Below, piece by piece: positions 1-64,000 of a stretch of DNA of 64,000 bases; the stretch's first letter is position 1; every line of letters starts with the position of its first letter. The notes under the pieces were generated by a model. The model saw only the letters and a program-made list of their open reading frames with translations, was not told the DNA's origin and made no database searches. Source of the DNA: Anaerolineales bacterium (GTDB lineage: Bacteria > Chloroflexota > Anaerolineae > Aggregatilineales > UBA2796); assembly GCA_015075625.1 (NCBI GenBank), contig JABTTZ010000002.1:496001-560000 (forward strand), read 5' to 3'. Both the position numbers and the translations under genes were made by a program.

Positions 1-2
1 TA

Positions 3-374
3 GAAATTGGCGAACGCGGGCTGGCAGACGCCCCCTGGTATCAGGCGCTTGATCCCGTTGCCCGTGATGCGATGAGCGCCTACGGACGCCAACTGATGGA
101 TATCCTTGTCCAGTACCTTGCCACTGGGGACGATGCCCTCCTGAAACAGGCTGAGGTTATTGGCACGCGCTATGCCGAGACGATACGGGCGCAAAACCTG
201 AAACTCTCCCAAGCGGTGCAGGGCTTTTTCATCTTTCACGATCTGCTGCTTAATGCGGTGATCCAGTGGATTGAGGCGGGACGTATGGGGGGCGATCAGG
301 GCGGCGCCCTTCGCAAAGTGAACACCTTCACCCACACGATTATCATCGCGCTGGTGGCTGCCTATGAGTCGTGA
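3..374 (+). CDS. RsbRD N-terminal-like protein, 3' part only
   Basis: The reading frame is open from the left edge, so the true start lies outside the window. The visible 123 residues are all helical in character, with conserved-looking stretches AYGRQLMDILVQYL, ARYAETI-like and GFFIFHDLLLNAV. This resembles the helical RsbRD N-terminal (non-haem-globin-like) input domain found in stress-signalling and sensor proteins of Chloroflexota and Actinobacteria. No catalytic motif is visible. The stop overlaps the sortase start by 11 bp, so the two are probably co-transcribed. The family call rests on pattern similarity only. Confidence 0.5.
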   Translation, partial: EIGERGLADAPWYQALDPVARDAMSAYGRQLMDILVQYLATGDDALLKQAEVIGTRYAETIRAQNLKLSQAVQGFFIFHDLLLNAVIQWIEAGRMGGDQGGALRKVNTFTHTIIIALVAAYES

Positions 375-1233
375 GCGAGCGCGGCGCGGTAAACGGAAGC
401 CGCCCACCGAGAATGTATCGTTCCTCGCTGGCGGGCTTCTCCTCCTTCTGACGATGGGGGGTGTCTTTCTCCTCGTTGTCACGCTCACCCAGTTTTCACG
501 TACCGTCCTTGCCCCGTCCGTCGCCGTCCTTCCCACTCCCGCCGCCGAAGGATGGTGGATGGGCGCTGTTTTTGAAAATACAGCAACACCCCCGCCCACC
601 ACAACGCCCCTCTCACTCTTTACAGGGCTGAACCCAACGGCTGCCTCCACGAGTGTTTCTGCACCGTCTCTCTTAGCCCAAACGGTGACCCCAACAGAAG
701 TTTTAGCGTGGACGCCCCCGCCGCTTCTCTCGCCAACCCCAACCGCCACCCCTCGACAAGAGCGGGCAACTGTCGTCGCCTTTGCCCCAGTGGATGTGCG
801 CCCGCCCCCATCCGATCAGTTCCGCCTCCAAATTCCCAAACTGGGGCTTGATCTCCCTGTGATCAATGCCCGCTTCACGGGGACAACATGGGATTTCAGC
901 TATATCACCTCGCAGGCGGCACACTTAGAGGGCTTGGCACTTCCCGGTGCGGGAAATACAGTGATTGGAGCGCACAGCGAACTGGCAAAACGGGCGCGGG
1001 GACCCTTCTATGACCTGAAACTGCTCCGTCCGGGGGATGTGATCAGCGTTTGGCGTGGGGGCGTGGAATACCGCTATGTTGTCCAGCGTTCGTGGTTGGT
1101 TGTCCCTTCGGATATTAGCCCCATCAATCAGAGGGTGGGGGATGTGTTGACGTTGTTAACGTGCGACGGGTACAACAGTCGCACCAGTGACTATGACACC
1201 CGTCTGATTGTTCGGGCGACGCGGACAAGCTGA
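364..1233 (+). CDS. Sortase family transpeptidase with Pro/Thr stalk
   Basis: A 289-residue membrane-anchored sortase. Residues about 19-42 form one N-terminal transmembrane helix. A Pro/Thr/Ala-rich linker spans roughly 50-150, and the sortase beta-barrel follows. The catalytic triad is visible: His204 in IGAHSE, Cys267 in LLTCDGYN and Arg280 in YDTRLIV. Sortases cleave a C-terminal sorting signal and attach the protein to a cell-surface nucleophile; the substrate cannot be told from here. The TLLTCDG version of the Cys motif and the long stalk fit the class D/E-like sortases of Gram-positive-type envelopes. The start overlaps the preceding gene by 11 bp. Confidence 0.88.
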   Translation: MSRERARRGKRKPPTENVSFLAGGLLLLLTMGGVFLLVVTLTQFSRTVLAPSVAVLPTPAAEGWWMGAVFENTATPPPTTTPLSLFTGLNPTAASTSVSAPSLLAQTVTPTEVLAWTPPPLLSPTPTATPRQERATVVAFAPVDVRPPPSDQFRLQIPKLGLDLPVINARFTGTTWDFSYITSQAAHLEGLALPGAGNTVIGAHSELAKRARGPFYDLKLLRPGDVISVWRGGVEYRYVVQRSWLVVPSDISPINQRVGDVLTLLTCDGYNSRTSDYDTRLIVRATRTS

Positions 1234-1385
1234 GTGCAAAGATGGAATGTGGACCCGCTGCTTTAAGGCTTGTCTGGTACTTGTGGATAAGGGTCGCCAT
1301 AGCCATGAGTGGGCGATCCACAAAACGATGGTCACAGGGAAAGGGGGTGGAGAGAGCCCCCGCCTCTATTTACGGAGTGAGGGTT

Positions 1386-1590
1386 TCCAAGCCCCGAAGA
1401 GGTGGTTATTCTTAGCCCGACATTTTAGCGGCGGGCGAGTGCGGGGGTGAAGGCGCGGGGCTAAAGCCGCCGCGCTAGGAATGATCACCCCGTTGGGGCT
1501 GAAAGATGCATAGCGGCTTTTTGCCTTTAAGCCCCGAAGGGGTGGCTGCTTTCAGCCCGCTGCTTCAGCGGCGGGCGACTCGCCCCTACG
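1386..1590. repeat. Cluster of three type-A palindromic repeats
   Basis: Three copies of the dispersed repeat lie in the 414-bp gap between convergent genes: 1386-1440 (plus), 1452-1504 (minus) and 1526-1590 (plus). The core is GCCCCGAAGGGGTGG, then about 12 variable bases, then AGCCCG and a GCTTTAGCGGCGGGCG-like arm. Both ends are locally palindromic. The same unit recurs in other gaps of the window. I see no credible gene in this gap. Confidence 0.8.
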
Positions 1591-1647
1591 CGGAGGCGAG
1601 GTAGGGGGATGGGGGGGTTTCTAGCAATCATTGTCGTTGGCTGCTGC

Positions 1648-4098
1648 TCAACGGACGCCCACCCCATAGATTTTCATGTAAATCTCGTACTGTTCATAAA
1701 TACGACGGACATAGGTGCGCGTTTCCTCAAAGGTGATCGCTTGCACAAACAAATCGGGATCGCTGTTGGAAATACGCAGCCATTCAGCACTGTTGCCGGG
1801 ACCGCCGTTATAAGCTGCTAACGCCGCATAGACCTTACCATCGAACACATTCAACTGCTCAGCGAGGTAGAAAATCCCAAAAGGGACGTTGATATAGGGA
1901 CGATAGAGGTCTGCCGTTTGGAAATTCGTATAGCCTAACTGACGGGCGATGTAGTCACCGGTGGGAGGGATAATCTGCATCAAGCCCCGCGCCGCCGCGC
2001 TGCTCGTCGCCCCGCCCTGAAACAAACTCTCTTGACGCATCAGGCTAAAGACCAAAAGCGGATCGAGCCCGTACCGCTGTGCGGTGGGGATCACAAGATC
2101 GTAGTAGGCGATTGGATACCGTAGGGCGGCAATCGCCTTTGGCGCATTCGCCGTAGGCACCTTTGCTCCGTCAATCAGCTTAGCTGCGGCGAAGATCGCC
2201 TCGCGGTAATGCCCGATTCGGTGGTAGTAATTTGCCAGTTGGTATAACCCCAAGGGGCTATCGCTGTACGCCTCGGTGAGTGCGGTGAATTCGGCTTGAG
2301 CTTCCTCATAGGCGGAAAGCGCCCACAGTTCCCCCCCTCGAATATAGCGGGGGTCGTTGCTGATTTGCGGGGCAACTTGCCAGAGCGGTCCTGGTGCGGT
2401 GATGGCGAAGGTTGTTCGCAGCCATGTTTCGGCAATCTCAATCTCGGTGGGGGTGTTGTATGCCCAATCGATCTGAGCGGGAGGAACGAAAGGAACACGC
2501 CCGGCGAGTAAGTCTGCTGCCCGCAAGCTATAATAACCGCCTGGGTCTGCCTTTGCTGCTTGGGTATATGCCTCGGCAGCCAATTGAGTCTCGTTTTGGA
2601 GTTGGTAGAGGCGTCCCAACCAGAGGTAGCCGGCTGCCTTCAGTTCGCCTATCCCACTGACGGCAAGCAGCGAGAACAGCCGTTGGGCGCGGGCGGGCAT
2701 ATTCGCGTTGAGCGCCGCCATCCCCCCCCGAAATAAGCCATCTTGGGCGCGTTCGTGACCGGGGTATTTCGCCCCTAAAATCTCGAAGGTGGCGAGGGAT
2801 TGCTCCATGTTGCCGACGGTGCTGTAAAGATAGCCCGCCCGCCAGATTGCCTCCGCCGCTTGGGAATTATCAGCGTGCTTTTCGGCAAATTCCATATACT
2901 TTGTGATCGCCCCTTGAACGTCATTGCTCAAAAAGAGCGTGCGCCCTTGTTCCAGCCACGCTTCGCCAAAAAACGGTGAGGTGGGGTATTGGGTGATGAT
3001 TGTTTGGAAGGATGTGTTTGCGGCGGCGACATTCCCCAATTCACGGTAAGCCTTCCCTAACAACATGTAGGTGATCGGCTCAATCTGCCCGATGGTTGTG
3101 CTGCTGGTATAGTTTTGAAAAGCGGTCACCGCGTCGGCGTAATCTTCGGCGGCAAAACTGATCCGCCCCCGAAGAAAGCTATCCACCGCCCCGCCGCGTC
3201 GCAGAATTGCCTGCATCGCTTGGTAGCCAGCGGGCGTTTCGGGGTAAGTAGCTAAAATCGCTTGGTAGCGGGCGACGGCAGCCGCATCGTTCCCCGCACG
3301 ACTGAGGGCGTTGGCGGCGGTTAGGGCAATGGCGGCGCGGTAACCATGGTTTTGGGCTGCCTCAAGGATGGCGTCGTATTGGGCGATTGCTTTTCCCACG
3401 TCGCCCGCATTCAAATAGCCCGCAGCAAGGCGCTCCCGCAGCGCCAGCAAGGGGGCAAGCCCCCGCGAGCTTTGGACGGCGAGGTCATAGTGTTCTAGTG
3501 CTTTTGCTGGACGGTTCAAATTGAGGTAGGCGTCCCCAATCCGCTCATGGGCGTAGCTATCGATGAGACCGGGGCGTTTTTGCAGGTAGATGGTGAAATC
3601 ACCGATTGCCTGTTCCCACAAGCTCAGACCGAGGTAGGCATCGCCCCGCAGAAAGTAAGCAGCCGCGGCACGTGGATCATCAGGGTAAGTGGTGAGGAAT
3701 TCGGTGAGCGCGGAAACTGCTTCTTGAAAACGCCCCTCGCGCCGTGCCGCCGCGCCCAAGCCAAACGCTGCCTCAAGACGTAGTGCCGGATCGACAGCGA
3801 GAATGGGTTGATCCAATACGGAGCGATAGACGGACACCGCCTTATCATAGTTGCCATTGTGCAGCAGCGTATCTGCCTCGGCAATGGCGATAAAGGGAGC
3901 GATGGTCGGCGTTGGCGGCACGGTTGGCGAAGGAATTGGCGTGGCAGTGGGGATAATCACCACTGCGGTAGGCAAGCTGTTGGGCGTCGCCGTGACGAGG
4001 ATGATCGGCGCAGCCTCCCGCCGACAGGCAGAGAAGCACAGGGCGAAAACGGCAACGGTGACCATGCGGGCAAAAGGGTGTGTGGGTAAACGTCTCAT
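1648..4098 (-). CDS. TPR-containing lytic transglycosylase lipoprotein
   Basis: An 816-residue exported murein hydrolase. The ATG at 4098 is chosen because it opens a lipoprotein signal peptide (MRRLPTHPFARM, then a hydrophobic core and lipobox FSAC); an upstream in-frame ATG at 4152 would bury it. A Pro/Thr stalk follows, then many TPR or Tol-Pal-type repeats (about residues 60-620), and a C-terminal SLT domain with catalytic Glu690 in RQESLF followed by ARGLMQI and AALAAYNGGPG. The family cleaves the MurNAc-GlcNAc bond of peptidoglycan, leaving 1,6-anhydro ends. Architecture matches Slt70-like enzymes, but the TPR region is longer. A TATAAT box lies 6 nt upstream of the start. Confidence 0.9.
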   Translation of the reverse strand: MRRLPTHPFARMVTVAVFALCFSACRREAAPIILVTATPNSLPTAVVIIPTATPIPSPTVPPTPTIAPFIAIAEADTLLHNGNYDKAVSVYRSVLDQPILAVDPALRLEAAFGLGAAARREGRFQEAVSALTEFLTTYPDDPRAAAAYFLRGDAYLGLSLWEQAIGDFTIYLQKRPGLIDSYAHERIGDAYLNLNRPAKALEHYDLAVQSSRGLAPLLALRERLAAGYLNAGDVGKAIAQYDAILEAAQNHGYRAAIALTAANALSRAGNDAAAVARYQAILATYPETPAGYQAMQAILRRGGAVDSFLRGRISFAAEDYADAVTAFQNYTSSTTIGQIEPITYMLLGKAYRELGNVAAANTSFQTIITQYPTSPFFGEAWLEQGRTLFLSNDVQGAITKYMEFAEKHADNSQAAEAIWRAGYLYSTVGNMEQSLATFEILGAKYPGHERAQDGLFRGGMAALNANMPARAQRLFSLLAVSGIGELKAAGYLWLGRLYQLQNETQLAAEAYTQAAKADPGGYYSLRAADLLAGRVPFVPPAQIDWAYNTPTEIEIAETWLRTTFAITAPGPLWQVAPQISNDPRYIRGGELWALSAYEEAQAEFTALTEAYSDSPLGLYQLANYYHRIGHYREAIFAAAKLIDGAKVPTANAPKAIAALRYPIAYYDLVIPTAQRYGLDPLLVFSLMRQESLFQGGATSSAAARGLMQIIPPTGDYIARQLGYTNFQTADLYRPYINVPFGIFYLAEQLNVFDGKVYAALAAYNGGPGNSAEWLRISNSDPDLFVQAITFEETRTYVRRIYEQYEIYMKIYGVGVR

Positions 4099-4104
4099 CC
4101 CCCG

Positions 4105-4110
4105 ATTATA
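4105..4110 (-). promoter_or_regulatory. TATAAT -10 box immediately upstream of lytic transglycosylase
   Basis: A perfect TATAAT lies 6 nt before the ATG at 4098, which would place transcription start at or next to the initiation codon (leaderless mRNA). I see no convincing -35 hexamer at 16-18 nt spacing. Confidence 0.4.
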
Positions 4111-4235
4111 GCCATTGTCCAGACGGGGTAGCGAGAAGGATTCACTGACCATTAGGAAATTTGGAGGGATTGGATGTGAAAGCGCAGCCAGCCCTTAGCG
4201 GCAAAACATGTGACATGTGCATTTTAAAACAGCTC

Positions 4236-4241
4236 TATAAT
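4236..4241 (+). promoter_or_regulatory. Candidate -10 box (TATAAT) for the secreted SH3-like gene
   Basis: A perfect TATAAT lies about 48 nt upstream of the start. Just upstream, near 4206-4218, is a doubled ACATGT motif (ACATGTGACATGT), which could be an operator. No good -35 hexamer is visible. Confidence 0.4.
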
Positions 4242-4288
4242 GCGTTTGTCTTGCATTCGTATCTGTTGTCGGGAAAGAGATGACCCCT

Positions 4289-4993
4289 ATGAAACGCACA
4301 TTAAGCCTCATCGTCGTTCTTGTGGTATTGGTTAGCGTGAGTCTAGTCTTACCGATTCCGGCAAAAGCAGTAAATGCGATTAGCGGGATTGCCCTGAACA
4401 GTTCCTCCGATTGTACAAGAGCAGGGATAGACCTAACCATCACTATGGATGGTACAGCCACCCGCGAAGCCGGCAGCGCCTCTATTGACGGAAGCATGTT
4501 CTACTCTTTTGAGCAGTCAACTGGCTTGGGGGGGTTTAGCGGGACATTCACCAACTATAACTACCCATTTCCCGATCAGCCTGCCAATACGATTATCACC
4601 ATTGATGGGTATATCGGCAGCACACCCCCTGATTCAAACACGGTTATTTGGACTCTCACCTATAACTGCACGACAAAAGCTGTTCTCGACTATTGCTATG
4701 GGGTTGGACCGGATAGCTGCGGGGCAGTATTTTCTGGACCAGGGCTGCCCGCCAACCGCAACTTGGTGCTGATCACCAGCGATACGGCTGTCTTTAGCGA
4801 GCCGGGCGGGAAATCCACCGGGGAAGTCCTAAAGACATGCCAAACGGCGTTTGTCCTCGACACCAGCGATGATGGCAAGTACGGACGCATCTATGTGATG
4901 GGCGGCTGGATTCCATTAGCGAACACGGCAGATGTCCCAGAGGAATATGGGCAAGCGGGATTCCCCGTTGCGCCGGGCTGCGAAGGGCGATAA
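4289..4993 (+). CDS. Secreted protein with C-terminal SH3-like domain
   Basis: A protein of about 234 residues. A Sec signal peptide is clear: MKRTLSL, a hydrophobic stretch, and a probable cut after PAKA. The ATG at 4289 is preferred over 4280 because GGAAAG then sits at proper ribosome-binding distance; an in-frame start at 4280 cannot be excluded. The middle is Ser/Thr/Gly-rich, with six or more cysteines that could form disulphides. The last 75 residues (SDTAVFSEPGGKSTGEV, then GRIYVMGGWIP) follow the bacterial SH3 pattern that commonly binds cell-wall material. Function unknown; extracellular location is well supported. Confidence 0.7.
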   Translation: MKRTLSLIVVLVVLVSVSLVLPIPAKAVNAISGIALNSSSDCTRAGIDLTITMDGTATREAGSASIDGSMFYSFEQSTGLGGFSGTFTNYNYPFPDQPANTIITIDGYIGSTPPDSNTVIWTLTYNCTTKAVLDYCYGVGPDSCGAVFSGPGLPANRNLVLITSDTAVFSEPGGKSTGEVLKTCQTAFVLDTSDDGKYGRIYVMGGWIPLANTADVPEEYGQAGFPVAPGCEGR

Positions 4994-5096
4994 CCCTTCC
5001 ATCTAGCCGTTAATCGCTTTTGAGTTGTGAAGGGGCGTCCTAATGTGGGCGCTCCCTGTCTTTCTCGCTAGTCCTCTCACCATGTGGCAAAAAATG

Positions 5097-6113
5097 CTAC
5101 CCTTGCCCCTCCTCGCGCATCGCCACTGCTTCCCGCAGTTCGTCCAGCGAAGGGGTATAATTCCCTACTTTACGAATGACGATTCCGGCGGCAAGGTTTG
5201 CCAACGCCGCCGACTGCGCATAGCTTCCCCCCGCCAGACGCGCCATGCTGACAACGGCAAGGACGGTATCCCCCGCCCCGACGGTATCGTAGACATCAGT
5301 GACCTGCGGGGCGGGAAGATGAAACGCCTCCCCCCGCGCCGGACACAGGCTGATGCCCTCTGCGCCCCGCGTTACCAAAACGACACCCTTCACTGCGTAA
5401 TCCATGGCAAGCTGCCGCCCGACTGCGGCGAATTCCTCATTGGAGGTGACTGCTTGCCGGCTGTAGCGCTGTAGTTCATCGGCGTTGCATTTCACCATGT
5501 CGAATCCGGCAAATTTCGCCAAATCCCCCTGGGCGTCGGCGGCTAAGAATAATCCCCGCGCCGCGCCGATTTGCCGCGCCGCCGCTGCCACTTTTGCCGT
5601 CACTGCGCCGCTTAGGTAATCGGAGAGGATGATCGCCTGTACGCGCTCGGCGTGGGATTCCATGACGGCGATCAAGGCGTGTTCGCTGGTCTCACTCAGC
5701 GGGTGACGACTCACCCTGTCAATCCGCGCCACCTGTTGGGGAAAGCGTAAACCCATGTGTGCCATGATGCGTGTCTTGGTCGTTGTTTGGCGGGTGGCGT
5801 CGGTGATCAGCCCATCAGGAATAATTCCCCGTGCGCTGAGAAGCTCCCGAAGCCGCTCTCCCTCGGCATCCACCCCGATGATTCCAGCTTGGATCACCCT
5901 CCCCCCAACGGCGGCGATGTTCGCAGCCGGGTTGCACGCCCCACCAGGGATGCTCTGCTGACCCTCCCATTCAAGGACGGGGATCGGCGCTTCGCGGCTT
6001 AGGCGGGCTGCTCTGCCGTGCCAGTAATCATCCAGCACCGCATCGCCCACAACAAGGGCGCGGGTGGCGGGAAACACCTTCAAAAGGGCGAGCAAATTCG
6101 TTGGGGTAGGCAT
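5097..6113 (-). CDS. PfkB-family carbohydrate kinase, RfaE/HldE kinase-domain type
   Basis: A ribokinase-fold sugar kinase of 338 residues. Near the N-terminus is VVGDAVLDDYWHG with SREAPIPVLE, followed by PGGACNPAANIAAVGG, a pattern typical of the heptose-7-phosphate kinase (RfaE domain I) branch. The C-terminal PfkB signature DTVGAGDTVLAVV carries the catalytic Asp and the anion hole. The known reaction of that branch is ATP-dependent phosphorylation of a heptose 7-phosphate; the substrate here is inferred. The adenylyltransferase half of HldE is absent. The start at 6113 removes an unconserved, cysteine-rich leader that overlaps an upstream hairpin. Confidence 0.8.
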   Translation of the reverse strand: MPTPTNLLALLKVFPATRALVVGDAVLDDYWHGRAARLSREAPIPVLEWEGQQSIPGGACNPAANIAAVGGRVIQAGIIGVDAEGERLRELLSARGIIPDGLITDATRQTTTKTRIMAHMGLRFPQQVARIDRVSRHPLSETSEHALIAVMESHAERVQAIILSDYLSGAVTAKVAAAARQIGAARGLFLAADAQGDLAKFAGFDMVKCNADELQRYSRQAVTSNEEFAAVGRQLAMDYAVKGVVLVTRGAEGISLCPARGEAFHLPAPQVTDVYDTVGAGDTVLAVVSMARLAGGSYAQSAALANLAAGIVIRKVGNYTPSLDELREAVAMREEGQG

Positions 6114-6127
6114 GGAGAAGATTTTGT

Positions 6128-6152
6128 GTGGAGCGCAGCATCGGCGCTCCAC
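6128..6152 (-). terminator. Perfect 9-bp hairpin between DUF6159 and kinase genes
   Basis: GTGGAGCGC and GCGCTCCAC flank a 7-nt loop, just after the stop of the DUF6159 gene and before the kinase start. There is no U-tract, so it is either a weak terminator, an mRNA end-stabiliser, or a remnant of a dispersed repeat. Confidence 0.35.
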
Positions 6153-6171
6153 GAAACACATCAGAATACCT

Positions 6172-7065
6172 TTAGATACCTTTTGGCTTGAACGCGCCGC
6201 TGATCAACGCTGATTCGACGCCATCCATGGTGGGGATGGTGCCTGTCTTAGCATATTGGTAGACGAGGGCGCGGAACACGCCACCAAGCGTCCCGCCAAT
6301 CACGGAGACCACCGCAATAGCGATAACCACAACGACAATGGCTGCGACGACGCCAAGATTAAAACCCATTGCCCCGAATAAGCCGCCGATGAGCAGCCCC
6401 AAAAGGGCGATCCCAAAACTGATCAAGCCGAGAGCCAGCGACAACCCCGCCCCACCGATGATTTGCTCCCCCCATGTCTTTTTGAGGTAAGCAACGCTAC
6501 CCTTCAGCGCCTCAAGAGGCTGTTTATCTTCATCAACAATGATGGGGATGGTGAGGAAGGAGGCTACCTCCCACGCAAATTCAGCAAGGCTGGCGAGAAG
6601 CGAGGCGATGATCGCCATAGCGATATTGTCGCTTTTGCGTGCCTGATTGCGCACCATTTGCAGCACCATGCCCACCGTCGCCGTGATCAACGACCAAATG
6701 AAGAGTTTCCCCAAGCGGCTGTTCGCTGCTTTGAAGCCATCTTGCACGGTAGGATCGCCACCCCGAATACGGATCAAAACCGCCGCCGTCAGTGCCGCCG
6801 CCATGTAGTTGACGACCATACTGATCACAAGGTAGTAAAAAAACAGGGCGACCAGACCAAGTAGGTTGAAATCACCCCCCCGCCCGCGCCCATCCATCCC
6901 CGGCACGCGAATGCCGAGGGCAAGGGCAAGCAAGAAGAAGACAATCGAGATCAAAATTGTCAAGATAGAGGCGAGGACGGGAAACGTCGTCAGTTCCTTG
7001 TCTTGGCGCAGGACATTCCATGTTGTTTTGAGCAGACGCCAACTGCGTCCGAATGCAGCAAACAT
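6172..7065 (-). CDS. DUF6159-like integral membrane protein
   Basis: A 297-residue polytopic membrane protein. The ATG at 7065 is preceded by GGGGAGAA at good spacing and begins MFAAFGRSWRLLKTTWNVL, then DKELTTFPVL, the N-terminal signature I associate with DUF6159. I count about five to six hydrophobic segments, with Gly/Val/Ile-rich stretches in the C-terminal half. A cytosolic loop contains DEDKQPLEALKGSVAYLKKTW. No catalytic residues are evident and the function is unknown. It is divergently transcribed from the five-gene cluster starting at 7182. Confidence 0.65.
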   Translation of the reverse strand: MFAAFGRSWRLLKTTWNVLRQDKELTTFPVLASILTILISIVFFLLALALGIRVPGMDGRGRGGDFNLLGLVALFFYYLVISMVVNYMAAALTAAVLIRIRGGDPTVQDGFKAANSRLGKLFIWSLITATVGMVLQMVRNQARKSDNIAMAIIASLLASLAEFAWEVASFLTIPIIVDEDKQPLEALKGSVAYLKKTWGEQIIGGAGLSLALGLISFGIALLGLLIGGLFGAMGFNLGVVAAIVVVVIAIAVVSVIGGTLGGVFRALVYQYAKTGTIPTMDGVESALISGAFKPKGI

Positions 7066-7181
7066 AGGTATTTCTCCCCATGACGCTAGATGTACAGCAG
7101 AAAGTGTACCACTGAAACGGATTTTGGAATCGGTTTCAAATCGTAATAGTGTTTGTAATGTGAAAAGTGTAAATAGAAAGT

Positions 7182-8237
7182 ATGCCAAACGTAACACCAG
7201 CCCCACCGAAAACAGCATCGCTCTCTCTTTCCCCGCTGCGTTTGGAGCGCATGGGGGCGGGTTTAGAAACACTCGCCCTCTGGCTTTGTGATTTGATTGA
7301 AGGGGGCTTCAATGCCTTCCGCATCCAGCGCAACCAAGCGGCTTGGGATGAAATCATCACCCGCATGGTGGATGCTGAACTTCCGGGTGTGGTGAGTGCG
7401 CTGCGCCGCCTCAAATGGGTTTCCAATACCCGTGCGGAATGGGCGGACTATCTTTTAGAAGGGACAAGCCGTTTATACCTCATGGCAGAGGCATTTCAAC
7501 GCCGCCACCAGCTTACCGAGCCTGAGCAAGCCGATCTCTATCTTGCCTTAGGCTGCCAACCAACTGCCGAGGAGATTGCGTCTGCGCCTGCCGTAAAAGA
7601 TACATGGTACATCGTAGGGCTTCGCTCTGAGCGGGATACGGAGAGCCATCTCCCGCCTATCCCACCCTTTTTGCCTAGCCCACCGACCAACGAGGAACAT
7701 CATGTCCACCGAATATGGCTGTGGGGCGCTCATTCACGGCGGTGGGCGCTTTTAAGTGTTTCCGGGTGGGCATTGAAACAAGGGGAGACACTGCTTGCGC
7801 CGGGGAATAAACTCAAAACGGAGATCGTTTATTTCCCCTCTATGTCGCCACTGCGTGGGGCGCTGCGCCATGTCCCCGTTGAACACTTGATCCCTGATGC
7901 CTCAGGCGCAATCACCCCGCCCCTCACACAGATGCGGGGGGAGAAAACACCCACTGCCGCGCTTGATGCCGCTGCGAGACGCTTTGCCCAAAATCCCTGG
8001 CTCGAACGCCTCCCCTTTCTATTGGAAGGAGTCACACCGATCCTACGGGAAGATGGCAGATGGGCGTTTGCCGGCGCAGCAGAGGAGCCGATTATTGTTA
8101 CATCGCCCCTTTTTAGAAAAGGGTGGGAAGTTCTCGCCGTCAGTGGCGGTAAGCCGGTGACGCTCTTTGGGGAGTGGAACGGGAGCAGCCTGTTTCCCCT
8201 GGCTATTTTCACGCCACATCAAACCGTCTGGCTCTGA
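7182..8237 (+). CDS. Homologue of the C-terminal part of SWIM zinc-finger cluster proteins
   Basis: A 351-residue protein at the head of the MoxR/VWA cluster. The segment AGLETLALWLCDLIEGGF ... ITRMVDAELPGVVSALRRL matches the region that follows the zinc finger in the SWIM-domain proteins usually encoded next to DUF5691/DUF5682 genes. Here no CxCx(n)CxH SWIM motif exists; the protein begins directly at the post-SWIM part. It may be a natural short form or a truncated gene. The downstream DUF5691 gene starts 42 bp after its stop. It probably acts as the substrate- or partner-binding member of the system (inference). Confidence 0.6.
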   Translation: MPNVTPAPPKTASLSLSPLRLERMGAGLETLALWLCDLIEGGFNAFRIQRNQAAWDEIITRMVDAELPGVVSALRRLKWVSNTRAEWADYLLEGTSRLYLMAEAFQRRHQLTEPEQADLYLALGCQPTAEEIASAPAVKDTWYIVGLRSERDTESHLPPIPPFLPSPPTNEEHHVHRIWLWGAHSRRWALLSVSGWALKQGETLLAPGNKLKTEIVYFPSMSPLRGALRHVPVEHLIPDASGAITPPLTQMRGEKTPTAALDAAARRFAQNPWLERLPFLLEGVTPILREDGRWAFAGAAEEPIIVTSPLFRKGWEVLAVSGGKPVTLFGEWNGSSLFPLAIFTPHQTVWL

Positions 8238-8279
8238 TCATGATCATATGCATACACCGCGTGTGAAAGGATGCCTACG

Positions 8280-10103
8280 ATGACCACATGGGACGATTTG
8301 GTGACCCGCGCTTTGCTTGGAATACGGCGGCAGGAACATGACAACGCCTCTCTCTCTGGCGAGGACGAAGGGGCGCTGGCAGGCTTTTTGGAAAGGATGC
8401 CGCTGAGGACTGCGGGTGATCTGCTGCGACGTGCCGCTGTGGTGTCCTTGCATCGTCGGGCGGGCAGATACCACACCCTAGAGGATTTCCCGTGGAAAAC
8501 GTTCGCCGATGCGCCCACCGAAACACGCCCCTATCCACCGAAACAGGTTTTTCAGCACCTCCGGCAGATGCTATCGGGAACATTCCGTGAGGCACTTTCT
8601 GAATGTTTGAAACTCATGGATCGAGAAGGAATGCGTATTCCAGAGGAATTCCTCCCCGCCATTTTCGAGATGGGCAATCAGGAAAAGCTCATACAGGATG
8701 CCCTTTCCCCGTCGCTTCTCGGTGAACGGGGACAGTGGCTGATGCACCATAATCCCGAAAAGTGGATGCGGTTCGCTAAACCCTTTGACCACGATCTATG
8801 GACTCATGGGAAATCCTTTCAGCGGCAGATGCAGTTAGCCGCCCTTCGCCGGACGGACCCCCACCACGCCCGTGAACTGCTGGCGAGTGTGTGGGATAAG
8901 GAACCTGCCAAGACCCGCAAAGAGTTTTTGGGAACGTTTCAGACGAATCTGAGTGCGGCGGATGAGGATTTTCTAGAGAGAATCCTTGACGATAAGGATA
9001 ATGGCGTACAGCTAAACGCCGCTACACTATTGGGAAAACTCCCTGAATCGGCTTTTGTTGGGCGGATGATTGCCCGAACCGCCAATATTTTTGCTCTGTA
9101 TCCGGTGAATATCGAGACTACTCTTGCTTACACACCGCCTGCCGTCCAACAGCCTTTTTCGGGAACATCACGGTTCGCCCCTCAGCCGGTCATTTCCTAC
9201 GATGCCCAAGACAACACCGTTTTGCGGAAAATTCTCTATGGCGAACCCACTGTCGCCTCATCGCCTTTCCCCACCCGCCCCTTAGGAAGTCCGGCTGCAC
9301 CAGCAAAACCAGACGTGCGCCCAGTTATTGGCACGCCACCGCCGCACTTTCTCGCCTTGATTGTCCCCAATACTCTAGATGAATCAATGAAACGAGATGG
9401 CATTGGACAGCCGACAGGGAACTTCCCGCCAGATCGCTTGAGTGGCAAAGAGGCTTGGGTGCGGCGCATGATTGACTATGTGCCCCCCCGCGTTTGGCGA
9501 GAGCGCTTCGGGATGACCTCCCTCGAACTGATTCGGGCGGCGCTGGTTGGTCATGCCGCTGCGATTGTCCTTACCGGGTGGCAAAATGCCGCACTACTCT
9601 ATGACGATGCGGATATGGCGGAGGGGCTTTTGGAGTCAGGGTTCCTCTATGGAGGCGGCAATTTTATGCTGAATGGGGGAGGGCTTATCAAACTGCTCTC
9701 TCCGCAAAAACGAGAAGATATGATGTGGCGCGTGATCAGGCGACAAAATGCACCAATGGGAGCGGATAAACATACCTTTTCGATGTTAGATGGCTGCATC
9801 CATGCATGGAGCGCCCCCTTCACCGCCTTTATCCTAGAGGAAATCATCGCGTCGCTGCTGCATCCCAACCGCCCTCCAGAATGGTCGAGGCGGCGTGTGT
9901 TGGGCAATAATAGTCCGGTATCGTCGTGGCTTGATAACTGGGGGTTGTTCATGGATCCCCAAACCCCCCATGACATGATGCCCTATCTCACAACCAGTGC
10001 CTCAAAGATGCTTGGTGACGGCGAGGCATTTCAAAAGTTGATCAAATTGCTCACATTTCGGTACGAACTACAGCACACCTTAGGTGAAAGGGGTAGCTCA
10101 TGA
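8280..10103 (+). CDS. DUF5691 family protein
   Basis: A protein of about 607 residues whose N-terminus (TTWDDLVTRALLGIRRQ) follows the DUF5691 pattern. The ATG at 8280 has AAAGG at 9-nt spacing, unlike the in-frame ATG at 8271, which abuts it. The body reads as helical, HEAT-like segments (for example LLASVWDKEPAKTRKEFL and EDFLERILDDKDNGVQLNAATLLGKL), with a low-complexity Pro/Ala insert in the middle. No enzymatic motif is visible. Its stop overlaps the AAA ATPase start (ATGA), indicating translational coupling, so it is likely an adaptor or scaffold for that ATPase (inference). Confidence 0.75.
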   Translation: MTTWDDLVTRALLGIRRQEHDNASLSGEDEGALAGFLERMPLRTAGDLLRRAAVVSLHRRAGRYHTLEDFPWKTFADAPTETRPYPPKQVFQHLRQMLSGTFREALSECLKLMDREGMRIPEEFLPAIFEMGNQEKLIQDALSPSLLGERGQWLMHHNPEKWMRFAKPFDHDLWTHGKSFQRQMQLAALRRTDPHHARELLASVWDKEPAKTRKEFLGTFQTNLSAADEDFLERILDDKDNGVQLNAATLLGKLPESAFVGRMIARTANIFALYPVNIETTLAYTPPAVQQPFSGTSRFAPQPVISYDAQDNTVLRKILYGEPTVASSPFPTRPLGSPAAPAKPDVRPVIGTPPPHFLALIVPNTLDESMKRDGIGQPTGNFPPDRLSGKEAWVRRMIDYVPPRVWRERFGMTSLELIRAALVGHAAAIVLTGWQNAALLYDDADMAEGLLESGFLYGGGNFMLNGGGLIKLLSPQKREDMMWRVIRRQNAPMGADKHTFSMLDGCIHAWSAPFTAFILEEIIASLLHPNRPPEWSRRRVLGNNSPVSSWLDNWGLFMDPQTPHDMMPYLTTSASKMLGDGEAFQKLIKLLTFRYELQHTLGERGSS

Positions 10104-11281
10104 CCAAGCGCAAGACGCTTTCGTCCACACCAACTAACGGGAACGGGACAAGCCCCATCGAAACACTTCCCGCACCTGTTGCCGCCTCGCTAAAGACGGT
10201 GAACGCCGTCCTACGCGAACACGCTGAAGCGCAGTTTGCCGAAGAGCTGACGCATCTTGCCAAGCATGATACCCGCCAACGCCCTCCACAGTGGCGGCTC
10301 TCGCCCTGGGCAGCGGCAACCTACCTTCTGGGGGGAACATTGGACGATGGCTTTCGCATTACCCCAAAGTACATTGGGGCGCGGCGGGTCATTGAGATTG
10401 CCGTAGCAACCTTAGCGACAGATCGGGCGTTGTTGCTGATGGGCGTGCCCGGGACGGCGAAAACGTGGGTTTCAGAACACCTTGCCGCCGCCATTTCTGG
10501 CGATTCAACACTGCTTATTCAAGGGACGGCAGGGACGAGCGAAGAACAGATTCGCTATGGCTGGAACTATGCGCGGCTGCTGGCAGAGGGTCCAAGCCAA
10601 GCGGCGCTTGTCCCAAGCCCGCTGATGAAAGCGATGGCAGAAGGCAAAATTACCCGTGTAGAAGAATTGACGCGCATCCCCTCCGATGTTCAGGATACGC
10701 TCATTACGATGCTCTCTGAAAAGGTGATGCCCATCCCCGAACTGGGCGGAGAAGTACAGGCGGTGAAGGGATTCAATGTGATTGGCACGGCGAATGATCG
10801 GGATCGGGGGGTGAACGAGCTTTCCAGCGCCCTGAAACGCCGCTTCAACACTGTGATTTTGCCGCTGCCTGCTACCATTGAGGAGGAGGTTGATATTGTC
10901 CAGCAGCGCGTGACGAGCTTGGGGCGGGCGCTTGAACTCCCCGCCGAAACGCCTGCCCTCGAAGAAATTCAGCGCGTGGTGACGATTTTCCGCGAACTGC
11001 GCGAGGGTATCACGGCGGATAGGAATGAAAAAGTGAAATCGCCCTCATCCACACTCAGCACGGCGGAGGCAATCTCGGTGATCACTAGTGGGATGGCGCT
11101 GGCGGCACATTTTGGTGATGGAATCGTCCGTGCCGACGATGTGGCGGCGGGCATTACTGGGGCGATTGTGAAAGACCCCACAGCAGATCGTGCTGTTTGG
11201 CTGGAATACCTTGATACGGTGGTGAAAGAACGGCAAGAATGGGCAGATATGTACCGCGCCTGCCGAGAGGTTTTGGGATAA
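10100..11281 (+). CDS. MoxR-type AAA+ ATPase
   Basis: A 393-residue AAA+ ATPase. Walker A is GVPGTAKT at residues 115-122, the Walker B-like segment is ITRVEEL near 184-190, sensor 1 is IGTAN at 228-232, and the arginine-finger region is ALKRRF at 244-249. MoxR-type ATPases work with VWA proteins as chaperone or maturation machines, and a VWA gene closes this cluster. Here the Walker B acidic pair reads EE instead of DE, which is common in this branch. It overlaps the DUF5691 gene by 4 bp and is followed 31 bp later by DUF5682, so all are likely co-expressed. Confidence 0.88.
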   Translation: MTKRKTLSSTPTNGNGTSPIETLPAPVAASLKTVNAVLREHAEAQFAEELTHLAKHDTRQRPPQWRLSPWAAATYLLGGTLDDGFRITPKYIGARRVIEIAVATLATDRALLLMGVPGTAKTWVSEHLAAAISGDSTLLIQGTAGTSEEQIRYGWNYARLLAEGPSQAALVPSPLMKAMAEGKITRVEELTRIPSDVQDTLITMLSEKVMPIPELGGEVQAVKGFNVIGTANDRDRGVNELSSALKRRFNTVILPLPATIEEEVDIVQQRVTSLGRALELPAETPALEEIQRVVTIFRELREGITADRNEKVKSPSSTLSTAEAISVITSGMALAAHFGDGIVRADDVAAGITGAIVKDPTADRAVWLEYLDTVVKERQEWADMYRACREVLG

Positions 11282-11312
11282 CGCCGGGTATAGCGATCTA
11301 GAGCGAGACACC

Positions 11313-13694
11313 ATGCCCAAACAATCCGTCCATCTCTTTGGTATACGGCATCATGGACCCGGTTCAGCGCGGAGTCTGAACGCCGCGTTGGAGCGGCTGA
11401 ACCCAGACATGATCTTAATCGAGGGTCCACCAGAGGCAACTGGAGCGTTACCCCTTGCCATACATGCGCAGATGCAGCCGCCCGTTGCACTGCTGGTATA
11501 CAACCCCGAACGAATGGAGCAGATGGGCTACTTCCCGTTTGCTGCCTTCTCGCCAGAGTGGAACGCCCTTCAGTTTGCCCTGCAAAGGCAGATCGTCGTC
11601 CGCTTCATCGATATGCCCATCACCCACCGCCTTGCCCTGATGGATACTGCGACGCAAGCATCGGCACGCCCCCCCACCGCGACGGATTCTCCCCCGCCCG
11701 AAGGGGGCGAGGAATACCTGCTTAGGCAAGAGAACGCCCCCACCTTGCAGAGCGACCCGCTCTATTGGTTGGCGCAGGCGGCGGGCTTTAGCGATGGCGA
11801 GCGGTGGTGGGATCATCTGGTGGAAAGCCGCCGAAAGCTCAACAGCGAGGATGATATTTTTGCCGCGATTTTGACGGCGATCACCACCTTGCGGGCGGCG
11901 AACCCTACTCCCTTTGACGACCTCACCCCCCGGCGAGAGGCGTTCATGCGGCGGGCAGTTCGGGCGGCGAGGCTAGAAGGCTATCGACGGATTGCCGTCG
12001 TTTGTGGGGCATGGCATACCCCCGCGTTGGCAGCGCTCCCCCCCGCTGAGGACGATGAGGCGCTATTCGCTGATCTTCCGCGTGTCCCTGTTGAGGTGGT
12101 CTGGACGCCCTGGACACACGGGCGGTTGGTGCGCAGCATCTATGGGGCGGGTGTTGCCGCACCGGGGTGGTATGCTCACCTGTGGCAGTACCACAACTCC
12201 GATGAAGCAGCGGTGGGGTGGATCACAAAAGTGGCGCGGCATTTGCGCAAGGAAGGGCTAGACACCTCGCCAGCCCAAATTATTGATGCGGCACGCTTGG
12301 CGGATACCCTCGCCGCCTTGCGGGATCGCCCCGCATCGGGCTTGGACGAACTAAACGAGGCAATCCTCAGTGTGTTGTGCGGGGGAAACCCCCACCCGAT
12401 GCACCTGATTTACAAAAATGTGATGATCGATGAACGGATGGGGCGCATTCCCGACGGCGCGACGATGCTCCCGCTCCAAAAGGATATTGTCAAACAGCAG
12501 GCGGCGTTGGAGATGCCCCCCACCCCAGTGATCACCACACTTGTGCTTGATCTTCGTCTAGAGCGCGACCTCCAACGTCGTATTTTCTTGCACCGCCTAA
12601 CCCTGATTAACATCCCATGGGGAACGTCCAACGGGCATTTTCTCAAACCCTTTGGGCGGGGAGGGTTGCCACAGCAAAACCCGGGCGGCTCGCTGCTCCG
12701 TCGGATTAGCCAGCCAAAGAATCCCAACCCCGAGGTGGAAGGGACGGCAAAAGAAACATGGTCGCTCCAGTGGAAACCTGAATTCGTCTTAACAATGATC
12801 GAACGTAGTTTATACGGAAGTACACTCCACGAGGCAGCCACGCACTATACGATTGAGAGGATCAAGCAAACCCATGATTTGTCGCACTTGACGAGGTTGA
12901 TCAGCGGTGTGTTGAGCGCTGATCTTCCGGCGGTTATTGATCCCCTTCTTCAGCAAATTGAGGAAGCGGCGCGGCTCAGCCGCGATCCAGTAGCGATGAT
13001 GGTTGCCGTGCCACCACTGGTGAATCTGCTGCGCTATGGGGATGTGCGCAGTAACGATGGGAGCATCTTACAGACAATTGCCGATGATCTCATGCGGCGC
13101 ACTTGCTTTTGGCTGCCCAATGCCTGTAAAAACCTCAGTGATGATCGCGCCTCCGCCCTTGATGAAAAGATCAAACCCTTTCATGTGGCGGTCATGCTGC
13201 GCCACGATGAGGGGCTAATTACCCAGTGGCAAAGGATGCTGAAGGGTCTGCTGGATGCACCTGATGTCCATCCCCTTTTGCAGGGGCGGGCGTGCCGCTT
13301 GCTTTTTCAAAATGGGGTGATCAGCGGGAAGGCACTTTGTCAGGAGATGGGACGCCATCTCGGGACGACAAACAAGCCAGAACAAAGCGTATTCTGGTTG
13401 AAGGGCTTTTTACAGGGGGAGAGTCTGAGCTTCCTCCGCGATGATGCGCTGTGGTTTGCCCTCAGCGATTGGGTGCGGATGCTCTCTGGCAGTGCCTTCA
13501 CCGCTGTGCTGCCGATCTTGCGGCAAACCTTCAGCCAATTTAGCCAAGCAGAGCGGCGGGCAATTCACGAACGGGTGAAACAAGGACGGACTCCGCCAGA
13601 GCAACCGCTTGAACAGATCGACGCACGGCGCGGCGCAGAGGTACTGCCATTTCTGAGACGGATAGGGCTAGGGGGTGGTCAAGAAAATTTCTAA
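11313..13694 (+). CDS. DUF5682 family protein with EreA/TraB-like N-terminal domain
   Basis: A 793-residue protein. The N-terminal half begins FGIRHHGPGSARSL and has LIEGPPE near residue 36-41, REAFM at 208-212 and VCGAWH at 230-235. This order (His, Glu, RExxM, GxxH) recalls the metal-binding or catalytic motifs of the EreA/ChaN/TraB superfamily; the relation is my inference. The C-terminal part from about 400 is helical and repeat-like, without recognisable motifs. It sits between the MoxR ATPase and the VWA gene, the standard neighbourhood of DUF5682. It may be the effector or hydrolase of the system; no substrate is known to me. Confidence 0.78.
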   Translation: MPKQSVHLFGIRHHGPGSARSLNAALERLNPDMILIEGPPEATGALPLAIHAQMQPPVALLVYNPERMEQMGYFPFAAFSPEWNALQFALQRQIVVRFIDMPITHRLALMDTATQASARPPTATDSPPPEGGEEYLLRQENAPTLQSDPLYWLAQAAGFSDGERWWDHLVESRRKLNSEDDIFAAILTAITTLRAANPTPFDDLTPRREAFMRRAVRAARLEGYRRIAVVCGAWHTPALAALPPAEDDEALFADLPRVPVEVVWTPWTHGRLVRSIYGAGVAAPGWYAHLWQYHNSDEAAVGWITKVARHLRKEGLDTSPAQIIDAARLADTLAALRDRPASGLDELNEAILSVLCGGNPHPMHLIYKNVMIDERMGRIPDGATMLPLQKDIVKQQAALEMPPTPVITTLVLDLRLERDLQRRIFLHRLTLINIPWGTSNGHFLKPFGRGGLPQQNPGGSLLRRISQPKNPNPEVEGTAKETWSLQWKPEFVLTMIERSLYGSTLHEAATHYTIERIKQTHDLSHLTRLISGVLSADLPAVIDPLLQQIEEAARLSRDPVAMMVAVPPLVNLLRYGDVRSNDGSILQTIADDLMRRTCFWLPNACKNLSDDRASALDEKIKPFHVAVMLRHDEGLITQWQRMLKGLLDAPDVHPLLQGRACRLLFQNGVISGKALCQEMGRHLGTTNKPEQSVFWLKGFLQGESLSFLRDDALWFALSDWVRMLSGSAFTAVLPILRQTFSQFSQAERRAIHERVKQGRTPPEQPLEQIDARRGAEVLPFLRRIGLGGGQENF

Positions 13695-13745
13695 AAGAAC
13701 CTCTGTCCGCCACGCCTTGCCTCTCCGTAGGGGAGACCCTGTGTG

Positions 13746-13925
13746 GTCGCCCGCCGCAAAAGCAGCGGGCTAAAGCTAAGCACCCCTACGGGGTTTGAAA
13801 ACCCTGACCTTACCTCGTACACAGAGAATTGGGGAGAAATTCCGGGGGCGAGGGGGAAGCCCACTCAAAAACGTGATGCCCCCTTCTTCTGTAGGGAGAA
13901 GGGGGATAGGGGGATGAGGGCTGTC
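13746..13925. repeat. Type-A repeat plus two-hairpin G/C repeat inside the cluster
   Basis: The 275-bp gap between the DUF5682 and VWA genes holds a minus-oriented type-A repeat (13746-13800, ending CACCCCTACGGGG) and, at 13848-13925, a two-hairpin element. The latter has GAGGGGGAAGCCC, then CCCCCTTCTTC paired with GAGAAGGGGG, and ends GGATGAGGG. A similar element occurs at 38055-38215. No gene is supported here. Confidence 0.65.
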
Positions 13926-13969
13926 TGTTTTTATGGTTACCTTTCTGACGAACGACTAGGGGGTGAGCA

Positions 13970-15145
13970 ATGACAGAGGCTGTTGCGACAGAAACCGTTA
14001 CCGATGAAGAACGCCGCCGCTGGCGGCTGATTTTGGGGCGGGCAACTAAAGAGGATGCGCTTCCCCTCAGCGCACAAGATGCCCAGATGGATGCCGCATT
14101 AGAGGCGCTCTATGCCGATAAAGAGTTTAGCGACAGCGGCGGGTTAGGCGATTCGGCGCCACAACTAGCCCGCTGGTTGGGCGATATTCGGACGTATTTC
14201 CCTAAACCGGTTGTCCAGATGCTGCAAAAGGAAGCCCTTCAGCACTTATCCCTCAATGACTTCCTGCGGGAGGCTGATCTGTTGAAAACGATTGAGTTGG
14301 ATGTTCACCTGATGGCGAAACTGGTGAGCCTAAACGAGACGATGACCGCCGAAACACGCGATACGGCGCGGCAAGTGGTGCGCAAAGTGACGGAGGAGTT
14401 GCAAAGGAAACTCAGCGCCCCACTGCGAACGGCACTCAACGGGGCAATGAGTCGGGCGTTGCGGACAACGCGCCCTCGTTACAAGGATATGGATTGGGCG
14501 CGGACGATCCTCACCAACCTCAAACACTATCAGCCCGCCTATCGGACGGTGATTCCAGAGCGGCGCATCGGGTTTGGACACCACACAAACGCCTTGCGCG
14601 ATGTGATCCTTTGCCTTGATGAGAGCGGTTCTATGGCAACTTCCGTTGTTTATGCCGGAATATATGGGGCGGTTATGGCGTCCCTTCCGGCGGTCAAAAC
14701 GCACCTTGTTGCCTTTGATACGAATGTCGTTGATCTGACGGCAGAACTGCGCGATCCGGTGGATATTTTGTTTGGGGTACAGCTTGGCGGGGGGACGGAT
14801 ATTAACCAAGCCCTTGCCTATGCTCAGAGGTTGATCAAGCGCCCGGCAGACACCATCCTCGTCTTGATCAGTGATTTGTTTGAGGGAGGCGACCAAGAGG
14901 CGATGATCGCCCGCGCAGGGCAGATTGCCGCGTCGGGAGTGCAGATGGTGACGCTTCTCACGCTCAGCGATGACGGGATACCAAACTACGATCATGAGGT
15001 TGCCACCACCTTCGCGGCATTGGGCATAGCATCCTTTGCCTGTACGCCGGATATGTTCCCCAACCTGATGGCGGCGGCAATCGAGCGGCAAGACCTCAGC
15101 GCATGGGCGGGGGAACGGGGCATTTTACGAACAGGGCAGCCTTAG
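13970..15145 (+). CDS. VWA domain protein of the MoxR cluster
   Basis: A 391-residue cytosolic protein with no signal peptide. Residues 1-200 are helical. A von Willebrand factor A domain follows, with the metal-ion-dependent adhesion site intact: DESGS at 217-221, Thr276 in GGGTD and Asp302 in SDLFEGG. In MoxR systems the VWA partner binds the ATPase and its client through the metal site. It starts after a good Shine-Dalgarno (GGGGGTGAG) but is 275 bp from the DUF5682 gene, with dispersed repeats in between, so it may use a separate promoter. Confidence 0.88.
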   Translation: MTEAVATETVTDEERRRWRLILGRATKEDALPLSAQDAQMDAALEALYADKEFSDSGGLGDSAPQLARWLGDIRTYFPKPVVQMLQKEALQHLSLNDFLREADLLKTIELDVHLMAKLVSLNETMTAETRDTARQVVRKVTEELQRKLSAPLRTALNGAMSRALRTTRPRYKDMDWARTILTNLKHYQPAYRTVIPERRIGFGHHTNALRDVILCLDESGSMATSVVYAGIYGAVMASLPAVKTHLVAFDTNVVDLTAELRDPVDILFGVQLGGGTDINQALAYAQRLIKRPADTILVLISDLFEGGDQEAMIARAGQIAASGVQMVTLLTLSDDGIPNYDHEVATTFAALGIASFACTPDMFPNLMAAAIERQDLSAWAGERGILRTGQP

Positions 15146-15188
15146 ATCGGCGGGTCACACTCAGACATGGCATAATAGGTGCTGATGG

Positions 15189-15217
15189 TTGCCAAATTGT
15201 TGGAAAATCATTTAAAT
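15189..15217 (+). promoter_or_regulatory. Candidate promoter for fabD
   Basis: TTGCCA at 15189-15194 and TTAAAT at 15212-15217 are separated by 17 nt. An AGGGGG ribosome-binding site follows before the fabD ATG at 15237. Confidence 0.45.
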
Positions 15218-15236
15218 CACGTTTAGGGGGAATTGT

Positions 15237-16190
15237 ATGACGATTCAGTGGGAAAAGACTGTCCTCTTATTTCCCGGACAAGGCTCTCAGGCGGTGGGGA
15301 TGGGAGCAGAGATTGCCGCAGAAATCACCGCTGCACGGGAGGTTTATGCCCTTGCCGATTCTATCTTGGGCTATTCGCTCTCCCGCCTGTGTTTTGAAGG
15401 TCCGGCAGAGCAGCTTGATCTCACCCAGTACACACAACCTGCCCTTTATGTGACAGGGATCGCCGTGCTGCATGCCTTAGAAGCTGTGCTTGGGGAGGAA
15501 ATCACCCCCCTTGCCGCCGCCGGTCACAGCCTCGGTGAATTCACTGCGCTTACGACGGCGGGGGCGCTGCCCTTTGATGCTGGACTGCGGTTGGTTGCCG
15601 AGCGTGGACGGCTTATGGCGGAAGCAGGAGAAAAGCATCCGGGCGGCATGGCGGCGCTGTTGGGTGGTGATCTCGCCACTGCCCACACCATTTGTGACCA
15701 AGCGAGCCGCGAGACGGGAAATCCGGTGGTCATTGCCAACGACAACTGCCCCGGACAAGTGGTGATCTCCGGCGATAATCTGGCGATCACCTGTGCGCTT
15801 GAGTTGGCAAAAGCACATGGGATTCGGCGGGCAGTACGCCTTCATGTCAGTGTGGCAACACATTCCCCCCTCATGGAGCCAGCCAGCGCCTCCTTCCGCA
15901 CCGCCATTCAAACTGTGCGGCTACGAAAGCCCTTTATTCCCGTCATAGGGAATGTGAGCGCTGCGCTGCTGCCCGATGCTGAGGCAATTCAGGCGGAGTT
16001 GAACGCGCAGTTGACCTCTACCGTGCGCTGGTCAGAATCAATCATGGCGCTGCGGCGTATGGGGGGCGAGACATTCCTTGAACTGGGGTCGAAAGATGTG
16101 TTGAGCGGTTTGTTAAAACGGATTGACAGCGAAGCAACTGCCATTCCGGTGAATACACTCGAATCGTTGCAAGGGTTGGCTGCCTCTTAG
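15237..16190 (+). CDS. fabD: Malonyl-CoA:ACP transacylase
   Basis: A 317-residue enzyme of fatty-acid synthesis that moves the malonyl group from CoA to acyl carrier protein. The oxyanion motif FPGQGSQAVGMG lies at residues 12-22. The nucleophile elbow GHSLGE has Ser98, and the catalytic His lies in VATHSPLM near residue 201. Length is normal for FabD (about 310). It stands alone, with no other fab genes nearby, and is followed by tRNA-Arg on the same strand. AGGGGG upstream gives a strong start. Confidence 0.94.
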   Translation: MTIQWEKTVLLFPGQGSQAVGMGAEIAAEITAAREVYALADSILGYSLSRLCFEGPAEQLDLTQYTQPALYVTGIAVLHALEAVLGEEITPLAAAGHSLGEFTALTTAGALPFDAGLRLVAERGRLMAEAGEKHPGGMAALLGGDLATAHTICDQASRETGNPVVIANDNCPGQVVISGDNLAITCALELAKAHGIRRAVRLHVSVATHSPLMEPASASFRTAIQTVRLRKPFIPVIGNVSAALLPDAEAIQAELNAQLTSTVRWSESIMALRRMGGETFLELGSKDVLSGLLKRIDSEATAIPVNTLESLQGLAAS

Positions 16191-16265
16191 GGCATCCGCG
16201 TCGCCCTCGAATGACGCTTGACAGAGTGAGCATCCCGCTTTATAGTGCGTAACAAGAAGGCATAA

Positions 16266-16338
16266 GCACCCATAGCTCAGGGGATAGAGCGCAGGTCTTC
16301 GGAACCTGGCGTCGGGGGTTCGAATCCCTCTGGGTGCA
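16266..16338 (+). tRNA. tRNA-Arg (anticodon TCG)
   Basis: A 73-nt cloverleaf. Acceptor arms are GCACCCA and TGGGTGC with discriminator A. The D arm is GCTC/GAGC. The anticodon arm CAGGT/ACCTG encloses the loop CTTCGGA, with anticodon TCG reading CGA. The T loop is TTCGAAT. CCA is not encoded. All stems pair (one G-U in the T stem). Confidence 0.95.
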
Positions 16339-16359
16339 TCGCATTGGATAGTGGGTTGG

Positions 16360-17790
16360 TTATTCCCTCTTGCGGGTTGGTGAGCGCAGCGGCGCGGCAC
16401 GGCTTTTCCCCCCTGTATAGGCAGGCAAGCTGATAGCGGCAACAGTGCAGTATGTTTTGTTGTAAAGGCGGCTGCGCAAGCGGGCATCCATCTTATCGGG
16501 GGTAAGATTCGTGGTGATCACCGTCGGAAGACGGTAATCAAAACGGTAGGTCAAAATCTCGTAGAGTTGATCCCGCGCCCAGGGGGAGACAGACGAGAGA
16601 TCGCTCCGCAAGGCAACGTTATCAAGGATTAACAGCGGGGCGCGGCGAATTTCCTCCATGCGCGAGTCATAGCTGACCTTGCTGAAGGGCTCAAAGACAC
16701 CGCGCAGATAATTGAGCAAATCGGCAACATTGACAAACAGTGTGCGCGTCCCCGCCGTGTGCTGAAGATGGGCAATAGCAGCAGCAAGGTGGGTTTTGCC
16801 ACAGCCCGGTTCACCGATGATTGCCAGCCACCCCTCTGGGCGTTGGGCATAGGCGTAGGCGTGTTGAACGACATGCTGAAGTTGGTCGATCTGCTTCTGG
16901 TCAATCTTCTCTTTGCCAAGCTCATCCTGACGAAGATCGAACGTTTCAAAGGTCATATCGGCGTAGCGATCCAAGCGCGACAGATCGCTTTCGCGCCATG
17001 TCCCGGTGACCATCGAGGAACGGCGATCTGGGATGCTCAGTTTCACCGCCATGGTCAGGCTTTGGTCAAGCAAGCGGCTGCGAATACGCCCCTCCAAGAG
17101 GGCGGTATCCCGATTCGTCGTAATCACCGTCGGCAGCATTCGGCGATGGCGATCATTGAACAACTGGTAGAGTTTTTCGCCTGCCCACTGGGTCTGACTC
17201 TCCGCACCAAGATCATCTATGACAAGGAGCGGCGCTTGGCGGATGCGTTCAAAGAGGTCGTCATAGGCGGTTTCGGCTTGCGGTGAAAAGGCGCTTTTCA
17301 GATGATCGAGCAAATCGGGTGAGGTGATGAACAGCACCGCATCGCCGCGCATAATCCGCCAATTGGCAATGGCGGCGGCAAGATGAGTTTTCCCCGTCCC
17401 GTATGTACCTTCAAAAAGCAGCCACCCTTGCGGCTGTTCGGCATAGCGAAACGCCAGTGTCCCTGCTACATTCAACATCCGTCGATCTTCCTCGATAAGG
17501 CGTTCTTTACGCTCTGGAGCAAGGTTGGCAAAAACCTCCCGCAAATCGGCGTTCGCCTCATCGATCAGGTCGTGATCGATCTCAAAGGTGGCGAACGTTT
17601 TTTCGGTGTAGGTCGCCATGTTGCCCAACGCCCGCAAGCGCGATAGTTCACGCGCCTTGTAGGACTGTTGCAGGCAGCGGCAAGGGAAAGCACGCCCAAA
17701 ATCAGGATCGCCCACCGGCACATCCCGCGTGACGAAGCCAAGCCCACCACAGTAAGGGCAGTTGGGGTCGGGGGTCAGGGAATCAGGCAT
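16360..17790 (-). CDS. Tandem double DnaC/IstB-like helicase-loader ATPase
   Basis: A 476-residue protein about twice the usual DnaC length, holding two DnaC-type AAA+ modules. The N-terminal zinc motif has Cys11, Cys14, Cys37 and Cys39. Module 1 has Walker A GTYGTGKT (128-135) and Walker B LLVIDD (188-193). Module 2 has Walker A GEPGCGKT (326-333) but a Walker B reading LLILDN (386-391), so its second acidic residue is lost. Both carry TVITTN sensor-like strands. DnaC proteins load the replicative helicase DnaB. It overlaps the dnaD-like gene by 8 bp in a dnaB-dnaD-dnaC order, supporting this role. Confidence 0.88.
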   Translation of the reverse strand: MPDSLTPDPNCPYCGGLGFVTRDVPVGDPDFGRAFPCRCLQQSYKARELSRLRALGNMATYTEKTFATFEIDHDLIDEANADLREVFANLAPERKERLIEEDRRMLNVAGTLAFRYAEQPQGWLLFEGTYGTGKTHLAAAIANWRIMRGDAVLFITSPDLLDHLKSAFSPQAETAYDDLFERIRQAPLLVIDDLGAESQTQWAGEKLYQLFNDRHRRMLPTVITTNRDTALLEGRIRSRLLDQSLTMAVKLSIPDRRSSMVTGTWRESDLSRLDRYADMTFETFDLRQDELGKEKIDQKQIDQLQHVVQHAYAYAQRPEGWLAIIGEPGCGKTHLAAAIAHLQHTAGTRTLFVNVADLLNYLRGVFEPFSKVSYDSRMEEIRRAPLLILDNVALRSDLSSVSPWARDQLYEILTYRFDYRLPTVITTNLTPDKMDARLRSRLYNKTYCTVAAISLPAYTGGKSRAAPLRSPTRKRE

Positions 17791-18463
17791 AAGGGTCTTT
17801 CAGATAGGGATTTTCCTCAGCATCACGGGCATCGCTTGCTTTGGCAGGGGTCTTCCCGTCCGTCTCCCACCGTTTCAGAATGGCAAGGATGTAGCGCCAA
17901 TTGCGGCGGTTGCTTTCAACGGCAATCTGAACCGCCTCTTTCAGCCATTCGCGGGGATAGCTTGCCTCCGCCTCGCGCAGTTGCTCGGCAAGCAGAGGCG
18001 TCACCGCGCCAATGTTCTGCTCATAGAGGGTGAAAATATCGGGATGTTGGGCATGGATGGTGATCGGTGTTTCGCCCACCCCGGGCGACCAATCGCCCCG
18101 CCGAAGCGCCTCAGCTGCGCGTAGTCCCCGTTCGGTATGCAAGAAATAGAGCGTTTCTAACCCAGTGGGGAGCGCCGCTTGGACGGCGAGGATCGTCCCC
18201 CGCTGAAGGGCGCGGGTGAGCGCTGCCTGAAAGTCTGTCATGCCATCGAAAAGCGCCATCGCGTTCGGGTTTTCAGTGAAATCTCGATGGCGCAGATAGC
18301 GGTATTCGCCCTCGCGCTGGTTGAGAAAATAGAGGCACAGCAGGGTGAAGCGCAGTTCGGCGGGGTCGTCCAGATGGGGGAGCAGATCGGTGAAAAAGGA
18401 CGCCGGAAGGATCACTGTGCGGCTGCCTGTGAAACCAGAAAAGGGATGTGGTGAAGGCATCAT
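17783..18463 (-). CDS. DnaD-domain replication initiation protein
   Basis: A 226-residue protein with a winged-helix-like N-terminal part (residues 1-110) and a C-terminal DnaD domain. The latter reads ITPLL-type helices and ends in the signature EAVQIAVESNRRNWRYILAI followed by LKRWETDGK. DnaD-type proteins help primosome assembly and replication restart in Firmicutes-like systems. It lies directly after dnaB and overlaps the double-ATPase loader, giving a compact primosome operon. AAGGGATTC precedes two adjacent ATG codons (18463 and 18460); either may be used. Confidence 0.87.
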   Translation of the reverse strand: MMPSPHPFSGFTGSRTVILPASFFTDLLPHLDDPAELRFTLLCLYFLNQREGEYRYLRHRDFTENPNAMALFDGMTDFQAALTRALQRGTILAVQAALPTGLETLYFLHTERGLRAAEALRRGDWSPGVGETPITIHAQHPDIFTLYEQNIGAVTPLLAEQLREAEASYPREWLKEAVQIAVESNRRNWRYILAILKRWETDGKTPAKASDARDAEENPYLKDPYA

Positions 18464-18470
18464 GAATCCC

Positions 18471-19856
18471 TTAATAATCTGAGAGATTCGTGTTCTGTTT
18501 AACCATATCCACGAATTGGGTCAGTTCCTTACGGAAAAAGAGAGAAACTGTCCCCGTCGGTCCATTGCGGTGTTTCGCCACAATGACATCCGCCTGATTA
18601 GGGCGATCTGTGTTTTCGTTATATAACTCGTCACGGTATAGGAACATGACAATATCTGAATCCTGCTCGATTGAACCGGATTCTCTCAGGTCGGAAAGCT
18701 GCGGGCGCTTGTCACTACGTTGTTCTACAGAACGTGAAAGCTGAGAGGCAGTGACCACAGGGACATTCAGTTCCCGCGCCATTTCTTTTAACCCGCGAGA
18801 GAGCGCCCCAACCTCTAAAACGCGGTTTTGCTCCCGTCCGGCAGCCCCTCCCGCAGACATCAGTTGTAGGTAATCGACAATGATCAAGCCGAGACCATTT
18901 TCGCGGTGAAGGCGGCGGCAGCGTGCCCGCATTTGCTGGATGGAAATACCCGGTGTGTCATCAATGAACATGGGCAGTCCATCAAGGCGGCTGGTCGCCT
19001 CCATAAAACGATCCCATTCATGGGGTTCAAGGTTGCCGATACGCATTCGTTGCGAGTTAATACCCGTCTCAATGGAGTAAAAGCGCTGAAGAAGCTGTTC
19101 GCGTCCCATTTCTAAGGTAAAAATGGCTACGGGGACATGCGCCCGCCGCGCCACATTAAGGGCAATACTGAGGAGGAAACTTGTCTTGCCCACCCCCGGA
19201 CGGGCCGCAACGACCAAGAGGTCGCTCTTTTGCAAGCCGCCCAACATCCGATCAACATCGGTGAAGCCACAGGGGACGCCAAGCTGTGCATCTGGGGTGT
19301 TATAGAGGTATTCGATGCGCTCGAAATACTCGCTCACCGCCTGTGACATCGGCACCATCTCTTTGCGCAGACGATCATCCGTCACCCGAAAGAGCGCCGT
19401 TTCCGCTTTGGCAATAACATCCTGAAGTTCGGCGGAGTCATCGCGGGCAAGGTTGGCAATTTCCCCCGCCGCGCCGACCAACCGCCGTCGAATGGCAGCA
19501 CGTTCCACAAGGCGGGCATAGGCTTCAGCATAGAGGTGGGTGGGGGTGCTGTTTAAGAGGTAGGTGAGGAACGAGGCGCCGCCGATCTGATCGAGTTTAT
19601 CCTTGCTGCGTAGTTCCGCTGTCACGGTAAGGTAATCGACAACCTCTCCCCGTTGTTGGAGGGCGATCATCCCTTCCCAAACCCACTGATGCTTCAGTTC
19701 AAAGAAATCATCGGGTTTGAGAAAATCGGCAATGTTTGCCAGTCCCTCGGCATTGATCAGCATCGCGCCGAGGATTGCTTCCTCCGCTTCGATGGAGTGC
19801 GGACCCAACGAGGATGGTTTGGGTGCGGCGTTTGATTGTCTATTGGTGTCCGTCAT
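18471..19856 (-). CDS. dnaB: Replicative DNA helicase DnaB
   Basis: A 461-residue hexameric helicase. The N-terminal DnaB domain starts HSIEAEEAILGAML. The RecA-like core carries Walker A ARPGVGKTS (near 218-226), IFTLEMG, a Walker B in LIIVDYLQLM, and the C-terminal FLYRDELY and VIVAKHRNGPTG motifs. Length and order match canonical DnaB with no intein. It is the first gene of an operon with the DnaD-like and DnaC-like genes, which would supply its loader. Confidence 0.97.
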   Translation of the reverse strand: MTDTNRQSNAAPKPSSLGPHSIEAEEAILGAMLINAEGLANIADFLKPDDFFELKHQWVWEGMIALQQRGEVVDYLTVTAELRSKDKLDQIGGASFLTYLLNSTPTHLYAEAYARLVERAAIRRRLVGAAGEIANLARDDSAELQDVIAKAETALFRVTDDRLRKEMVPMSQAVSEYFERIEYLYNTPDAQLGVPCGFTDVDRMLGGLQKSDLLVVAARPGVGKTSFLLSIALNVARRAHVPVAIFTLEMGREQLLQRFYSIETGINSQRMRIGNLEPHEWDRFMEATSRLDGLPMFIDDTPGISIQQMRARCRRLHRENGLGLIIVDYLQLMSAGGAAGREQNRVLEVGALSRGLKEMARELNVPVVTASQLSRSVEQRSDKRPQLSDLRESGSIEQDSDIVMFLYRDELYNENTDRPNQADVIVAKHRNGPTGTVSLFFRKELTQFVDMVKQNTNLSDY

Positions 19857-19873
19857 ACCGCGCCGCGCCGCGC

Positions 19874-20422
19874 CTAACTCTTATCTTTATCGGGATCGTC
19901 TTCGTCAAAGTCGATGGACTCAACGAAATCGCGAAACAAGTTCAATTTTTCCTCGCTGGGTGGTTCGCTGGCAGCAGCGGGTGACTCCGGTTCTGTTCCC
20001 ACTTCCTGATCGGGGGTGATCGCCGCCCGATCCATGACGCTATCCGACACATATATGGGAACGCGGACACGCACGGCAAGGGCAATCGCGTCGCTTGGAC
20101 GGGCGTCTACCTCGACCTTATTGCCCCCCACATCCAACACCAGACTAGCGAAGAATACATCTTCGCGAAGATCATTAATAACGATATAGCGGACTCGTGC
20201 GCCGAGGGTGGTAATGAGCGATTTTAAGAGATCGTGGGTGAGTGGGCGGGGAGGGATTTGCCCCTGCAATTCCGCCGTGATCGCGTCGGATTCGCAAGAA
20301 CCAATCCAAATGGTGAGATAACGTTCGTTGCGGGTGTCTTTCAGCAGCACAATGCGGTGAGGGGACATCAGGCTGACGCGGACGCTATCGATGGTGACTT
20401 CGATCAGGTTCAGGTTATCCAT
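19874..20422 (-). CDS. Bifunctional nuclease (BFN, DUF151) family protein
   Basis: A 182-residue protein with a BFN domain over residues 5-145: VRVSLMSPHRIVLLKDT, LTIWIGSCESDAI, and VDARPSDAIALAVRV. Family members are described as having RNase/DNase activity in plants and are widespread in bacteria with an uncertain role. The C-terminal 40 residues are acidic and Pro-rich. It sits 17 bp upstream of dnaB on the same strand, with its own promoter candidate at 20489-20516, so it may lead the primosome operon. Confidence 0.85.
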   Translation of the reverse strand: MDNLNLIEVTIDSVRVSLMSPHRIVLLKDTRNERYLTIWIGSCESDAITAELQGQIPPRPLTHDLLKSLITTLGARVRYIVINDLREDVFFASLVLDVGGNKVEVDARPSDAIALAVRVRVPIYVSDSVMDRAAITPDQEVGTEPESPAAASEPPSEEKLNLFRDFVESIDFDEDDPDKDKS

Positions 20423-20488
20423 CTCGATACATTCTCCGACACACCACGCGCTGGATAGGGTGAGCGATTGATTTACTACGGCAAAGAG

Positions 20489-20516
20489 AGTATATCAATT
20501 TTCAGCAGGCGTTCAA
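20489..20516 (-). promoter_or_regulatory. Candidate sigma-70 promoter for the BFN-dnaB operon
   Basis: On the minus strand, TTGAAC (20516-20511) and TATACT (20494-20489) are 16 nt apart, giving a leader of about 60 nt before the ATG at 20422. The rest of the gap 20517-20706 shows only weak repeat-like G/C tracts. Confidence 0.5.
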
Positions 20517-20706
20517 AGTAAGGTTTAGGGTGAGGGAAGGGGGTGTGTTCAGATCGCCCTTCCCTTCTCGACTCGAAATCCTTTCAAAACCCCACTCCTG
20601 GTGGTGTTACAGTCCAATGCTGATCCTCAGGATCGTCTCTTCATCTTGCTCAGTTTGCTCTGTGAACTAGCACCAACGGTTAGTTTAGTACCGTCCTAGC
20701 AGCGGT

Positions 20707-22284
20707 TCAGCGCTGAAACAGGCTGCGCAGCGCCCCCCTAAGCGAGGGTGCATAGAGAACGCGGATCAAGCGCCGCAAAAAACCGTACTTTAAGGGTGTG
20801 TAGGGATACCAAAACAACTGTGGAATGTTCACATTTCCAAAACGGGGAATACTGAAACTCATCGGGCGGGTCATGCCTAGCAAGCCCTCCGCTCCGCGTG
20901 CCGCGCCATACCCCGTATCTTTCGTGAACCCCCAGGGCAGTTTCGGCACGGTTGCCGAGAGGATGTGATCGTTCACATCGGCATGACCCACCTCTAGGCG
21001 AGAGGCAAGCGTCAACCCCCGCGCTTTGTTCCGCGTCCAGATCGACCCGCTCAACCCGTAAGGGCTGTCGTTGGCAAGGCGGATCGCTTCGTCATCCGTC
21101 TCGAAAGGAATGGCGACAATGATCGGACCAAAAGTTTCTTCCCGAACCACCTTCATATCCGGCGTGACATCGGTGAGGATGGTGGGGGCAAAATACCGCC
21201 CCGCCCCGCCTTCAATACGTTTTCCCCCACAGATCACCATTGCCCCGCCCTGTACGGCTTCTTCCACATGGCTTTCAATGACGCGCATCTGCATATCGTT
21301 GGAGATTGCGCCCATCGTCGTCCCCGGCGCTTCGCCCGGACCGACTTTGATCGTTTGGGCGATGAGGTCGCTCGCCTTCTTCAAAAACTCAGCCATACGC
21401 GAACGATGAACGTAGACCCGTTCGACAGCGGCACAGGCTTGCCCGGCATTGTGCATAGCCGCCCAGATAACACCTTGCACAGTGTAATCGAGATCGGCAT
21501 CCTCCAAGATAATGGCGGCGTCTTTTGCCCCCAGTTCAAGTTGGACAGGGATCAACTGCTCCGCCGCCGCGATAGCGATTTTGCGTCCGGTAGGGACACT
21601 CCCCGTAAAACTGATCTTGTTGGGGTGTGCCTTCACCAATGCCGCGCCGAGATCGCCCCGCCCCTGAACCATCTGCAACACATCATGAGGAATCCCCGCT
21701 TCCCAAAAGCATTTTGCCAACGCCTGTGAGGTAAGGGGAGTGTATTCAGAGGGCTTCCAGACGATGGTGTTTCCGCTGATTAATCCGGCGGTGATTGGCG
21801 CAAGGGGGAGCAGTACAGGAAAATTCCAGGGGCTGATGGTCAGGACGACCCCAAAGGGACGGCGTTCAACCCAAAGCTGCCGATAGGGGAGCAGTTTTTC
21901 AAAGACATAGCGCGGGGCAAGCGTCTTTTTTGCCAAGCCGATGAAGGTGACGACGACATCAATCGAGGCAAGAAACTCGCTGAGTGCCTCTGCTGGAGGT
22001 TTGCCCTGCTCGGCAACTATCAGGCTGATGATTATGTCCATATCCCGATGGATATTCCCCTGAACACGCCTCAGCATCTCTAGGCGGTGGGTTAAGCCCG
22101 CCTTAAACCACCCATTTTGGGCGCGGCGGGCGCGTTCGATCACCGCCGGGGCTTGTTCTGCTGGCGTGATCGGCACATCACCCAAATGGCGCCCCGTTGC
22201 CGGGCTATTTGAGGATAAAACAGCCGGTGTGCCGTGCTTTTCACCTGTCCCGTTTGTGTAAGTGGTCGTTTTTAAAGTCGCCAT
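20707..22284 (-). CDS. Aldehyde dehydrogenase family protein
   Basis: A 525-residue NAD(P)-dependent aldehyde dehydrogenase. The conserved core is clear: SPWNFP (151-156), Lys177 in WKPSE, FTGSVPTGR (226-234), the general base Glu250 in LELGAKD and the nucleophile Cys284 in GQACAAVERV, with ETFGPI later. The C-terminal 60 residues, rich in aromatic and basic residues (FWYPYTPLKYGFLRRLI), extend beyond the usual 480 and could associate with membrane. This resembles fatty-aldehyde dehydrogenases; the substrate is inferred only. Divergent from the small membrane-protein gene. Confidence 0.9.
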   Translation of the reverse strand: MATLKTTTYTNGTGEKHGTPAVLSSNSPATGRHLGDVPITPAEQAPAVIERARRAQNGWFKAGLTHRLEMLRRVQGNIHRDMDIIISLIVAEQGKPPAEALSEFLASIDVVVTFIGLAKKTLAPRYVFEKLLPYRQLWVERRPFGVVLTISPWNFPVLLPLAPITAGLISGNTIVWKPSEYTPLTSQALAKCFWEAGIPHDVLQMVQGRGDLGAALVKAHPNKISFTGSVPTGRKIAIAAAEQLIPVQLELGAKDAAIILEDADLDYTVQGVIWAAMHNAGQACAAVERVYVHRSRMAEFLKKASDLIAQTIKVGPGEAPGTTMGAISNDMQMRVIESHVEEAVQGGAMVICGGKRIEGGAGRYFAPTILTDVTPDMKVVREETFGPIIVAIPFETDDEAIRLANDSPYGLSGSIWTRNKARGLTLASRLEVGHADVNDHILSATVPKLPWGFTKDTGYGAARGAEGLLGMTRPMSFSIPRFGNVNIPQLFWYPYTPLKYGFLRRLIRVLYAPSLRGALRSLFQR

Positions 22285-22318
22285 AAATCAAATGCCCGTT
22301 CGATAAAAAGTACCTACC

Positions 22319-22347
22319 AGTATAGCCCAAACGGTTTCCGACGTGAA
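22319..22347 (-). promoter_or_regulatory. Candidate promoter for aldehyde dehydrogenase gene
   Basis: On the minus strand, TTCACG (22347-22342) and TATACT (22324-22319) are separated by exactly 17 nt, about 35 nt upstream of the ATG. Confidence 0.45.
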
Positions 22348-22365
22348 GTGAATGGCTCTATCGTC

Positions 22366-22371
22366 TATAAT
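22366..22371 (+). promoter_or_regulatory. TATAAT -10 box abutting the start of the small membrane protein gene
   Basis: A perfect TATAAT is followed by 7 nt and then the ATG at 22379, consistent with leaderless transcription. No strong -35 is visible. Confidence 0.4.
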
Positions 22372-22378
22372 CGAGAGC

Positions 22379-22837
22379 ATGGACAAAACAGAGTACCCTT
22401 TTCCGCGTTATCGCCCCTTCGGGCTGACCATTGCTATTCTCGCCACTGGGATTGCCTACGGCATTATCCCGCTGCTCCCCCTTCTGTTGGTGATTTGGAC
22501 GGCGTTCACCCGCCGGCGCATCGGCATGGATATTGTGAACACCACCGAAAACTGGATCAGCATGGCGGTGGCGGCGGTGACGCTGATTGCCAGCCTATGG
22601 GCATGGGCCGGGCGTCCCCGTTGGTCGCGCCGTTTTTTATTGATCTGTATCTGGGGCGGGACGGCGTTTCGTCTTTGGCAGATGCTTCGCGCTGCCAACG
22701 CCGCGCCGGGCATTGAGGAGATCGGAGGAAGTCTGTCTGGGGTGAATCTGTTGTGTGTTGTTCCGCCCTTGATCGTGATTCCCCTTTACGTGACATGGTA
22801 TTTGAACCGCGCCCCCGCCCGCCAGTTTTACCGCTGA
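22379..22837 (+). CDS. Small integral membrane protein
   Basis: A 152-residue hydrophobic protein with about four predicted membrane segments (around residues 15-38, 52-72, 80-95 and 120-143), separated by short Arg-rich loops such as FTRRRIGMD and GRPRWSRRF. I do not recognise a family. The ATG at 22379 lies 7 nt after a TATAAT box. Its 3' end overlaps the next gene by about 43 bp in another frame, suggesting co-expression. Confidence 0.6.
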   Translation: MDKTEYPFPRYRPFGLTIAILATGIAYGIIPLLPLLLVIWTAFTRRRIGMDIVNTTENWISMAVAAVTLIASLWAWAGRPRWSRRFLLICIWGGTAFRLWQMLRAANAAPGIEEIGGSLSGVNLLCVVPPLIVIPLYVTWYLNRAPARQFYR

Positions 22838-23625
22838 GCGACGCCGCCTTCCAGCCGTTGGCAATTGGGGTGGGGCGCCTTGCCCACGAAGGGACAGGCG
22901 GGGCGATCACCCATCTGATACTTGACCATGCCGGACGGGATCGCTACAGCAACGCCCAACTGGATAACTATTGGGTTGGGCAAGGGAAGGGCTTCCCCCG
23001 ACGACATTTCCCCTGCGCCCCGCCGATTCGCCTCACCATGCGGGCGTGGGCATCGCACGCGGCGGCGGACATGCGGGGGACGGCAGGCTTCGGGTTTTGG
23101 AATCATCCCTATATGCCCGGTGAGCGCTTTCCGCGCCTTCCTCGCTATGCATGGTTTTTCTTTGGTGGTGCGCCGCACAACATGGCATTAGCGCGGGGCG
23201 TTCCGGGTGGCGGCTGGAAGGCAGCGGTAGGGAGCTTTCAGCGTCCGGCATTTTTGGCGTTAGCGCCCACCGCCCCACTTGGCTTCTTGCTTATGCGCGT
23301 TCCGCCCCTTTACCGTGCGTTATGGGGGATTGGGCAGTGGGCAGTTGGTGTCCGCGAGGCACATCTTGATCCTGAAGTTATCGATTGGCGCGAACCGCAT
23401 GAGTACCGCCTTGATTGGCTGGTAGACCGCCTTCAGTGGTATATCGATGGACGGCTGGTGTTGGAATCCCCGTTGCGCTTGCGCGGGCGGATGGGCTGCG
23501 TAATCTGGCACGACAATCAATATGCGATTCTCACCCCACAAGGGCAGATTGGGTTTGGTCTGGTCGCCATTCCTGCCCGCCAAACCTTCAGCGTGGCGGG
23601 CATCAGTCTGACGGCGTTAGGGTAA
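22795..23625 (+). CDS. Hypothetical protein with GH16/concanavalin-like segment
   Basis: About 276 residues from the ATG at 22795. Trp/Tyr/Phe-rich patches (FGFWNHPYMPG, PRYAWFFFGG) and HEYRLDWLVDRLQWYIDGRLV recall the beta-sandwich core of GH16-like or concanavalin-fold proteins, where the HxYxxxW...YVDG pattern is common. The GH16 catalytic ExDxxE motif is not seen, so hydrolase activity is doubtful. There is no signal peptide. The start is uncertain because the reading frame extends upstream inside the preceding gene (to 22753). Confidence 0.5.
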   Translation: MVFEPRPRPPVLPLSDAAFQPLAIGVGRLAHEGTGGAITHLILDHAGRDRYSNAQLDNYWVGQGKGFPRRHFPCAPPIRLTMRAWASHAAADMRGTAGFGFWNHPYMPGERFPRLPRYAWFFFGGAPHNMALARGVPGGGWKAAVGSFQRPAFLALAPTAPLGFLLMRVPPLYRALWGIGQWAVGVREAHLDPEVIDWREPHEYRLDWLVDRLQWYIDGRLVLESPLRLRGRMGCVIWHDNQYAILTPQGQIGFGLVAIPARQTFSVAGISLTALG

Positions 23626-23767
23626 ACTTACGCAGGGCGCGGGGTTAAAACGGAATACGGGGAGGCGGGCGACCCCGTGTGGTCGCCCCTATAGGTGCAG
23701 GGGATTGTCTTTCCCCCTGATCTCAGCCCTGTGCTTTAGGGCGGGGGGTGCTTTCGGGGTGGGTCAT

Positions 23768-23932
23768 TATTGCAGTACCCTCGCTGGTTGAACGGCAACC
23801 AGCCTTCTTACAAGAAGGACGGGCGTAGGTTCGTTTAACCCTTAATCACCGCAGCATACCCCACTAATAAGCCTATCGTGATGAGCAGGGCTGTCAACCA
23901 ATAAGGGGGTAATTTCCATGAAAAAATGCTGT
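23768..23932 (-). promoter_or_regulatory. Type-C promoter/leader element, copy 1 (orphan)
   Basis: The minus-strand copy of a 163-165 bp element found three times in the window. TTGACA (23897-23892) and TAGGCT (23875-23870) are 16 nt apart. The leader has the CTTCTTGTAAGAAG segment and the hairpin CTGGTTG-CCGTT-CAACCAG (23802-23784), then GAGGG and, 10 nt later, an ATG at 23767 opening only a 14-codon frame. No real gene follows on this strand; the transcript would run against the gene ending at 23625. The remaining gap (23626-23767) holds G/C tracts resembling type-A repeat debris. Confidence 0.65.
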
Positions 23933-23979
23933 AGGGTTACAATCTCAACAGCACCTCGTTTGCATAGGATGAAACGACC

Positions 23980-24660
23980 ATGAATACTGCTTTAATTGGC
24001 ATTTTGATTGTTATTGCGCTTAGCACCTACCTTGTGGGGAGCATCCCTACCGCCTACCTTGTCGGAAGGGTGAACGGGATCGATATTTTTAGCGTGGGCA
24101 GTGGGAACATGGGTGCGACGAATATCAGCCGAACGCTTGGTTTTCGGTGGGGCGCTCTCGTTTTGATCGTTGATCTCTTGAAGGGCGTGGCGGGCGTCCT
24201 GATTGGGCGGATGCTTGGCGGGACGTATTTTGTCTTAGGGGCGTTCACCGGTGGTCTAGCGGTGATTATAGGGCATAACTGGTCGCTCTTTGCCACGCTG
24301 ATCACACGGAAAATTCGCGGCGGAAAAGGCGCAGCGACGAGTGCTGGGGCATGGATTGCCCTCGTTGCCGCATGGTGGTGGCTGATTGCCGGACCCGCCT
24401 TAATGTTTTTTGCTATGATCTCCCTAACGCGCTATGTCTCCCTTTCTGTGTTGGTCACTGGCGCGGTAGCGGCACTTGGGGGGGCAGTGGCGGGGCTGCA
24501 AGGAATCCTCCCCAAGCCCTATGCTTTGTTCGGGGTGATCATGCTGCTCTTGCTCTTTTACCGCCATCGAGAGAATATTCAACGCTTGTTGGCGGGGACG
24601 GAACGCCGCGTCGGAAATCAGGAAAAACCGCTGGAATCATCAGGAACAGCACATTCGTGA
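23980..24660 (+). CDS. plsY: Glycerol-3-phosphate acyltransferase
   Basis: A 226-residue membrane enzyme that transfers an acyl group from acyl-phosphate to glycerol 3-phosphate, the first step of phospholipid synthesis. About five hydrophobic segments are present. Signatures are YLVGSIPTAYLVGR at the N-terminus, GSGNMGATN at residues 40-48, LVDLLKG-like at about 65, and GGKGAATSAGAW near 115-126. The C-terminal tail is longer than usual by about 20 polar residues. Its last 4 bp overlap the GTG start of the alpha/beta hydrolase, indicating an operon. Confidence 0.92.
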   Translation: MNTALIGILIVIALSTYLVGSIPTAYLVGRVNGIDIFSVGSGNMGATNISRTLGFRWGALVLIVDLLKGVAGVLIGRMLGGTYFVLGAFTGGLAVIIGHNWSLFATLITRKIRGGKGAATSAGAWIALVAAWWWLIAGPALMFFAMISLTRYVSLSVLVTGAVAALGGAVAGLQGILPKPYALFGVIMLLLLFYRHRENIQRLLAGTERRVGNQEKPLESSGTAHS

Positions 24661-25439
24661 GCGTGACACCCATTCAAACCTACCCAATCGCCGGGCAAAT
24701 GCTTGGCGTCGCCGTGTTTGGTCAGCCGCACCCAGAGCGCGATCCCATCCTGCTGCTGCATGGGTGGGGTGGGAGTATCGAGAGCATGATCGGCGCTGCC
24801 GAAGGGCTGGCGGCGCGGGGGCATTACATCCATGCGCTTGACCTTCCCGGTTTTGGGCGCAGCGCCCCGCCCCCAGAAGGGGCGGCGTGGGGCGTTGACG
24901 ATTATGCGCGGATCGTTCTCGCCTACCTCGACTCGGCGGGCGTGGAGCGGGTGAACCTGATCGGGCATTCCTTCGGCGGGCGGATCAGCCTTGTTTTGGG
25001 GGCGGATCACGCGGCACGGGTGGGAAAAATCGTCCTTGCCGACAGTGCCGGAGTGATCGCCCCACCCACAGCACGGGATCGCTTGCTGCAGATGGGCAAG
25101 GCGGCATTGAAACTCCCCGGTGTGAACGCCTTCGAGGGGAAACTTCGCCAGTGGGGGCGGGAACGCCTTGGATCGGCGGATTTAAAAACGGCGGGTGTCT
25201 TAGAAGCCACCTTCCGACGGGTGATTCAAGAAGATTTACTCCCCCATGCCGGGCGCATTGCCGCCCCAACGCTCTTGATTTGGGGGGATCAGGATCAGGA
25301 TACCCCGCTTTGGCAGGGGCAGGCGCTGGAAAAGGCGATACCCGATGCCGGCTTGGTCGTCTTTCAGGGGGCGGGGCATTTTGCCTATCAGGAACGTTTA
25401 CCGGACTTTTTACGGATTGTGGATACGTTTTTCGTCTGA
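24657..25439 (+). CDS. Alpha/beta hydrolase
   Basis: 260 residues from a GTG start at 24657, chosen because it overlaps the plsY stop (GTGA) and gives the normal family length. The alpha/beta-hydrolase triad is visible: the nucleophile Ser105 in GHSFGG, an acid in WGDQDQDTP and His in GAGHFAYQE. The oxyanion motif LHGWGGS lies near residue 35-40. It resembles BioH/RsbQ/esterase-type hydrolases; the substrate is unknown. Coupling to plsY hints at a lipid or acyl-ester role (inference). Confidence 0.85.
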   Translation: MSVTPIQTYPIAGQMLGVAVFGQPHPERDPILLLHGWGGSIESMIGAAEGLAARGHYIHALDLPGFGRSAPPPEGAAWGVDDYARIVLAYLDSAGVERVNLIGHSFGGRISLVLGADHAARVGKIVLADSAGVIAPPTARDRLLQMGKAALKLPGVNAFEGKLRQWGRERLGSADLKTAGVLEATFRRVIQEDLLPHAGRIAAPTLLIWGDQDQDTPLWQGQALEKAIPDAGLVVFQGAGHFAYQERLPDFLRIVDTFFV

Positions 25440-25461
25440 AGATTTTTATCGTATCGAGGCG

Positions 25462-25588
25462 CGTTAGCCCCGCGCTAAAGCACGGGGCTGAAATCAGGGA
25501 AAGAGGTCTACGGGTTGTAGCGCGGCACAATATGCCCCCGCCGCTGAAGCCGCGGGCTAGGAGTAACCACCCCTTCGGGGCTTTAGAA
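25462..25588. repeat. Type-A repeats upstream of nitrilase-family gene
   Basis: A partial palindrome at 25466-25495 (GTTAGCCCCGCGCTAAAGC) is followed by a full minus-oriented type-A unit at 25534-25588, ending CACCCCTTCGGGGC. Further on, around 25661-25680, is ATAATTTACGGATAG, which matches one terminal inverted repeat of the type-B elements. It may be a remnant of such an insertion, and it supplies a TATAAT-like box upstream of the nitrilase-family gene. Confidence 0.65.
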
Positions 25589-25714
25589 TGCCCTCATCTC
25601 CTAGCCCATTCAACCCACAAAACGAGCGGGTGAGGGGTGGCGCTTACCGTTCATAGATATAATTTACGGATAGATATATCGTGTAGTGATCGTGTTTGGA
25701 GGGGAATTTACCTC

Positions 25715-26941
25715 ATGTCACGTTACCTCCGCGCCGCCGCCGTTCAGATGGACGCCACCCCCGCCCCACTGGAGGCACGCCTTGCCCGCGCTGCCGATTT
25801 GGTCGCAGAGGCGGCAGGCGCCGGGGCGCAAATCGTCGCCCTCCCCGAATTTTTCAACACAGGCTATCTCTACGACGATAGCAACTACGCCCGCGCCGAA
25901 CGAATCGATGGGCGAACGGCGACTTGGCTGCGGGCGCAGGCAAAACAACACGCCATTCACCTGACGGGGACACTCCTCCTCCTTGACGAAGAAGATACCT
26001 ATAACACAGCACTCCTTGTCGCCCCCGATGGGCGTATGTGGCGCTATGACAAGCAGTATCCTTTCCTTTGGGAGCGCAAATATTACCGTGAAAACCGTCA
26101 CATCACGGTGGCTGATACCGATTTGGGAAAAATCGGGCTGATGATCTGTTGGGATGCGGCACACCCCGACCTGTGGGCGCGTTATGCGGGCAGAGTTGAT
26201 GCTATGCTCATTTTAAGCTGCCCGCCAAAGGTCTCCGCCGCCGATCTTGTTTTTCCCGATGGCAGTCGAGTGAATACCCGTGATTTGGGCGGGATTTGGC
26301 GTCTGCTGCATACCGAAATCGAACACTTCCCCGGCGCCGATATGGACGACCACGCCGCATGGTTGGGCGTCCCCGTGATCCATGCCTCGGCGGGGGGGCA
26401 GTTTCGCTCGCCCCTTCCCATCTCGTCGGTTTCTATCGCCGCCTATCTCAGCGCCCGCCCTGATCTGTGGAAATGGCTTCCTCGCGCTCATGAGGTGGTT
26501 ATAGAGGCGGGGTTTGACCTTCAGACAAAAGTGATTGATCACACGGGAAACGTCGTGGCGCGGGTGATGGCAAATGGCGATGGCTTAACCTATGCCTCGC
26601 TCCCGCTGGCGGAGTCGCCGCCTGAACCAACCGAGAAACAACCCGCCATGCGCACCTCGCCGCTTGCCTATTTTCTCTCCGATGCATGGAGCAACTTGCT
26701 GTTGGTGCCGGAATACCGGATGGGTGTGCGGCGGCATATCAACCGCCGGATGGCGCCCATTGACCCCCGAACGCGGGTGTGGGTCGGGGCGGCGGCAACG
26801 CTTGCGGCGATGGGCTTGTTGGCGGGACGGGCGCTCCGTCGGGGGGGGAGTGATCCGAGTCGGGACGAGGCGGGCGATCCCTTCATTTTGAACGGCGGCG
26901 AGGACGCGGACGAGACTGGAATTGACGGAAACCCCGCTTGA
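25715..26941 (+). CDS. Nitrilase-superfamily C-N hydrolase with C-terminal membrane segment
   Basis: A 408-residue C-N hydrolase. The Glu-Lys-Cys triad is visible: Glu45 in ALPEFF, Lys113 in YDKQYPF and Cys145 in MICWDAAH. Members hydrolyse amides or nitriles, or transfer acyl groups; the substrate is not predictable here. Unusually for a soluble family, residues about 350-375 (RVWVGAAATLAAMGLLAG) form a hydrophobic helix after an Arg-rich stretch, followed by a polar acidic tail, so the enzyme may be membrane-tethered. The ATG at 25715 has GGAGGGG upstream. Confidence 0.85.
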   Translation: MSRYLRAAAVQMDATPAPLEARLARAADLVAEAAGAGAQIVALPEFFNTGYLYDDSNYARAERIDGRTATWLRAQAKQHAIHLTGTLLLLDEEDTYNTALLVAPDGRMWRYDKQYPFLWERKYYRENRHITVADTDLGKIGLMICWDAAHPDLWARYAGRVDAMLILSCPPKVSAADLVFPDGSRVNTRDLGGIWRLLHTEIEHFPGADMDDHAAWLGVPVIHASAGGQFRSPLPISSVSIAAYLSARPDLWKWLPRAHEVVIEAGFDLQTKVIDHTGNVVARVMANGDGLTYASLPLAESPPEPTEKQPAMRTSPLAYFLSDAWSNLLLVPEYRMGVRRHINRRMAPIDPRTRVWVGAAATLAAMGLLAGRALRRGGSDPSRDEAGDPFILNGGEDADETGIDGNPA

Positions 26942-26977
26942 TGCTACAGTTTAGGTGGTTATCCTGGACCAACGCTT

Positions 26978-27140
26978 ACAGCATTTTTCAAAGAGATCGA
27001 CTCCTTGGTAGTTGACAGCCCAGCTTATCACGATAGACTCACTGATGGGCTAGGCGGTGGTGATCACGGGGTGAATGAACGACGCCCGTCCTCTTTGTAA
27101 GAAGGCTGGTTGTCGTCCAACCAGTGAGGGTACTGCAATA
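26978..27140 (+). promoter_or_regulatory. Type-C promoter/leader element, copy 2
   Basis: A plus-strand copy. It begins ACAGCATTTTTCAAAG. TTGACA (27012-27017) and TAGACT (27034-27039) are 16 nt apart. The hairpin CTGGTTG-TCGTC-CAACCAG lies at 27106-27124, followed by GAGGG and the conserved end TACTGCAATA. The next gene starts 9 nt after the element, with its own GGAGTG ribosome-binding site. Confidence 0.68.
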
Positions 27141-27148
27141 GGAGTGTC

Positions 27149-27727
27149 ATGTACGCGGAAGCCGCCGCCCGCCGTCAACGCACGATCCAGATGATTTTGG
27201 TCGTGATTATTTTGGCGACTCTCCCCTGTTATTGTGTTGGGTTCGGCTTGTTGGCGGTAGCACGAACGCGCACCACCGGGCGGGTAGCGCCGACCTCACC
27301 ATCGAATTTGAACCCAACGGTTTTATTCACCTCTGCCACGCCACGCGCCACACTCCCCTTTGGGGCAACAATTCTTTCTCCCTTGCAGGCGACACCCACG
27401 CAGTTGGTCTTACCCGTTGGCACGTCCCCACTGATTATCCCCACACTGCCGCCCTTTACCTTTCCAACGGCGACAGTTTTCATCCTTCCGACCTTCCCAC
27501 CCTTTCCCTCGGCAACGCCCTTTGTCTTGCCCCCGACCGCAACCGATTTCATCTTACCCCCTTCACAGACGCCATTTCCCTCACCAACGCCAGAAATTTT
27601 GATCCCCACCGCCACCCCAACGGAAACACCGACGGAGACGGCAACGGATATGCCCCCACCGCCAACCTTCACGGAGACGCCGACTCCCACCCCGACGGCA
27701 ACCCCAACAGACACAGCGACGCCCTAA
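27149..27727 (+). CDS. Membrane-anchored Pro/Thr-rich protein
   Basis: 192 residues. A basic N-terminus (AAARRQRTIQ) is followed by one transmembrane helix (about residues 14-38) and then an entirely low-complexity Pro/Thr/Ala/Phe segment, ending in repeats of the TPTETPTETAT type. Such stalks are common in Chloroflexota surface proteins; here no globular domain follows, so the protein is a bare stalk or a truncated gene. It lies directly behind type-C element copy 2, which would supply promoter and leader. It is convergent with the TIR gene, with stops 2 bp apart. Confidence 0.55.
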   Translation: MYAEAAARRQRTIQMILVVIILATLPCYCVGFGLLAVARTRTTGRVAPTSPSNLNPTVLFTSATPRATLPFGATILSPLQATPTQLVLPVGTSPLIIPTLPPFTFPTATVFILPTFPPFPSATPFVLPPTATDFILPPSQTPFPSPTPEILIPTATPTETPTETATDMPPPPTFTETPTPTPTATPTDTATP

Positions 27728-27729
27728 AA

Positions 27730-28410
27730 TCAGGATTCTAAGGCGCTGATCAACTCGTGAAAGGCTTTTTGTTGTGTGCGTGGGTCGCCTTCGGCAAAAA
27801 CAATGCGCGGGCAGCGGCGTAAATCGTCGGGGATGGTTGCTTCCGCTAAAACAACGATGGTGATCGGTTTTTTCTGCCGTCTGAAGAATTCCCACGCCCC
27901 GGTAACCTTGCCATCACTAAGTGCCGCCGGAGACAGGATGAGGATCATCCGCGCCGAATCGTTCAGAGCGGGGTGAACGCCCGCCGCCCATTGAATGGCA
28001 GGCGTTGGCGTTTCGCTCGCTTCGTTCGCCTCAATCCAGGTGTGTATCCCCGCTTGTTGAAGATCGGCGGCTAATTTCTGGGCAAAAGGGGCATCGGCGG
28101 GGGTGTGGTTGATATAGGTGGCGGGCAGTGTCCGTCTGCGTCCGGTGGTTGCCACTTTTGTGAGCGGTTCAACGCGAATGGCGCTGGGGCGTGTTAGGGT
28201 GCGGTGGGCATCAGTCATCCCCATCCGAAAGACCGTTGAGGCGCAATCGGGACACACCCCCCGCGTGCCGGGTGCGCCCTTGCTTGTCCACACGGGCTGT
28301 GGGTCTTCAATCTCTACTATCGCTCGGCAGCGCACACAGTAACCCTCGATGGGCGTCTCGTCCTCGTCATCATCGGAAATATCGGAGATCAAATTGTCGT
28401 CTGAAACCAT
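27730..28410 (-). CDS. TIR-domain protein with N-terminal zinc ribbon
   Basis: 226 residues from the ATG at 28410 (AGGGG at 7 nt). An acidic leader precedes a zinc ribbon with Cys25/Cys28 and Cys53/Cys56, matching the DUF5679 pattern (YCVRCRA ... GVCPDCASTVFRMG). Residues 98-226 read as a TIR domain: TYINHTPADAPFAQKLAADL, ILILSPAAL, and Glu174 in GAWEFF at the position of the NADase glutamate. Bacterial TIR domains often cleave NAD+ or make signal nucleotides in defence; others are only scaffolds. No partner defence gene is adjacent, so its role is open. Confidence 0.72.
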   Translation of the reverse strand: MVSDDNLISDISDDDEDETPIEGYCVRCRAIVEIEDPQPVWTSKGAPGTRGVCPDCASTVFRMGMTDAHRTLTRPSAIRVEPLTKVATTGRRRTLPATYINHTPADAPFAQKLAADLQQAGIHTWIEANEASETPTPAIQWAAGVHPALNDSARMILILSPAALSDGKVTGAWEFFRRQKKPITIVVLAEATIPDDLRRCPRIVFAEGDPRTQQKAFHELISALES

Positions 28411-28491
28411 GTTCGCCCCTTGTGGTGTGGAAAATTCCCTACCGCATCCCCATAGAGGCGACCCGGTGTGGTTGCCCGCCACGCTTATTGA

Positions 28492-28708
28492 CCTAAGTGT
28501 CTATCCGTAAATTATAGGTAAGGTTTAGGGCAAACCCTCACCCCCTCTCCCGCCTAGCGGGGAGGGGGAATCATTCCGGTGAGGGGCAGCGTCCCTCACC
28601 ACCCTTTTTGGTGATGGCATTGAGGGAAAGATGCGGTGCTTGCCAAAAGTATCTTTCTTAGCACTGCCCTGATTACAGCCAAACCCGAATTTACGGACAG
28701 GTTCTAAG
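28492..28708. mobile_element. MITE-like type-B element with 21-nt terminal inverted repeats
   Basis: Left terminus 28492-28513 and right terminus 28688-28708 are imperfect inverted repeats sharing the core TCCGTAAATT and starting CTAAG/CTTAG. The interior holds palindromic G/C tracts (CTCCC...GGGGAGGGGG and GGTGAGGGGCAGC...CCCTCACC). There is no coding capacity. A related element with the same 21-nt layout lies at 52140-52298 and a one-ended copy at 53377. Most likely a non-autonomous transposon. Confidence 0.6.
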
Positions 28709-28842
28709 TATATCATCTGCGTGACGATTTCCCTACGCGGCGAGAGGGTCGCCCCGATGCCGAGGTTGACCACCGCTCCCCAAAAAGGGTAAGATTGCTC
28801 CCGACGCCATGTATTCACGCCCCTAGGGGGGACGTACTCGTT

Positions 28843-29349
28843 ATGTCGATTGGGACACTCCTAAAACGCGCTGATATTTTCTACGAAATGACTCCCACCC
28901 AGATCGAATTGATCGCCGGGGTTTGCGAGGAGCGGAGATATTCTCAGGGGGAGGTCATCTTCAAAGAGCAAACCCCCGGCAAAGAACTTTACGTGATCGT
29001 TGATGGTGAGGTTGAGATTGACATTGATCCGGCACTCGTTGGCAAGGCGGGTATGGGCGAGCCATACAAGGTGGCCACCTTGCGGCGGGGGCAATCTTTT
29101 GGGGAAATCTCCCTTGTCGATGAAGGGGTGCGTTCTGCTGGCGCACGTGCCGCCGCCCACGATACGCGCCTGATCGTTGTCCCCCGCGATAAGTTGATGC
29201 TGCTGTGCGAAACCTACCCGCAGCTGGGCTACCGCCTGATGCGCAACCTTGCCATTGATCTGGCGATGAAAATCCGCAATACCGATCTGCGCATCCGCGA
29301 ACAACTTTATTGGAATCGCTTGGAGACCGGGAAAGGGGAAGCCTCATGA
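28843..29349 (+). CDS. Cyclic-nucleotide-binding domain protein
   Basis: 168 residues from the ATG at 28843. It is a single CRP-like cNMP-binding fold: LLKRADIFYEMTPTQIELIA, GEVIFKEQTPGKELYVIVDGEVEI, and the phosphate-binding-cassette region FGEISLVDEG. The Arg that usually binds the cyclic phosphate is replaced in part (VRSAGARAAA), so ligand binding is uncertain. There is no helix-turn-helix, so it is not a transcription factor by itself. Its stop overlaps the following membrane-protein start (ATGA), suggesting it regulates or partners that protein. Confidence 0.83.
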   Translation: MSIGTLLKRADIFYEMTPTQIELIAGVCEERRYSQGEVIFKEQTPGKELYVIVDGEVEIDIDPALVGKAGMGEPYKVATLRRGQSFGEISLVDEGVRSAGARAAAHDTRLIVVPRDKLMLLCETYPQLGYRLMRNLAIDLAMKIRNTDLRIREQLYWNRLETGKGEAS

Positions 29350-30509
29350 CGGAGGGCGTAACCCCACCCGATGTGATCGCACCACCCCCACCTACCGCCG
29401 CCACGCAAGTGCAAGCAACACACGCCCGGAGCTATGAACAGAGGCGTGTGCGCTTTTCGGGGTTGGTTGCCGCGCTAACGGCGCTGATTGGGCTTGCCTT
29501 TGCCTTGTTCAGTACAACCCACACCGATCCGGTGCCGCTCGTCGTTGCTGATTCGCCGGAAAGCATCGGGGTGGTGATCGCCGCAATCTCCCTGTTGGTG
29601 GGAATGGTCGCCCCTGTCTTTGGCTACCGACGGCTGGTGAAATTTGACGAAGACCTTAGCCCTGTCGAACGGGAAGCCGCCGCCCGCAGCCGAAACTACA
29701 TCGGACGTCTGGGGGTGGCAGTGGCGGTTGGACTGCTGGCGTTTGGGGCAAGTATTCTGGCAATCTGGCTGCTGGAAAACATGTTCCCCGGTGTTACGCT
29801 GACGCGCCTAACCGTCTGGCTGATTGCCCTTGTTTACAGTGGCGCGTTGGGGTTTGGGCTTTCCTATTGGATCGTCACCGTGACGACGGATCAAGTGTTT
29901 CGGATCAGCATCGCGATGATCCTCGTCGGCATTGGGGTGGGGGCAATGACGGCGGCGGATCGAGAATGGTGGAAAAATTCCCTTAGTTTTATGGGGCATG
30001 ACAATGGGGCGGCGATGTTCTTCAACATGGGCTTGATCCTCGGTGGGATGCTCATGCTCTCCGTCGCCGTAGATATTGCCAACGAACTGCGTGTCCTGCG
30101 CGATGCCGGACGCTTCCCCACCCGAAATTTCGATCTCGTGCGGGTGTGGTTGTACACGATCTGCCTTTGCCTCAGCGGGATTGGCTTGTTTCCAAGCGCG
30201 GTGACCGTTGTCAGCGATATTCTCCATCAGGTGGCGGCAAACGGCATGGTCAGCTTGATCGTCCTGCTCATGCTCAGCGTCTCTCGCGTTGTCCCCATGC
30301 TCCCTCACGAATTCGACACCCTCTCGCTCATTTTTGGCGGAATCTGCGTGCTGATCGTCGTCTTGTTTATCCTGGGCGCACTTAATTTTGTGGCACTAGA
30401 GATATTCCTGACAGGGACGTGCCTCGTGTGGATATTCCTGTTTAAGACACGAATCAGGGTATACATTCGGGGGCAAGTCCTTGATGCGGCAATGGTAGAC
30501 GCCCGCTGA
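29346..30509 (+). CDS. Polytopic membrane protein coupled to cNMP-binding protein
   Basis: 387 residues from the ATG at 29346, which overlaps the upstream stop. After a Pro-rich cytosolic N-terminus I count about nine or ten hydrophobic segments, with short loops. No channel selectivity filter or transporter signature is visible, and I do not recognise the family. Position and translational coupling suggest a function controlled by the cyclic-nucleotide-binding protein. It is convergent with the DUF2652 gene. Confidence 0.65.
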   Translation: MTEGVTPPDVIAPPPPTAATQVQATHARSYEQRRVRFSGLVAALTALIGLAFALFSTTHTDPVPLVVADSPESIGVVIAAISLLVGMVAPVFGYRRLVKFDEDLSPVEREAAARSRNYIGRLGVAVAVGLLAFGASILAIWLLENMFPGVTLTRLTVWLIALVYSGALGFGLSYWIVTVTTDQVFRISIAMILVGIGVGAMTAADREWWKNSLSFMGHDNGAAMFFNMGLILGGMLMLSVAVDIANELRVLRDAGRFPTRNFDLVRVWLYTICLCLSGIGLFPSAVTVVSDILHQVAANGMVSLIVLLMLSVSRVVPMLPHEFDTLSLIFGGICVLIVVLFILGALNFVALEIFLTGTCLVWIFLFKTRIRVYIRGQVLDAAMVDAR

Positions 30510-30551
30510 GGAGTGCGGGCGGGCAGACACCCCCTGGGGGCGTCTGCCCCG

Positions 30552-31325
30552 CTAAACCTTCGGAAGTTCCACCGTTTGGGTCGTCTGTGCCGTCTTGTAG
30601 GGCAAGTGGGCAAAGGTTTGCTTCGGGCGCAAACGGAAAAAGCGCAAGATCGCATACCAGTTCACCCGCCAATATTGGGCAAGGCGTTTACCCCATCCCG
30701 CTTTGGGGGCGGCGGAAACATCAGCCAAAATCTGCCCTTGTGGATAAAAAACCTGTACGCTCACCGCTCCGATTCCCTCGGCGTTTTCCGTCCGCGATTC
30801 GCGGCGCATATCGCCTACATCCCCTGCCAAACGGTGAAACTCATTGGTCATCATGAAGTATTCGGAGCTTTTCAGGCTGTTTTTCAGCAAGCGGTAGAGG
30901 CGGATCACCGGTTCGCCCGCCAATTCTTCAAAGGTTTTCACTTTTTTCATGGCAACTTCGCCAAAATGGGCAACCACCTTCAGGTGAAGTTCCCCTGCAT
31001 TTTGACAAGCGCTGCACCAGCAGACAGGGTTACGCAAAACCTCCTCTGCTTTCGCTTGGAACGCCTCAAAAAATTTGACCGCCTGTGTTTTGACAGCGGC
31101 ACATAGGGCGTAATTGTCCCCCTGCGACTCAGCGTAGAAAAACACCGCATCCCCTTCCAGTTTGTTTACCTTCAGCGGATGGTCAGAGGAATCGATCACC
31201 GCCTCAATGAGATCGGAGATGATCTGTTCGGCATGGAGAAGCGCCATGGAGTGATATTTTGTAAAGCGCGTATAGCCGCTAATATCGGCGATGACAAGCG
31301 CCATATGTTGCACATTGATCGACAT
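30552..31325 (-). CDS. DUF2652, nucleotidyl-cyclase-like protein
   Basis: A 257-residue protein whose N-terminus (ALVIADISGYTRFTKYHS) and LEGDAVFFYAES follow the class III nucleotidyl-cyclase fold as seen in DUF2652. Asp14 fits the metal-binding position. A CWCSACQ segment in the middle gives three closely spaced cysteines. The second half lacks clear cyclase transition-state residues, so catalytic activity is doubtful. It lies convergent to a cNMP-binding protein, which makes a signalling link attractive but unproven. GAGGGG precedes the ATG. Confidence 0.72.
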   Translation of the reverse strand: MSINVQHMALVIADISGYTRFTKYHSMALLHAEQIISDLIEAVIDSSDHPLKVNKLEGDAVFFYAESQGDNYALCAAVKTQAVKFFEAFQAKAEEVLRNPVCWCSACQNAGELHLKVVAHFGEVAMKKVKTFEELAGEPVIRLYRLLKNSLKSSEYFMMTNEFHRLAGDVGDMRRESRTENAEGIGAVSVQVFYPQGQILADVSAAPKAGWGKRLAQYWRVNWYAILRFFRLRPKQTFAHLPYKTAQTTQTVELPKV

Positions 31326-31418
31326 GAATCCATCCCCTCAAAACGGTCTCACCGACACTGGATGTGTCTTATAGACAATTATACGAGAGTGCGATGGATT
31401 CTGGATGAGTTTTGGCGT

Positions 31419-31766
31419 TTACTCGAATTGATCTCCTTCATCCGACGAACCAAAATCATTTGGATATGCCCAACGCCAGACCCCAACTGTGAGTAAACAG
31501 ACAAAGAGGATGTGCAGCCCAAAGGCGAAGTAACGTTCCACCGGAAGGTAAAGCAAGGCAAGCCCTATGACAAGCGTTGGATTGGAATAGGCAAGCCGTG
31601 CGGCATAGGCAAGGTTATCAATGAGGAGGGCATAGGCAAGGATAGGAAAACCAATACCCGTAAGGCGCAGGTAAAAGCCGATCCATAGGTAGGGACGTAG
31701 CGCCCGCGCCAGCATAACGACAGGGGCACCTAAAAAGATGATGAGAACGGTAAGGTAGGGGATCAT
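31419..31766 (-). CDS. Membrane protein resembling a lycopene cyclase domain
   Basis: About 115 residues with three or four hydrophobic helices. The pattern IDNLAYAARLAY ... LALLYLPVERYFAFG resembles the CrtYc/CrtYd-type lycopene cyclase domain, where DN and a PxE motif are conserved. A single domain would normally need a partner to cyclise a carotenoid; none is visible nearby. The ATG at 31766 overlaps the ruvC stop by 4 bp (ATGA), so it is translationally coupled to ruvC. An upstream TTG (31790) is possible. Confidence 0.5.
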   Translation of the reverse strand: MIPYLTVLIIFLGAPVVMLARALRPYLWIGFYLRLTGIGFPILAYALLIDNLAYAARLAYSNPTLVIGLALLYLPVERYFAFGLHILFVCLLTVGVWRWAYPNDFGSSDEGDQFE

Positions 31767-32260
31767 CCCTCCCCGGTGAGGCGCTCCCAACGCGCACTTT
31801 GCAAGGCGGTAATGGCAATGGCGAGCGCGTCGGCGGCATCATCCGGCTTGGGGATGCTCTCTAAGTTCAAGAGCGTGCGTACCATCTCTTGCATTTGGGG
31901 TTTTGCGGCGTTGCCAGAGCCAGCAATCGTCTGTTTGATTTCCGCTGGTTTATAGGGGCGGATGATCTTTCCGGCGTTTGCCATTGCCAGCAAAACTACG
32001 CCCCGCCCCTGGGCTACGGTAATAGCCGCCGTCACGTTTTTCCCGAAAAACATCTCCTCAATGGCGAATTCATCGGGATTGTGTTCAGCAATCAGGCGCG
32101 TCACCTCACGGTAAATGTGTTGGAGGCGTTTGGGCATCGCCTCCGTTGGCGGGGTGGTGATAACCCCATAAGCAACGGCAACGGGATCGCCGTGTTCGTC
32201 CTCACGGATGATTCCGTAGCCTGTCGTCGCCGTGCCGGGGTCAATCCCTAAAATGATCAT
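31763..32260 (-). CDS. ruvC: Holliday junction endonuclease RuvC
   Basis: A 165-residue dimeric endonuclease that resolves Holliday junctions together with RuvAB. The acidic catalytic residues are visible: Asp7 in GIDPGTATTGYG, Glu in AIEEMFFGKN, and the terminal pair in KPDDAADALAIA. Length is typical. It is 7 bp downstream of the YebC-family gene, the widespread yebC-ruvC arrangement. The ruvA and ruvB genes are not in the window. Confidence 0.96.
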   Translation of the reverse strand: MIILGIDPGTATTGYGIIREDEHGDPVAVAYGVITTPPTEAMPKRLQHIYREVTRLIAEHNPDEFAIEEMFFGKNVTAAITVAQGRGVVLLAMANAGKIIRPYKPAEIKQTIAGSGNAAKPQMQEMVRTLLNLESIPKPDDAADALAIAITALQSARWERLTGEG

Positions 32261-32267
32261 GCCCGAA

Positions 32268-33029
32268 TCAAGACTCGGCTTCGAGAGCTTTTGCCATTTC
32301 TTCAGAGATACTCAGGTTACTGGCAACGTTCTGTACATCGTCCAATTCTTCCAGTTTTTCCAGCAAGCCCATCACTTGCACACCAGCGTCTTTGTCCAAA
32401 TCCATCTCGTTTTTCGCCACCCAGGACAAGCCGGAATCGGTGACGGGATAGCCATGTTCGGCAAGAGCAGTTTCTACCGGACGCAGCAATTCGCGTGGGG
32501 TATAGACGGTAATCGTCTCCTCGCCCGGGACAACATCATCAGCGCCAGCATCCGCCGCCACAAGGAACAATTCGTCAGAGTCGACCCCCTCAGCAGTGAC
32601 CTCCACATAGCCCTTGCGATCAAACTGCCACGAGACCGCCCCTTCCGAGCCGAGGCTACCGTTAGAACGGGTGAAGGCAGCGCGAATTTGCGAGATCGTC
32701 CGGTTGCGGTTGTCCGTCAGGACATCGATCAGGACGGCGACCCCGTGCGGCGCATAGCCTTCGTAGGTCAGTTCTTCCATAACGACGCCATCATCCCCGC
32801 CGCCCGTGCCGCGTGCAATGGCACGGTCAATGTTTTCTTTGGGCATCGAACTCGCCTTTGCTTTTTGAACAGCAAGGCGCAGACGGGGGTTCATGTCGGG
32901 GTTGCCGCCGCCGCCTTCCCGCGCAGCAATGGTGATTTCACGCCCCAAGCGGGTAAATAGTTTGCCGCGCTTGGCATCCAAAGCGCCCTTCTTGCGTTTG
33001 ATTGTTGACCACTTGCTATGACCAGACAT
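32268..33029 (-). CDS. YebC/PmpR-family regulator
   Basis: 253 residues from the ATG at 33029, where the canonical N-terminus MSGHSKWSTIKRKKGALDAKRG begins after AGGGAA. GGNPDMNPRLRLAVQKAKA and MPKENIDRAI, then ELTYEGYAPHGVA, are signatures of the family. Members act as DNA-binding regulators or, as shown more recently, as translation factors easing ribosome stalling at proline stretches. The many Pro-rich stalk proteins of this genome make the second role interesting. It is adjacent to ruvC. Confidence 0.93.
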   Translation of the reverse strand: MSGHSKWSTIKRKKGALDAKRGKLFTRLGREITIAAREGGGGNPDMNPRLRLAVQKAKASSMPKENIDRAIARGTGGGDDGVVMEELTYEGYAPHGVAVLIDVLTDNRNRTISQIRAAFTRSNGSLGSEGAVSWQFDRKGYVEVTAEGVDSDELFLVAADAGADDVVPGEETITVYTPRELLRPVETALAEHGYPVTDSGLSWVAKNEMDLDKDAGVQVMGLLEKLEELDDVQNVASNLSISEEMAKALEAES

Positions 33030-33234
33030 AAGGGAATCTCCATCTCTTGGAAACGGGGGGTCTTTTCGCGTAGTCGCTAAATTATACCTGACGGCTTTCC
33101 CGCCTAGCAAGCGGCAAAAGGTTGTCCAACCATAGGCGTGGGGGCTTCAAGACGTGTCCGCAATTAGAAAAAGGAACATCTACTAAAAAGGGTAACCCTC
33201 AAAAGTGACCAACTTGGCGGTGTTGACGGTTTTG

Positions 33235-33420
33235 GTTCAGAACCCCTATCCCCCCCGGTTACTGCGCAGCAGTCGCCTTTCCCCGCTTGCAGGGAAAGGG
33301 GGAGAGAGTCCCTGTCTCTAGTTTACGAGGTGGTGGGGGGGAGGGTTTCCAAGCCCCGAAGGGGTGGTTACTCCTAGCCCCCTGCTTTAGCGGCGGGCGC
33401 TCACGGGCGGCGATGAGCGC
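33235..33420. repeat. Two-hairpin G/C repeat and type-A repeat
   Basis: The 390-bp gap 33111-33502 holds a G/C hairpin tract at 33240-33315 (CCCTATCCCCCC, then CTTTCCCC paired with GGGAAAGGGGG) and a plus-oriented type-A unit at 33345-33400 with the core GCCCCGAAGGGGTGG. No gene is supported. Confidence 0.65.
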
Positions 33421-33502
33421 AAGCATTGCGCTCCTATAGGGATCACACCCTCAACAGACCCTGGTTACCGGACAAGCCTTTTAGCAGTGAGCGACCCCTT
33501 CC

Positions 33503-34474
33503 CTAATCCGACCAATGGGTAGGACGCCGCACCCATCGGTGTTTCCGCAGTTCCGCCATCAGCGCTTCTGGCAGCGCCGTTCCATCGCTCACGGCGCAGT
33601 TTGCCTCCACATTTTTCAGCTTGCGCATCCCCGGAATAATCGTGCTGACCGTCGGATTCGCCAAAATGAACCGCAGCGCCATCTCCGCCATTGTCATGCC
33701 CACTGGCACAAGCGGACGCAGAGCCTCCACACGTTCTATGGTGGGAATCAGGTTTTCTGCCACGAAATAGGTACTGCGCCAGTCTTCCTTTGGAAAGGTT
33801 GTCTCTTTCGTCAGAGTTCCTACCAAACTGCCCTCGTCAAACGGCACGCGGGCAATAACCGCCACATTGTGCCGCGCACACGCTGGAAAGAGCGCATCTT
33901 CGGGGTTCTGGTCAAAGATGTTGTAGATCACCTGTACGGCATCGACCAAGCCCGTTTCCAATGCCTTCAAGACGTTCTCCGGCTCCCAACGGTTGACGCT
34001 GATCCCAAAGGCGGCAATCTTCCCCGCTGCCTTTAAGTCTTGGGCGGCACGCTGCCAGCCCTCATCGCTCGCCCAGTTGTCATGCCACACGTGAAGCTGC
34101 GTTAGGGACATGTGTTCAACGCCCATGTTTTTCAGGGATGTTTCGGTGTAGGCAACGATATGATCGTAGGGAAAGACTTCCTCAACAGCATAGTCCGCAC
34201 GGGCGGGCCACTGCCTATTTTTCGGGGGGACTTTTGTCGCCGTGTAGAGCGTCTGGTTGGGGTATGCCTTCACAATCTGCCCTAGCAAACCCTCGCTATG
34301 CCCTTCGCCATAGGCAAAGGCGGTATCAAAAAAGTTACAACCCAACTCCACCGAACGGCGCAACGATGCCAACGATTCAGCGTCGTCCGATTCCGTCCAA
34401 CCGCCCATTCCCCACATTCCATAGCCCATCTCGCTGACCTGCCAGCCCATTCGTCCAAATGTCCGGTAACGCAT
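33503..34474 (-). CDS. Aldo/keto reductase
   Basis: A 323-residue NADPH-dependent oxidoreductase with a TIM-barrel fold. The N-terminus MRYRTFGRMGWQVSEMGYG is typical. The catalytic Asp and Tyr are in FFDTAFAYGEGHSE, Lys in TKVPP and His in LHVWHDNW. GISVNRWEP and the C-terminal STIIPGMRKLKNVEAN bind the cofactor. Substrate unknown. It is monocistronic here; the AKR at the right end of the window is a separate gene. Confidence 0.9.
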   Translation of the reverse strand: MRYRTFGRMGWQVSEMGYGMWGMGGWTESDDAESLASLRRSVELGCNFFDTAFAYGEGHSEGLLGQIVKAYPNQTLYTATKVPPKNRQWPARADYAVEEVFPYDHIVAYTETSLKNMGVEHMSLTQLHVWHDNWASDEGWQRAAQDLKAAGKIAAFGISVNRWEPENVLKALETGLVDAVQVIYNIFDQNPEDALFPACARHNVAVIARVPFDEGSLVGTLTKETTFPKEDWRSTYFVAENLIPTIERVEALRPLVPVGMTMAEMALRFILANPTVSTIIPGMRKLKNVEANCAVSDGTALPEALMAELRKHRWVRRPTHWSD

Positions 34475-34569
34475 TGCTGAAAAACTCCCTCATTTGTTGG
34501 TTGACGCTTAAAAGAAAGTGCGGTTAAAATGCCCACGATGCGCACATTCAGAAAGGGCTTGAAGTACAC

Positions 34570-34902
34570 ATGACGGCGAACTATACCGCAGACCGTTTCG
34601 GAAGGGGCGATTCGCAACCATTCTCGCATGGGGATGCCGAAGTGGGCAGCCTGTTGGCAGCCGCTGACGCCCCCGACCTTCAAGAATGGCTCGATGCCCT
34701 GGAGGAGGAGGCTCTAAAGCCTGTTTTTGCTGCCCTATCCGGCGCCTATGATGATGATGCCGATGAGGATGACGACGACCTCGACGACGATTTCGATGAC
34801 GATGACGATTTCGATGACGATGACGATTTCGATGATGACGACGATGATTTCGATGACGACGACGATTTCGATGACGACGAGGACGACGACGACGATCTCT
34901 AA
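34570..34902 (+). CDS. Small protein with poly-aspartate tail
   Basis: 110 residues. Residues 1-60 form a short, mixed helical segment (LLAAADAPDLQEWLDALEEEALKPVFAAL) and the last 50 are almost only Asp with regularly spaced Phe (units of FDDDDD), encoded by GAT/GAC repeats. The acidic tail should bind cations or basic proteins, or act as an electrostatic brush (inference). A similar layout occurs in RNA-polymerase delta-like acidic proteins, but the delta domain is not recognisable. A hairpin GGTGGG/CCCACC follows the stop. Confidence 0.6.
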   Translation: MTANYTADRFGRGDSQPFSHGDAEVGSLLAAADAPDLQEWLDALEEEALKPVFAALSGAYDDDADEDDDDLDDDFDDDDDFDDDDDFDDDDDDFDDDDDFDDDEDDDDDL

Positions 34903-34961
34903 ACGGCGGTGTCCTTATAGGGTGGGCAGCCAAACCCACCCACCACCGAGAAGGTCTGTCG

Positions 34962-35126
34962 TATCTCATTTTTCAAAGCGATTTCGCCATGATTGGTTGA
35001 CAGTCCCCCTCATCAGGCTATACTTGTTGATGGGGCAGGCTGTCGTCGTGAACTAAAAAAACAACTCAGCCCGTAACTTCTTGTAAGCAGGCTGATTGCA
35101 GTCCAATCAGCGAGGGTACTGCAATT
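34962..35126 (+). promoter_or_regulatory. Type-C promoter/leader element, copy 3, driving glgA
   Basis: The best copy. TTGACA (34997-35002), 16 nt, TATACT (35019-35024) form a near-consensus sigma-70 promoter. The leader of about 95 nt carries CTTCTTGTAAGCAG and the hairpin CTGATTG-CAGTC-CAATCAG (35092-35110), in which a G-C pair of the other copies is replaced by A-T. GAGGG follows, and the conserved end TACTGCAATT directly abuts the glgA ATG, so the element provides the ribosome-binding site. Confidence 0.72.
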
Positions 35127-36602
35127 ATGAATGTCTTGTTTGCAGCGGCAGAAGCCGCCCCCTTTGCCAAAGCCGGCGGTCTTGCCGATGTAGTTGGAAG
35201 TCTGCCAAAATACCTCCGCAAGCAAGGCGTTGATGCGCGGGTGATGATGCCGCTGCACGGCTCAATTTCCCGCGCCAAATATGGGATCGACTACGCCTTT
35301 TCCTTCCGTCACCCTCGGCGGCGCGGCGTTGCCGATATTCACGTCCACCACACCTATTACGACAGTGTTCCCTACTATTTTGTCGAAACCTTTCCCTTTT
35401 TTGGGCAGGGTGGCTCGCTCTACACTGATTGGGCGTGGGATGTCCAGCGCTTTATTCACCTCGGTGAACTCGTTCAATCCCTCGCGTGGCAGCTTCGCTA
35501 TGGTGCGGGCGGCACACGTCCATGGTTTCCCGATGTGATTCACATTCACGATTGGCACACAGCGTTGGCGTCATTCTTGCTCAGCACCAGCCGAGGCGAC
35601 CCCGCCTGGCGGGAGATGGGCAGCGTCCTCACCATCCATAACATGGGCTACCAAGGTCCCTACGCGGGACCCTTCCTTGCCGATGCAGGTATTCCCCCCG
35701 CCCAACACCCCGACCTGCTCTACCAAAACAAGAGCGATAACTTGCTTGCCATTGGGCTTGCCTATAGCGATGTGATCACGGCGGTCAGCCCGCGCTATGC
35801 CCTTGAGATTCAATATGAGCGCTTCGGTGAGGGCTTGGAAGGCATTGTCAAAGTTCGCAACTACACCGACGATGTGATCGGCATTCTGAACGGCTTGGAC
35901 ACCGAACGCAACAACCCCGCTACCGATCCGGCGCTCCCCCATCACTTCAGCGCGGCAAGTGTTGCCAAAGAGCGCCCGCTGAACAAAGCAGCGCTCCAAG
36001 CCCAGTTGAGCTTACCCATCCGCCCCGATGTCCCCCTCATCGGGATTGTCTCCCGTCTGACGGCACAAAAGGGCTTTGATCTAGCCCTTCCTGCCCTGTG
36101 GACGATGCTGGCAGAAGATGATATTCAGGTCGTTGTCTTGGGCAGCGGCGAAAGTGCCCAAGAATATGAGTTCCGCCTGCTGGATAACCGCTTCCCCGAC
36201 AAACTTCGCGCCATCATCGGCTATGACGGCATCCTCGCCCAGCGCATTTATGGCGGAACGGATTTGTTCCTCATGCCAAGCCGCTACGAACCGTGCGGGA
36301 CGAGTCAGATGTTGGCGATGCGCTATGGCTCACTGCCCATCGTGCGGGAGACGGGCGGGCTGGCGGATACCGTCCAAAATTACGACGGTGGGGATGGAGC
36401 GCAAGGGACGGGCTTTATCTTTCTGTGGGAAACGCCTGATGCCGTACTGAACACCACGCGGTGGGCAGTGACCACCTACCGCAACAACCCGAAGGCATTT
36501 GCCCGAATGCAGCAGCGCGGCATGACGATGGATTTCAGTTGGGACAAAAGTGCCGGGGAATACATTGCCGTCTATGAACGGGCGATGGCGAAACACCGCT
36601 AA
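35127..36602 (+). CDS. glgA: Glycogen synthase (ADP-glucose type)
   Basis: A 491-residue GT5 enzyme that elongates alpha-1,4-glucan from ADP-glucose. The N-terminal KAGGL substrate loop (residues 15-19), HIHDWHTAL and the C-terminal SRYEPCGTSQMLAMRYGSLPIVRETGG region with its catalytic Glu are all present, as is IVSRLTAQKG. Length matches GlgA (about 480). Expression appears to come from the type-C element that ends at its start codon. No other glg gene is in the window. Confidence 0.95.
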   Translation: MNVLFAAAEAAPFAKAGGLADVVGSLPKYLRKQGVDARVMMPLHGSISRAKYGIDYAFSFRHPRRRGVADIHVHHTYYDSVPYYFVETFPFFGQGGSLYTDWAWDVQRFIHLGELVQSLAWQLRYGAGGTRPWFPDVIHIHDWHTALASFLLSTSRGDPAWREMGSVLTIHNMGYQGPYAGPFLADAGIPPAQHPDLLYQNKSDNLLAIGLAYSDVITAVSPRYALEIQYERFGEGLEGIVKVRNYTDDVIGILNGLDTERNNPATDPALPHHFSAASVAKERPLNKAALQAQLSLPIRPDVPLIGIVSRLTAQKGFDLALPALWTMLAEDDIQVVVLGSGESAQEYEFRLLDNRFPDKLRAIIGYDGILAQRIYGGTDLFLMPSRYEPCGTSQMLAMRYGSLPIVRETGGLADTVQNYDGGDGAQGTGFIFLWETPDAVLNTTRWAVTTYRNNPKAFARMQQRGMTMDFSWDKSAGEYIAVYERAMAKHR

Positions 36603-36622
36603 CACCCTATCCCGCCACTCGC

Positions 36623-36649
36623 TTAACGGTGTTAAGTTAACGCCGTTAA
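36623..36649. terminator. 13-bp AT/GC hairpin between glgA and tRNA-Val
   Basis: TTAACGGTGTTAA and TTAACGCCGTTAA pair along 13 positions with one G-U and a 1-nt apex (likely opening to a larger loop). It lies between the convergent glgA and tRNA-Val and could terminate both, though there is no long U-tract. The half-site CCGTTAACGCCGT recurs at about 36782, before mgsA, so an operator role is possible. Confidence 0.4.
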
Positions 36650-36684
36650 ATAAGCTGCATCATATGGCGAGTTTGTTTGGGGAG

Positions 36685-36757
36685 TGGACGTTGAGGGACT
36701 CGAACCCCCGACACTCTCGGTGTAAACGAGATGCTCTGCCAACTGAGCTAAACGTCC
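36685..36757 (-). tRNA. tRNA-Val (anticodon TAC)
   Basis: A 73-nt cloverleaf on the minus strand. Acceptor arms are GGACGTT and AACGTCC with discriminator A. The D arm is GCTC/GAGC with loop AGTTGGCA. The anticodon arm TCTCG/CGAGA encloses TTTACAC, anticodon TAC. The T loop is TTCGAGT. No CCA is encoded. Confidence 0.95.
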
Positions 36758-36822
36758 GTACACCCCTGCATTATACGATTGCCCGTTAACGCCGTCAAGT
36801 TGGATCAGGATGCATCACAAGG

Positions 36823-37212
36823 ATGGCTCAAATCGCTATGCCCACCAAATCAATCGCCCTGATCGCCCACGACGGCAAAAAAGACGAGATGGAGGCGTTT
36901 GCTAAGACGCACCGCGACCAACTTGCCCGCTACACACTGGTTGCCACCGCCACAACCGGCGCACGGATCGAGGCGATAACGGGGCTGACCATCCAAAAGA
37001 TGCTCTCGGGACCGCGAGGCGGCGATGCGCAAATCGCGGCGATGGTGGCAGAGGGCAAGATTGAAGCGGTCTTTTTTTTCATTGATCCGCTTGCCGCCCA
37101 ACCGCACGACCCCGACATTCAAGGCTTGCTGCGCATTTGCAACGTCCATGACGTGCCATTGGCGACGAACCCGGCGACAGCAGCCTTTATCATTGGCACG
37201 AAGGCACTCTAA
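36823..37212 (+). CDS. mgsA: Methylglyoxal synthase
   Basis: A 129-residue enzyme that converts dihydroxyacetone phosphate to methylglyoxal and phosphate, a glycolytic bypass under phosphate stress. Signatures are IALIAHDGKK, TLVATATTGARI, SGPRGGDAQIAAMV (phosphate binding, catalytic Asp68), FFFIDPLAAQPHDPDI and RICNVHDVPLATNPATA. An in-frame ATG at 36838 is an equally plausible start because the ribosome-binding site fits it better. It is followed 20 bp later by an SDR gene. Confidence 0.94.
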   Translation: MAQIAMPTKSIALIAHDGKKDEMEAFAKTHRDQLARYTLVATATTGARIEAITGLTIQKMLSGPRGGDAQIAAMVAEGKIEAVFFFIDPLAAQPHDPDIQGLLRICNVHDVPLATNPATAAFIIGTKAL

Positions 37213-37232
37213 CAGGCACTCAATAAATCACC

Positions 37233-38030
37233 ATGACAGCAAATACCGAAAAATTGATTCACTCCATGCTCGATCTGTCGGGCAAGACAGCGCTGATCAC
37301 GGGCGCAAGCCGAGGGATCGGCGCGGCGACAGCGGAACTTTTGGGGGCGGCGGGCGCCAACCTGATCCTGTGCAGCCGGAACATCGACGTGAAAAGCACG
37401 ACAGCGCGGTACGAGGATCGTTATGGGCGGAAGCCCATCGTGGCGCAGGCGGATGTGGGCGATGCGGCGGCGTTCTGGCACATTTTGGAGAGCGCCCGTG
37501 ATCGCTTTGGGGGCATTGATATTCTCGTCAACAACGCGGCGATGAATGCCACCGGGGATTTGCTGGAAACGGAGGAAGAGGCATGGCTGAACGTCCTGAA
37601 GGTGAACCTGATCGGGATTAGCCGCCTGTGCAACCTGATTGTCCCCGATATGATGGCGAAAAAATGGGGACGGATCATCAACATTTCCTCGAATTTGGGG
37701 CAGTTTGCCCTGAAGGGGAAAGGGGTGTACTCAGCGGCGAAGGCGGGGCTAATCCAACTGACGCGGAACATGGCGCTGGAATGGGCGTCTTACGGCATTT
37801 TGGTGAACGACATTGCGGCGGGGGCGATCAACACAGACATGAGCGCCGCCTCAGAAGGATCGTTCGTCCGCGATTACAGTCAGATCGCCCGCTCTATCCT
37901 CGTGGGGCGGTTGGGCGATCCAACGGAGATTGCACAGGTGGTTCTGTTTTTGGCGTCGCCCATGTCCACCTATATCACCGGACAGTCGATTGTCGTTGAT
38001 GGTGGGGCGAGCATCTGGTTTGCCCATTAA
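37233..38030 (+). CDS. Short-chain dehydrogenase/reductase
   Basis: A 265-residue classical SDR. The cofactor motif TGASRGIG lies at about residues 23-30, followed by NNAAMN, the catalytic Ser in INISSNLG, and Tyr/Lys in YSAAKAG. The C-terminus ITGQSIVVDGGASIWFAH is typical of FabG-like members. A FabG-type ketoacyl reductase or a gluconate/3-oxo sugar reductase are both possible. The start may be at 37266 (MLDLSGKTALITGA). Likely co-transcribed with mgsA. Confidence 0.9.
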   Translation: MTANTEKLIHSMLDLSGKTALITGASRGIGAATAELLGAAGANLILCSRNIDVKSTTARYEDRYGRKPIVAQADVGDAAAFWHILESARDRFGGIDILVNNAAMNATGDLLETEEEAWLNVLKVNLIGISRLCNLIVPDMMAKKWGRIINISSNLGQFALKGKGVYSAAKAGLIQLTRNMALEWASYGILVNDIAAGAINTDMSAASEGSFVRDYSQIARSILVGRLGDPTEIAQVVLFLASPMSTYITGQSIVVDGGASIWFAH

Positions 38031-38054
38031 GGGCAGTGTCCGCTGCAACTTCAA

Positions 38055-38215
38055 CGACGAATAGGACTTACCTAGTTGAACGTGTTTACCCCGTATTGAT
38101 CGAAAGAGCTAGCTTGAGGGGGAAGCCCCCTCGAAAAATGGATTTCCCCTTCTCCCAGTGGGAGCAGGTACGCACCGAAGGCAGGTCGCGGGGGGGATGA
38201 GGGCAAGTGCGTAAC
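38055..38215. repeat. Two-hairpin repeat, homologous to the copy at 53400-53545
   Basis: This stretch aligns with the reverse complement of about 53400-53545. Shared parts include GTATT-ATCGAAAG, then GGGGGAAGCCCCCTC, AAAAATGGATT, CCCCTTCTCCCAGTGGGAG and a CCGAAGGC-GGTCGC-GGGGG block. Two G/C hairpins dominate. The rest of the gap (38216-38412) shows only short palindromes such as CTGTAGGGCGTCCCTACAG and no gene. Confidence 0.65.
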
Positions 38216-38412
38216 GCCTAAGGGGATGCCCGTGAGCGCTTTGCAGCGCAGCGGTCGGTTTCAAGCCGTTGGACGCACCACCGCTCATGCCACTTTATTG
38301 ACCTGGTTACCGAGGAGGGGGGATCATCGGCGCGGACGCTCTGTAGGGCGTCCCTACAGGGGTGCGGGGAGGCTAATCGTTCTTGGTGGGCAGCCAAACT
38401 TTCGTCCGATTC

Positions 38413-38441
38413 TTGACGGCAGGCGGGTTCTCCACTACAAT
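38413..38441 (+). promoter_or_regulatory. Sigma-70-like promoter of ffh
   Basis: TTGACG at 38413-38418 and TACAAT at 38436-38441 are separated by 17 nt, about 30 nt upstream of the ffh ATG. Confidence 0.6.
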
Positions 38442-38471
38442 GCGCGGACGCGGTAGGGAAACCCTAAAATC

Positions 38472-39842
38472 ATGTTTGAAAGCCTCAGCAACAAACTTCA
38501 GACCATTTTTGACCGTCTGGCACAGCGCGGCGTCCTCACTGAAGGGGATGTCGATACAGCGCTGCGCGAGGTGCGTTTGGCGCTGCTGGAAGCGGACGTT
38601 AGCCTTGCTGTGGCAAAGGATTTTATCCGCCGCGTGAAGGAACGCGCTGTTGGGGCAGAGGTGCTGAAAGCGCTGAAACCCGGACAGATGGTGATCAAGA
38701 TCGTTCATGAAGAACTTCTAGCGACTCTTGGCGAACCGGGCAAACTGAACCTGAATGGACCGTCCCCCCGCGTGATCATGCTCGTGGGGCTTCAGGGATC
38801 GGGCAAGACGACCACCGCCGCGAAACTTGCTGTCCGTATTCGCAAAGACGGACGCCGCCCCTACTTGATTGCCGCTGATACCTATCGTCCTGCCGCTGTT
38901 GACCAATTGAAAACATTGGGCAAGCAGTTGGATGTCCCTGTCTATGAGGAAGGGACGCGGGCAACCCCGCCGGAGATTGCCGAACGAGGGCTGAAGGCGG
39001 CGCGGGAGGCAGGCGCGGGCGTCGTGATCATTGACACCGCCGGACGGTTGCAAATTGATGACCGTCTCATGGACGAACTGGCGCAGATCAAGGCGCGGAC
39101 GCAGCCGGCTGAAATTCTGCTGGTGGCAGACGCCATGACCGGGCAAGAAGCGGTGAAAATTGCCGAGGGCTTTCATGGGCGCATCGGCGTGACAGGGCTG
39201 ATCTTGACGAAACTGGATGGCGACGCACGCGGTGGGGCGGCAATCTCCATGCGGGCGGCGACGGGCGTCCCGATCAAGTTCATGGGCGTTGGCGAGAAGA
39301 CTGACGCGCTGGAAGTTTTTCACCCGGATCGCCTTGCGGATCGCATCTTGGGCATGGGCGATGTCATGTCGCTGATCGAAAAGGCGCAAGAGGCGTTCGA
39401 TGAAAAAGAGGCGGAACGGCTAGGGCGAAAATTCCTTCGGGCAGAATTCAACCTCGAAGATTTTCTCCAGCAGATGCGGCAGGTGAAAAAGATGGGTCCG
39501 ATCAGTTCGCTGTTGGGGATGATCCCTGGCATGGGGCGGCTGAGGGATCAAATCAATAACGAGGAAGCCGATCTCACCTTTCGCAAAATCGAAGCGCTTA
39601 TCTGCTCCATGACGATAGAGGAGCGGCGTAACCCAAAACTTTTAGATGCGAAGCGCAAGAAACGCATCGCACGGGGGGCGGGCTATGTGAACACGGCGAA
39701 AAAGCCGGAGCGCGAGTTAGAGGGCATCCAAGAAATCAACGCGCTGTTAAAGCAGTTCAAAGAAATGCAGCGCATGATGAAAATGATCAAGGGCGGCAAC
39801 ATGGATATGCGCCGCCTGCTAGGGGGTGGTGGGCGAAATTAA
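38472..39842 (+). CDS. ffh: Signal recognition particle protein Ffh
   Basis: A 456-residue SRP54 GTPase that binds signal sequences and 4.5S RNA and targets ribosomes to the membrane receptor FtsY. An N helical domain (1-85) is followed by the G domain with GLQGSGKT (106-113), DTAGRLQ, TKLDGDARGGA and the M domain with the methionine-rich finger and GMIPGMGRL, ending in MQRMMKMIKGGNM. Full length. It is 44 bp upstream of rpsP, a common pairing. FtsY and the SRP RNA are not seen in the window. Confidence 0.97.
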   Translation: MFESLSNKLQTIFDRLAQRGVLTEGDVDTALREVRLALLEADVSLAVAKDFIRRVKERAVGAEVLKALKPGQMVIKIVHEELLATLGEPGKLNLNGPSPRVIMLVGLQGSGKTTTAAKLAVRIRKDGRRPYLIAADTYRPAAVDQLKTLGKQLDVPVYEEGTRATPPEIAERGLKAAREAGAGVVIIDTAGRLQIDDRLMDELAQIKARTQPAEILLVADAMTGQEAVKIAEGFHGRIGVTGLILTKLDGDARGGAAISMRAATGVPIKFMGVGEKTDALEVFHPDRLADRILGMGDVMSLIEKAQEAFDEKEAERLGRKFLRAEFNLEDFLQQMRQVKKMGPISSLLGMIPGMGRLRDQINNEEADLTFRKIEALICSMTIEERRNPKLLDAKRKKRIARGAGYVNTAKKPERELEGIQEINALLKQFKEMQRMMKMIKGGNMDMRRLLGGGGRN

Positions 39843-39886
39843 CCCGCTGCCGCTGCCTTTTCCAGACATACATAGGAGACTTGACC

Positions 39887-40273
39887 TTGGTTCGTATTCG
39901 TTTGCGTCGTATTGGGCTGAAAAAACAGCCAAGCTACCGGATCGTCGTGGCGGAAAAAGAAAGCCCCCGCAATGGCGCGTATATTGAAGTGATTGGCTTC
40001 TATAACCCCCGTACCGAACCCTCAACGGTGAATTTTGAGGAAGATCGGGCGTTGTATTGGCTGAGCAATGGCGCACAGCCGAGCGAAGCCGTTGAGCGGC
40101 TGCTGAAGAACAACGGCACACTGGCACGGTTAGAGCGCTTGCGGAAGGGTGAGGCGATGGCAACCCTTGTTGAGGAAGCCGCCGCCGAAGCCGCCAAGCG
40201 TCCGCCCGTCGTTGCCAAGACGCGCAAGCCCGCCCCGGCAGTTGCCGCCAAGCCAAAGGTCTTGAAAGCCTAA
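39887..40273 (+). CDS. rpsP: 30S ribosomal protein S16
   Basis: The TTG at 39887 is chosen as the start because AGGAGA lies 7 nt upstream and the product then begins with the classical VRIRLRRIGLKKQPSYRIVV. The conserved YNPRTEPSTVNF and W-L-S-GAQPSEAVERLL follow. The protein is about 128 residues, longer than the usual 80-90, with a C-terminal Ala/Lys/Pro-rich basic tail from about residue 90. Such tails occur in several Chloroflexota and Actinobacteria S16 proteins. It is co-transcribed with ffh. Confidence 0.94.
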   Translation: MVRIRLRRIGLKKQPSYRIVVAEKESPRNGAYIEVIGFYNPRTEPSTVNFEEDRALYWLSNGAQPSEAVERLLKNNGTLARLERLRKGEAMATLVEEAAAEAAKRPPVVAKTRKPAPAVAAKPKVLKA

Positions 40274-40302
40274 CCCCGACGGCTATTGTGTGGGGTTGGA
40301 AC

Positions 40303-40345
40303 TGTCGCCCCGGCGCAAAAGCGCCGGGCTGAGATCAGCCCGTTT
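40303..40345 (-). repeat. Partial type-A repeat
   Basis: GTCGCCCCGGCGCAAAAGCGCCGGGCTGAG forms a strong palindrome downstream of rpsP and could serve as its transcription terminator. It belongs to the type-A family in minus orientation. Confidence 0.5.
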
Positions 40346-40404
40346 CTCTGCACCCCGTAGAGGCGGACCTCCACATGGTCGCCCGCCCATTCAATCGCCT
40401 GCCC

Positions 40405-42561
40405 CTATGCCGTTGTCATTTTCAACGTCCGCGCCAAATCCTCCGCGATAGGGTCATGAAGGATGTTATAGAGCCGCTGTGCCTCACGCAAAAAGCGTGT
40501 ATGCCCTTCGTTATTGCCCTGTTTTGCTGCCACGCCCGCCCGTACTAGCAGCGCATCTGCCTGCCCTTTTCGGTAGGCGAGTTTTCCGGCAAGCTGCTGC
40601 CCCTCAGCGGCGAGTTTTTCCGCTTCCTCAAGGTTGCCCATCTGAAGATGAACATCGGCAAGACGTGCCAGAGTGCGGGTCATCGTTTCTCTATCGCTGT
40701 ACTTGCGGCTGATCGCCAACCCTTCGGTCAAGACGCTCAGGGCTTCCTGAGCATTGCCCCGCGCCAAGAGGGTTCGCCCTAAGTTAGAGCGGAACAAGCC
40801 CCCCCATTTGGAGTCACTCTCAATCATCGTCAGCGCCTGACGGTGGAGCGCTTCTGCCTTGTCATAGTGGCGCATCTCGTGGTGTGCCAACCCGAGGTTG
40901 TTTAATTGGACGGCAACGTAATTTGCATCGCCCACCTCCCGCGAGATCATGAGGGCTTCTTCGAGAAGGTTTGCCCCTTCCAGCGCGTTGCCAGTCATGA
41001 TGTAGTGCCACCCGAAATTCCCCAACCGGAGGCTTTCCGCCTTGCGGTTCGTCGTTTGACGGGCAAGTTCAATCGATTCCTTGTAAAAGGATCGCGCCGT
41101 TTCCACCTCACCAAGGTCGGTATACAAATTTGCGACGTTGGAGAGGACAACGCCGCGCGTCGCCGCATCTTTCACATGGCTAAGCATGACCGTCGCCCGC
41201 TCAAAATCTTTCATAGCGGCGTTGATGCCAGAAATTGCCCGGCGCATCGTGCCAATATCGCATAGCAGGCGTGTCGCTTGGGTGTGATCTCCGACGCTCT
41301 CAAAGAGTGTCAGCGCTTCTGACCAATATTCGAGGGCTTTTTCGGGCATTTCTGCCCCCTGCACAATCATCCCAATGCGGCGGAGGGTGTGCGCCCGCCC
41401 AAGGGGGTCGTCGCTGCCAGAGACGGTCAGCGCTTTTTGGAGGTGCGCCATTGCCGCCTCGTTATTGCCGCGCTCGGATTCCAAACTTCCCAATTGGATC
41501 AGCGCCCGTGCCTGCTCCACGCGATCCCCATCGGAAAGAAGGGACAAGACATTGTTGAATTCTTGGATGGCATCTTCGCTACGCCCCATCAGTTGGTGAA
41601 TCCCACCGAGGGTCATGAGGATGCTTGCTTCCGCCGCTTTGTTACCCGCCGCCCGCGCAAGGGTTAGCCCCCGCTCTGCGGTTTGGGTGGCTTTTTCGGC
41701 TTGGTTCAGGCGGTAGAGCGCATCAGCGCGGTGTTGCAAACTGCGCAGCAAATCCCATTCTTCAGGAGGGTTTACCAAGCGCGTGGAAAGCTGTTCCGCC
41801 ATGTCGTACATGGTCAAGGCATCTTCAAGGCGGTTCTCTTTGTAGAGTTGATCTGCCATGACCACCCCCCATAGAAGTTCCAATTCGGACTGCCCATGCT
41901 GCCCGGCAAGCTGTGTCGCTTGGGCAAGGAACTTTTTTCCCTGATCGCTTTCCCCCACCTGAAGATGCGCCTGCCCCATCCGTCCGATGAGGTATGAGGC
42001 GCTCTGTGGGGTGCTAATCGCCTGTGGGACGGCATCGCGCAGCAGCCGAAGGGCATAGGTTGGGTTACCCTCTTTGAGGTGAACATCAGCAAGGTTGCCC
42101 AAAGCCAAACCAATCACGTGCGAGTCATTGCCCTTGCGGGCGAATTCAAGGGCATCATTCAGCAGTTTGTGTGCCTGGGGAAGGTCGCCGCGACGAAGGG
42201 CGAATGCCCCCTGATTCAAGAGCGCCCGCGCCATGAGCGAGGGATCGTTAGAACGCTCGGCAAGCGCCTTCGCCTCGGCAAAGGCTTCTTCCGCCTGTTC
42301 ATAGGCTTTGCGGGCGGTGTGCAGCGCCCCAATTTGCCCTAGAAAGGCGCTTTGGGCAAAGGGTTTGTCGTAGCGGCGGGCAAGCGTTAGCCCCTCATGA
42401 TAGAGTTCAAGTGCCTTGTCAAAATGCTGTTGACGGCGGGCGTCATCCCCGTGATGGAGGTGGCGCTGGAGTTCAGCGTCTTGAGGGGAGAGCCGTGTCC
42501 CCCCATTAAAAAGGCGATTGATCGCTTGAACAATCGGCTGAAAGGGATTTTGTGGCGTCAT
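40405..42561 (-). CDS. Large TPR-repeat protein
   Basis: A 718-residue protein made almost only of tetratricopeptide repeats, roughly sixteen units of about 40 residues. Examples are ALELYHEGLTLARRYD, AQALNNLGLAHHEMRHYDKAEAL-like and AEEAFAEAKALAERSND. There is no signal peptide, no membrane segment and no catalytic domain, so it is probably a cytosolic scaffold. The repeats resemble those of NB-ARC/LuxR-type signalling and Rap-like proteins, but no effector module is attached. Transcribed alone. Confidence 0.87.
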   Translation of the reverse strand: MTPQNPFQPIVQAINRLFNGGTRLSPQDAELQRHLHHGDDARRQQHFDKALELYHEGLTLARRYDKPFAQSAFLGQIGALHTARKAYEQAEEAFAEAKALAERSNDPSLMARALLNQGAFALRRGDLPQAHKLLNDALEFARKGNDSHVIGLALGNLADVHLKEGNPTYALRLLRDAVPQAISTPQSASYLIGRMGQAHLQVGESDQGKKFLAQATQLAGQHGQSELELLWGVVMADQLYKENRLEDALTMYDMAEQLSTRLVNPPEEWDLLRSLQHRADALYRLNQAEKATQTAERGLTLARAAGNKAAEASILMTLGGIHQLMGRSEDAIQEFNNVLSLLSDGDRVEQARALIQLGSLESERGNNEAAMAHLQKALTVSGSDDPLGRAHTLRRIGMIVQGAEMPEKALEYWSEALTLFESVGDHTQATRLLCDIGTMRRAISGINAAMKDFERATVMLSHVKDAATRGVVLSNVANLYTDLGEVETARSFYKESIELARQTTNRKAESLRLGNFGWHYIMTGNALEGANLLEEALMISREVGDANYVAVQLNNLGLAHHEMRHYDKAEALHRQALTMIESDSKWGGLFRSNLGRTLLARGNAQEALSVLTEGLAISRKYSDRETMTRTLARLADVHLQMGNLEEAEKLAAEGQQLAGKLAYRKGQADALLVRAGVAAKQGNNEGHTRFLREAQRLYNILHDPIAEDLARTLKMTTA

Positions 42562-42649
42562 ACGAAAGCTATTTATACCGTATAGTTCTGACGATTTGGG
42601 ACGTGTGTATAAACATATCTCCCTGAATCATATCAGATTTCGGCGTCGG

Positions 42650-43336
42650 TTACTCCCGAATGGTCAAGAGGTAGGCAACCAAATCGTTGACCTGTTCCTC
42701 AGTAAGCACTGCCGCATAGTCCTGATACATCAGGCTTTGCTCGCCTAAGCCATAGGGAGCGCGTCCTTCCACATTGGGGACGAGATGATCGTTTGGGGCA
42801 AGGATTGATAGCCGCAAATATTGGGTAGGGGTTTGGCTGGCAACCCGCGTTCGGGCGCGAATGGCAATTGCCGGTTCGCCCTTCCATGCGATCATTGCCG
42901 GACCAACTTTCACGAGGGCTTCTTCCTCGGATACCGACTCAATGATATGGCACGACAAACAGGTAGGGATCAACTCATCGCCGTTGATGTGGTTGATGAA
43001 CAGCGCCTTGCCCGCTTCGGCATTGGCGGCGCGGGTTGGTTGGGCGGTGGGCGCCTCTGTTGGGGGGGCGAGGGTTGGGGAGGCGGCAATGAGCGTCATC
43101 GTGGGTGTTAGGGTGGGGCGCTGGCGAACGACGGTTGGCGTCGGTGTCGCTTGGAGGGCAGCCGCCGTTGGGGTCGCTGGACTTTGCCCCTCGGCAGTGG
43201 GGACGATCACGGGCAGCCGGGTGGGGCGCACCGGCGTAGAGGGAAATTCTGGGGCGGTTTTTGCCGCCGTTCCACAAGCGCTTAGAACAATGGCAGCAAA
43301 GGCTATGGACGCAGCACGAAAGGCGCGTTTCAACAT
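42650..43336 (-). CDS. Cytochrome c lipoprotein with Pro/Thr stalk
   Basis: 228 residues. A lipoprotein signal peptide ends in LSAC (Cys21). A Pro/Thr/Ala stalk (about 25-105) leads to a class I cytochrome c domain with one haem motif CLSCH (126-130). Candidate Met ligands lie in GPAMIAW and EQSLMYQDYAA, and EEQVNDLVAYL forms the terminal helix. It likely carries electrons on the outer face of the membrane. It is isolated, with no oxidase genes nearby. Chloroflexota electron-transport chains often use such lipid-anchored cytochromes. Confidence 0.9.
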   Translation of the reverse strand: MLKRAFRAASIAFAAIVLSACGTAAKTAPEFPSTPVRPTRLPVIVPTAEGQSPATPTAAALQATPTPTVVRQRPTLTPTMTLIAASPTLAPPTEAPTAQPTRAANAEAGKALFINHINGDELIPTCLSCHIIESVSEEEALVKVGPAMIAWKGEPAIAIRARTRVASQTPTQYLRLSILAPNDHLVPNVEGRAPYGLGEQSLMYQDYAAVLTEEQVNDLVAYLLTIRE

Positions 43337-43442
43337 AACAGAAACCCTTTCTCGGATTGGTTAGGTAGCGTTATTTGATAATTCACAAGCTTACCCTTTA
43401 TTATCCCGATTTGTGAAAGGTTTCGCAATATATATGCCGCGC

Positions 43443-44294
43443 TCACCCCTCCCAACGGGCGAGGATGATCATCCCCGGCGTCAGCAGCAACCTCCCCCCC
43501 GTCAGGCGGGCAAGGATGCCTGTCAGCCCATAGGCAAGGGCGGCGATCCCCTCGCTGCGTTTGCCCGTTCCTGCCTCAGGAAGGATGCTGAGGATGCGAT
43601 AACCCGCCCGCTCAAAAAGGCGGCGCACTCCGCGCCGCGAATAACTGATCGTCGCATCGCCGAGGAGCGCCATTGGATCACGCCGCCGCAGCCACCGCGC
43701 CAAGCGGGCATAGGGAAGGCGGTTGGTCACCCGTGCGGCGACGATCCCACCGGGCTTCAGCCGTTCGGTTAGGGCAGCCAGAACGGGGTGCGGTTGGGCA
43801 AGGTAATAGAGCGAATCGATCATTGTCACCGCATCCGCCCCATTCAACTCAGGGGGCATATCTGCCAAGTGGGAGTAAACCTCCAGTCCGCGTTCGCGGC
43901 AGGCGGCAACGAGGGCGGCGTTGATCTCAATACCAATACTGCACACGCCGAATTCCGAGGTGATCTCCAGCAAATGCCCATAAGCAGAGCCAAAATCAAT
44001 GAGCGTAAGGGGTGTTGAGTGCTTATCCAGATGGTGCATCACAAGGCGCAGCAGGTAGCGGAAAAACGTCACGCGCCCCCCGCGGAATCGATCCTCGTTG
44101 ACGGGGTTTGTGTAACTGGCTGCCTCAAAGTGGCGGGTGAGGGTGTCCTCCTCAATTTGACGGACGAACACCCGACAGGCAGCGCAATAGTGTATAGGCG
44201 TCCGAAAGTTTTCTGAACGCCCCACATTGAAGGGCGCATCACCCGCTGGTTGGAGGGGGCTTTGGCATAGAGGGCAAGGAGGCATGAGAGGCAT
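43443..44294 (-). CDS. Class I SAM-dependent methyltransferase with N-terminal zinc ribbon
   Basis: A 283-residue protein. Two CxxC pairs (Cys7/Cys10 and Cys37/Cys40) form a zinc ribbon. The methyltransferase fold follows: motif I LIDFGSAYGHLLEI, an acidic loop in GIEINAALV, then ADAVTMIDSLYYLAQP and LKPGGIVAARV. This is the C-methyltransferase-like architecture of the Methyltransf_11/23 group, seen in sugar and small-molecule methylation. The substrate is unknown. The start overlaps the stop of the DUF4139 gene by one base (TAATG), so they are coupled. Confidence 0.85.
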   Translation of the reverse strand: MPLMPPCPLCQSPLQPAGDAPFNVGRSENFRTPIHYCAACRVFVRQIEEDTLTRHFEAASYTNPVNEDRFRGGRVTFFRYLLRLVMHHLDKHSTPLTLIDFGSAYGHLLEITSEFGVCSIGIEINAALVAACRERGLEVYSHLADMPPELNGADAVTMIDSLYYLAQPHPVLAALTERLKPGGIVAARVTNRLPYARLARWLRRRDPMALLGDATISYSRRGVRRLFERAGYRILSILPEAGTGKRSEGIAALAYGLTGILARLTGGRLLLTPGMIILARWEG

Positions 44295-46279
44295 TAGCCA
44301 CCAAACCCTTTTAGAATCGCGCTAATCCCTTCTTCTGCCGCGGCGATTTGCCCGTTCAATGCCTCGATCTCAGTTTCAAGCGCATCGAGTTTGTCCTGAG
44401 CGCCTTCCAAGCCCTTTAGGATACGCCCGCGCAGGGATGCCTCATCACCTTCTGCCTTCAACACCTCTAAATTAGCACGGAACTGCTCTTGTTGTTTGTA
44501 GCGCTCATCGCGGGTTTTCATCCGTTTTTGAATCTCTTTTTGCGCCGCTTCGATCTCCCCCTTCAGGGCAATCAGCCGACCCAGTTCGCCGCTGGTCGCT
44601 TCATTGAGCCACTGCTTTTCGATAATCTGCTTCAGATTCGCCGCCTCTAGGTTGCGGATGGCGACGCTGTGCTGGCGCAAGAATCGCTCTTTGCGGGTGA
44701 ACTCCGTCGCCCCGCCTGCCGGAACGCGCACCTGCCAACGGCGTTCTTGTGCCGTCGTCACGGTGGGAACAGGAGTTTCAAAAAGTTCCCATCCGGCGCG
44801 GATGGGCGCTTCAACGGTGATCGTGCGTGCTTTGGGGGTTGTGTTCTCAATCACATAGATCACGCGCTCCGTCTGGTATTGCTGAAAGATAATCAGCAGC
44901 CCTTCAAGGATTACCCCCTCCGTCACCATGTCGGGCGTAGAGCGCTCGGTGATGCTGATCCCTAGTTCAACTGCATAGGGCAAGTAAACCTCGCCATCGG
45001 CTTTGGCAAAGGAGACAACTGCCTCGCCCTGATAATCGCCATCAACGATCACAGTGATCGGACCGCGTTCGAGGGTTAAGCCGCTGGTGTTTTTGAAGCG
45101 CAGCGAGGCGACGGGGTGGCGGGCTGCTTTTTCCCCGTTGTAAAGCAGTTCGCGCTCGAAACGCAGCGTTGTGCCGAGGATGGGGACGAGAGCGGATTCC
45201 CCGCGCTTGACGCTGACGGGGACATTTACCACATACTGAAAAAATTCTCCGGCGTCTTTGCCGGTGGCGGCGGCGGGCGCGGCTTTTGCCGCGCTTGCCA
45301 TATCAATGGCTTCAAACTGGCGCTTCGCCTTTCCCCCACCGCTGAAAAAGCTGGCTGCCATAGGCGGACTCAATCGCGCCTCAACAAGGTCATCATCGTC
45401 CTGATAAGGTTCGTTAAATGCCGTCATCTCGTTGGCGAGAAATTCAACAGGCTGCGGGGCAACCCGCGCCTCGTCGCGGATGGTGGGGCGTTCGGGAATT
45501 TCTGAGGAATACAGATCGTAGACGAAGGAAATTGGCTGTCCGGCGACAAGCGTCACCTGCACATCCTCCAAATCTTCCTCAAAACGGTTGTCAAACAAGC
45601 CCCACCCTTGCAAAAGCGCCTTGCCCCCTTCGCTGTTTGGCGTTGTTTCGCCTACAAAGCGGTAGCTCACGCGCCAGACCGGACTGGGGGCAACGTAGCG
45701 CACAACGAGATCGTGCGCCCCTTCCGAAAGGGCAACATGGACAACTCGCCGCGAATCTTCATGCTGCTGTGTGTCGAGAAAATAGGCGAGATCATGAAGA
45801 CTCACCTCATTCAAGGGATGGATCGAGCGCAGATCGGCAGTGTAGAGAACATGAACAGCATCCGTTTCGCCTTGCACTAAAATCCGCGCCGTCCCTTTCG
45901 TCTCGCGCATGATCTCGGCGTGATTGTCCATCCCGATCAAGCGCCCTCGCACGCGTTCCACCGTGCCGGACTCGCCCACAGCCTGAATGTCAACCAGAGT
46001 CCCCCGTAGGGCATTGATCAGATCCCCTAGCGCCTGATCCTCCCCCAACTGCATCGAGGTGTTCGCCATGCGCGTCTGGTAATCCATTGGCGTTTGGTAG
46101 TGAATTCCGCGCACCTCCCCGCTGGCATTGTCAATCACCGTCAGGCTTTTCAGGATGTCGTTGATCTCATCCTGACGGAAGGTGAGGGTAAGTGAATTCC
46201 CTGTGAGCGCTCCGGCGCGGATGAAAAAGCCCACACCGTGCTTGTAGAGTACCATCTCCCGAACGGGAAGATTGGGCAT
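44294..46279 (-). CDS. DUF4139-like protein with C-terminal coiled coil
   Basis: 661 residues. The N-terminus (LPVREMVLYKHGVGFFIRAG) and the middle segment LVVRYVAPSPVWRVSYRF resemble the DUF4139 group, where a conserved beta domain ends with W-x-x-x-Y. The C-terminal 120 residues (LKGEIEAAQKEIQKRMKTRD ... LDALETEIEALNGQI) form a coiled coil. No signal peptide is present, so it may be cytosolic, unlike many DUF4139 proteins. Function unknown. Coupled to a methyltransferase gene. Confidence 0.7.
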   Translation of the reverse strand: MPNLPVREMVLYKHGVGFFIRAGALTGNSLTLTFRQDEINDILKSLTVIDNASGEVRGIHYQTPMDYQTRMANTSMQLGEDQALGDLINALRGTLVDIQAVGESGTVERVRGRLIGMDNHAEIMRETKGTARILVQGETDAVHVLYTADLRSIHPLNEVSLHDLAYFLDTQQHEDSRRVVHVALSEGAHDLVVRYVAPSPVWRVSYRFVGETTPNSEGGKALLQGWGLFDNRFEEDLEDVQVTLVAGQPISFVYDLYSSEIPERPTIRDEARVAPQPVEFLANEMTAFNEPYQDDDDLVEARLSPPMAASFFSGGGKAKRQFEAIDMASAAKAAPAAATGKDAGEFFQYVVNVPVSVKRGESALVPILGTTLRFERELLYNGEKAARHPVASLRFKNTSGLTLERGPITVIVDGDYQGEAVVSFAKADGEVYLPYAVELGISITERSTPDMVTEGVILEGLLIIFQQYQTERVIYVIENTTPKARTITVEAPIRAGWELFETPVPTVTTAQERRWQVRVPAGGATEFTRKERFLRQHSVAIRNLEAANLKQIIEKQWLNEATSGELGRLIALKGEIEAAQKEIQKRMKTRDERYKQQEQFRANLEVLKAEGDEASLRGRILKGLEGAQDKLDALETEIEALNGQIAAAEEGISAILKGFGG

Positions 46280-46315
46280 GAGGAATATATCCTTTCGCGT
46301 CTATTCTACGCAGTG

Positions 46316-46372
46316 CGCCCGCCACTAAAGCAGCGGGCTGAGATCAGACGCCCCTGCGGGGCTTGGAAAATG
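46316..46372 (-). repeat. Type-A palindromic repeat
   Basis: CGCCCGCCACTAAAGCAGCG, then GGCTGAGATCAGACGCCCC and GCGGGGCTTGG, in minus orientation. The rest of the 346-bp gap is AT-richer, with the hairpin ACCCATCTAGTGGGT near 46526 and no gene until 46628. Confidence 0.6.
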
Positions 46373-46627
46373 CCATTGTCGCGCTCTTGTGGGGGCAACC
46401 CCCTGTCGTCGCCCGCCGATGTCGCGTGTCGAATAGGTTGTTAGTATAGCGTAGGACACGTCGCCCGATTCGTTTACAGGATTTCGTATGCTATTTTTTA
46501 CTTTTTTAGAATTACACCCATCTAGTGGGTATGTTTCCGCCGCAACTCCCTTACAGACACTCCGCATAGCTACGTATTGTGTTAGTGTGCAGGGTGTTCT
46601 CGTTGATCTTTTGGGAGGAAAAGACCT

Positions 46628-46924
46628 ATGTCGAAGATTTCCCGTCGTACCATGTTGAAGCAGAGCGCTATGGCACCTTGCCTTTATGCGCGGCATTGGC
46701 GGGCAATCTCCGGCGAACAATGTGGCGCTTATGGAAGCGATCTACTACAAGTCTCCGACGCTGTGCCAACCCTGACACCCTTCCTCAGCGGCGAGGCAGA
46801 AGGCTTTGACAAGGCGAAGGTGTCCTTCCCCGGCGATGAGGCGGTGGCGAAGGTTGTGGGAACATCGCCCTTGAAGGAAGGTGTCCTGCCCGCTGTGGCG
46901 TCGGATGTCTTTAAGAAGATGTAG
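46628..46924 (+). pseudogene. Tat-signal small ORF, probably frameshifted remnant
   Basis: A strong ribosome-binding site (GGGAGGAAAA) precedes an open frame of 98 codons that opens with a twin-arginine signal (KISRRTMLKQSAMA). The signal then runs into an atypical, Trp/Cys-containing stretch. The +2 frame between about 46670 and 46770 reads a more protein-like FMRGIGGQSPANNVALMEAI before a stop, and the original frame later resumes with a plausible PFLSGEAEGFDKAKVSFPGDE. I infer two indels in a decayed exported protein, perhaps a solute-binding one. It could still be a real small secreted protein. Confidence 0.4.
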
Positions 46925-47013
46925 GTGAGGTAGGTGTATAGCCGGGGATGCGCTGTAGCGCGTCCCTCCTGAAGTTTGGGTGTGTCTTGGGGAATCTTCC
47001 CAACCCTCTGGGA

Positions 47014-47042
47014 TTGTTTTCCGCCTCTGCTCCCTCTAAAAT
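47014..47042 (+). promoter_or_regulatory. Promoter of hisI, probably leaderless
   Basis: TTGTTT (47014-47019), 17 nt, then TAAAAT (47037-47042), only 7 nt before the hisI ATG at 47050. No ribosome-binding site is visible, as expected for a leaderless transcript. Confidence 0.5.
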
Positions 47043-47049
47043 CTCCCGT

Positions 47050-47385
47050 ATGAACCTCGCCTATGACTCACAGGGATTGATTCCCGCCATTGTTCAAGAT
47101 GCGGCGACGGGCGCCGTCCTCATGGTGGCGTGGATGAACGCCGAATCGCTGCGCTTGACTCAAGAGAAAGGCGAAGCGGTTTTTTGGAGTCGCAGCCGGG
47201 GGGAACTCTGGCACAAGGGGGCGACCTCTGGCAATGTGATGCGGGTGAAACTGATCCGCGTCGATTGCGATGGGGATACCCTGCTGTTGATCGTTGATCC
47301 GGCGGGTCCTGCTTGTCACACCGGGGAGCGTTCTTGTTTTTACCGATCTTTGGCGGAATTCCAAGCCGCCAGCGAGGGAGACTGA
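47050..47385 (+). CDS. hisI: Phosphoribosyl-AMP cyclohydrolase
   Basis: 111 residues from the ATG at 47050. It opens the purine ring of phosphoribosyl-AMP in histidine synthesis. Signatures: [30 protein letters not shown], the metal-binding [27 protein letters not shown]. It is a single-domain HisI with HisE encoded separately next. The reading frame is open upstream but unconserved. The start follows closely on a -10 box. Confidence 0.95.
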
Positions 47386-47393
47386 GTACACCA

Positions 47394-47678
47394 GTGGCGG
47401 ATACCATCGAACGCCTTTTCCAAACGATCAAAGACCGACAGGCTGCCCCTAAAGCGGGGTCGTATACGAATCAACTGTTCAGCGCCGGACTGGATGAGAT
47501 CACCAAAAAAGTGGGTGAGGAGGCGGTAGAAGTGGTGATCGCTGCGCACAGCCAGGGGCGCGAACGGCTGATCAGCGAGCTTGCCGATCTGACCTACCAT
47601 GCCCTTGTGCTGCTGGCACAGGTGGGCTTAACTCCCGACGATATACGGGCTGAACTGGCACGGCGGCACGGAAATTAA
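47394..47678 (+). CDS. hisE: Phosphoribosyl-ATP pyrophosphatase
   Basis: 94 residues from a GTG start at 47394. It removes pyrophosphate from phosphoribosyl-ATP, the step before HisI. The MazG-like helices are clear: TIERLFQTIKDRQ, GSYTNQLFSAGLDEITKKVGEEAVEVVIAA, ELADLTYHALVLL. The start is set by the end of hisI and by family length; GAGGGAG lies upstream at a rather long spacing. hisI and hisE lie 8 bp apart and are often fused in other bacteria. purA follows 3 bp after its stop. Confidence 0.92.
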   Translation: MADTIERLFQTIKDRQAAPKAGSYTNQLFSAGLDEITKKVGEEAVEVVIAAHSQGRERLISELADLTYHALVLLAQVGLTPDDIRAELARRHGN

Positions 47679-47681
47679 ACG

Positions 47682-49148
47682 ATGACCTTTCACCCTGATC
47701 TCGATGCCCTTTTTTCGCGGATTTACGAACAAAACGACCTTGATGGGCTGGATCGTCCCCTAGCCGTTGATCCCCTTCGCCAGCCAGCGAGGGGGGCGCG
47801 TCCGAACAGCGTTGCCATTGGCGGCGGCGCGTTTGGCGATGAAGGCAAGGGGCGCATTGTCGATGTTCTGTGTTCGCGTTTTGCCGCAGCAGGACAAACC
47901 CCCATCCTCGTTTACCGTTGGAACGGCGGGGCAAACGCTGGACATACAGTGGTTGTTGGCAGGCAGAAGATCGCCCTTCATCAGTTGCCTTCCGGGGCGC
48001 TTCATCCGGGCGCGGTAGGTTTGTTGGGCAAAGGGATGGTGATCCACCCCGCCGATCTCGTGGCGGAATTAGAGTCCCTCCGCGATCACCCCCCACAGAT
48101 CAAAATTGATGAGATGGCGGTTTTGGCGCTGGACACCCACCGCGCCTATGAGGTGGCGCTCAAGACGACGGAACAGGGCGGGCAGGGGGCAACAGGACGG
48201 GGCATATCGCCCGCCTATGCTGATGTGTTGTACCGCCACGCCATGCGTATGCGTGATCTCGCCAGTGAGGACTGGGAGGTACGCTTAGGGCATCATTATG
48301 ATCTCTATGCAGCACTTTTGGGGGGGCTGGATCACGAACTGGCAACGGTCAATGTGCCGGCGCTCCACCGCGCTCCACTTCCTGTCGGAGCGCGGGCGGA
48401 GTTCCTCGCCCGTTTAGCCCCCTATCGGGCGCAGCTTCTGCCCTATATTGATGCGTATGGGGGTGACGATGCCCTTGATGTGGCAGCGTGGTGGAGGGGT
48501 GATGCGCCGGTGATCTTTGAAGGGGCGCAGGCGGTGGGTCTTGATTCCCGTTTTGGCGTCTACCCAGACATCACCGCCAGCGATCCAACCTTTGGGGGAA
48601 TCACGGGGAGTACGGAAGGAATCGTATTGCCACACGAGATCGCCGTGCGGGCAGCGGTGATCAAGGCAACCTATACCTCGAGTGTGGGAACGCGCCGCTT
48701 GCCCACGATGATGGAGGCGGGCTTGGCGGGGCGCATCCGTGACGACGCCCATGAATATGGGGCAACCACCCGCCGCCCCCGCGATATTGCCCATATCGAT
48801 TTGCCCTGCTTGCGCTTTTTCATGCGTGTTGGCGGGGCAAGCCACCTAATTCTCACTCATTTGGACATCGCCTATCCAGAGCTACCGATTAAAGTCTGCA
48901 CCCACTACCTTGATAAACAGGGAAGGCGTGTTGGCTACCGTCCCGATCAGTCCTACCTTGATGGGGTGACGCCCATCTACCGCGAACTACCCTCATGGGC
49001 GGGAAGTGCCGTTGCGGGCGTAAAGCGCCTTGATGGGCTGCCTAAAGCCGCCATGCAGTATATTGCCTTCCTGTGCGGGGCGTTAGCCGTCCAACCGCTT
49101 ATGGTGACGACGGGGGCGGAGCGGGACGCCCTGATCACATGGTTCTAG
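47682..49148 (+). CDS. purA: Adenylosuccinate synthetase, divergent
   Basis: 488 residues, longer than the usual 430. It ligates IMP and aspartate using GTP in AMP synthesis. The GTP-site P-loop reads GGGAFGDEGKGRIVDVLC, where most PurA proteins have GxQWGDEGKGK, but the catalytic Asp and His (NAGHTVV) are kept. Later elements are also variant: TSSVGTRRLP, GATTRRPRDIAHIDL (canonical GTTTGRPRR), and LTHLD for TKLD. A 40-residue N-terminal extension precedes the fold. It is encoded directly after hisE. Either a lineage-specific PurA or a paralogue with altered substrate. Confidence 0.82.
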   Translation: MTFHPDLDALFSRIYEQNDLDGLDRPLAVDPLRQPARGARPNSVAIGGGAFGDEGKGRIVDVLCSRFAAAGQTPILVYRWNGGANAGHTVVVGRQKIALHQLPSGALHPGAVGLLGKGMVIHPADLVAELESLRDHPPQIKIDEMAVLALDTHRAYEVALKTTEQGGQGATGRGISPAYADVLYRHAMRMRDLASEDWEVRLGHHYDLYAALLGGLDHELATVNVPALHRAPLPVGARAEFLARLAPYRAQLLPYIDAYGGDDALDVAAWWRGDAPVIFEGAQAVGLDSRFGVYPDITASDPTFGGITGSTEGIVLPHEIAVRAAVIKATYTSSVGTRRLPTMMEAGLAGRIRDDAHEYGATTRRPRDIAHIDLPCLRFFMRVGGASHLILTHLDIAYPELPIKVCTHYLDKQGRRVGYRPDQSYLDGVTPIYRELPSWAGSAVAGVKRLDGLPKAAMQYIAFLCGALAVQPLMVTTGAERDALITWF

Positions 49149-49251
49149 GGTAGAGGTTTGAAATGAGGGAACGCCACCCCATGTATCCTATGGGTGAGCC
49201 TTTCTTGGGGTACAATCGTTTCTGAGATTATCCAGCAGTGGAGGCGAGGCG

Positions 49252-50538
49252 ATGCACAGGCAAATCCTACGGCGGACAATGTACATAATGGTGTGGTTTG
49301 CCGTTATCTTAGCGATGGCAAGCCCTGTCGGCGTGCCAGCAAAGGCGCAAGACGGACGGCACTTGATCTATGCCGATAACTTCGATCACAATCTGGCGCG
49401 GTGGACGGTGGTCACCGGCGATTACACCCAGTTAAAGGTAGGGGATGGTGTCCTGCGCCTGACGATCACCGATGCAAATCAGGCGGGGTGGGTTGTTCCC
49501 AATGTAACTGTCCCCCGCAATGTCGTTGTTGAAGTAGAGCTAAACCCCGTCGGTGTGCCGGATGATGGGGCGTGGAATGCTGCTATCCTGCTGCGGGCAA
49601 GCTCGCAGAACATCAGCAGCACGCTCTATCACTTTGGGATCAATGGCACGGGGACATGGGAATTTCGCCGCCGAACCAAAGGCTTGGAATCCTATACAGA
49701 CCGCGTGCGCAGTGGGAAGTTGAGCAGCTTCAACGCGAAGTCCGTTCAAGCCCTCTCGGTGAGCGCTCAGGGGGATAGCTTCACCTTCACCGTGAATGGG
49801 GAGGTGGTCGGCACGTTTGAAGATACGTCCTTAGGGACGGATTTCAGCACTGAAACCTACATCGGTCTCATGGCGGGGACGTTCCAAAGCGCCAACCGCA
49901 GCATGGTTGAATACAGCAATTTGCGCGTTTACGAGACGGTTTCAGAAACCGTTGTGGGCAATGCCTTGCTCCGTGAAACCTTTCCAGAGGCGAATCCCAA
50001 CAAGTGGATCGTGGGGAAGAATTCGGATAGCAGTGCTGAAATTATTGCCAACACGCTTGTTTTTGGCGTGAATAAGCCCAATTTCATGCGTTGGAGCTAC
50101 CCGACGGGCATTGTTTTGCCGGGCGATGTGGATGTGGAGGTTTCGACGGCAGCGACCACCGCCACCTCAACGCAATGGAGCTATGGGCTTGGTGTGCGCG
50201 GCTACAAAAATGGCAGCGAGCTGTATTATTACCTCTTTGAGGTGCGCGGCACAGGCAGATTCACCTTTACCTTCCAAGAGCGTGCCACCGTCCAAGAGAC
50301 GCTCATCGGGGCGACGGCGCTCCCCAATTGGAATCAAGCAGGAGAGGCGAAACTGCGCATTGTGGCAAAGGGGAACACCTTCCAACTGTACTACAACAAT
50401 CAGCTGGTGGGCACGGCGCAGCATAGCCAGTTAAGCACGCAGACGGAATTTTTCCCCGTCTTGGTCTTTAGCTCGTTCAACAGCACCGACCCAGAAAAAG
50501 GCTACTTCCAGAACCTAACCGTTCATGAGGCGCAGTAA
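49252..50538 (+). CDS. Secreted protein with two laminin-G/DUF1080-like domains
   Basis: 428 residues. A Sec signal peptide ends near VPAKAQ. Two similar beta-sandwich halves follow (about 35-225 and 240-425), each with an opening F/NxxxxWxV motif (NFDHNLARWTVVTGD, ETFPEANPNKWIVGKN) and a closing LRVY/LTVHE. This is the concanavalin-like pattern of LamG or 3-keto-disaccharide hydrolase-like domains, so it probably binds or acts on carbohydrate. No catalytic residues can be assigned. The ATG follows GGAGGCGAGG; serA lies 8 bp downstream. Confidence 0.72.
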   Translation: MHRQILRRTMYIMVWFAVILAMASPVGVPAKAQDGRHLIYADNFDHNLARWTVVTGDYTQLKVGDGVLRLTITDANQAGWVVPNVTVPRNVVVEVELNPVGVPDDGAWNAAILLRASSQNISSTLYHFGINGTGTWEFRRRTKGLESYTDRVRSGKLSSFNAKSVQALSVSAQGDSFTFTVNGEVVGTFEDTSLGTDFSTETYIGLMAGTFQSANRSMVEYSNLRVYETVSETVVGNALLRETFPEANPNKWIVGKNSDSSAEIIANTLVFGVNKPNFMRWSYPTGIVLPGDVDVEVSTAATTATSTQWSYGLGVRGYKNGSELYYYLFEVRGTGRFTFTFQERATVQETLIGATALPNWNQAGEAKLRIVAKGNTFQLYYNNQLVGTAQHSQLSTQTEFFPVLVFSSFNSTDPEKGYFQNLTVHEAQ

Positions 50539-50546
50539 ACCCGCCT

Positions 50547-52133
50547 ATGCAGCATACCATTGTGGTGGCAACGGCGCTGACGGAAACTGCCCTCGATGCC
50601 CTGGACAAGGCAAAAAATATTGAGGCACAGATCGTTGCCCCCGAACGAAATCGTGTTTTGCGGGCGCTTCCAACGGCAGATGCGCTGATCACCCGCGACG
50701 AGATGATCATTGACGCCGAAGTGATCGACGCTGGAAAACGCTTGAAGGTGATTGGGCGGGCGGGTGTTGGCTTGACCGGAATCGACGTGGAGGCGGCGAC
50801 GGCGCGGGGGGTGATCGTGATGAATACCCCCGGCGCAAACGCCATCTCCACCGCCGAATACACCTTTGCCCTCATGTTGGCGCTTTGCCGACAGGTTATC
50901 CCCGCCCATCAGGAAGTTGCCCGCAGCGTCTGGGCGCGGCAGGCGCATCTCGGCAGCGAACTGTATGGAAAAACGTTGGGGCTGGTTGGCTTAGGGCGTG
51001 TGGGGAAACACGTGGCGGCGCGGGCGGTGGCGTTTGGGATGAACGTCCTCGCCTTCGACCCCTACATTGCCGAGGCGCAAATCACCGACCCGCGCCTGAA
51101 ACTCGTTGGGCTGGATGAAGTCCTCTCCCGCAGCGATTGGATTTCGCTTCACTGCGCCGTCACCCCAGAGACCTATCACCTTCTAAATGAAGAAACGCTG
51201 CGCATGGTCAAGTCCGGGGCGCGGATCATCAACGCCGCGCATGGCAGCATCCTTGACGAGAAGGCATTGGCGGCGGCGCTCAAGAGTGGGCATGTGGCGG
51301 GGGCGGCGGTGGATGTCTTTGCCCATGAGCCGCCGACTGATTCCCCCCTCATCGGCTTGCCCCATGTCATTCACACTCCCCATATGGGGGATTCCACCGT
51401 CGAGGCACAGCACGATCTCAGTATGCAGATCGTCCGCCAAGTGATCGATGCCCTAAACGGCACGGATTACCGAAACGCGGTGAACATGCCCTTCATCCCC
51501 GGACGGGATTTTGAGGGCGTTGCCCCCTATCTGATTTTGGCAGAGCGCATCGGGACACTTCACCATCACCTTGCCAAAGGGCGCATCCGGCGCGTGGCGG
51601 TGGAATACAAAGGGGATGAGATTGAGGGGCTGGTGAAGCCGCTCACCGTCGCCTTGCTAAAGGGCTTGCTCTCCCCTGTCTTAGGCGACGCTGTAAATTA
51701 CATCAATGCCCCCCTTGTGGCGATGGAACGCGGGATTCATGTCACCCAAACAAAGGGCTTGGATGTGATGGATTACACGAATCTGGTGAGTTGTCAAACG
51801 CATTGGGAAGGGAGCGGGCAGCAGGTGATCAGTGGGGCGCTGTTCAACCGCCGTGAGCCACACATCGTCCAGATCAACAGCTACCGTTCCGATTTTATCC
51901 CCTCTGGGGTGCTGCTCATTTTCGGGGGGTATGACCGCCCAGGCGTGATTGGGCGGATTGGCACGCATGTTGCCGAATTGGGCATTAATATTGCCGATTG
52001 GCGCACGGGGCGTGCCGAAAAGGGCGGGCAAACACTGACCGTCTTGACTCTTGATCAACCTTTTAGCGAAGCGCAGTTGGACGATTTTCGCAAACTGGAT
52101 GGTGTCCGCCACGCCCATCAGATGATCTTATAG
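50547..52133 (+). CDS. serA: D-3-phosphoglycerate dehydrogenase
   Basis: A 528-residue enzyme of serine synthesis, oxidising 3-phosphoglycerate with NAD. The Rossmann motif GLVGLGRVGKHVA, the catalytic Arg/Glu/His set (INAAHGSILDE, AAAVDVFAHEPP, HTPHMGDST) and the D-2-hydroxyacid dehydrogenase fold are complete. A type-I-like intervening domain and a C-terminal ACT domain (GVLLIFGGYDRPGVIGRIGTHV) give the long form, with allosteric serine control expected. Full length. Confidence 0.95.
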   Translation: MQHTIVVATALTETALDALDKAKNIEAQIVAPERNRVLRALPTADALITRDEMIIDAEVIDAGKRLKVIGRAGVGLTGIDVEAATARGVIVMNTPGANAISTAEYTFALMLALCRQVIPAHQEVARSVWARQAHLGSELYGKTLGLVGLGRVGKHVAARAVAFGMNVLAFDPYIAEAQITDPRLKLVGLDEVLSRSDWISLHCAVTPETYHLLNEETLRMVKSGARIINAAHGSILDEKALAAALKSGHVAGAAVDVFAHEPPTDSPLIGLPHVIHTPHMGDSTVEAQHDLSMQIVRQVIDALNGTDYRNAVNMPFIPGRDFEGVAPYLILAERIGTLHHHLAKGRIRRVAVEYKGDEIEGLVKPLTVALLKGLLSPVLGDAVNYINAPLVAMERGIHVTQTKGLDVMDYTNLVSCQTHWEGSGQQVISGALFNRREPHIVQINSYRSDFIPSGVLLIFGGYDRPGVIGRIGTHVAELGINIADWRTGRAEKGGQTLTVLTLDQPFSEAQLDDFRKLDGVRHAHQMIL

Positions 52134-52139
52134 GCTCAC

Positions 52140-52298
52140 CTCAGTATCTAGCCATAAATTAACTGGTTAACCATAGGGGCAAGCCCTCACCCCCTATCCC
52201 CCTCTCCCGCTGCGTGGGAGAGGGGGATAACGTCTTTTTCGGGAGGGGCGCTGCCCCTCCCTCACCCCTCTCTGCCGAATTTATGGATAGGCGCTTAG
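52140..52298. mobile_element. MITE-like type-B element (159 bp)
   Basis: Inverted termini of 21 nt at 52140-52160 and 52278-52298 share the core ATAAATT preceded by CTAGCC or CTATCC and begin CTCAG/CTAAG, the same layout as the element at 28492. The interior holds hairpins CTCTCCCGCTGCGTGGGAGAG and GGGAGGGGCGCTGCCCCTCCC. No coding content. Confidence 0.62.
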
Positions 52299-52364
52299 TA
52301 ACTATTGGCGCAAATTCGCCTTAGGGCTGTATACCTCGCCCCTGTAGGACGTCCGCACCGATCC

Positions 52365-52420
52365 CCGCCCACCGCGAAAGCGGCGGGCTAAAGATAACCA
52401 CCCCTACGGGGCTTAGAAGA
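52365..52420 (-). repeat. Type-A palindromic repeat
   Basis: CCGCCCACCGCGAAAGCGGC, then GGGCTAAAGATAACCACCCC and TACGGGGCTT, in minus orientation, downstream of the type-B element and between serA and the convergent oxidoreductase gene. Confidence 0.65.
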
Positions 52421-52469
52421 CAAAAGACGCGGTACGGCTGGCGCATACCACGCGCCCCCACCGATGACC

Positions 52470-53357
52470 TTACTTCCCCACCCGCACTCCAGCGCGGCGC
52501 TCTAAGACACTTAGCACAGCGGAATTATCGAGTTCCCCTTCGCCCGCCTCAATCATCGCCTGAAAAAGGTCTTGGGTTACGGCGCTCAGCGGCAGCGGGA
52601 CATCGTAAGCGGCTGCCGTCTCGCCAATAATCCGCAAATCTTTCAACTGCATCCGTGCCTTAAAGCCCGGCTCACGGTTGCCCTCTTGCAAGCGCTGCGG
52701 CTTGACATCCAGCGTCCAACACTGCGCCGCGCCACCTTTGATCGCCTCCACCACGCGGAAGGGATCGACGCCCGCTTTTTCGGCAAGAACGAGCAGTTCA
52801 CCCATTGCCACCATCTGGGCGGCAACCATAATCTGGTTACAGGCTTTGGCAATCTGCCCCGCCCCCGCCCCGCCGACCAATGTCCAGCTTTTGCCCATCG
52901 CCTCAAAGAGCGGAATCGTTTGCTGAAACGCCCCCTCTGTGCCGCCCACCATAAAGACGAGCGTCCCATTCACCGCCCCAAGCTGACCGCCGCTCACGGG
53001 CGCATCAAGGGCATCAACGCCGCGTGCTGCCAACGCCGCCGCAATGTGTCGCGCTGTTTCCGGCTTGATCGTGCTGTTATCCATGACGATCATCCCCGGA
53101 CGTGCCGCCGTGATGATTCCCCCTTCGCCCAACACAACGGCTTCCACGTCGGGCGAATCGGGCAAATTTGTGCAGACAATATCCACCTGCGCGGCAAGCT
53201 CGGCGGGGGAATGGGCTTCGGCTGCCCCCGCTGCCACAAGCTCGTTCACAATGGCTCGGCTGCGGTTGTGAACAACTACCTCAAAGCCCGCTTTTAAGAG
53301 ATTGCGCACCATTGGCGCACCCATCAACCCCAAACCAATATAACCCACACGCATCAT
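52470..53357 (-). CDS. NAD-binding 6-phosphogluconate/3-hydroxyisobutyrate-dehydrogenase family protein
   Basis: 295 residues from the ATG at 53357. The N-terminal Rossmann motif YIGLGLMGAPMVRNLLKAG is typical, followed by DAPVSGGQLGA, the catalytic Lys in GQIAKACNQIMVA, and the C-terminal KDLRIIGETAAAYDVPLPL. Members reduce tartronate semialdehyde or oxidise 3-hydroxyisobutyrate and related beta-hydroxyacids; which one is not decidable. AAGGGGGG upstream supports either of two adjacent ATGs; an upstream GTG (53363) is less likely. Confidence 0.88.
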   Translation of the reverse strand: MMRVGYIGLGLMGAPMVRNLLKAGFEVVVHNRSRAIVNELVAAGAAEAHSPAELAAQVDIVCTNLPDSPDVEAVVLGEGGIITAARPGMIVMDNSTIKPETARHIAAALAARGVDALDAPVSGGQLGAVNGTLVFMVGGTEGAFQQTIPLFEAMGKSWTLVGGAGAGQIAKACNQIMVAAQMVAMGELLVLAEKAGVDPFRVVEAIKGGAAQCWTLDVKPQRLQEGNREPGFKARMQLKDLRIIGETAAAYDVPLPLSAVTQDLFQAMIEAGEGELDNSAVLSVLERRAGVRVGK

Positions 53358-53376
53358 AACCACCCCCCTTTATGTA

Positions 53377-53545
53377 GTTAGTATCTATCCGTAAATTATA
53401 GGTAACGTTTAGGGCAAACCCTCACCCCCTGCGACCCGCCTTCGGCGTGTATCCGCTCCCACTGGGAGAAGGGGGAATCCATTTTTTGAGGGGGCTTCCC
53501 CTCAAACTTCCCCTTTCGATGAATACGAGGTGAACAAATCCAACT
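53377..53545. repeat. Type-B left end fused to a two-hairpin repeat
   Basis: The 21-nt type-B terminus lies at 53377-53397 with TATCCGTAAATT, followed by GGTAACGTTTAGGGC, also seen at 28514. The rest (53400-53545) is homologous to 38055-38215 in opposite orientation, with hairpins such as CTCCCACTGGGAG and GGGGCTTCCCC. No right terminus is found, so the element is truncated or chimeric. Confidence 0.55.
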
Positions 53546-53565
53546 GCGTAAGGTGAGTTATTTAC

Positions 53566-54933
53566 CTATTCGCCGCGTGCTAGTTGCCGCGCAAATGCCT
53601 GATGTGCCTCAATGATGGGTGGCAGATCAAGCGTCGTGAGGACGCCCTTTGCCACGATCACCCGCCCGTGAATCAGGCTGTAGCTAACCTGTGTTGGGGC
53701 GCAAAAAACAAGCGCTGCCAGCGGATCGTGAAGCGCCCCCGTATAGCCGATCTGGTTGAGGTCAAAGGCGACGACATCCGCCGCCATGCCGGGGGCAAGC
53801 TGCCCAATCTTCGTATAGCCAAGCGCTGCCGCCCCACCCCGCGTGGCAATTCGCAGGGCGTTCCGTGCGCTCAGCGCGGCTGGATCACCCGGGGTCTCTT
53901 TGACCCGCGCCACAAGCATCGCCAGCCGTGCCTCGTTGATCAGGTGGGCGGCGTCGTTCGAGGCAGAGCCATCCACCCCCAAGCCGACGCGCACGCCCGC
54001 CTTAAGCATCGCCCGAATCGGCGCGATCCCCGACGCCAAGCGAAGGTTGCTCCCCGGACAGTGGGCAACACCCGTCCCCGTCTGTCCAAAGAGAGCAATC
54101 CCCTCCGTAGAGAGGCATACACAATGAGCGTGCCACACATCCTCCCCCACCCACCCCAACGATTCGGCATAGTGGGCAGGGTCTTTCCCGAACCGTTCAA
54201 GACTATAGGCAACATCGCCCACCGTCTCGGCAAGGTGGGTGTGCAGGCGGACGCCATAGCTCCGCGCCAGCACTGCTGCCTCGCGCATCAAGCCTTCGCT
54301 GACGGTGAACGGCGAACAAGGGGCGACGGCGATCTTCAGCATGGCAAAGGGATCGGCATCGTGGTAGGTCTCGATCAGCCGTTGTGTTTCGCGCAGAATG
54401 GCTGGCTCAGCTTCGACAACGCGATCCGGTGGTAGCCCGCCTTGACTCTCGCCAACGCTCATGCTGCCGCGTGTGGGGTGAAAGCGGATACCAATCTGCT
54501 GCGCCGCTTGAATCGCATCATCCAAGCGGACACCGTTGGGGTAAATGTAAAGGTGATCGGTTGTTGTGGTGCAGCCAGAAAGGATCAATTCCGCCATTGC
54601 CACCAGCGCCGAGGTGGTGATCATGGGGGGAGTGAGCCGCGCCCACATGGGGTAGAGCGTCCGTAGCCAATCAAACAGTTCGGCGTTTTGGGCAGTGACT
54701 CGCGTCAGGCTTTGGTACATGTGGTGGTGGGTGTTCACCAATCCGGGCAAGACAACATGATCACGAAGATCAATGACCTGATCGGCATCATGGGCAAGCG
54801 GGATCAAGTCGGCTGTTGTTCCCACCGCCTCAATGAGGTGATCGCGGAGGATGAGCGCCCCATCAGGGATTTCCCGTTCGGCATCGTCAAAAGTGGCGAG
54901 GAGGAGGGCGTTTTTTAGGAAAAGTTTGGGCAT
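53566..54933 (-). CDS. 8-oxoguanine deaminase-type amidohydrolase
   Basis: A 455-residue metal-dependent hydrolase of the amidohydrolase superfamily. Metal ligands are in NTHHHMYQ (69-71), HTHLAE, and the C-terminal GVDGSASND, with the HAHCV His. The segment RGSMSVGESQGGLPPD is characteristic of the 8-oxoguanine deaminase branch, which converts 8-oxoguanine to urate. Guanine or S-adenosylhomocysteine deaminases are alternatives. It would help remove oxidised purine. Monocistronic. Confidence 0.84.
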   Translation of the reverse strand: MPKLFLKNALLLATFDDAEREIPDGALILRDHLIEAVGTTADLIPLAHDADQVIDLRDHVVLPGLVNTHHHMYQSLTRVTAQNAELFDWLRTLYPMWARLTPPMITTSALVAMAELILSGCTTTTDHLYIYPNGVRLDDAIQAAQQIGIRFHPTRGSMSVGESQGGLPPDRVVEAEPAILRETQRLIETYHDADPFAMLKIAVAPCSPFTVSEGLMREAAVLARSYGVRLHTHLAETVGDVAYSLERFGKDPAHYAESLGWVGEDVWHAHCVCLSTEGIALFGQTGTGVAHCPGSNLRLASGIAPIRAMLKAGVRVGLGVDGSASNDAAHLINEARLAMLVARVKETPGDPAALSARNALRIATRGGAAALGYTKIGQLAPGMAADVVAFDLNQIGYTGALHDPLAALVFCAPTQVSYSLIHGRVIVAKGVLTTLDLPPIIEAHQAFARQLARGE

Positions 54934-55018
54934 GATAAATAGTGCTGAGTCTTTGTGTAGGGGCGCATGGAGATGCGCCCGTCTGTGATAGGTAGAGTGA
55001 TCGGTGGCTTAGCTGTGG

Positions 55019-55819
55019 CTACGGAATTACCGGTATCGCGCCGCGCCCTATGGTTTTGACTAAATCGGCACGCATCCAGCCCTGAATGGCTTTCGTCTCA
55101 TAGGCGTGGACGAAATACCACGTCGATGCTTTGTTGCGCCCGATGATCACATAAAGCTGCCCTAGTTCGGCAAGAAGGACGCTCTGGGCGTCTTCCATTG
55201 GGGCGCTGCGCAGATTCACGCGGTAGTTGTTGATCCGCGCAAAGGGTGGGAAGGCTGTTCCCGTATCAGGGAGTTTCAGATAGGGTCCGTAAAGGCGAAT
55301 GTTCTTGAAATTTGTCCACCCATACACCGTCTCCGCCCCTTTTGGTAGGCGCACTTCATACCACCCGCGCTGCCTATCCACGCCGATCACATCCATCACT
55401 TCGCCATCGGTGGCAGTGTAGACGAGCGGGTATGCCTTATCTGGACCCAAGCGGATGTACGCTGTCGCCTCTAGAAAAAAGGCGAGAATCGGGGCATCGT
55501 TTTCGGTGTTTGACAGGTCGCGGGCATCCCCGCTGAGCGTGACAAAGCGGGTATTGATCCAACCGACGCCATAGGCGGTGCGCACTTGCAACCAGGTTGC
55601 CCGCAGATCACGCCCCACCGCGTTGACCGTCTCCCCTTTTGTCAACACGCCAAGAATTGTCCCAATGGCGTAGGGTCCCCGCCGGATATGCAGTTCGGGG
55701 ACGTTCACCGTTGCCCTGACGCTCACCGGACCAACCGCTGCCGCTGGTGAGGGAAAAGCCGCCACGCCGAGGGCAACAAGAAAGGCAAAAACACTTAAGA
55801 GAATCACTTTACGAGACAT
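55019..55819 (-). CDS. Secreted protein with SH3-like domains
   Basis: 266 residues with a clear Sec signal peptide (MSRKVILLSVFAFL ... FPSPAAA). Bacterial SH3 repeats follow: LHIRRGPYAIGTILGVLTKGETVNAVGRD at about 50, a second near 130 (AYIRLGPDKAYPLVYTATDGEVM), and a third degenerate one (YRVNLRSAPMEDAQSVLLAELGQ). Such modules bind cell-wall peptides or glycans. No enzymatic domain is attached. It lies just downstream of a PP2C phosphatase gene on the same strand. Confidence 0.8.
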   Translation of the reverse strand: MSRKVILLSVFAFLVALGVAAFPSPAAAVGPVSVRATVNVPELHIRRGPYAIGTILGVLTKGETVNAVGRDLRATWLQVRTAYGVGWINTRFVTLSGDARDLSNTENDAPILAFFLEATAYIRLGPDKAYPLVYTATDGEVMDVIGVDRQRGWYEVRLPKGAETVYGWTNFKNIRLYGPYLKLPDTGTAFPPFARINNYRVNLRSAPMEDAQSVLLAELGQLYVIIGRNKASTWYFVHAYETKAIQGWMRADLVKTIGRGAIPVIP

Positions 55820-55950
55820 GGCGATTTCCTTCCCACCCTGTGGGCATCGTCCATTCTAGAGGCACAGCCTCGATCATAGATCGGGATTGAAGGAGGCGCA
55901 ACCGCCCGCCCCTTTTGCTTGAGCGAGCGATCCCGAGAGGACAGGTTGGT

Positions 55951-56862
55951 CTAGGCGGGGAGATCAGTGGGCTGCACGGCGATGACAACCACCGTTGCAT
56001 TGTCTTCCGCCCCGCGTGCATTGACAAGAGTGATCAACTCACGGCTTGCTTCGTCGGGGTCAGGCGTTTGCAAGACGATCTCGGCAATTTCTTCGGGTGA
56101 GATATGGCGGGTTAGCCCATCCGAACAGAGGACGAGGCGATCTCCGGGGCGAATCGTGCGGGCATAGAGATCAATATCAACATCCAAACCCTGCCCCAAC
56201 GCCCGATACAAAACATGTCCCATCGGGTGATGTTTCGCTTGGGCGCGGGTGATGTGTCCTGAGGCAACCAGCGCTTCGACAAAGGAGTGATCGACGGTTA
56301 CTTGGGCAATCGTCCCGTCGATATGAGCAACAAGGTAGGCGCGGCTGTCCCCCACATGGGCAAGAAGGACGCGGTTTCCCCGCACAAGGGCAACCGTTGA
56401 GGTTGTCCCCATCCCTTTTTTGGCGGTGTCTTTTTGCGCCTCAAAGACAGAGCGATTCGCCAACAAAATGGCATCGCGCAGCTTCGTGTGTAGTTCATCT
56501 TCGGGAAGCGCCTGAAGATCAACGGCGCTGTTTTCCTCCCCATCGGACTCCTGATGAAAGAAGGTGCGCACGGCATCAACGGTCAGTTGGCTGGCAACCT
56601 CTCCCGCCGCCGCCCCGCCCATCCCATCCGCCACCAAGCCAATAACCACGCCATTGTAGGCAAAAACCCCTACGTTGTCCTCGTTGTTCGTGCGCACTTG
56701 CCCCACCGTTGTGTGAGCGCCCGCCCGCGCCATGATCCCAAAATCGTCATCGGGGATGATCAACGGTGCGCCACATGCTTCACAGACATGCGCATCGGCA
56801 CTGTTTAAGGTATTGCAGCGCAAACAGATCAAGGGTTCGCCGGTTGTGGGATGTCGCTGCAC
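55951..56862 (-). CDS. PP2C-type Ser/Thr phosphatase with N-terminal zinc ribbon
   Basis: A 303-residue phosphatase. An N-terminal ribbon has CLRCNTL and CEACGAP. The PP2C motifs are complete: ARAGAHTTVGQVRTNNEDN, GLVADGMGGAAAGEVAS (metal Asp), LAHVGDSRAYL, LCSDGLTRHISPEEI and EDNATVVVIAV. Members reverse Ser/Thr kinase signalling; a partner kinase is not in the window. Zinc-ribbon PP2C proteins are known in Chloroflexota and Actinobacteria. Confidence 0.92.
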   Translation of the reverse strand: MQRHPTTGEPLICLRCNTLNSADAHVCEACGAPLIIPDDDFGIMARAGAHTTVGQVRTNNEDNVGVFAYNGVVIGLVADGMGGAAAGEVASQLTVDAVRTFFHQESDGEENSAVDLQALPEDELHTKLRDAILLANRSVFEAQKDTAKKGMGTTSTVALVRGNRVLLAHVGDSRAYLVAHIDGTIAQVTVDHSFVEALVASGHITRAQAKHHPMGHVLYRALGQGLDVDIDLYARTIRPGDRLVLCSDGLTRHISPEEIAEIVLQTPDPDEASRELITLVNARGAEDNATVVVIAVQPTDLPA

Positions 56863-57004
56863 TGTGTTCTTGCCTCTGCTTGCGGATGAATCAATATAGG
56901 CTTTTGAGCGTGTTTACACAATGCTTTAGATTGTACAGAAATAGCCGTTTGGTGCAACTAAGTACAAGCAAACGATTCGTTGGGGGTGGTTGATGGGACG
57001 GTGA

Positions 57005-57117
57005 GTCAAAGACCTCCTATCCCCCCTGCTCCCTTTCCCCGCACGCGAAGAAAGGGGGAGAACTCACTCTCCCTCAGCCGTTTACGGGCGGTGGTGCGGA
57101 CGCCCTATAGCGCGCCC
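57005..57117. repeat. G/C two-hairpin repeat remnant
   Basis: TCCTATCCCCCCTGCTCCC, then CTTTCCCC paired with GAAAGGGGGAG, in the 255-bp gap between the two minus-strand genes, resembling 33240-33315. No gene. Confidence 0.5.
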
Positions 57118-58725
57118 CTACTTCTTGATCCACCCCCCCCATTCCTTGCTGAGTGTCTTCAGATTTTTGCCAGTGGCAATTTCCAGCGCCTTCGGAAAAT
57201 CATGATCGCGGGCGAGGGCGGTATGCACACGGATAAACGCCTCGTCGCCATAGGTCAGTTTTAGCCAATTGATGAAGGTCGCCCCCACATAATAGGGATA
57301 CGGATAGCCACTTCCATCAGGGGGCAGCGGCGGGACGCCAAAAGCGAGATCGGGCGGATCGTAAGCGATCATAAACGATCTAACCAATGTTTCGGGGTCG
57401 CTTTCGGGGATGCCCTCAAAAAAGCGGGCGCTTCCCTCCATCCAAAATTTTGGGGCGTGTTCGCGCACACTTTGGTATTGAAAGAGGTGCGTCAATTCGT
57501 GGCGGATGATTGACTGCCCCGTGAAGGCAATCGAATCATAGATCATGACTACTGCCCCGCCCCACTGCCCACTTGCCAAACCAATAAATTCATCGCTGAA
57601 TTCCGGCGGCGACCAATCGTCAAAGTCCCGTTGACGGTTATAAACGACAATACGCGGCTCGTAAAGGAGCCTGTAACCAAATGCCTTCTCCAAAATGGCA
57701 AAGCTATCGTCCGTCGCCTTTGCCAGCGCCGCAATGTTCGCCGCTGACTGGTCATAGGTAAACAGAACGGCTCGTTTCGTTGCGGTGCGCGTCCATTGAT
57801 GGAATTTCGCGTCGGTATATTCGTTGTAGGCGATGTCCGTCCGCCACTGCCGCCCGTTGCGATCTGTAAACACCCACCAACTGGCGAACTGCTGCCAGGG
57901 GATTTGCAGCCCCATCTGGCGATTCCAGCGGAATTCCAAGTCCAGCGGTTCGCCCACTTTTTTTGTTGCCACCCGAACGCGGTAATCGTATTGCAAAATG
58001 CCATTGTTCTGGGTCAGGTAAAAGCGTGCGTCCTGAATGGGAACATCGGGAGTCAGACTCACCCGAAAAATCGCTTCTGTCGGAAAATCACTCTCAAACG
58101 ATTGCTCGGCTACCATGAGGGGGAGATCGTCGCGCCGTTCGGCGGTGACCGCCTCAGTCACCTTGAAGGTCTGTTCGGCGCTTTCCACCACAGAGCCATC
58201 CGCCAGCGTTAGCCGCCAGCGGTAAAGGACGCGATCTTCGTGGGTGGGCATTTTATCAACGCCCATCGTATATTGGATCGGCTGGCGGAGGGGTTCGCCA
58301 ATCGTCTGGACGGGGACTGCCGCTTTCACCTCGCCGCCTGTGTTGCTTTGGGGGAAGGTATAACGAAGCTGGATTCCGGTGATTTTCTGTGTGCGGGGGG
58401 TCACCCGCGCTACAAAGGTGATTCGTTTGGCGGCGTATTTGGAGGTCAGCGAATCAAAGGTGAGCGCGTCGCCTTCGGCAAGGGGTGTTTGTGAGGGGGC
58501 GGGGGTAACGCTCACCCCTTCAGCAACAGCGGTTGTCGGCAATGTTGGCAAGGGAGGTGACGTTGGGGTAGGGGTAGAGCGTGGTACGCGAGTGACAATC
58601 TGAGTGACAAAGACCTGCGCTGTGGGGACAGGCTGCCTTGCCCCCCCACCCGATGAACATCCCATCGCAGTCAGAATAAGAATGAACAGGGCTAGGCGAA
58701 GCAGTGTATTGCCCTTCAGGGTCAT
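57118..58725 (-). CDS. Gluzincin-type metalloprotease lipoprotein
   Basis: 535 residues from the ATG at 58725, giving a lipoprotein signal with Cys23 in TAMGCSS. A Pro/Thr stalk follows, then a beta-rich region (about 70-290) and a peptidase domain with zinc motif HELTH (His409, Glu410, His413) and a downstream EGSARFFEG with the third ligand. This is the MA-like clan of gluzincins, usually acting on extracellular peptides. The true substrate is unknown. Located outside the membrane, lipid-anchored. Confidence 0.86.
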   Translation of the reverse strand: MTLKGNTLLRLALFILILTAMGCSSGGGARQPVPTAQVFVTQIVTRVPRSTPTPTSPPLPTLPTTAVAEGVSVTPAPSQTPLAEGDALTFDSLTSKYAAKRITFVARVTPRTQKITGIQLRYTFPQSNTGGEVKAAVPVQTIGEPLRQPIQYTMGVDKMPTHEDRVLYRWRLTLADGSVVESAEQTFKVTEAVTAERRDDLPLMVAEQSFESDFPTEAIFRVSLTPDVPIQDARFYLTQNNGILQYDYRVRVATKKVGEPLDLEFRWNRQMGLQIPWQQFASWWVFTDRNGRQWRTDIAYNEYTDAKFHQWTRTATKRAVLFTYDQSAANIAALAKATDDSFAILEKAFGYRLLYEPRIVVYNRQRDFDDWSPPEFSDEFIGLASGQWGGAVVMIYDSIAFTGQSIIRHELTHLFQYQSVREHAPKFWMEGSARFFEGIPESDPETLVRSFMIAYDPPDLAFGVPPLPPDGSGYPYPYYVGATFINWLKLTYGDEAFIRVHTALARDHDFPKALEIATGKNLKTLSKEWGGWIKK

Positions 58726-58780
58726 CGTGTGGCGTATCCTTATGCGGGTTTTGTCCGTTAATTTGGGTACGAAACGCCGC

Positions 58781-59221
58781 CTATGGGCGTGCCAAACCCC
58801 ACACATGCATCAAATAGCGTGCCGTTTGCGCCAAACGATTCAGCGTGTCGGCACGGCGTTGCAGCACAACAACCCGATCCGGCAGTTGTTCGGGGCGCAA
58901 GAATGGTAAGCGGGTTTCATCAGCAAGGATGATCAATGGGGTTGTCGCCAACCAGCCATAACGCGAGGTGTGCTGCATTTCCAACCAGCGTAAGGCGTTG
59001 ATCCCCGTATCAGGATCATCATTGACCAGCACAAGGGATGGGCGATACCGCCCGGCAAGATTCAGCCCCGCATCGTAGGTGTCGGCATCAACGACTTTAA
59101 ACCCTTGCGATTCCAAGCGGTCTCGGTACGGATCGAGTGTATAGGGCGAATTATGCACTTTAAGAATATAGACAGGAGGTGCGGCATCGCGCTTTTCCTG
59201 CTGTACCGAGATAGCACTCAT
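58781..59221 (-). CDS. Pseudo-receiver domain protein
   Basis: 146 residues from the ATG at 59221 (GGAAAG at 8 nt). The fold follows the CheY-like pattern: VYILKVHNSP, YRDRLESQGFKVVDADTY, RPSLVLVNDDPDTGINALRWLE, then TPLIILADE. The acidic pair after strand 1 is missing and the phosphoacceptor position reads Asn in LVLVNDD, so phosphorylation is unlikely. There is no output domain. It may act as a binding module for a neighbouring regulator (inference). The C-terminal helix is basic. Confidence 0.65.
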   Translation of the reverse strand: MSAISVQQEKRDAAPPVYILKVHNSPYTLDPYRDRLESQGFKVVDADTYDAGLNLAGRYRPSLVLVNDDPDTGINALRWLEMQHTSRYGWLATTPLIILADETRLPFLRPEQLPDRVVVLQRRADTLNRLAQTARYLMHVWGLARP

Positions 59222-59296
59222 GCTGAATTCTTTCCGCCTGTGCAGCAACAAACAGCGTTTAAGGTGATTACGAGAGTGAACAGGCTGGAGTTGCTG

Positions 59297-61030
59297 CTAC
59301 CCGCCAGATTCGGCTGCACCTTGCAGGGCATCCTCCATTGTACGGTAGAGTCGCTCGCCTATTTGGTATAACACCAAACGGTTGGAAAAGCGTTGCACAA
59401 TGGCAGGAACTTCCTCTGAATCAAAGACCCTGACAACTATTATAGCACCATGTTCAGGGTACGGATCGCTGACTCCTAACAGTCCGGCATAATCACGCCA
59501 GTTATCGCGGACATCTGGCAGCGGGCTGCGCAAGATGATCACTGTCACCGGACGCGGATCATCCCCGCGCATGGCGTTTAGCCGCTCAATTTGGTCAACG
59601 CCTGCCTTGTTGTAGCGCCATAAGCCGTTCATCCAATCGGGCGGGAGCGGCTCGCGCAGGCGTGCTGGCGTATAAAACACGACACTGGCGACGCACACCG
59701 CCCACAGCCCAAGATAGACAGGGTGAATGGGAAAGCGTCCCCATAAAGGTCGGATTTTCAGCGTCCGCGCCAACGTCACAACCCCATAGGCACTTACCAG
59801 ACAGACGGCAAAGGTTGCCTCGTAGTAGTAGCGTGTGCTGTAGGCGGCAGCCCCATTGACCACTGAGCCGATCCAATAGAGCAGCCCAGAGGCGATGAGG
59901 GCGATCAGGAACAGGGTGAAAAACCATACCCATTCGTGTTTTCGTCCATACCACCAGCCCATACCCAGAATCAGCCAACTTAGCCCTGCCCCCGCTCCCC
60001 AGCCCACCGTAAGCCGCAGATAGTCGGCGGCGGGGGGAGGCATGACGACACCGTAGAGATCACGAAACCACGCGGCAAGATCGGCACGGGCGTTCCGAAA
60101 GCCATAGTAGAGGGAATGTCCCCCCTTGTTCAGCCCGATTCCCTCGCCAAAACCGATCACATCATAGCTCCAGAGCAGGGCGTAGGTGTTTGTGCGCGGA
60201 TCGCCCGTTGTGGCGTAATTGTAGAGAGGGTAAAGCGCTGCTGTGGGCAGCGCCCCTAGCGCCATGAATACACCCATACGGAGGAGCGCCCCTTGTGCCG
60301 TGCGCTCTCCCCGCAGCGCCCACAGTCGAAACAGCATATGGGCGGCGACGGGGAGCGCCATTGCCACCGCCGTCAGCGGCCTGGTTGCCGCCAATGCCCC
60401 CCATGCCAAGCCGCCCATGACGGCGAACAGCCATACGGGAATTGCGAAGGGGCGGGCGTTGGGAGACTCTGAAGGGGGAGAGTTACGGGGGAGCGTCCGC
60501 CAATAGCCATAGACAAAAAGGAGCGTACACGCCATCGCCCATGTGTGGCTCATCAGGGAGGCGTTTAAGAGCAGCGCCATCGGGCTGATCGCCAGCAAGA
60601 GCGCTCCCACAACGCCCACCGTCGGATCAAAGACCTCCCGTCCCAGACGGTAGGTAAGCCCCACATTGAGCGCGGCAAGCAGCGCATTGATCAGCCATGG
60701 CTGCCCAACAAGGACACCAAGCGCAAGGGCGAGCGACCACCCCGGCGTGTATTTGCTATATTGGCGCTGGTAATCGCCATCGGGCGCTTTTTCTTGCAGC
60801 ATGAAGGGCTGCCAAAAATATTTTGGCGGGTCGTTGCCGCGATCCAGCCACACCCGCCTGCCAGCGAAGATTTTCGCTTGGTAAAGGTAGGCAAATTCAT
60901 CTTCAAGGTGTGGCAGCCGCTCAAAGGTGGCGGCGCTGATCAGCGCTGAGGCGATGAAGGCAGCGCCCATAAGGGCGAGGGCGATTGCTGTATGAAGGCG
61001 TATCGGCAAGGGAGATATGCGTGTGTTCAT
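59297..61030 (-). CDS. GT-C (PMT/ArnT-like) membrane glycosyltransferase
   Basis: About 577 residues from the ATG at 61030, with ten or more predicted membrane helices. The first periplasmic-type loop holds LPHLEDEFAYLYQAK, the DE motif of the GT39/GT83-like polyprenol-dependent glycosyltransferases. The C-terminal 110 residues form a soluble domain. It probably moves a lipid-linked sugar onto a surface protein or glycan; donor and acceptor are unknown. The 5' end is uncertain because no strong ribosome-binding site is seen. Confidence 0.77.
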   Translation of the reverse strand: MNTRISPLPIRLHTAIALALMGAAFIASALISAATFERLPHLEDEFAYLYQAKIFAGRRVWLDRGNDPPKYFWQPFMLQEKAPDGDYQRQYSKYTPGWSLALALGVLVGQPWLINALLAALNVGLTYRLGREVFDPTVGVVGALLLAISPMALLLNASLMSHTWAMACTLLFVYGYWRTLPRNSPPSESPNARPFAIPVWLFAVMGGLAWGALAATRPLTAVAMALPVAAHMLFRLWALRGERTAQGALLRMGVFMALGALPTAALYPLYNYATTGDPRTNTYALLWSYDVIGFGEGIGLNKGGHSLYYGFRNARADLAAWFRDLYGVVMPPPAADYLRLTVGWGAGAGLSWLILGMGWWYGRKHEWVWFFTLFLIALIASGLLYWIGSVVNGAAAYSTRYYYEATFAVCLVSAYGVVTLARTLKIRPLWGRFPIHPVYLGLWAVCVASVVFYTPARLREPLPPDWMNGLWRYNKAGVDQIERLNAMRGDDPRPVTVIILRSPLPDVRDNWRDYAGLLGVSDPYPEHGAIIVVRVFDSEEVPAIVQRFSNRLVLYQIGERLYRTMEDALQGAAESGG

Positions 61031-61183
61031 GCGCTGCTGACGGGGCAACCTCACAGGGTCGTCCCACAAAGCCTACTGTCCTTCTAATGATCTCACCTGT
61101 GTGGGGAAACACGAATGAGTATACCGTTTTGGCGGGCAGTTCCACAGAATTCCCCCACCAAAACGCCTAGCGCCGTTTTACGC

Positions 61184-61768
61184 TTATTCCGTTAGCTGAG
61201 CGGCAATGAGCGCTGCCGCTGCCTCAGCGACATGCGCAGCGGGGTTATTCGCCCCAAACATGCGCACCGCCATGAACGCCCCGTCCATCAGCAGCAGCAG
61301 TTGGTCACCTAACGTCTCTGGCGCACGAGCGCCCGCCCCCCGCGCCAGATCAGCGAACCGAGTACGCACAACGCCCTTGTGTTCCAGCGCCACTTGATGC
61401 CCCGGATGGCTCTCGTTGGGAAAATCAACAGCGGCATTCAAGAAGGGACAGCCATAACACTGCGGACTTGTCACCAGTTTTTCCAGTGCCTTGAAGAAGG
61501 CGATCAACTGTTCACGCGGGTCGTCGCCCCCCTTCGCCGCCGATTCCTCAAACCACACCCAGAATAATTCGTCGGTTTGCTTCAGATAGGCAACGATCAA
61601 ATCATCTTTGGAGGGGAAGTGGCGATACAAGGTCATTTTAGCGACGTTGGAACGCTCAATGATCGTATCGACTCCTACTGCCCGAAAGCCATCCCGAAAA
61701 AAGAGGGCGGCGGCACTTTCCAAGATCAATTCGCGTGCGGACTTCTTCCCCTCACCCTTTGTACCCAT
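61184..61768 (-). CDS. TetR/AcrR-family repressor
   Basis: A 194-residue regulator. The N-terminal HTH reads ILESAAALFFRDGFRAVGVDTIIE, then VAKMTLYRHFPSKDDLIVAYL. The C-terminal ligand domain has CYGCPFLNAAVDFPNESHPGH, a pattern of the TetR_C group often tied to reactive-aldehyde or quinone sensing. It is divergent from the LLM oxidoreductase gene, with two palindromes between that suit a TetR dimer. It likely represses both directions (inference). Confidence 0.92.
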   Translation of the reverse strand: MGTKGEGKKSARELILESAAALFFRDGFRAVGVDTIIERSNVAKMTLYRHFPSKDDLIVAYLKQTDELFWVWFEESAAKGGDDPREQLIAFFKALEKLVTSPQCYGCPFLNAAVDFPNESHPGHQVALEHKGVVRTRFADLARGAGARAPETLGDQLLLLMDGAFMAVRMFGANNPAAHVAEAAAALIAAQLTE

Positions 61769-61886
61769 GCCGGTTTGCTCCCCACAGGTCGCCTGTGTGT
61801 CTGCCCTAATTTCGTGTTGGTTTTGATGGTTAATCGGCGGCTTCCCTTACGCTGCCGCCAAAAACGGGTTTGTGCAAAAGAGCCAG

Positions 61887-61915
61887 TTGACAGTATACAG
61901 ACCTGTCTGTATGAT
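61887..61915 (+). promoter_or_regulatory. Promoter with embedded TetR operator
   Basis: TTGACA (61887-61892), 17 nt, TATGAT (61910-61915). A perfect palindrome ATACAGAC-CT-GTCTGTAT (61895-61912) occupies the spacer and the start of the -10 box. Repressor binding would block RNA polymerase at the oxidoreductase operon promoter. Confidence 0.72.
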
Positions 61916-61930
61916 TATGATCAATTAAGG

Positions 61931-61945
61931 TAGACAGATCTGTAT
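61931..61945. promoter_or_regulatory. Second TetR-type half-palindromic operator
   Basis: TAGACAGATCTGTAT shares the ACAGA/TCTGT arms of the first operator and lies about 20 bp downstream of it, near the expected transcription start. Confidence 0.55.
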
Positions 61946-62001
61946 CATTCTACAAGAATGATGTGCGGAACGCAACTATCGACCACAAAAGGGACATTTC
62001 T

Positions 62002-62895
62002 ATGAAAATCGGGTTACAGGTCGTTCGCTTTGATTGGCAAGGCAGCCCGCAAAATATTGGCGCACGTTTGGCTGAAATCGCCCGCACCGCTGATGAAGTG
62101 GGGTTTGCCAGCCTGTGGGTGATGGATCACTTTTTCCAAATTGACGGCGGGGGTATGGGTCACGCCGAAGACCCGATGCTAGAAGGCTATGCCACCCTCA
62201 GTTTTCTGGCGGGGGTGACAAAGCAGGTACGGCTTGGCACGATGGTGACAGGCGTCAATTACCGTCAGCCGGGCTTTTTAGTCAAGCAGGTCTCCACCCT
62301 TGATGTCCTTTCCGGTGGACGCGCTTGGCTAGGTATTGGGGCAGGCTGGTATGAGCGTGAAGCAGTGGGGCTTGGGCTGCCCTTCCCGCCTTTGAAAGAA
62401 CGGTTTGAGCGTCTGGAAGAAACCCTTCAGATTGCTAAACAGATGTGGTCGGGCGATGTGTCCCCATACAACGGAGTGCATTATCAGCTTGCCGAACCGA
62501 TCAACACCCCCCAACCCCTGACAAAACCCCACCCCCCTATTTTGATTGGGAGTTCAGGCGAAAAGAAAGGGCTGCGCTTGGTCGCCCAGTACGCTGATGC
62601 CTGTAATCTGTTTGCCTTTGGCGATAGCCAAGCCCTCGTCCAAAAACTGGATGTTTTGAAACGCCATTGTGATGAGGTAGGGCGCAATTATGAGGACATT
62701 GAACGCACCGTCCTTACCTCTTTTAACGCCGGCGAAGGGGGTACGGATGTTGCCAGCGTGATTGAGAAATGCCGAGGCTTAGCCGCTATTGGTATTCAGC
62801 ACGTCATTTTTTCCGGCGTCTCCAACGTCCACAACCTGACACCGTTGGAGTTGATCGGGCGCGAGATCATCCCGGCAGTTGCAGAATTTAGATAA
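62002..62895 (+). CDS. LLM-class F420-dependent oxidoreductase
   Basis: 297 residues from the ATG at 62002 (AAGGGAC upstream), bacterial-luciferase fold. Signatures are LAEIARTADEVGFASLWVMDHF, GTMVTGVNYRQPGFLVKQVSTLDVLSGGR, GAGWYEREAVGLG and PHPPILIGSSGEKKGL. Members use coenzyme F420 or FMN to reduce diverse substrates. The first gene of a probable operon with a PNPOx-type and an AKR gene, controlled by the divergent TetR gene. Expected to be induced by a toxic ligand (inference). Confidence 0.9.
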   Translation: MKIGLQVVRFDWQGSPQNIGARLAEIARTADEVGFASLWVMDHFFQIDGGGMGHAEDPMLEGYATLSFLAGVTKQVRLGTMVTGVNYRQPGFLVKQVSTLDVLSGGRAWLGIGAGWYEREAVGLGLPFPPLKERFERLEETLQIAKQMWSGDVSPYNGVHYQLAEPINTPQPLTKPHPPILIGSSGEKKGLRLVAQYADACNLFAFGDSQALVQKLDVLKRHCDEVGRNYEDIERTVLTSFNAGEGGTDVASVIEKCRGLAAIGIQHVIFSGVSNVHNLTPLELIGREIIPAVAEFR

Positions 62896-62912
62896 CACTC
62901 AAAGAGGTACTC

Positions 62913-63362
62913 ATGAGTTGGCACCGATTAGCTATAGCTGATCCTGAATTAGCAGCCTTTGGCAAAGAACGGTTACATGACCGGGGTGCTTATCTTGCCA
63001 CGATTCGCAAGGACGGCTCACCGCGCTTACATCCGGTCAGACCAATTGTTAGCGACAAGCATCTTTTCGTCTTCATGGGATCGACCTCACCCAAACAGCA
63101 CGATATGGTTCGAGACGGGCGGTATGTTCTGCACGGCACAATTACCAACCCCGATGGGGGGCCGTGGGAATTCTACGAGTTCTATGTCGAGGGTCGGGGA
63201 ATACTCGTAAATGACCCCGCCATGTATCAGATAGCCAATGCCGCCACCGCCTACCCCCGTAACGAGACGTTCATTCTTTTCGAATTACATGTTGAGGGTG
63301 CATTTTCAACTGTATACGGAATTGATGGGCATCCAATACGACGACGCTGGCGCACTCCATGA
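62913..63362 (+). CDS. PNPOx-family FMN/F420-binding protein
   Basis: 149 residues with the split beta-barrel fold: AYLATIRKDGSPRLHPVRPI, then LFVFMGSTSPKQHDMVRDGRYVLHG and GPWEFYEFYVEGRG. Members bind FMN or F420 and reduce small molecules. It follows the LLM gene by 17 bp (GAGGTACTC before the ATG). The pairing with an F420-type enzyme suggests shared cofactor use or a joint detoxification role (inference). Confidence 0.85.
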   Translation: MSWHRLAIADPELAAFGKERLHDRGAYLATIRKDGSPRLHPVRPIVSDKHLFVFMGSTSPKQHDMVRDGRYVLHGTITNPDGGPWEFYEFYVEGRGILVNDPAMYQIANAATAYPRNETFILFELHVEGAFSTVYGIDGHPIRRRWRTP

Positions 63363-63418
63363 CAGAGTGCCGAGGGGTAGCGTTATCGGCACACACCGAT
63401 GAGAAAGGAACATAAGTT

Positions 63419-64000
63419 GTGGAACACAGCACATCCTTAGGGAGCAGCAGCCTGAAAGTGCCTCGTCTAGGCGTTGGGGCAATGACCTGGGGGGACGCCA
63501 AAGGGCTTTCCCGTTTTCACCCCGCCAAGACCGCTTATGGCGGCGCACACGGCGCTGAGGAGGAAAAGCGTGCCTTCGAGTTAAGCCTAGCGGCGGGCGT
63601 CAATTTGTTTGATACGGCTGCCATGTACAGCGGCGGCGCATCGGAGCGTCGCATAGGAGAATTGGTACGCGGACAAGATGCGCTGATCGCCTCCAAGTTT
63701 CCAGCGGGGTTTTCGTTCCGCGCCGAAGGGTTTCCAAGCGCATTAGAGGCAAGTCTTGCCCATCTGGGACGAGAGACGATTGACCTCTACCAGCATCACT
63801 TTCCGATGCGGAGCGTGTCCATTCCAGACTTGATGAATCACATGGCGGATGCAGTTGAAGCGGGCAAAATCCGGGCAGTGGGCGTCAGTAACTATTCCGC
63901 CCAACAAATGCGGGAAGCGCACGCGGCGCTTGCCAAACGGGGTATTCCGCTGGCATCGAATCAGGTTGAATATTCGCTCCTTCACCGCCAACCAGAGACG
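63419..64000 (+). CDS. Aldo/keto reductase, 3' truncated by window end
   Basis: The frame is open to the right edge. A GTG start at 63419 has AAAGGA at 9 nt. The product begins with VPRLGVGAMTWGD, then FDTAAMYSGGASE with the catalytic Tyr, ASKFPAGF with Lys, LYQHHFP with His, and VGVSNYSAQQM. Family AKR, about 194 residues visible. It is likely the third gene of the TetR-controlled operon. Distinct from the AKR at 33503. Confidence 0.88.
   Translation, partial: MEHSTSLGSSSLKVPRLGVGAMTWGDAKGLSRFHPAKTAYGGAHGAEEEKRAFELSLAAGVNLFDTAAMYSGGASERRIGELVRGQDALIASKFPAGFSFRAEGFPSALEASLAHLGRETIDLYQHHFPMRSVSIPDLMNHMADAVEAGKIRAVGVSNYSAQQMREAHAALAKRGIPLASNQVEYSLLHRQPET

Follow-up and report, generated by a model that had tools for sequence, protein, structure and literature searches.

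Why would one sequence of about 165 bp recur three times within a short segment of a bacterial genome, each time carrying what looks like a complete start for gene expression? The question arose from the window, a 64,000-nt stretch of an Anaerolineales genome (GenBank assembly GCA_015075625.1, contig JABTTZ010000002.1, positions 496,001 to 560,000). The initial annotation described three copies that share, in a fixed order, an ATTTTTC box, a promoter, a 7-bp hairpin and GAGGG, and it read them as a portable unit of promoter, leader and ribosome-binding site or as a riboregulator. All three copies are present with their motifs in that order, and a genome-wide consensus moves their bounds by 1-3 bases (Table 1). 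The base-pair exchange reported for the hairpin is also real: a G-C pair becomes A-T on both sides, with CTGATTG/CAATCAG in copy 3 and CTGGTTG/CAACCAG in copies 1 and 2. The ATTTTTC box falls within the element's conserved left end.

Table 1. Features of the window discussed in the text
Feature	Position in window	Strand	Basis or remark
Copy 1 of the promoter/leader element	23769..23935	-	bounds from genome-wide consensus
-35 hexamer TTGACA of copy 1	23892..23897	-	sequence
-10 hexamer TAGGCT of copy 1, 16-nt spacer	23870..23875	-	sequence
Copy 2 of the element	26975..27139	+	bounds from genome-wide consensus
-35 hexamer TTGACA of copy 2	27012..27017	+	
-10 hexamer TAGACT of copy 2	27034..27039	+	
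3' hairpin of copy 2, CTGGTTG-TCGTC-CAACCAG	27106..27124	+	
192-aa ORF downstream of copy 2	27149..27727	+	ATG at 27149; no Pfam match
Copy 3 of the element	34960..35125	+	bounds from genome-wide consensus
-35 hexamer TTGACA of copy 3	34997..35002	+	
-10 hexamer TATACT of copy 3	35019..35024	+	
glgA, glycogen/starch synthase	35127..36602	+	ATG at 35127
Second palindromic family	1374-1437, 1514-1577, 13748-13796, 25535-25583, 33336-33399, 46316-46364, 52366-52414	both	

The three copies stand in different relations to their neighbors. Copy 1 points away from plsY (23980, plus strand), the stretch beyond it holds no minus-strand gene, and it has no obvious client. Copy 2 ends 9 nt upstream of the ATG of its downstream ORF, and that gene's own AGGAG lies in between. 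Copy 3 is an older, more diverged copy. Because it ends 1 nt before the glgA start codon, its GAGGG is positioned as the ribosome-binding site of glgA, the probable client of this copy. Its -35 and -10 hexamers match the consensus at 11 of 12 positions, the top sigma-70-type score in the surrounding 12 kb. Directly upstream of glgA, at 34570-34902, we also noted an ORF with a long Asp-rich tail and no Pfam match.

The window contains other repeats as well. A second dispersed palindromic family (AAGCCCCGAAGGGGTGG...AGCCCGCTGCTTTAGCGGCGGGCG) has at least seven copies on both strands. A 71-nt direct repeat occurs at 28476-28546 and 53360-53430 (85% identical; core ATCTATCCGTAAATTATAGGTAA and AACCCTCACCCCCT), and a core resembling that of this repeat lies reversed near 25656.

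Searching the 4.68-Mb genome with BLAST (copy 2 as query) and with a sequence-only model of the three window copies revealed about 101 near-full-length copies of 161-167 bp and about 11 fragments, a lower bound given that first-look candidates were only partly scored. BLAST contributed 40 matches at 85-100% identity, all with E ≤1.3e-46; the repetition in the window is therefore not a product of chance. We retrieved 100 stretches and aligned 94 copies to obtain the consensus, CCTACAGCATTTTTCAAGGAGATTGACCCCTTAGTGGTTGACAGCCCCGCTTATCACGATATACTTACCGATGGGCTAGGCGGTGGTGATCAAGGGGTAAACGAACGACGCCCGTCCTTCTTGTAAGAAGGCTGGTTGCAGTCCAACCAGTGAGGGTACTGCAATAA. It opens with a sharp left edge (CCTACAGCATTTTTC), continues through a sigma-70-type promoter and two back-to-back hairpins to GAGGG, and closes with an TACTGCAAT end; the element has no room for a protein. 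The promoter consensus is TTGACA-16-TATACT: the spacer measures 16 nt in 88 of 90 copies, TTGACA is exact in 80% of copies, and the -10 positions agree with the consensus at 92%. We infer promoter function from this sigma-70-type consensus, the fixed spacing and the context of the copies.

In nearly all copies the left edge is exact, and the flank next to it has no sequence preference. The right edge fades past CAAT, with an additional CAAT or GCAAT in some copies. The flanks of different copies have nothing in common. We found no terminal inverted repeats, as CCTACAGCATTT at one end of the consensus and ...GGGTACTGCAAT at the other do not form an inverted pair, and no target site duplication, since flank matches did not exceed the cross-pair expectation save for short tail-related ones. 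Copies are on average 86% identical to one another. No pair reaches 99%, and movement is therefore not very recent.

Three observations concern single loci or flanks. At one copy (genome C1:1074675-1074704, minus strand, locus L176) the element's closing bases, GAGGGTACTGCAAT, occur in tandem, 16 bp apart. Two loci, L218 (2037-4126) and L260 (2001-4124), share about 2.1 kb at 98% identity that begins in the -35 region of an element copy, close to where contig C3 ends; this reflects either a recent duplication or an assembly effect. Finally, another repeat (GGATCACTGGGGTTACACGGTCAACA-like) directly precedes the element in the left flanks at L176, L191, L214, L226, L241 and L271, so the two repeat families sometimes sit side by side.

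We then looked at where the copies lie, with genes called by a purpose-built small codon-usage gene finder. Ninety of the 94 copies are intergenic. A co-oriented gene follows 62 of these; the other 28 have none, including 2 in which the stretch ended before any gene was seen. Many copies thus drive nothing, and many occupy tail-to-tail or antisense positions in which a promoter offers no advantage. Proximity to start codons far exceeds chance: a start codon lies within 7 nt of the 3' end in 14 of 90 copies, compared to 1.3 expected for random intergenic positions in the same stretches (P = 4.5e-11). A gene finder blind to ribosome-binding sites gave nearly the same result (13 copies, 1.2 expected, P = 3e-10). 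The client genes include glgA, holA, folD, accC, a pyruvate-dehydrogenase-type E1, a carbamoyltransferase, a transaldolase and a tRNA nucleotidyltransferase-like gene, and they share no common pathway. The idea that survival of older copies depends on an adjacent gene was rejected, as there was no correlation.

Comparison with relatives shows what these junctions looked like without the element. In seven relatives the acidic (Asp-rich) ORF is likewise paired with glgA and leads directly into it. The element separates the two in the present genome, ending 1 nt short of the ATG. At the second junction, five relatives have a comEC-like ORF, so named from gene order and a reading of its tail rather than from a family search, that terminates immediately upstream of holA; in this genome the element begins a few bases past that stop codon and ends on the holA ATG. 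These empty junctions indicate that the element was gained at both places in this lineage. Because even the genus-mate shares just 72% identity in GlgA and is thus distant, these sites were recognized as empty from gene junctions rather than from base-for-base alignment. The folD upstream regions are too diverged for comparison.

The family itself appears confined to this lineage. The initial annotation had expected further copies in Chloroflexota genomes. A structured model found none among 154 genomes of the order and 400 of the phylum, save the window's own, in a shallow scan, strictly filtered and with only the 7-18 top-ranking candidates of each genome scored, which old, decayed copies could escape. 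Among 40 relatives, the sequence-only model returned a sole match of 39 nt to the 3' part of the element (genome G006, locus L275). The promoter is absent there, and the match may be a decayed relative or chance. The element was not found in phages, plasmids or viral contigs. Matches to 14-mers in genome_contigs were set aside as chance, with no element near any of the 119.

Which parts of the element are preserved bears on what it does. Change is lowest in GAGGG (1.3%) and the stem of hairpin 2 (1.7%), followed by hairpin 1 (2.4%), the -35 hexamer (3.9%) and the left end (5%). The loop of hairpin 2 is the least conserved part, with 20% change, and the hairpin is paired in 98.6% of cells. This pattern is the same in gene-adjacent copies and in copies far from genes. 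The promoter hexamers changed less in gene-adjacent copies than in the others, at 2.6% vs 4.4% for the -35 and 5.1% vs 8.9% for the -10 (significance not computed). Because the hairpins and GAGGG are equally conserved without a nearby gene, a role in mobility is favored over riboregulation. Such equal conservation is expected if these parts serve the spread of the element and unexpected if host regulation alone preserved them.

In a riboregulator or riboswitch-like leader, the RNA would toggle between the 3' hairpin and a TTGCAGT-ACTGCAA pairing that affects GAGGG, thereby controlling a regulon. GAGGG and start codons do lie next to two conserved hairpins, folds of copy 3 and one consensus-like copy contain the alternative 7-bp pairing, and covariation in the hairpins is modest (25 diverse copies contain 5 cells in which both bases of a hairpin pair have changed). 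However, just 18 of 90 copies have the whole alternative pairing, which does not covary, as loop changes are unmatched in the tail. Folded as RNA, the element is no more stable than shuffled sequences. An Rfam search returned no family. Together with the equal conservation of the leader in copies without a nearby gene and the lack of a pathway common to the downstream genes, these results make a riboregulator very improbable. The portable unit proposed at the outset is borne out by the roughly 101 copies, the insertions at glgA and holA and the start-codon enrichment, and its riboregulatory part is not.

Slightly less probable still is a dispersed family of small-RNA genes, in which each copy would make a free noncoding RNA and downstream genes would be incidental. 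An internal promoter, a structured leader of about 95 nt and the roughly one-third of copies without a co-oriented downstream gene are in keeping with such a family, but the element has no T-run terminator at its end and no Rfam match, and its 3' end is strongly enriched at start codons. Equally doubtful is promoter exchange by recombination or gene conversion among host upstream regions rather than transposition of a unit: the slightly fuzzy 3' edge and our failure to find inverted repeats, a target duplication or an enzyme would fit it, yet unrelated flanks, an almost invariably exact left edge and the many copies placed where a promoter brings no benefit argue against it.

Searches of the genome did not find a mobilizing enzyme or autonomous partner. 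No transposon with coding capacity carries the element, contrary to the possibility raised in the initial annotation that copies might lie only inside one. An IS110-type DEDD transposase is absent from the genome. Four Y1 (IS200-like) transposase matches are present, and the flanks of these genes lack the ends of the element. Hairpins at both ends, as in IS200/IS605-type elements, were not seen: the right end is structured, folding better than shuffles as single-stranded DNA (z -2.9), which is in keeping with mobility, and the left end is not. A search for Y2 transposases (IS91/Helitron-like) had no match in this genome and was likewise matchless in every control genome. Separated left and right ends, as an autonomous copy might have, were rejected as a candidate, since only truncated copies were seen.

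Given these results, we consider it likely that the element is a non-autonomous, dispersed mobile promoter/5'-leader cassette of about 165 bp that lacks terminal inverted repeats and has been captured repeatedly by host genes. With a sigma-70-type promoter, a leader of about 95 nt bearing two hairpins, GAGGG and the TACTGCAAT end, it would form a complete expression start. Presumably by transposition, such a cassette would have reached about 100 copies, and in this lineage alone. Insertions immediately ahead of start codons would have been retained by selection or produced by targeting, splitting older gene junctions such as acidic ORF-glgA and comEC-like ORF-holA. The element now probably supplies a promoter, a leader and sometimes a ribosome-binding site to unrelated housekeeping genes. 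The exact left end and the hairpin-bearing right end are probably the recognition sequences of the mobilizing enzyme. More speculatively, and with the odds rather against it, the cassette could represent a new class of element without terminal inverted repeats, in which the 3' end (hairpins and GAGGGTACTGCAAT) doubles as a recombination end and a ready-made ribosome-binding site, while the mobilizing system favors start codons and rewires essential genes genome-wide.

This is a clear instance in which one promoter/leader cassette has spread through a genome and was apparently captured as the expression start of core genes, including glgA, holA, folD and accC. With about 100 sites in a single genome, it allows tests of how new promoters arise by insertion, and it draws attention to an element that lacks the usual inverted repeats. 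For promoter annotation in this group, such upstream regions should be treated as mobile DNA rather than as a regulon.

Non-autonomous IS200/IS605-type elements and REP/REPIN sequences lack terminal inverted repeats and target duplications, occupy intergenic sites and carry one or more subterminal hairpins near an end. The cassette shares all of these traits, in a genome that encodes Y1 transposases. It differs in having hairpins only on the 3' side, in lacking matching ends near the Y1 genes and in carrying a promoter and leader. In Neisseria, the Correia repeat enclosed elements belong to the MITEs and have terminal inverted repeats; they are present as about 100 small intergenic copies that contain a sigma-70-like promoter and in many cases lie immediately upstream of genes (PMC10969869). 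Copy number, size, promoter type and location are similar here, whereas inverted repeats and a target duplication are missing and conservation peaks in the 3' hairpins and GAGGG. Putative mobile promoters (Matus-Garcia, Nijveen and van Passel 2012), according to the passages in which later work cites them (PMC8049555, PMC9208149), are short repeats found upstream of unrelated genes, with known or presumed promoter activity. As with those, the same promoter sequence lies upstream of non-homologous genes in one genome. Unlike them, the cassette reaches about 101 copies per genome, carries a leader and a ribosome-binding-site motif, ends in a hairpin-bearing 3' region and is shown to have inserted at gene junctions that are empty in relatives (glgA and holA).
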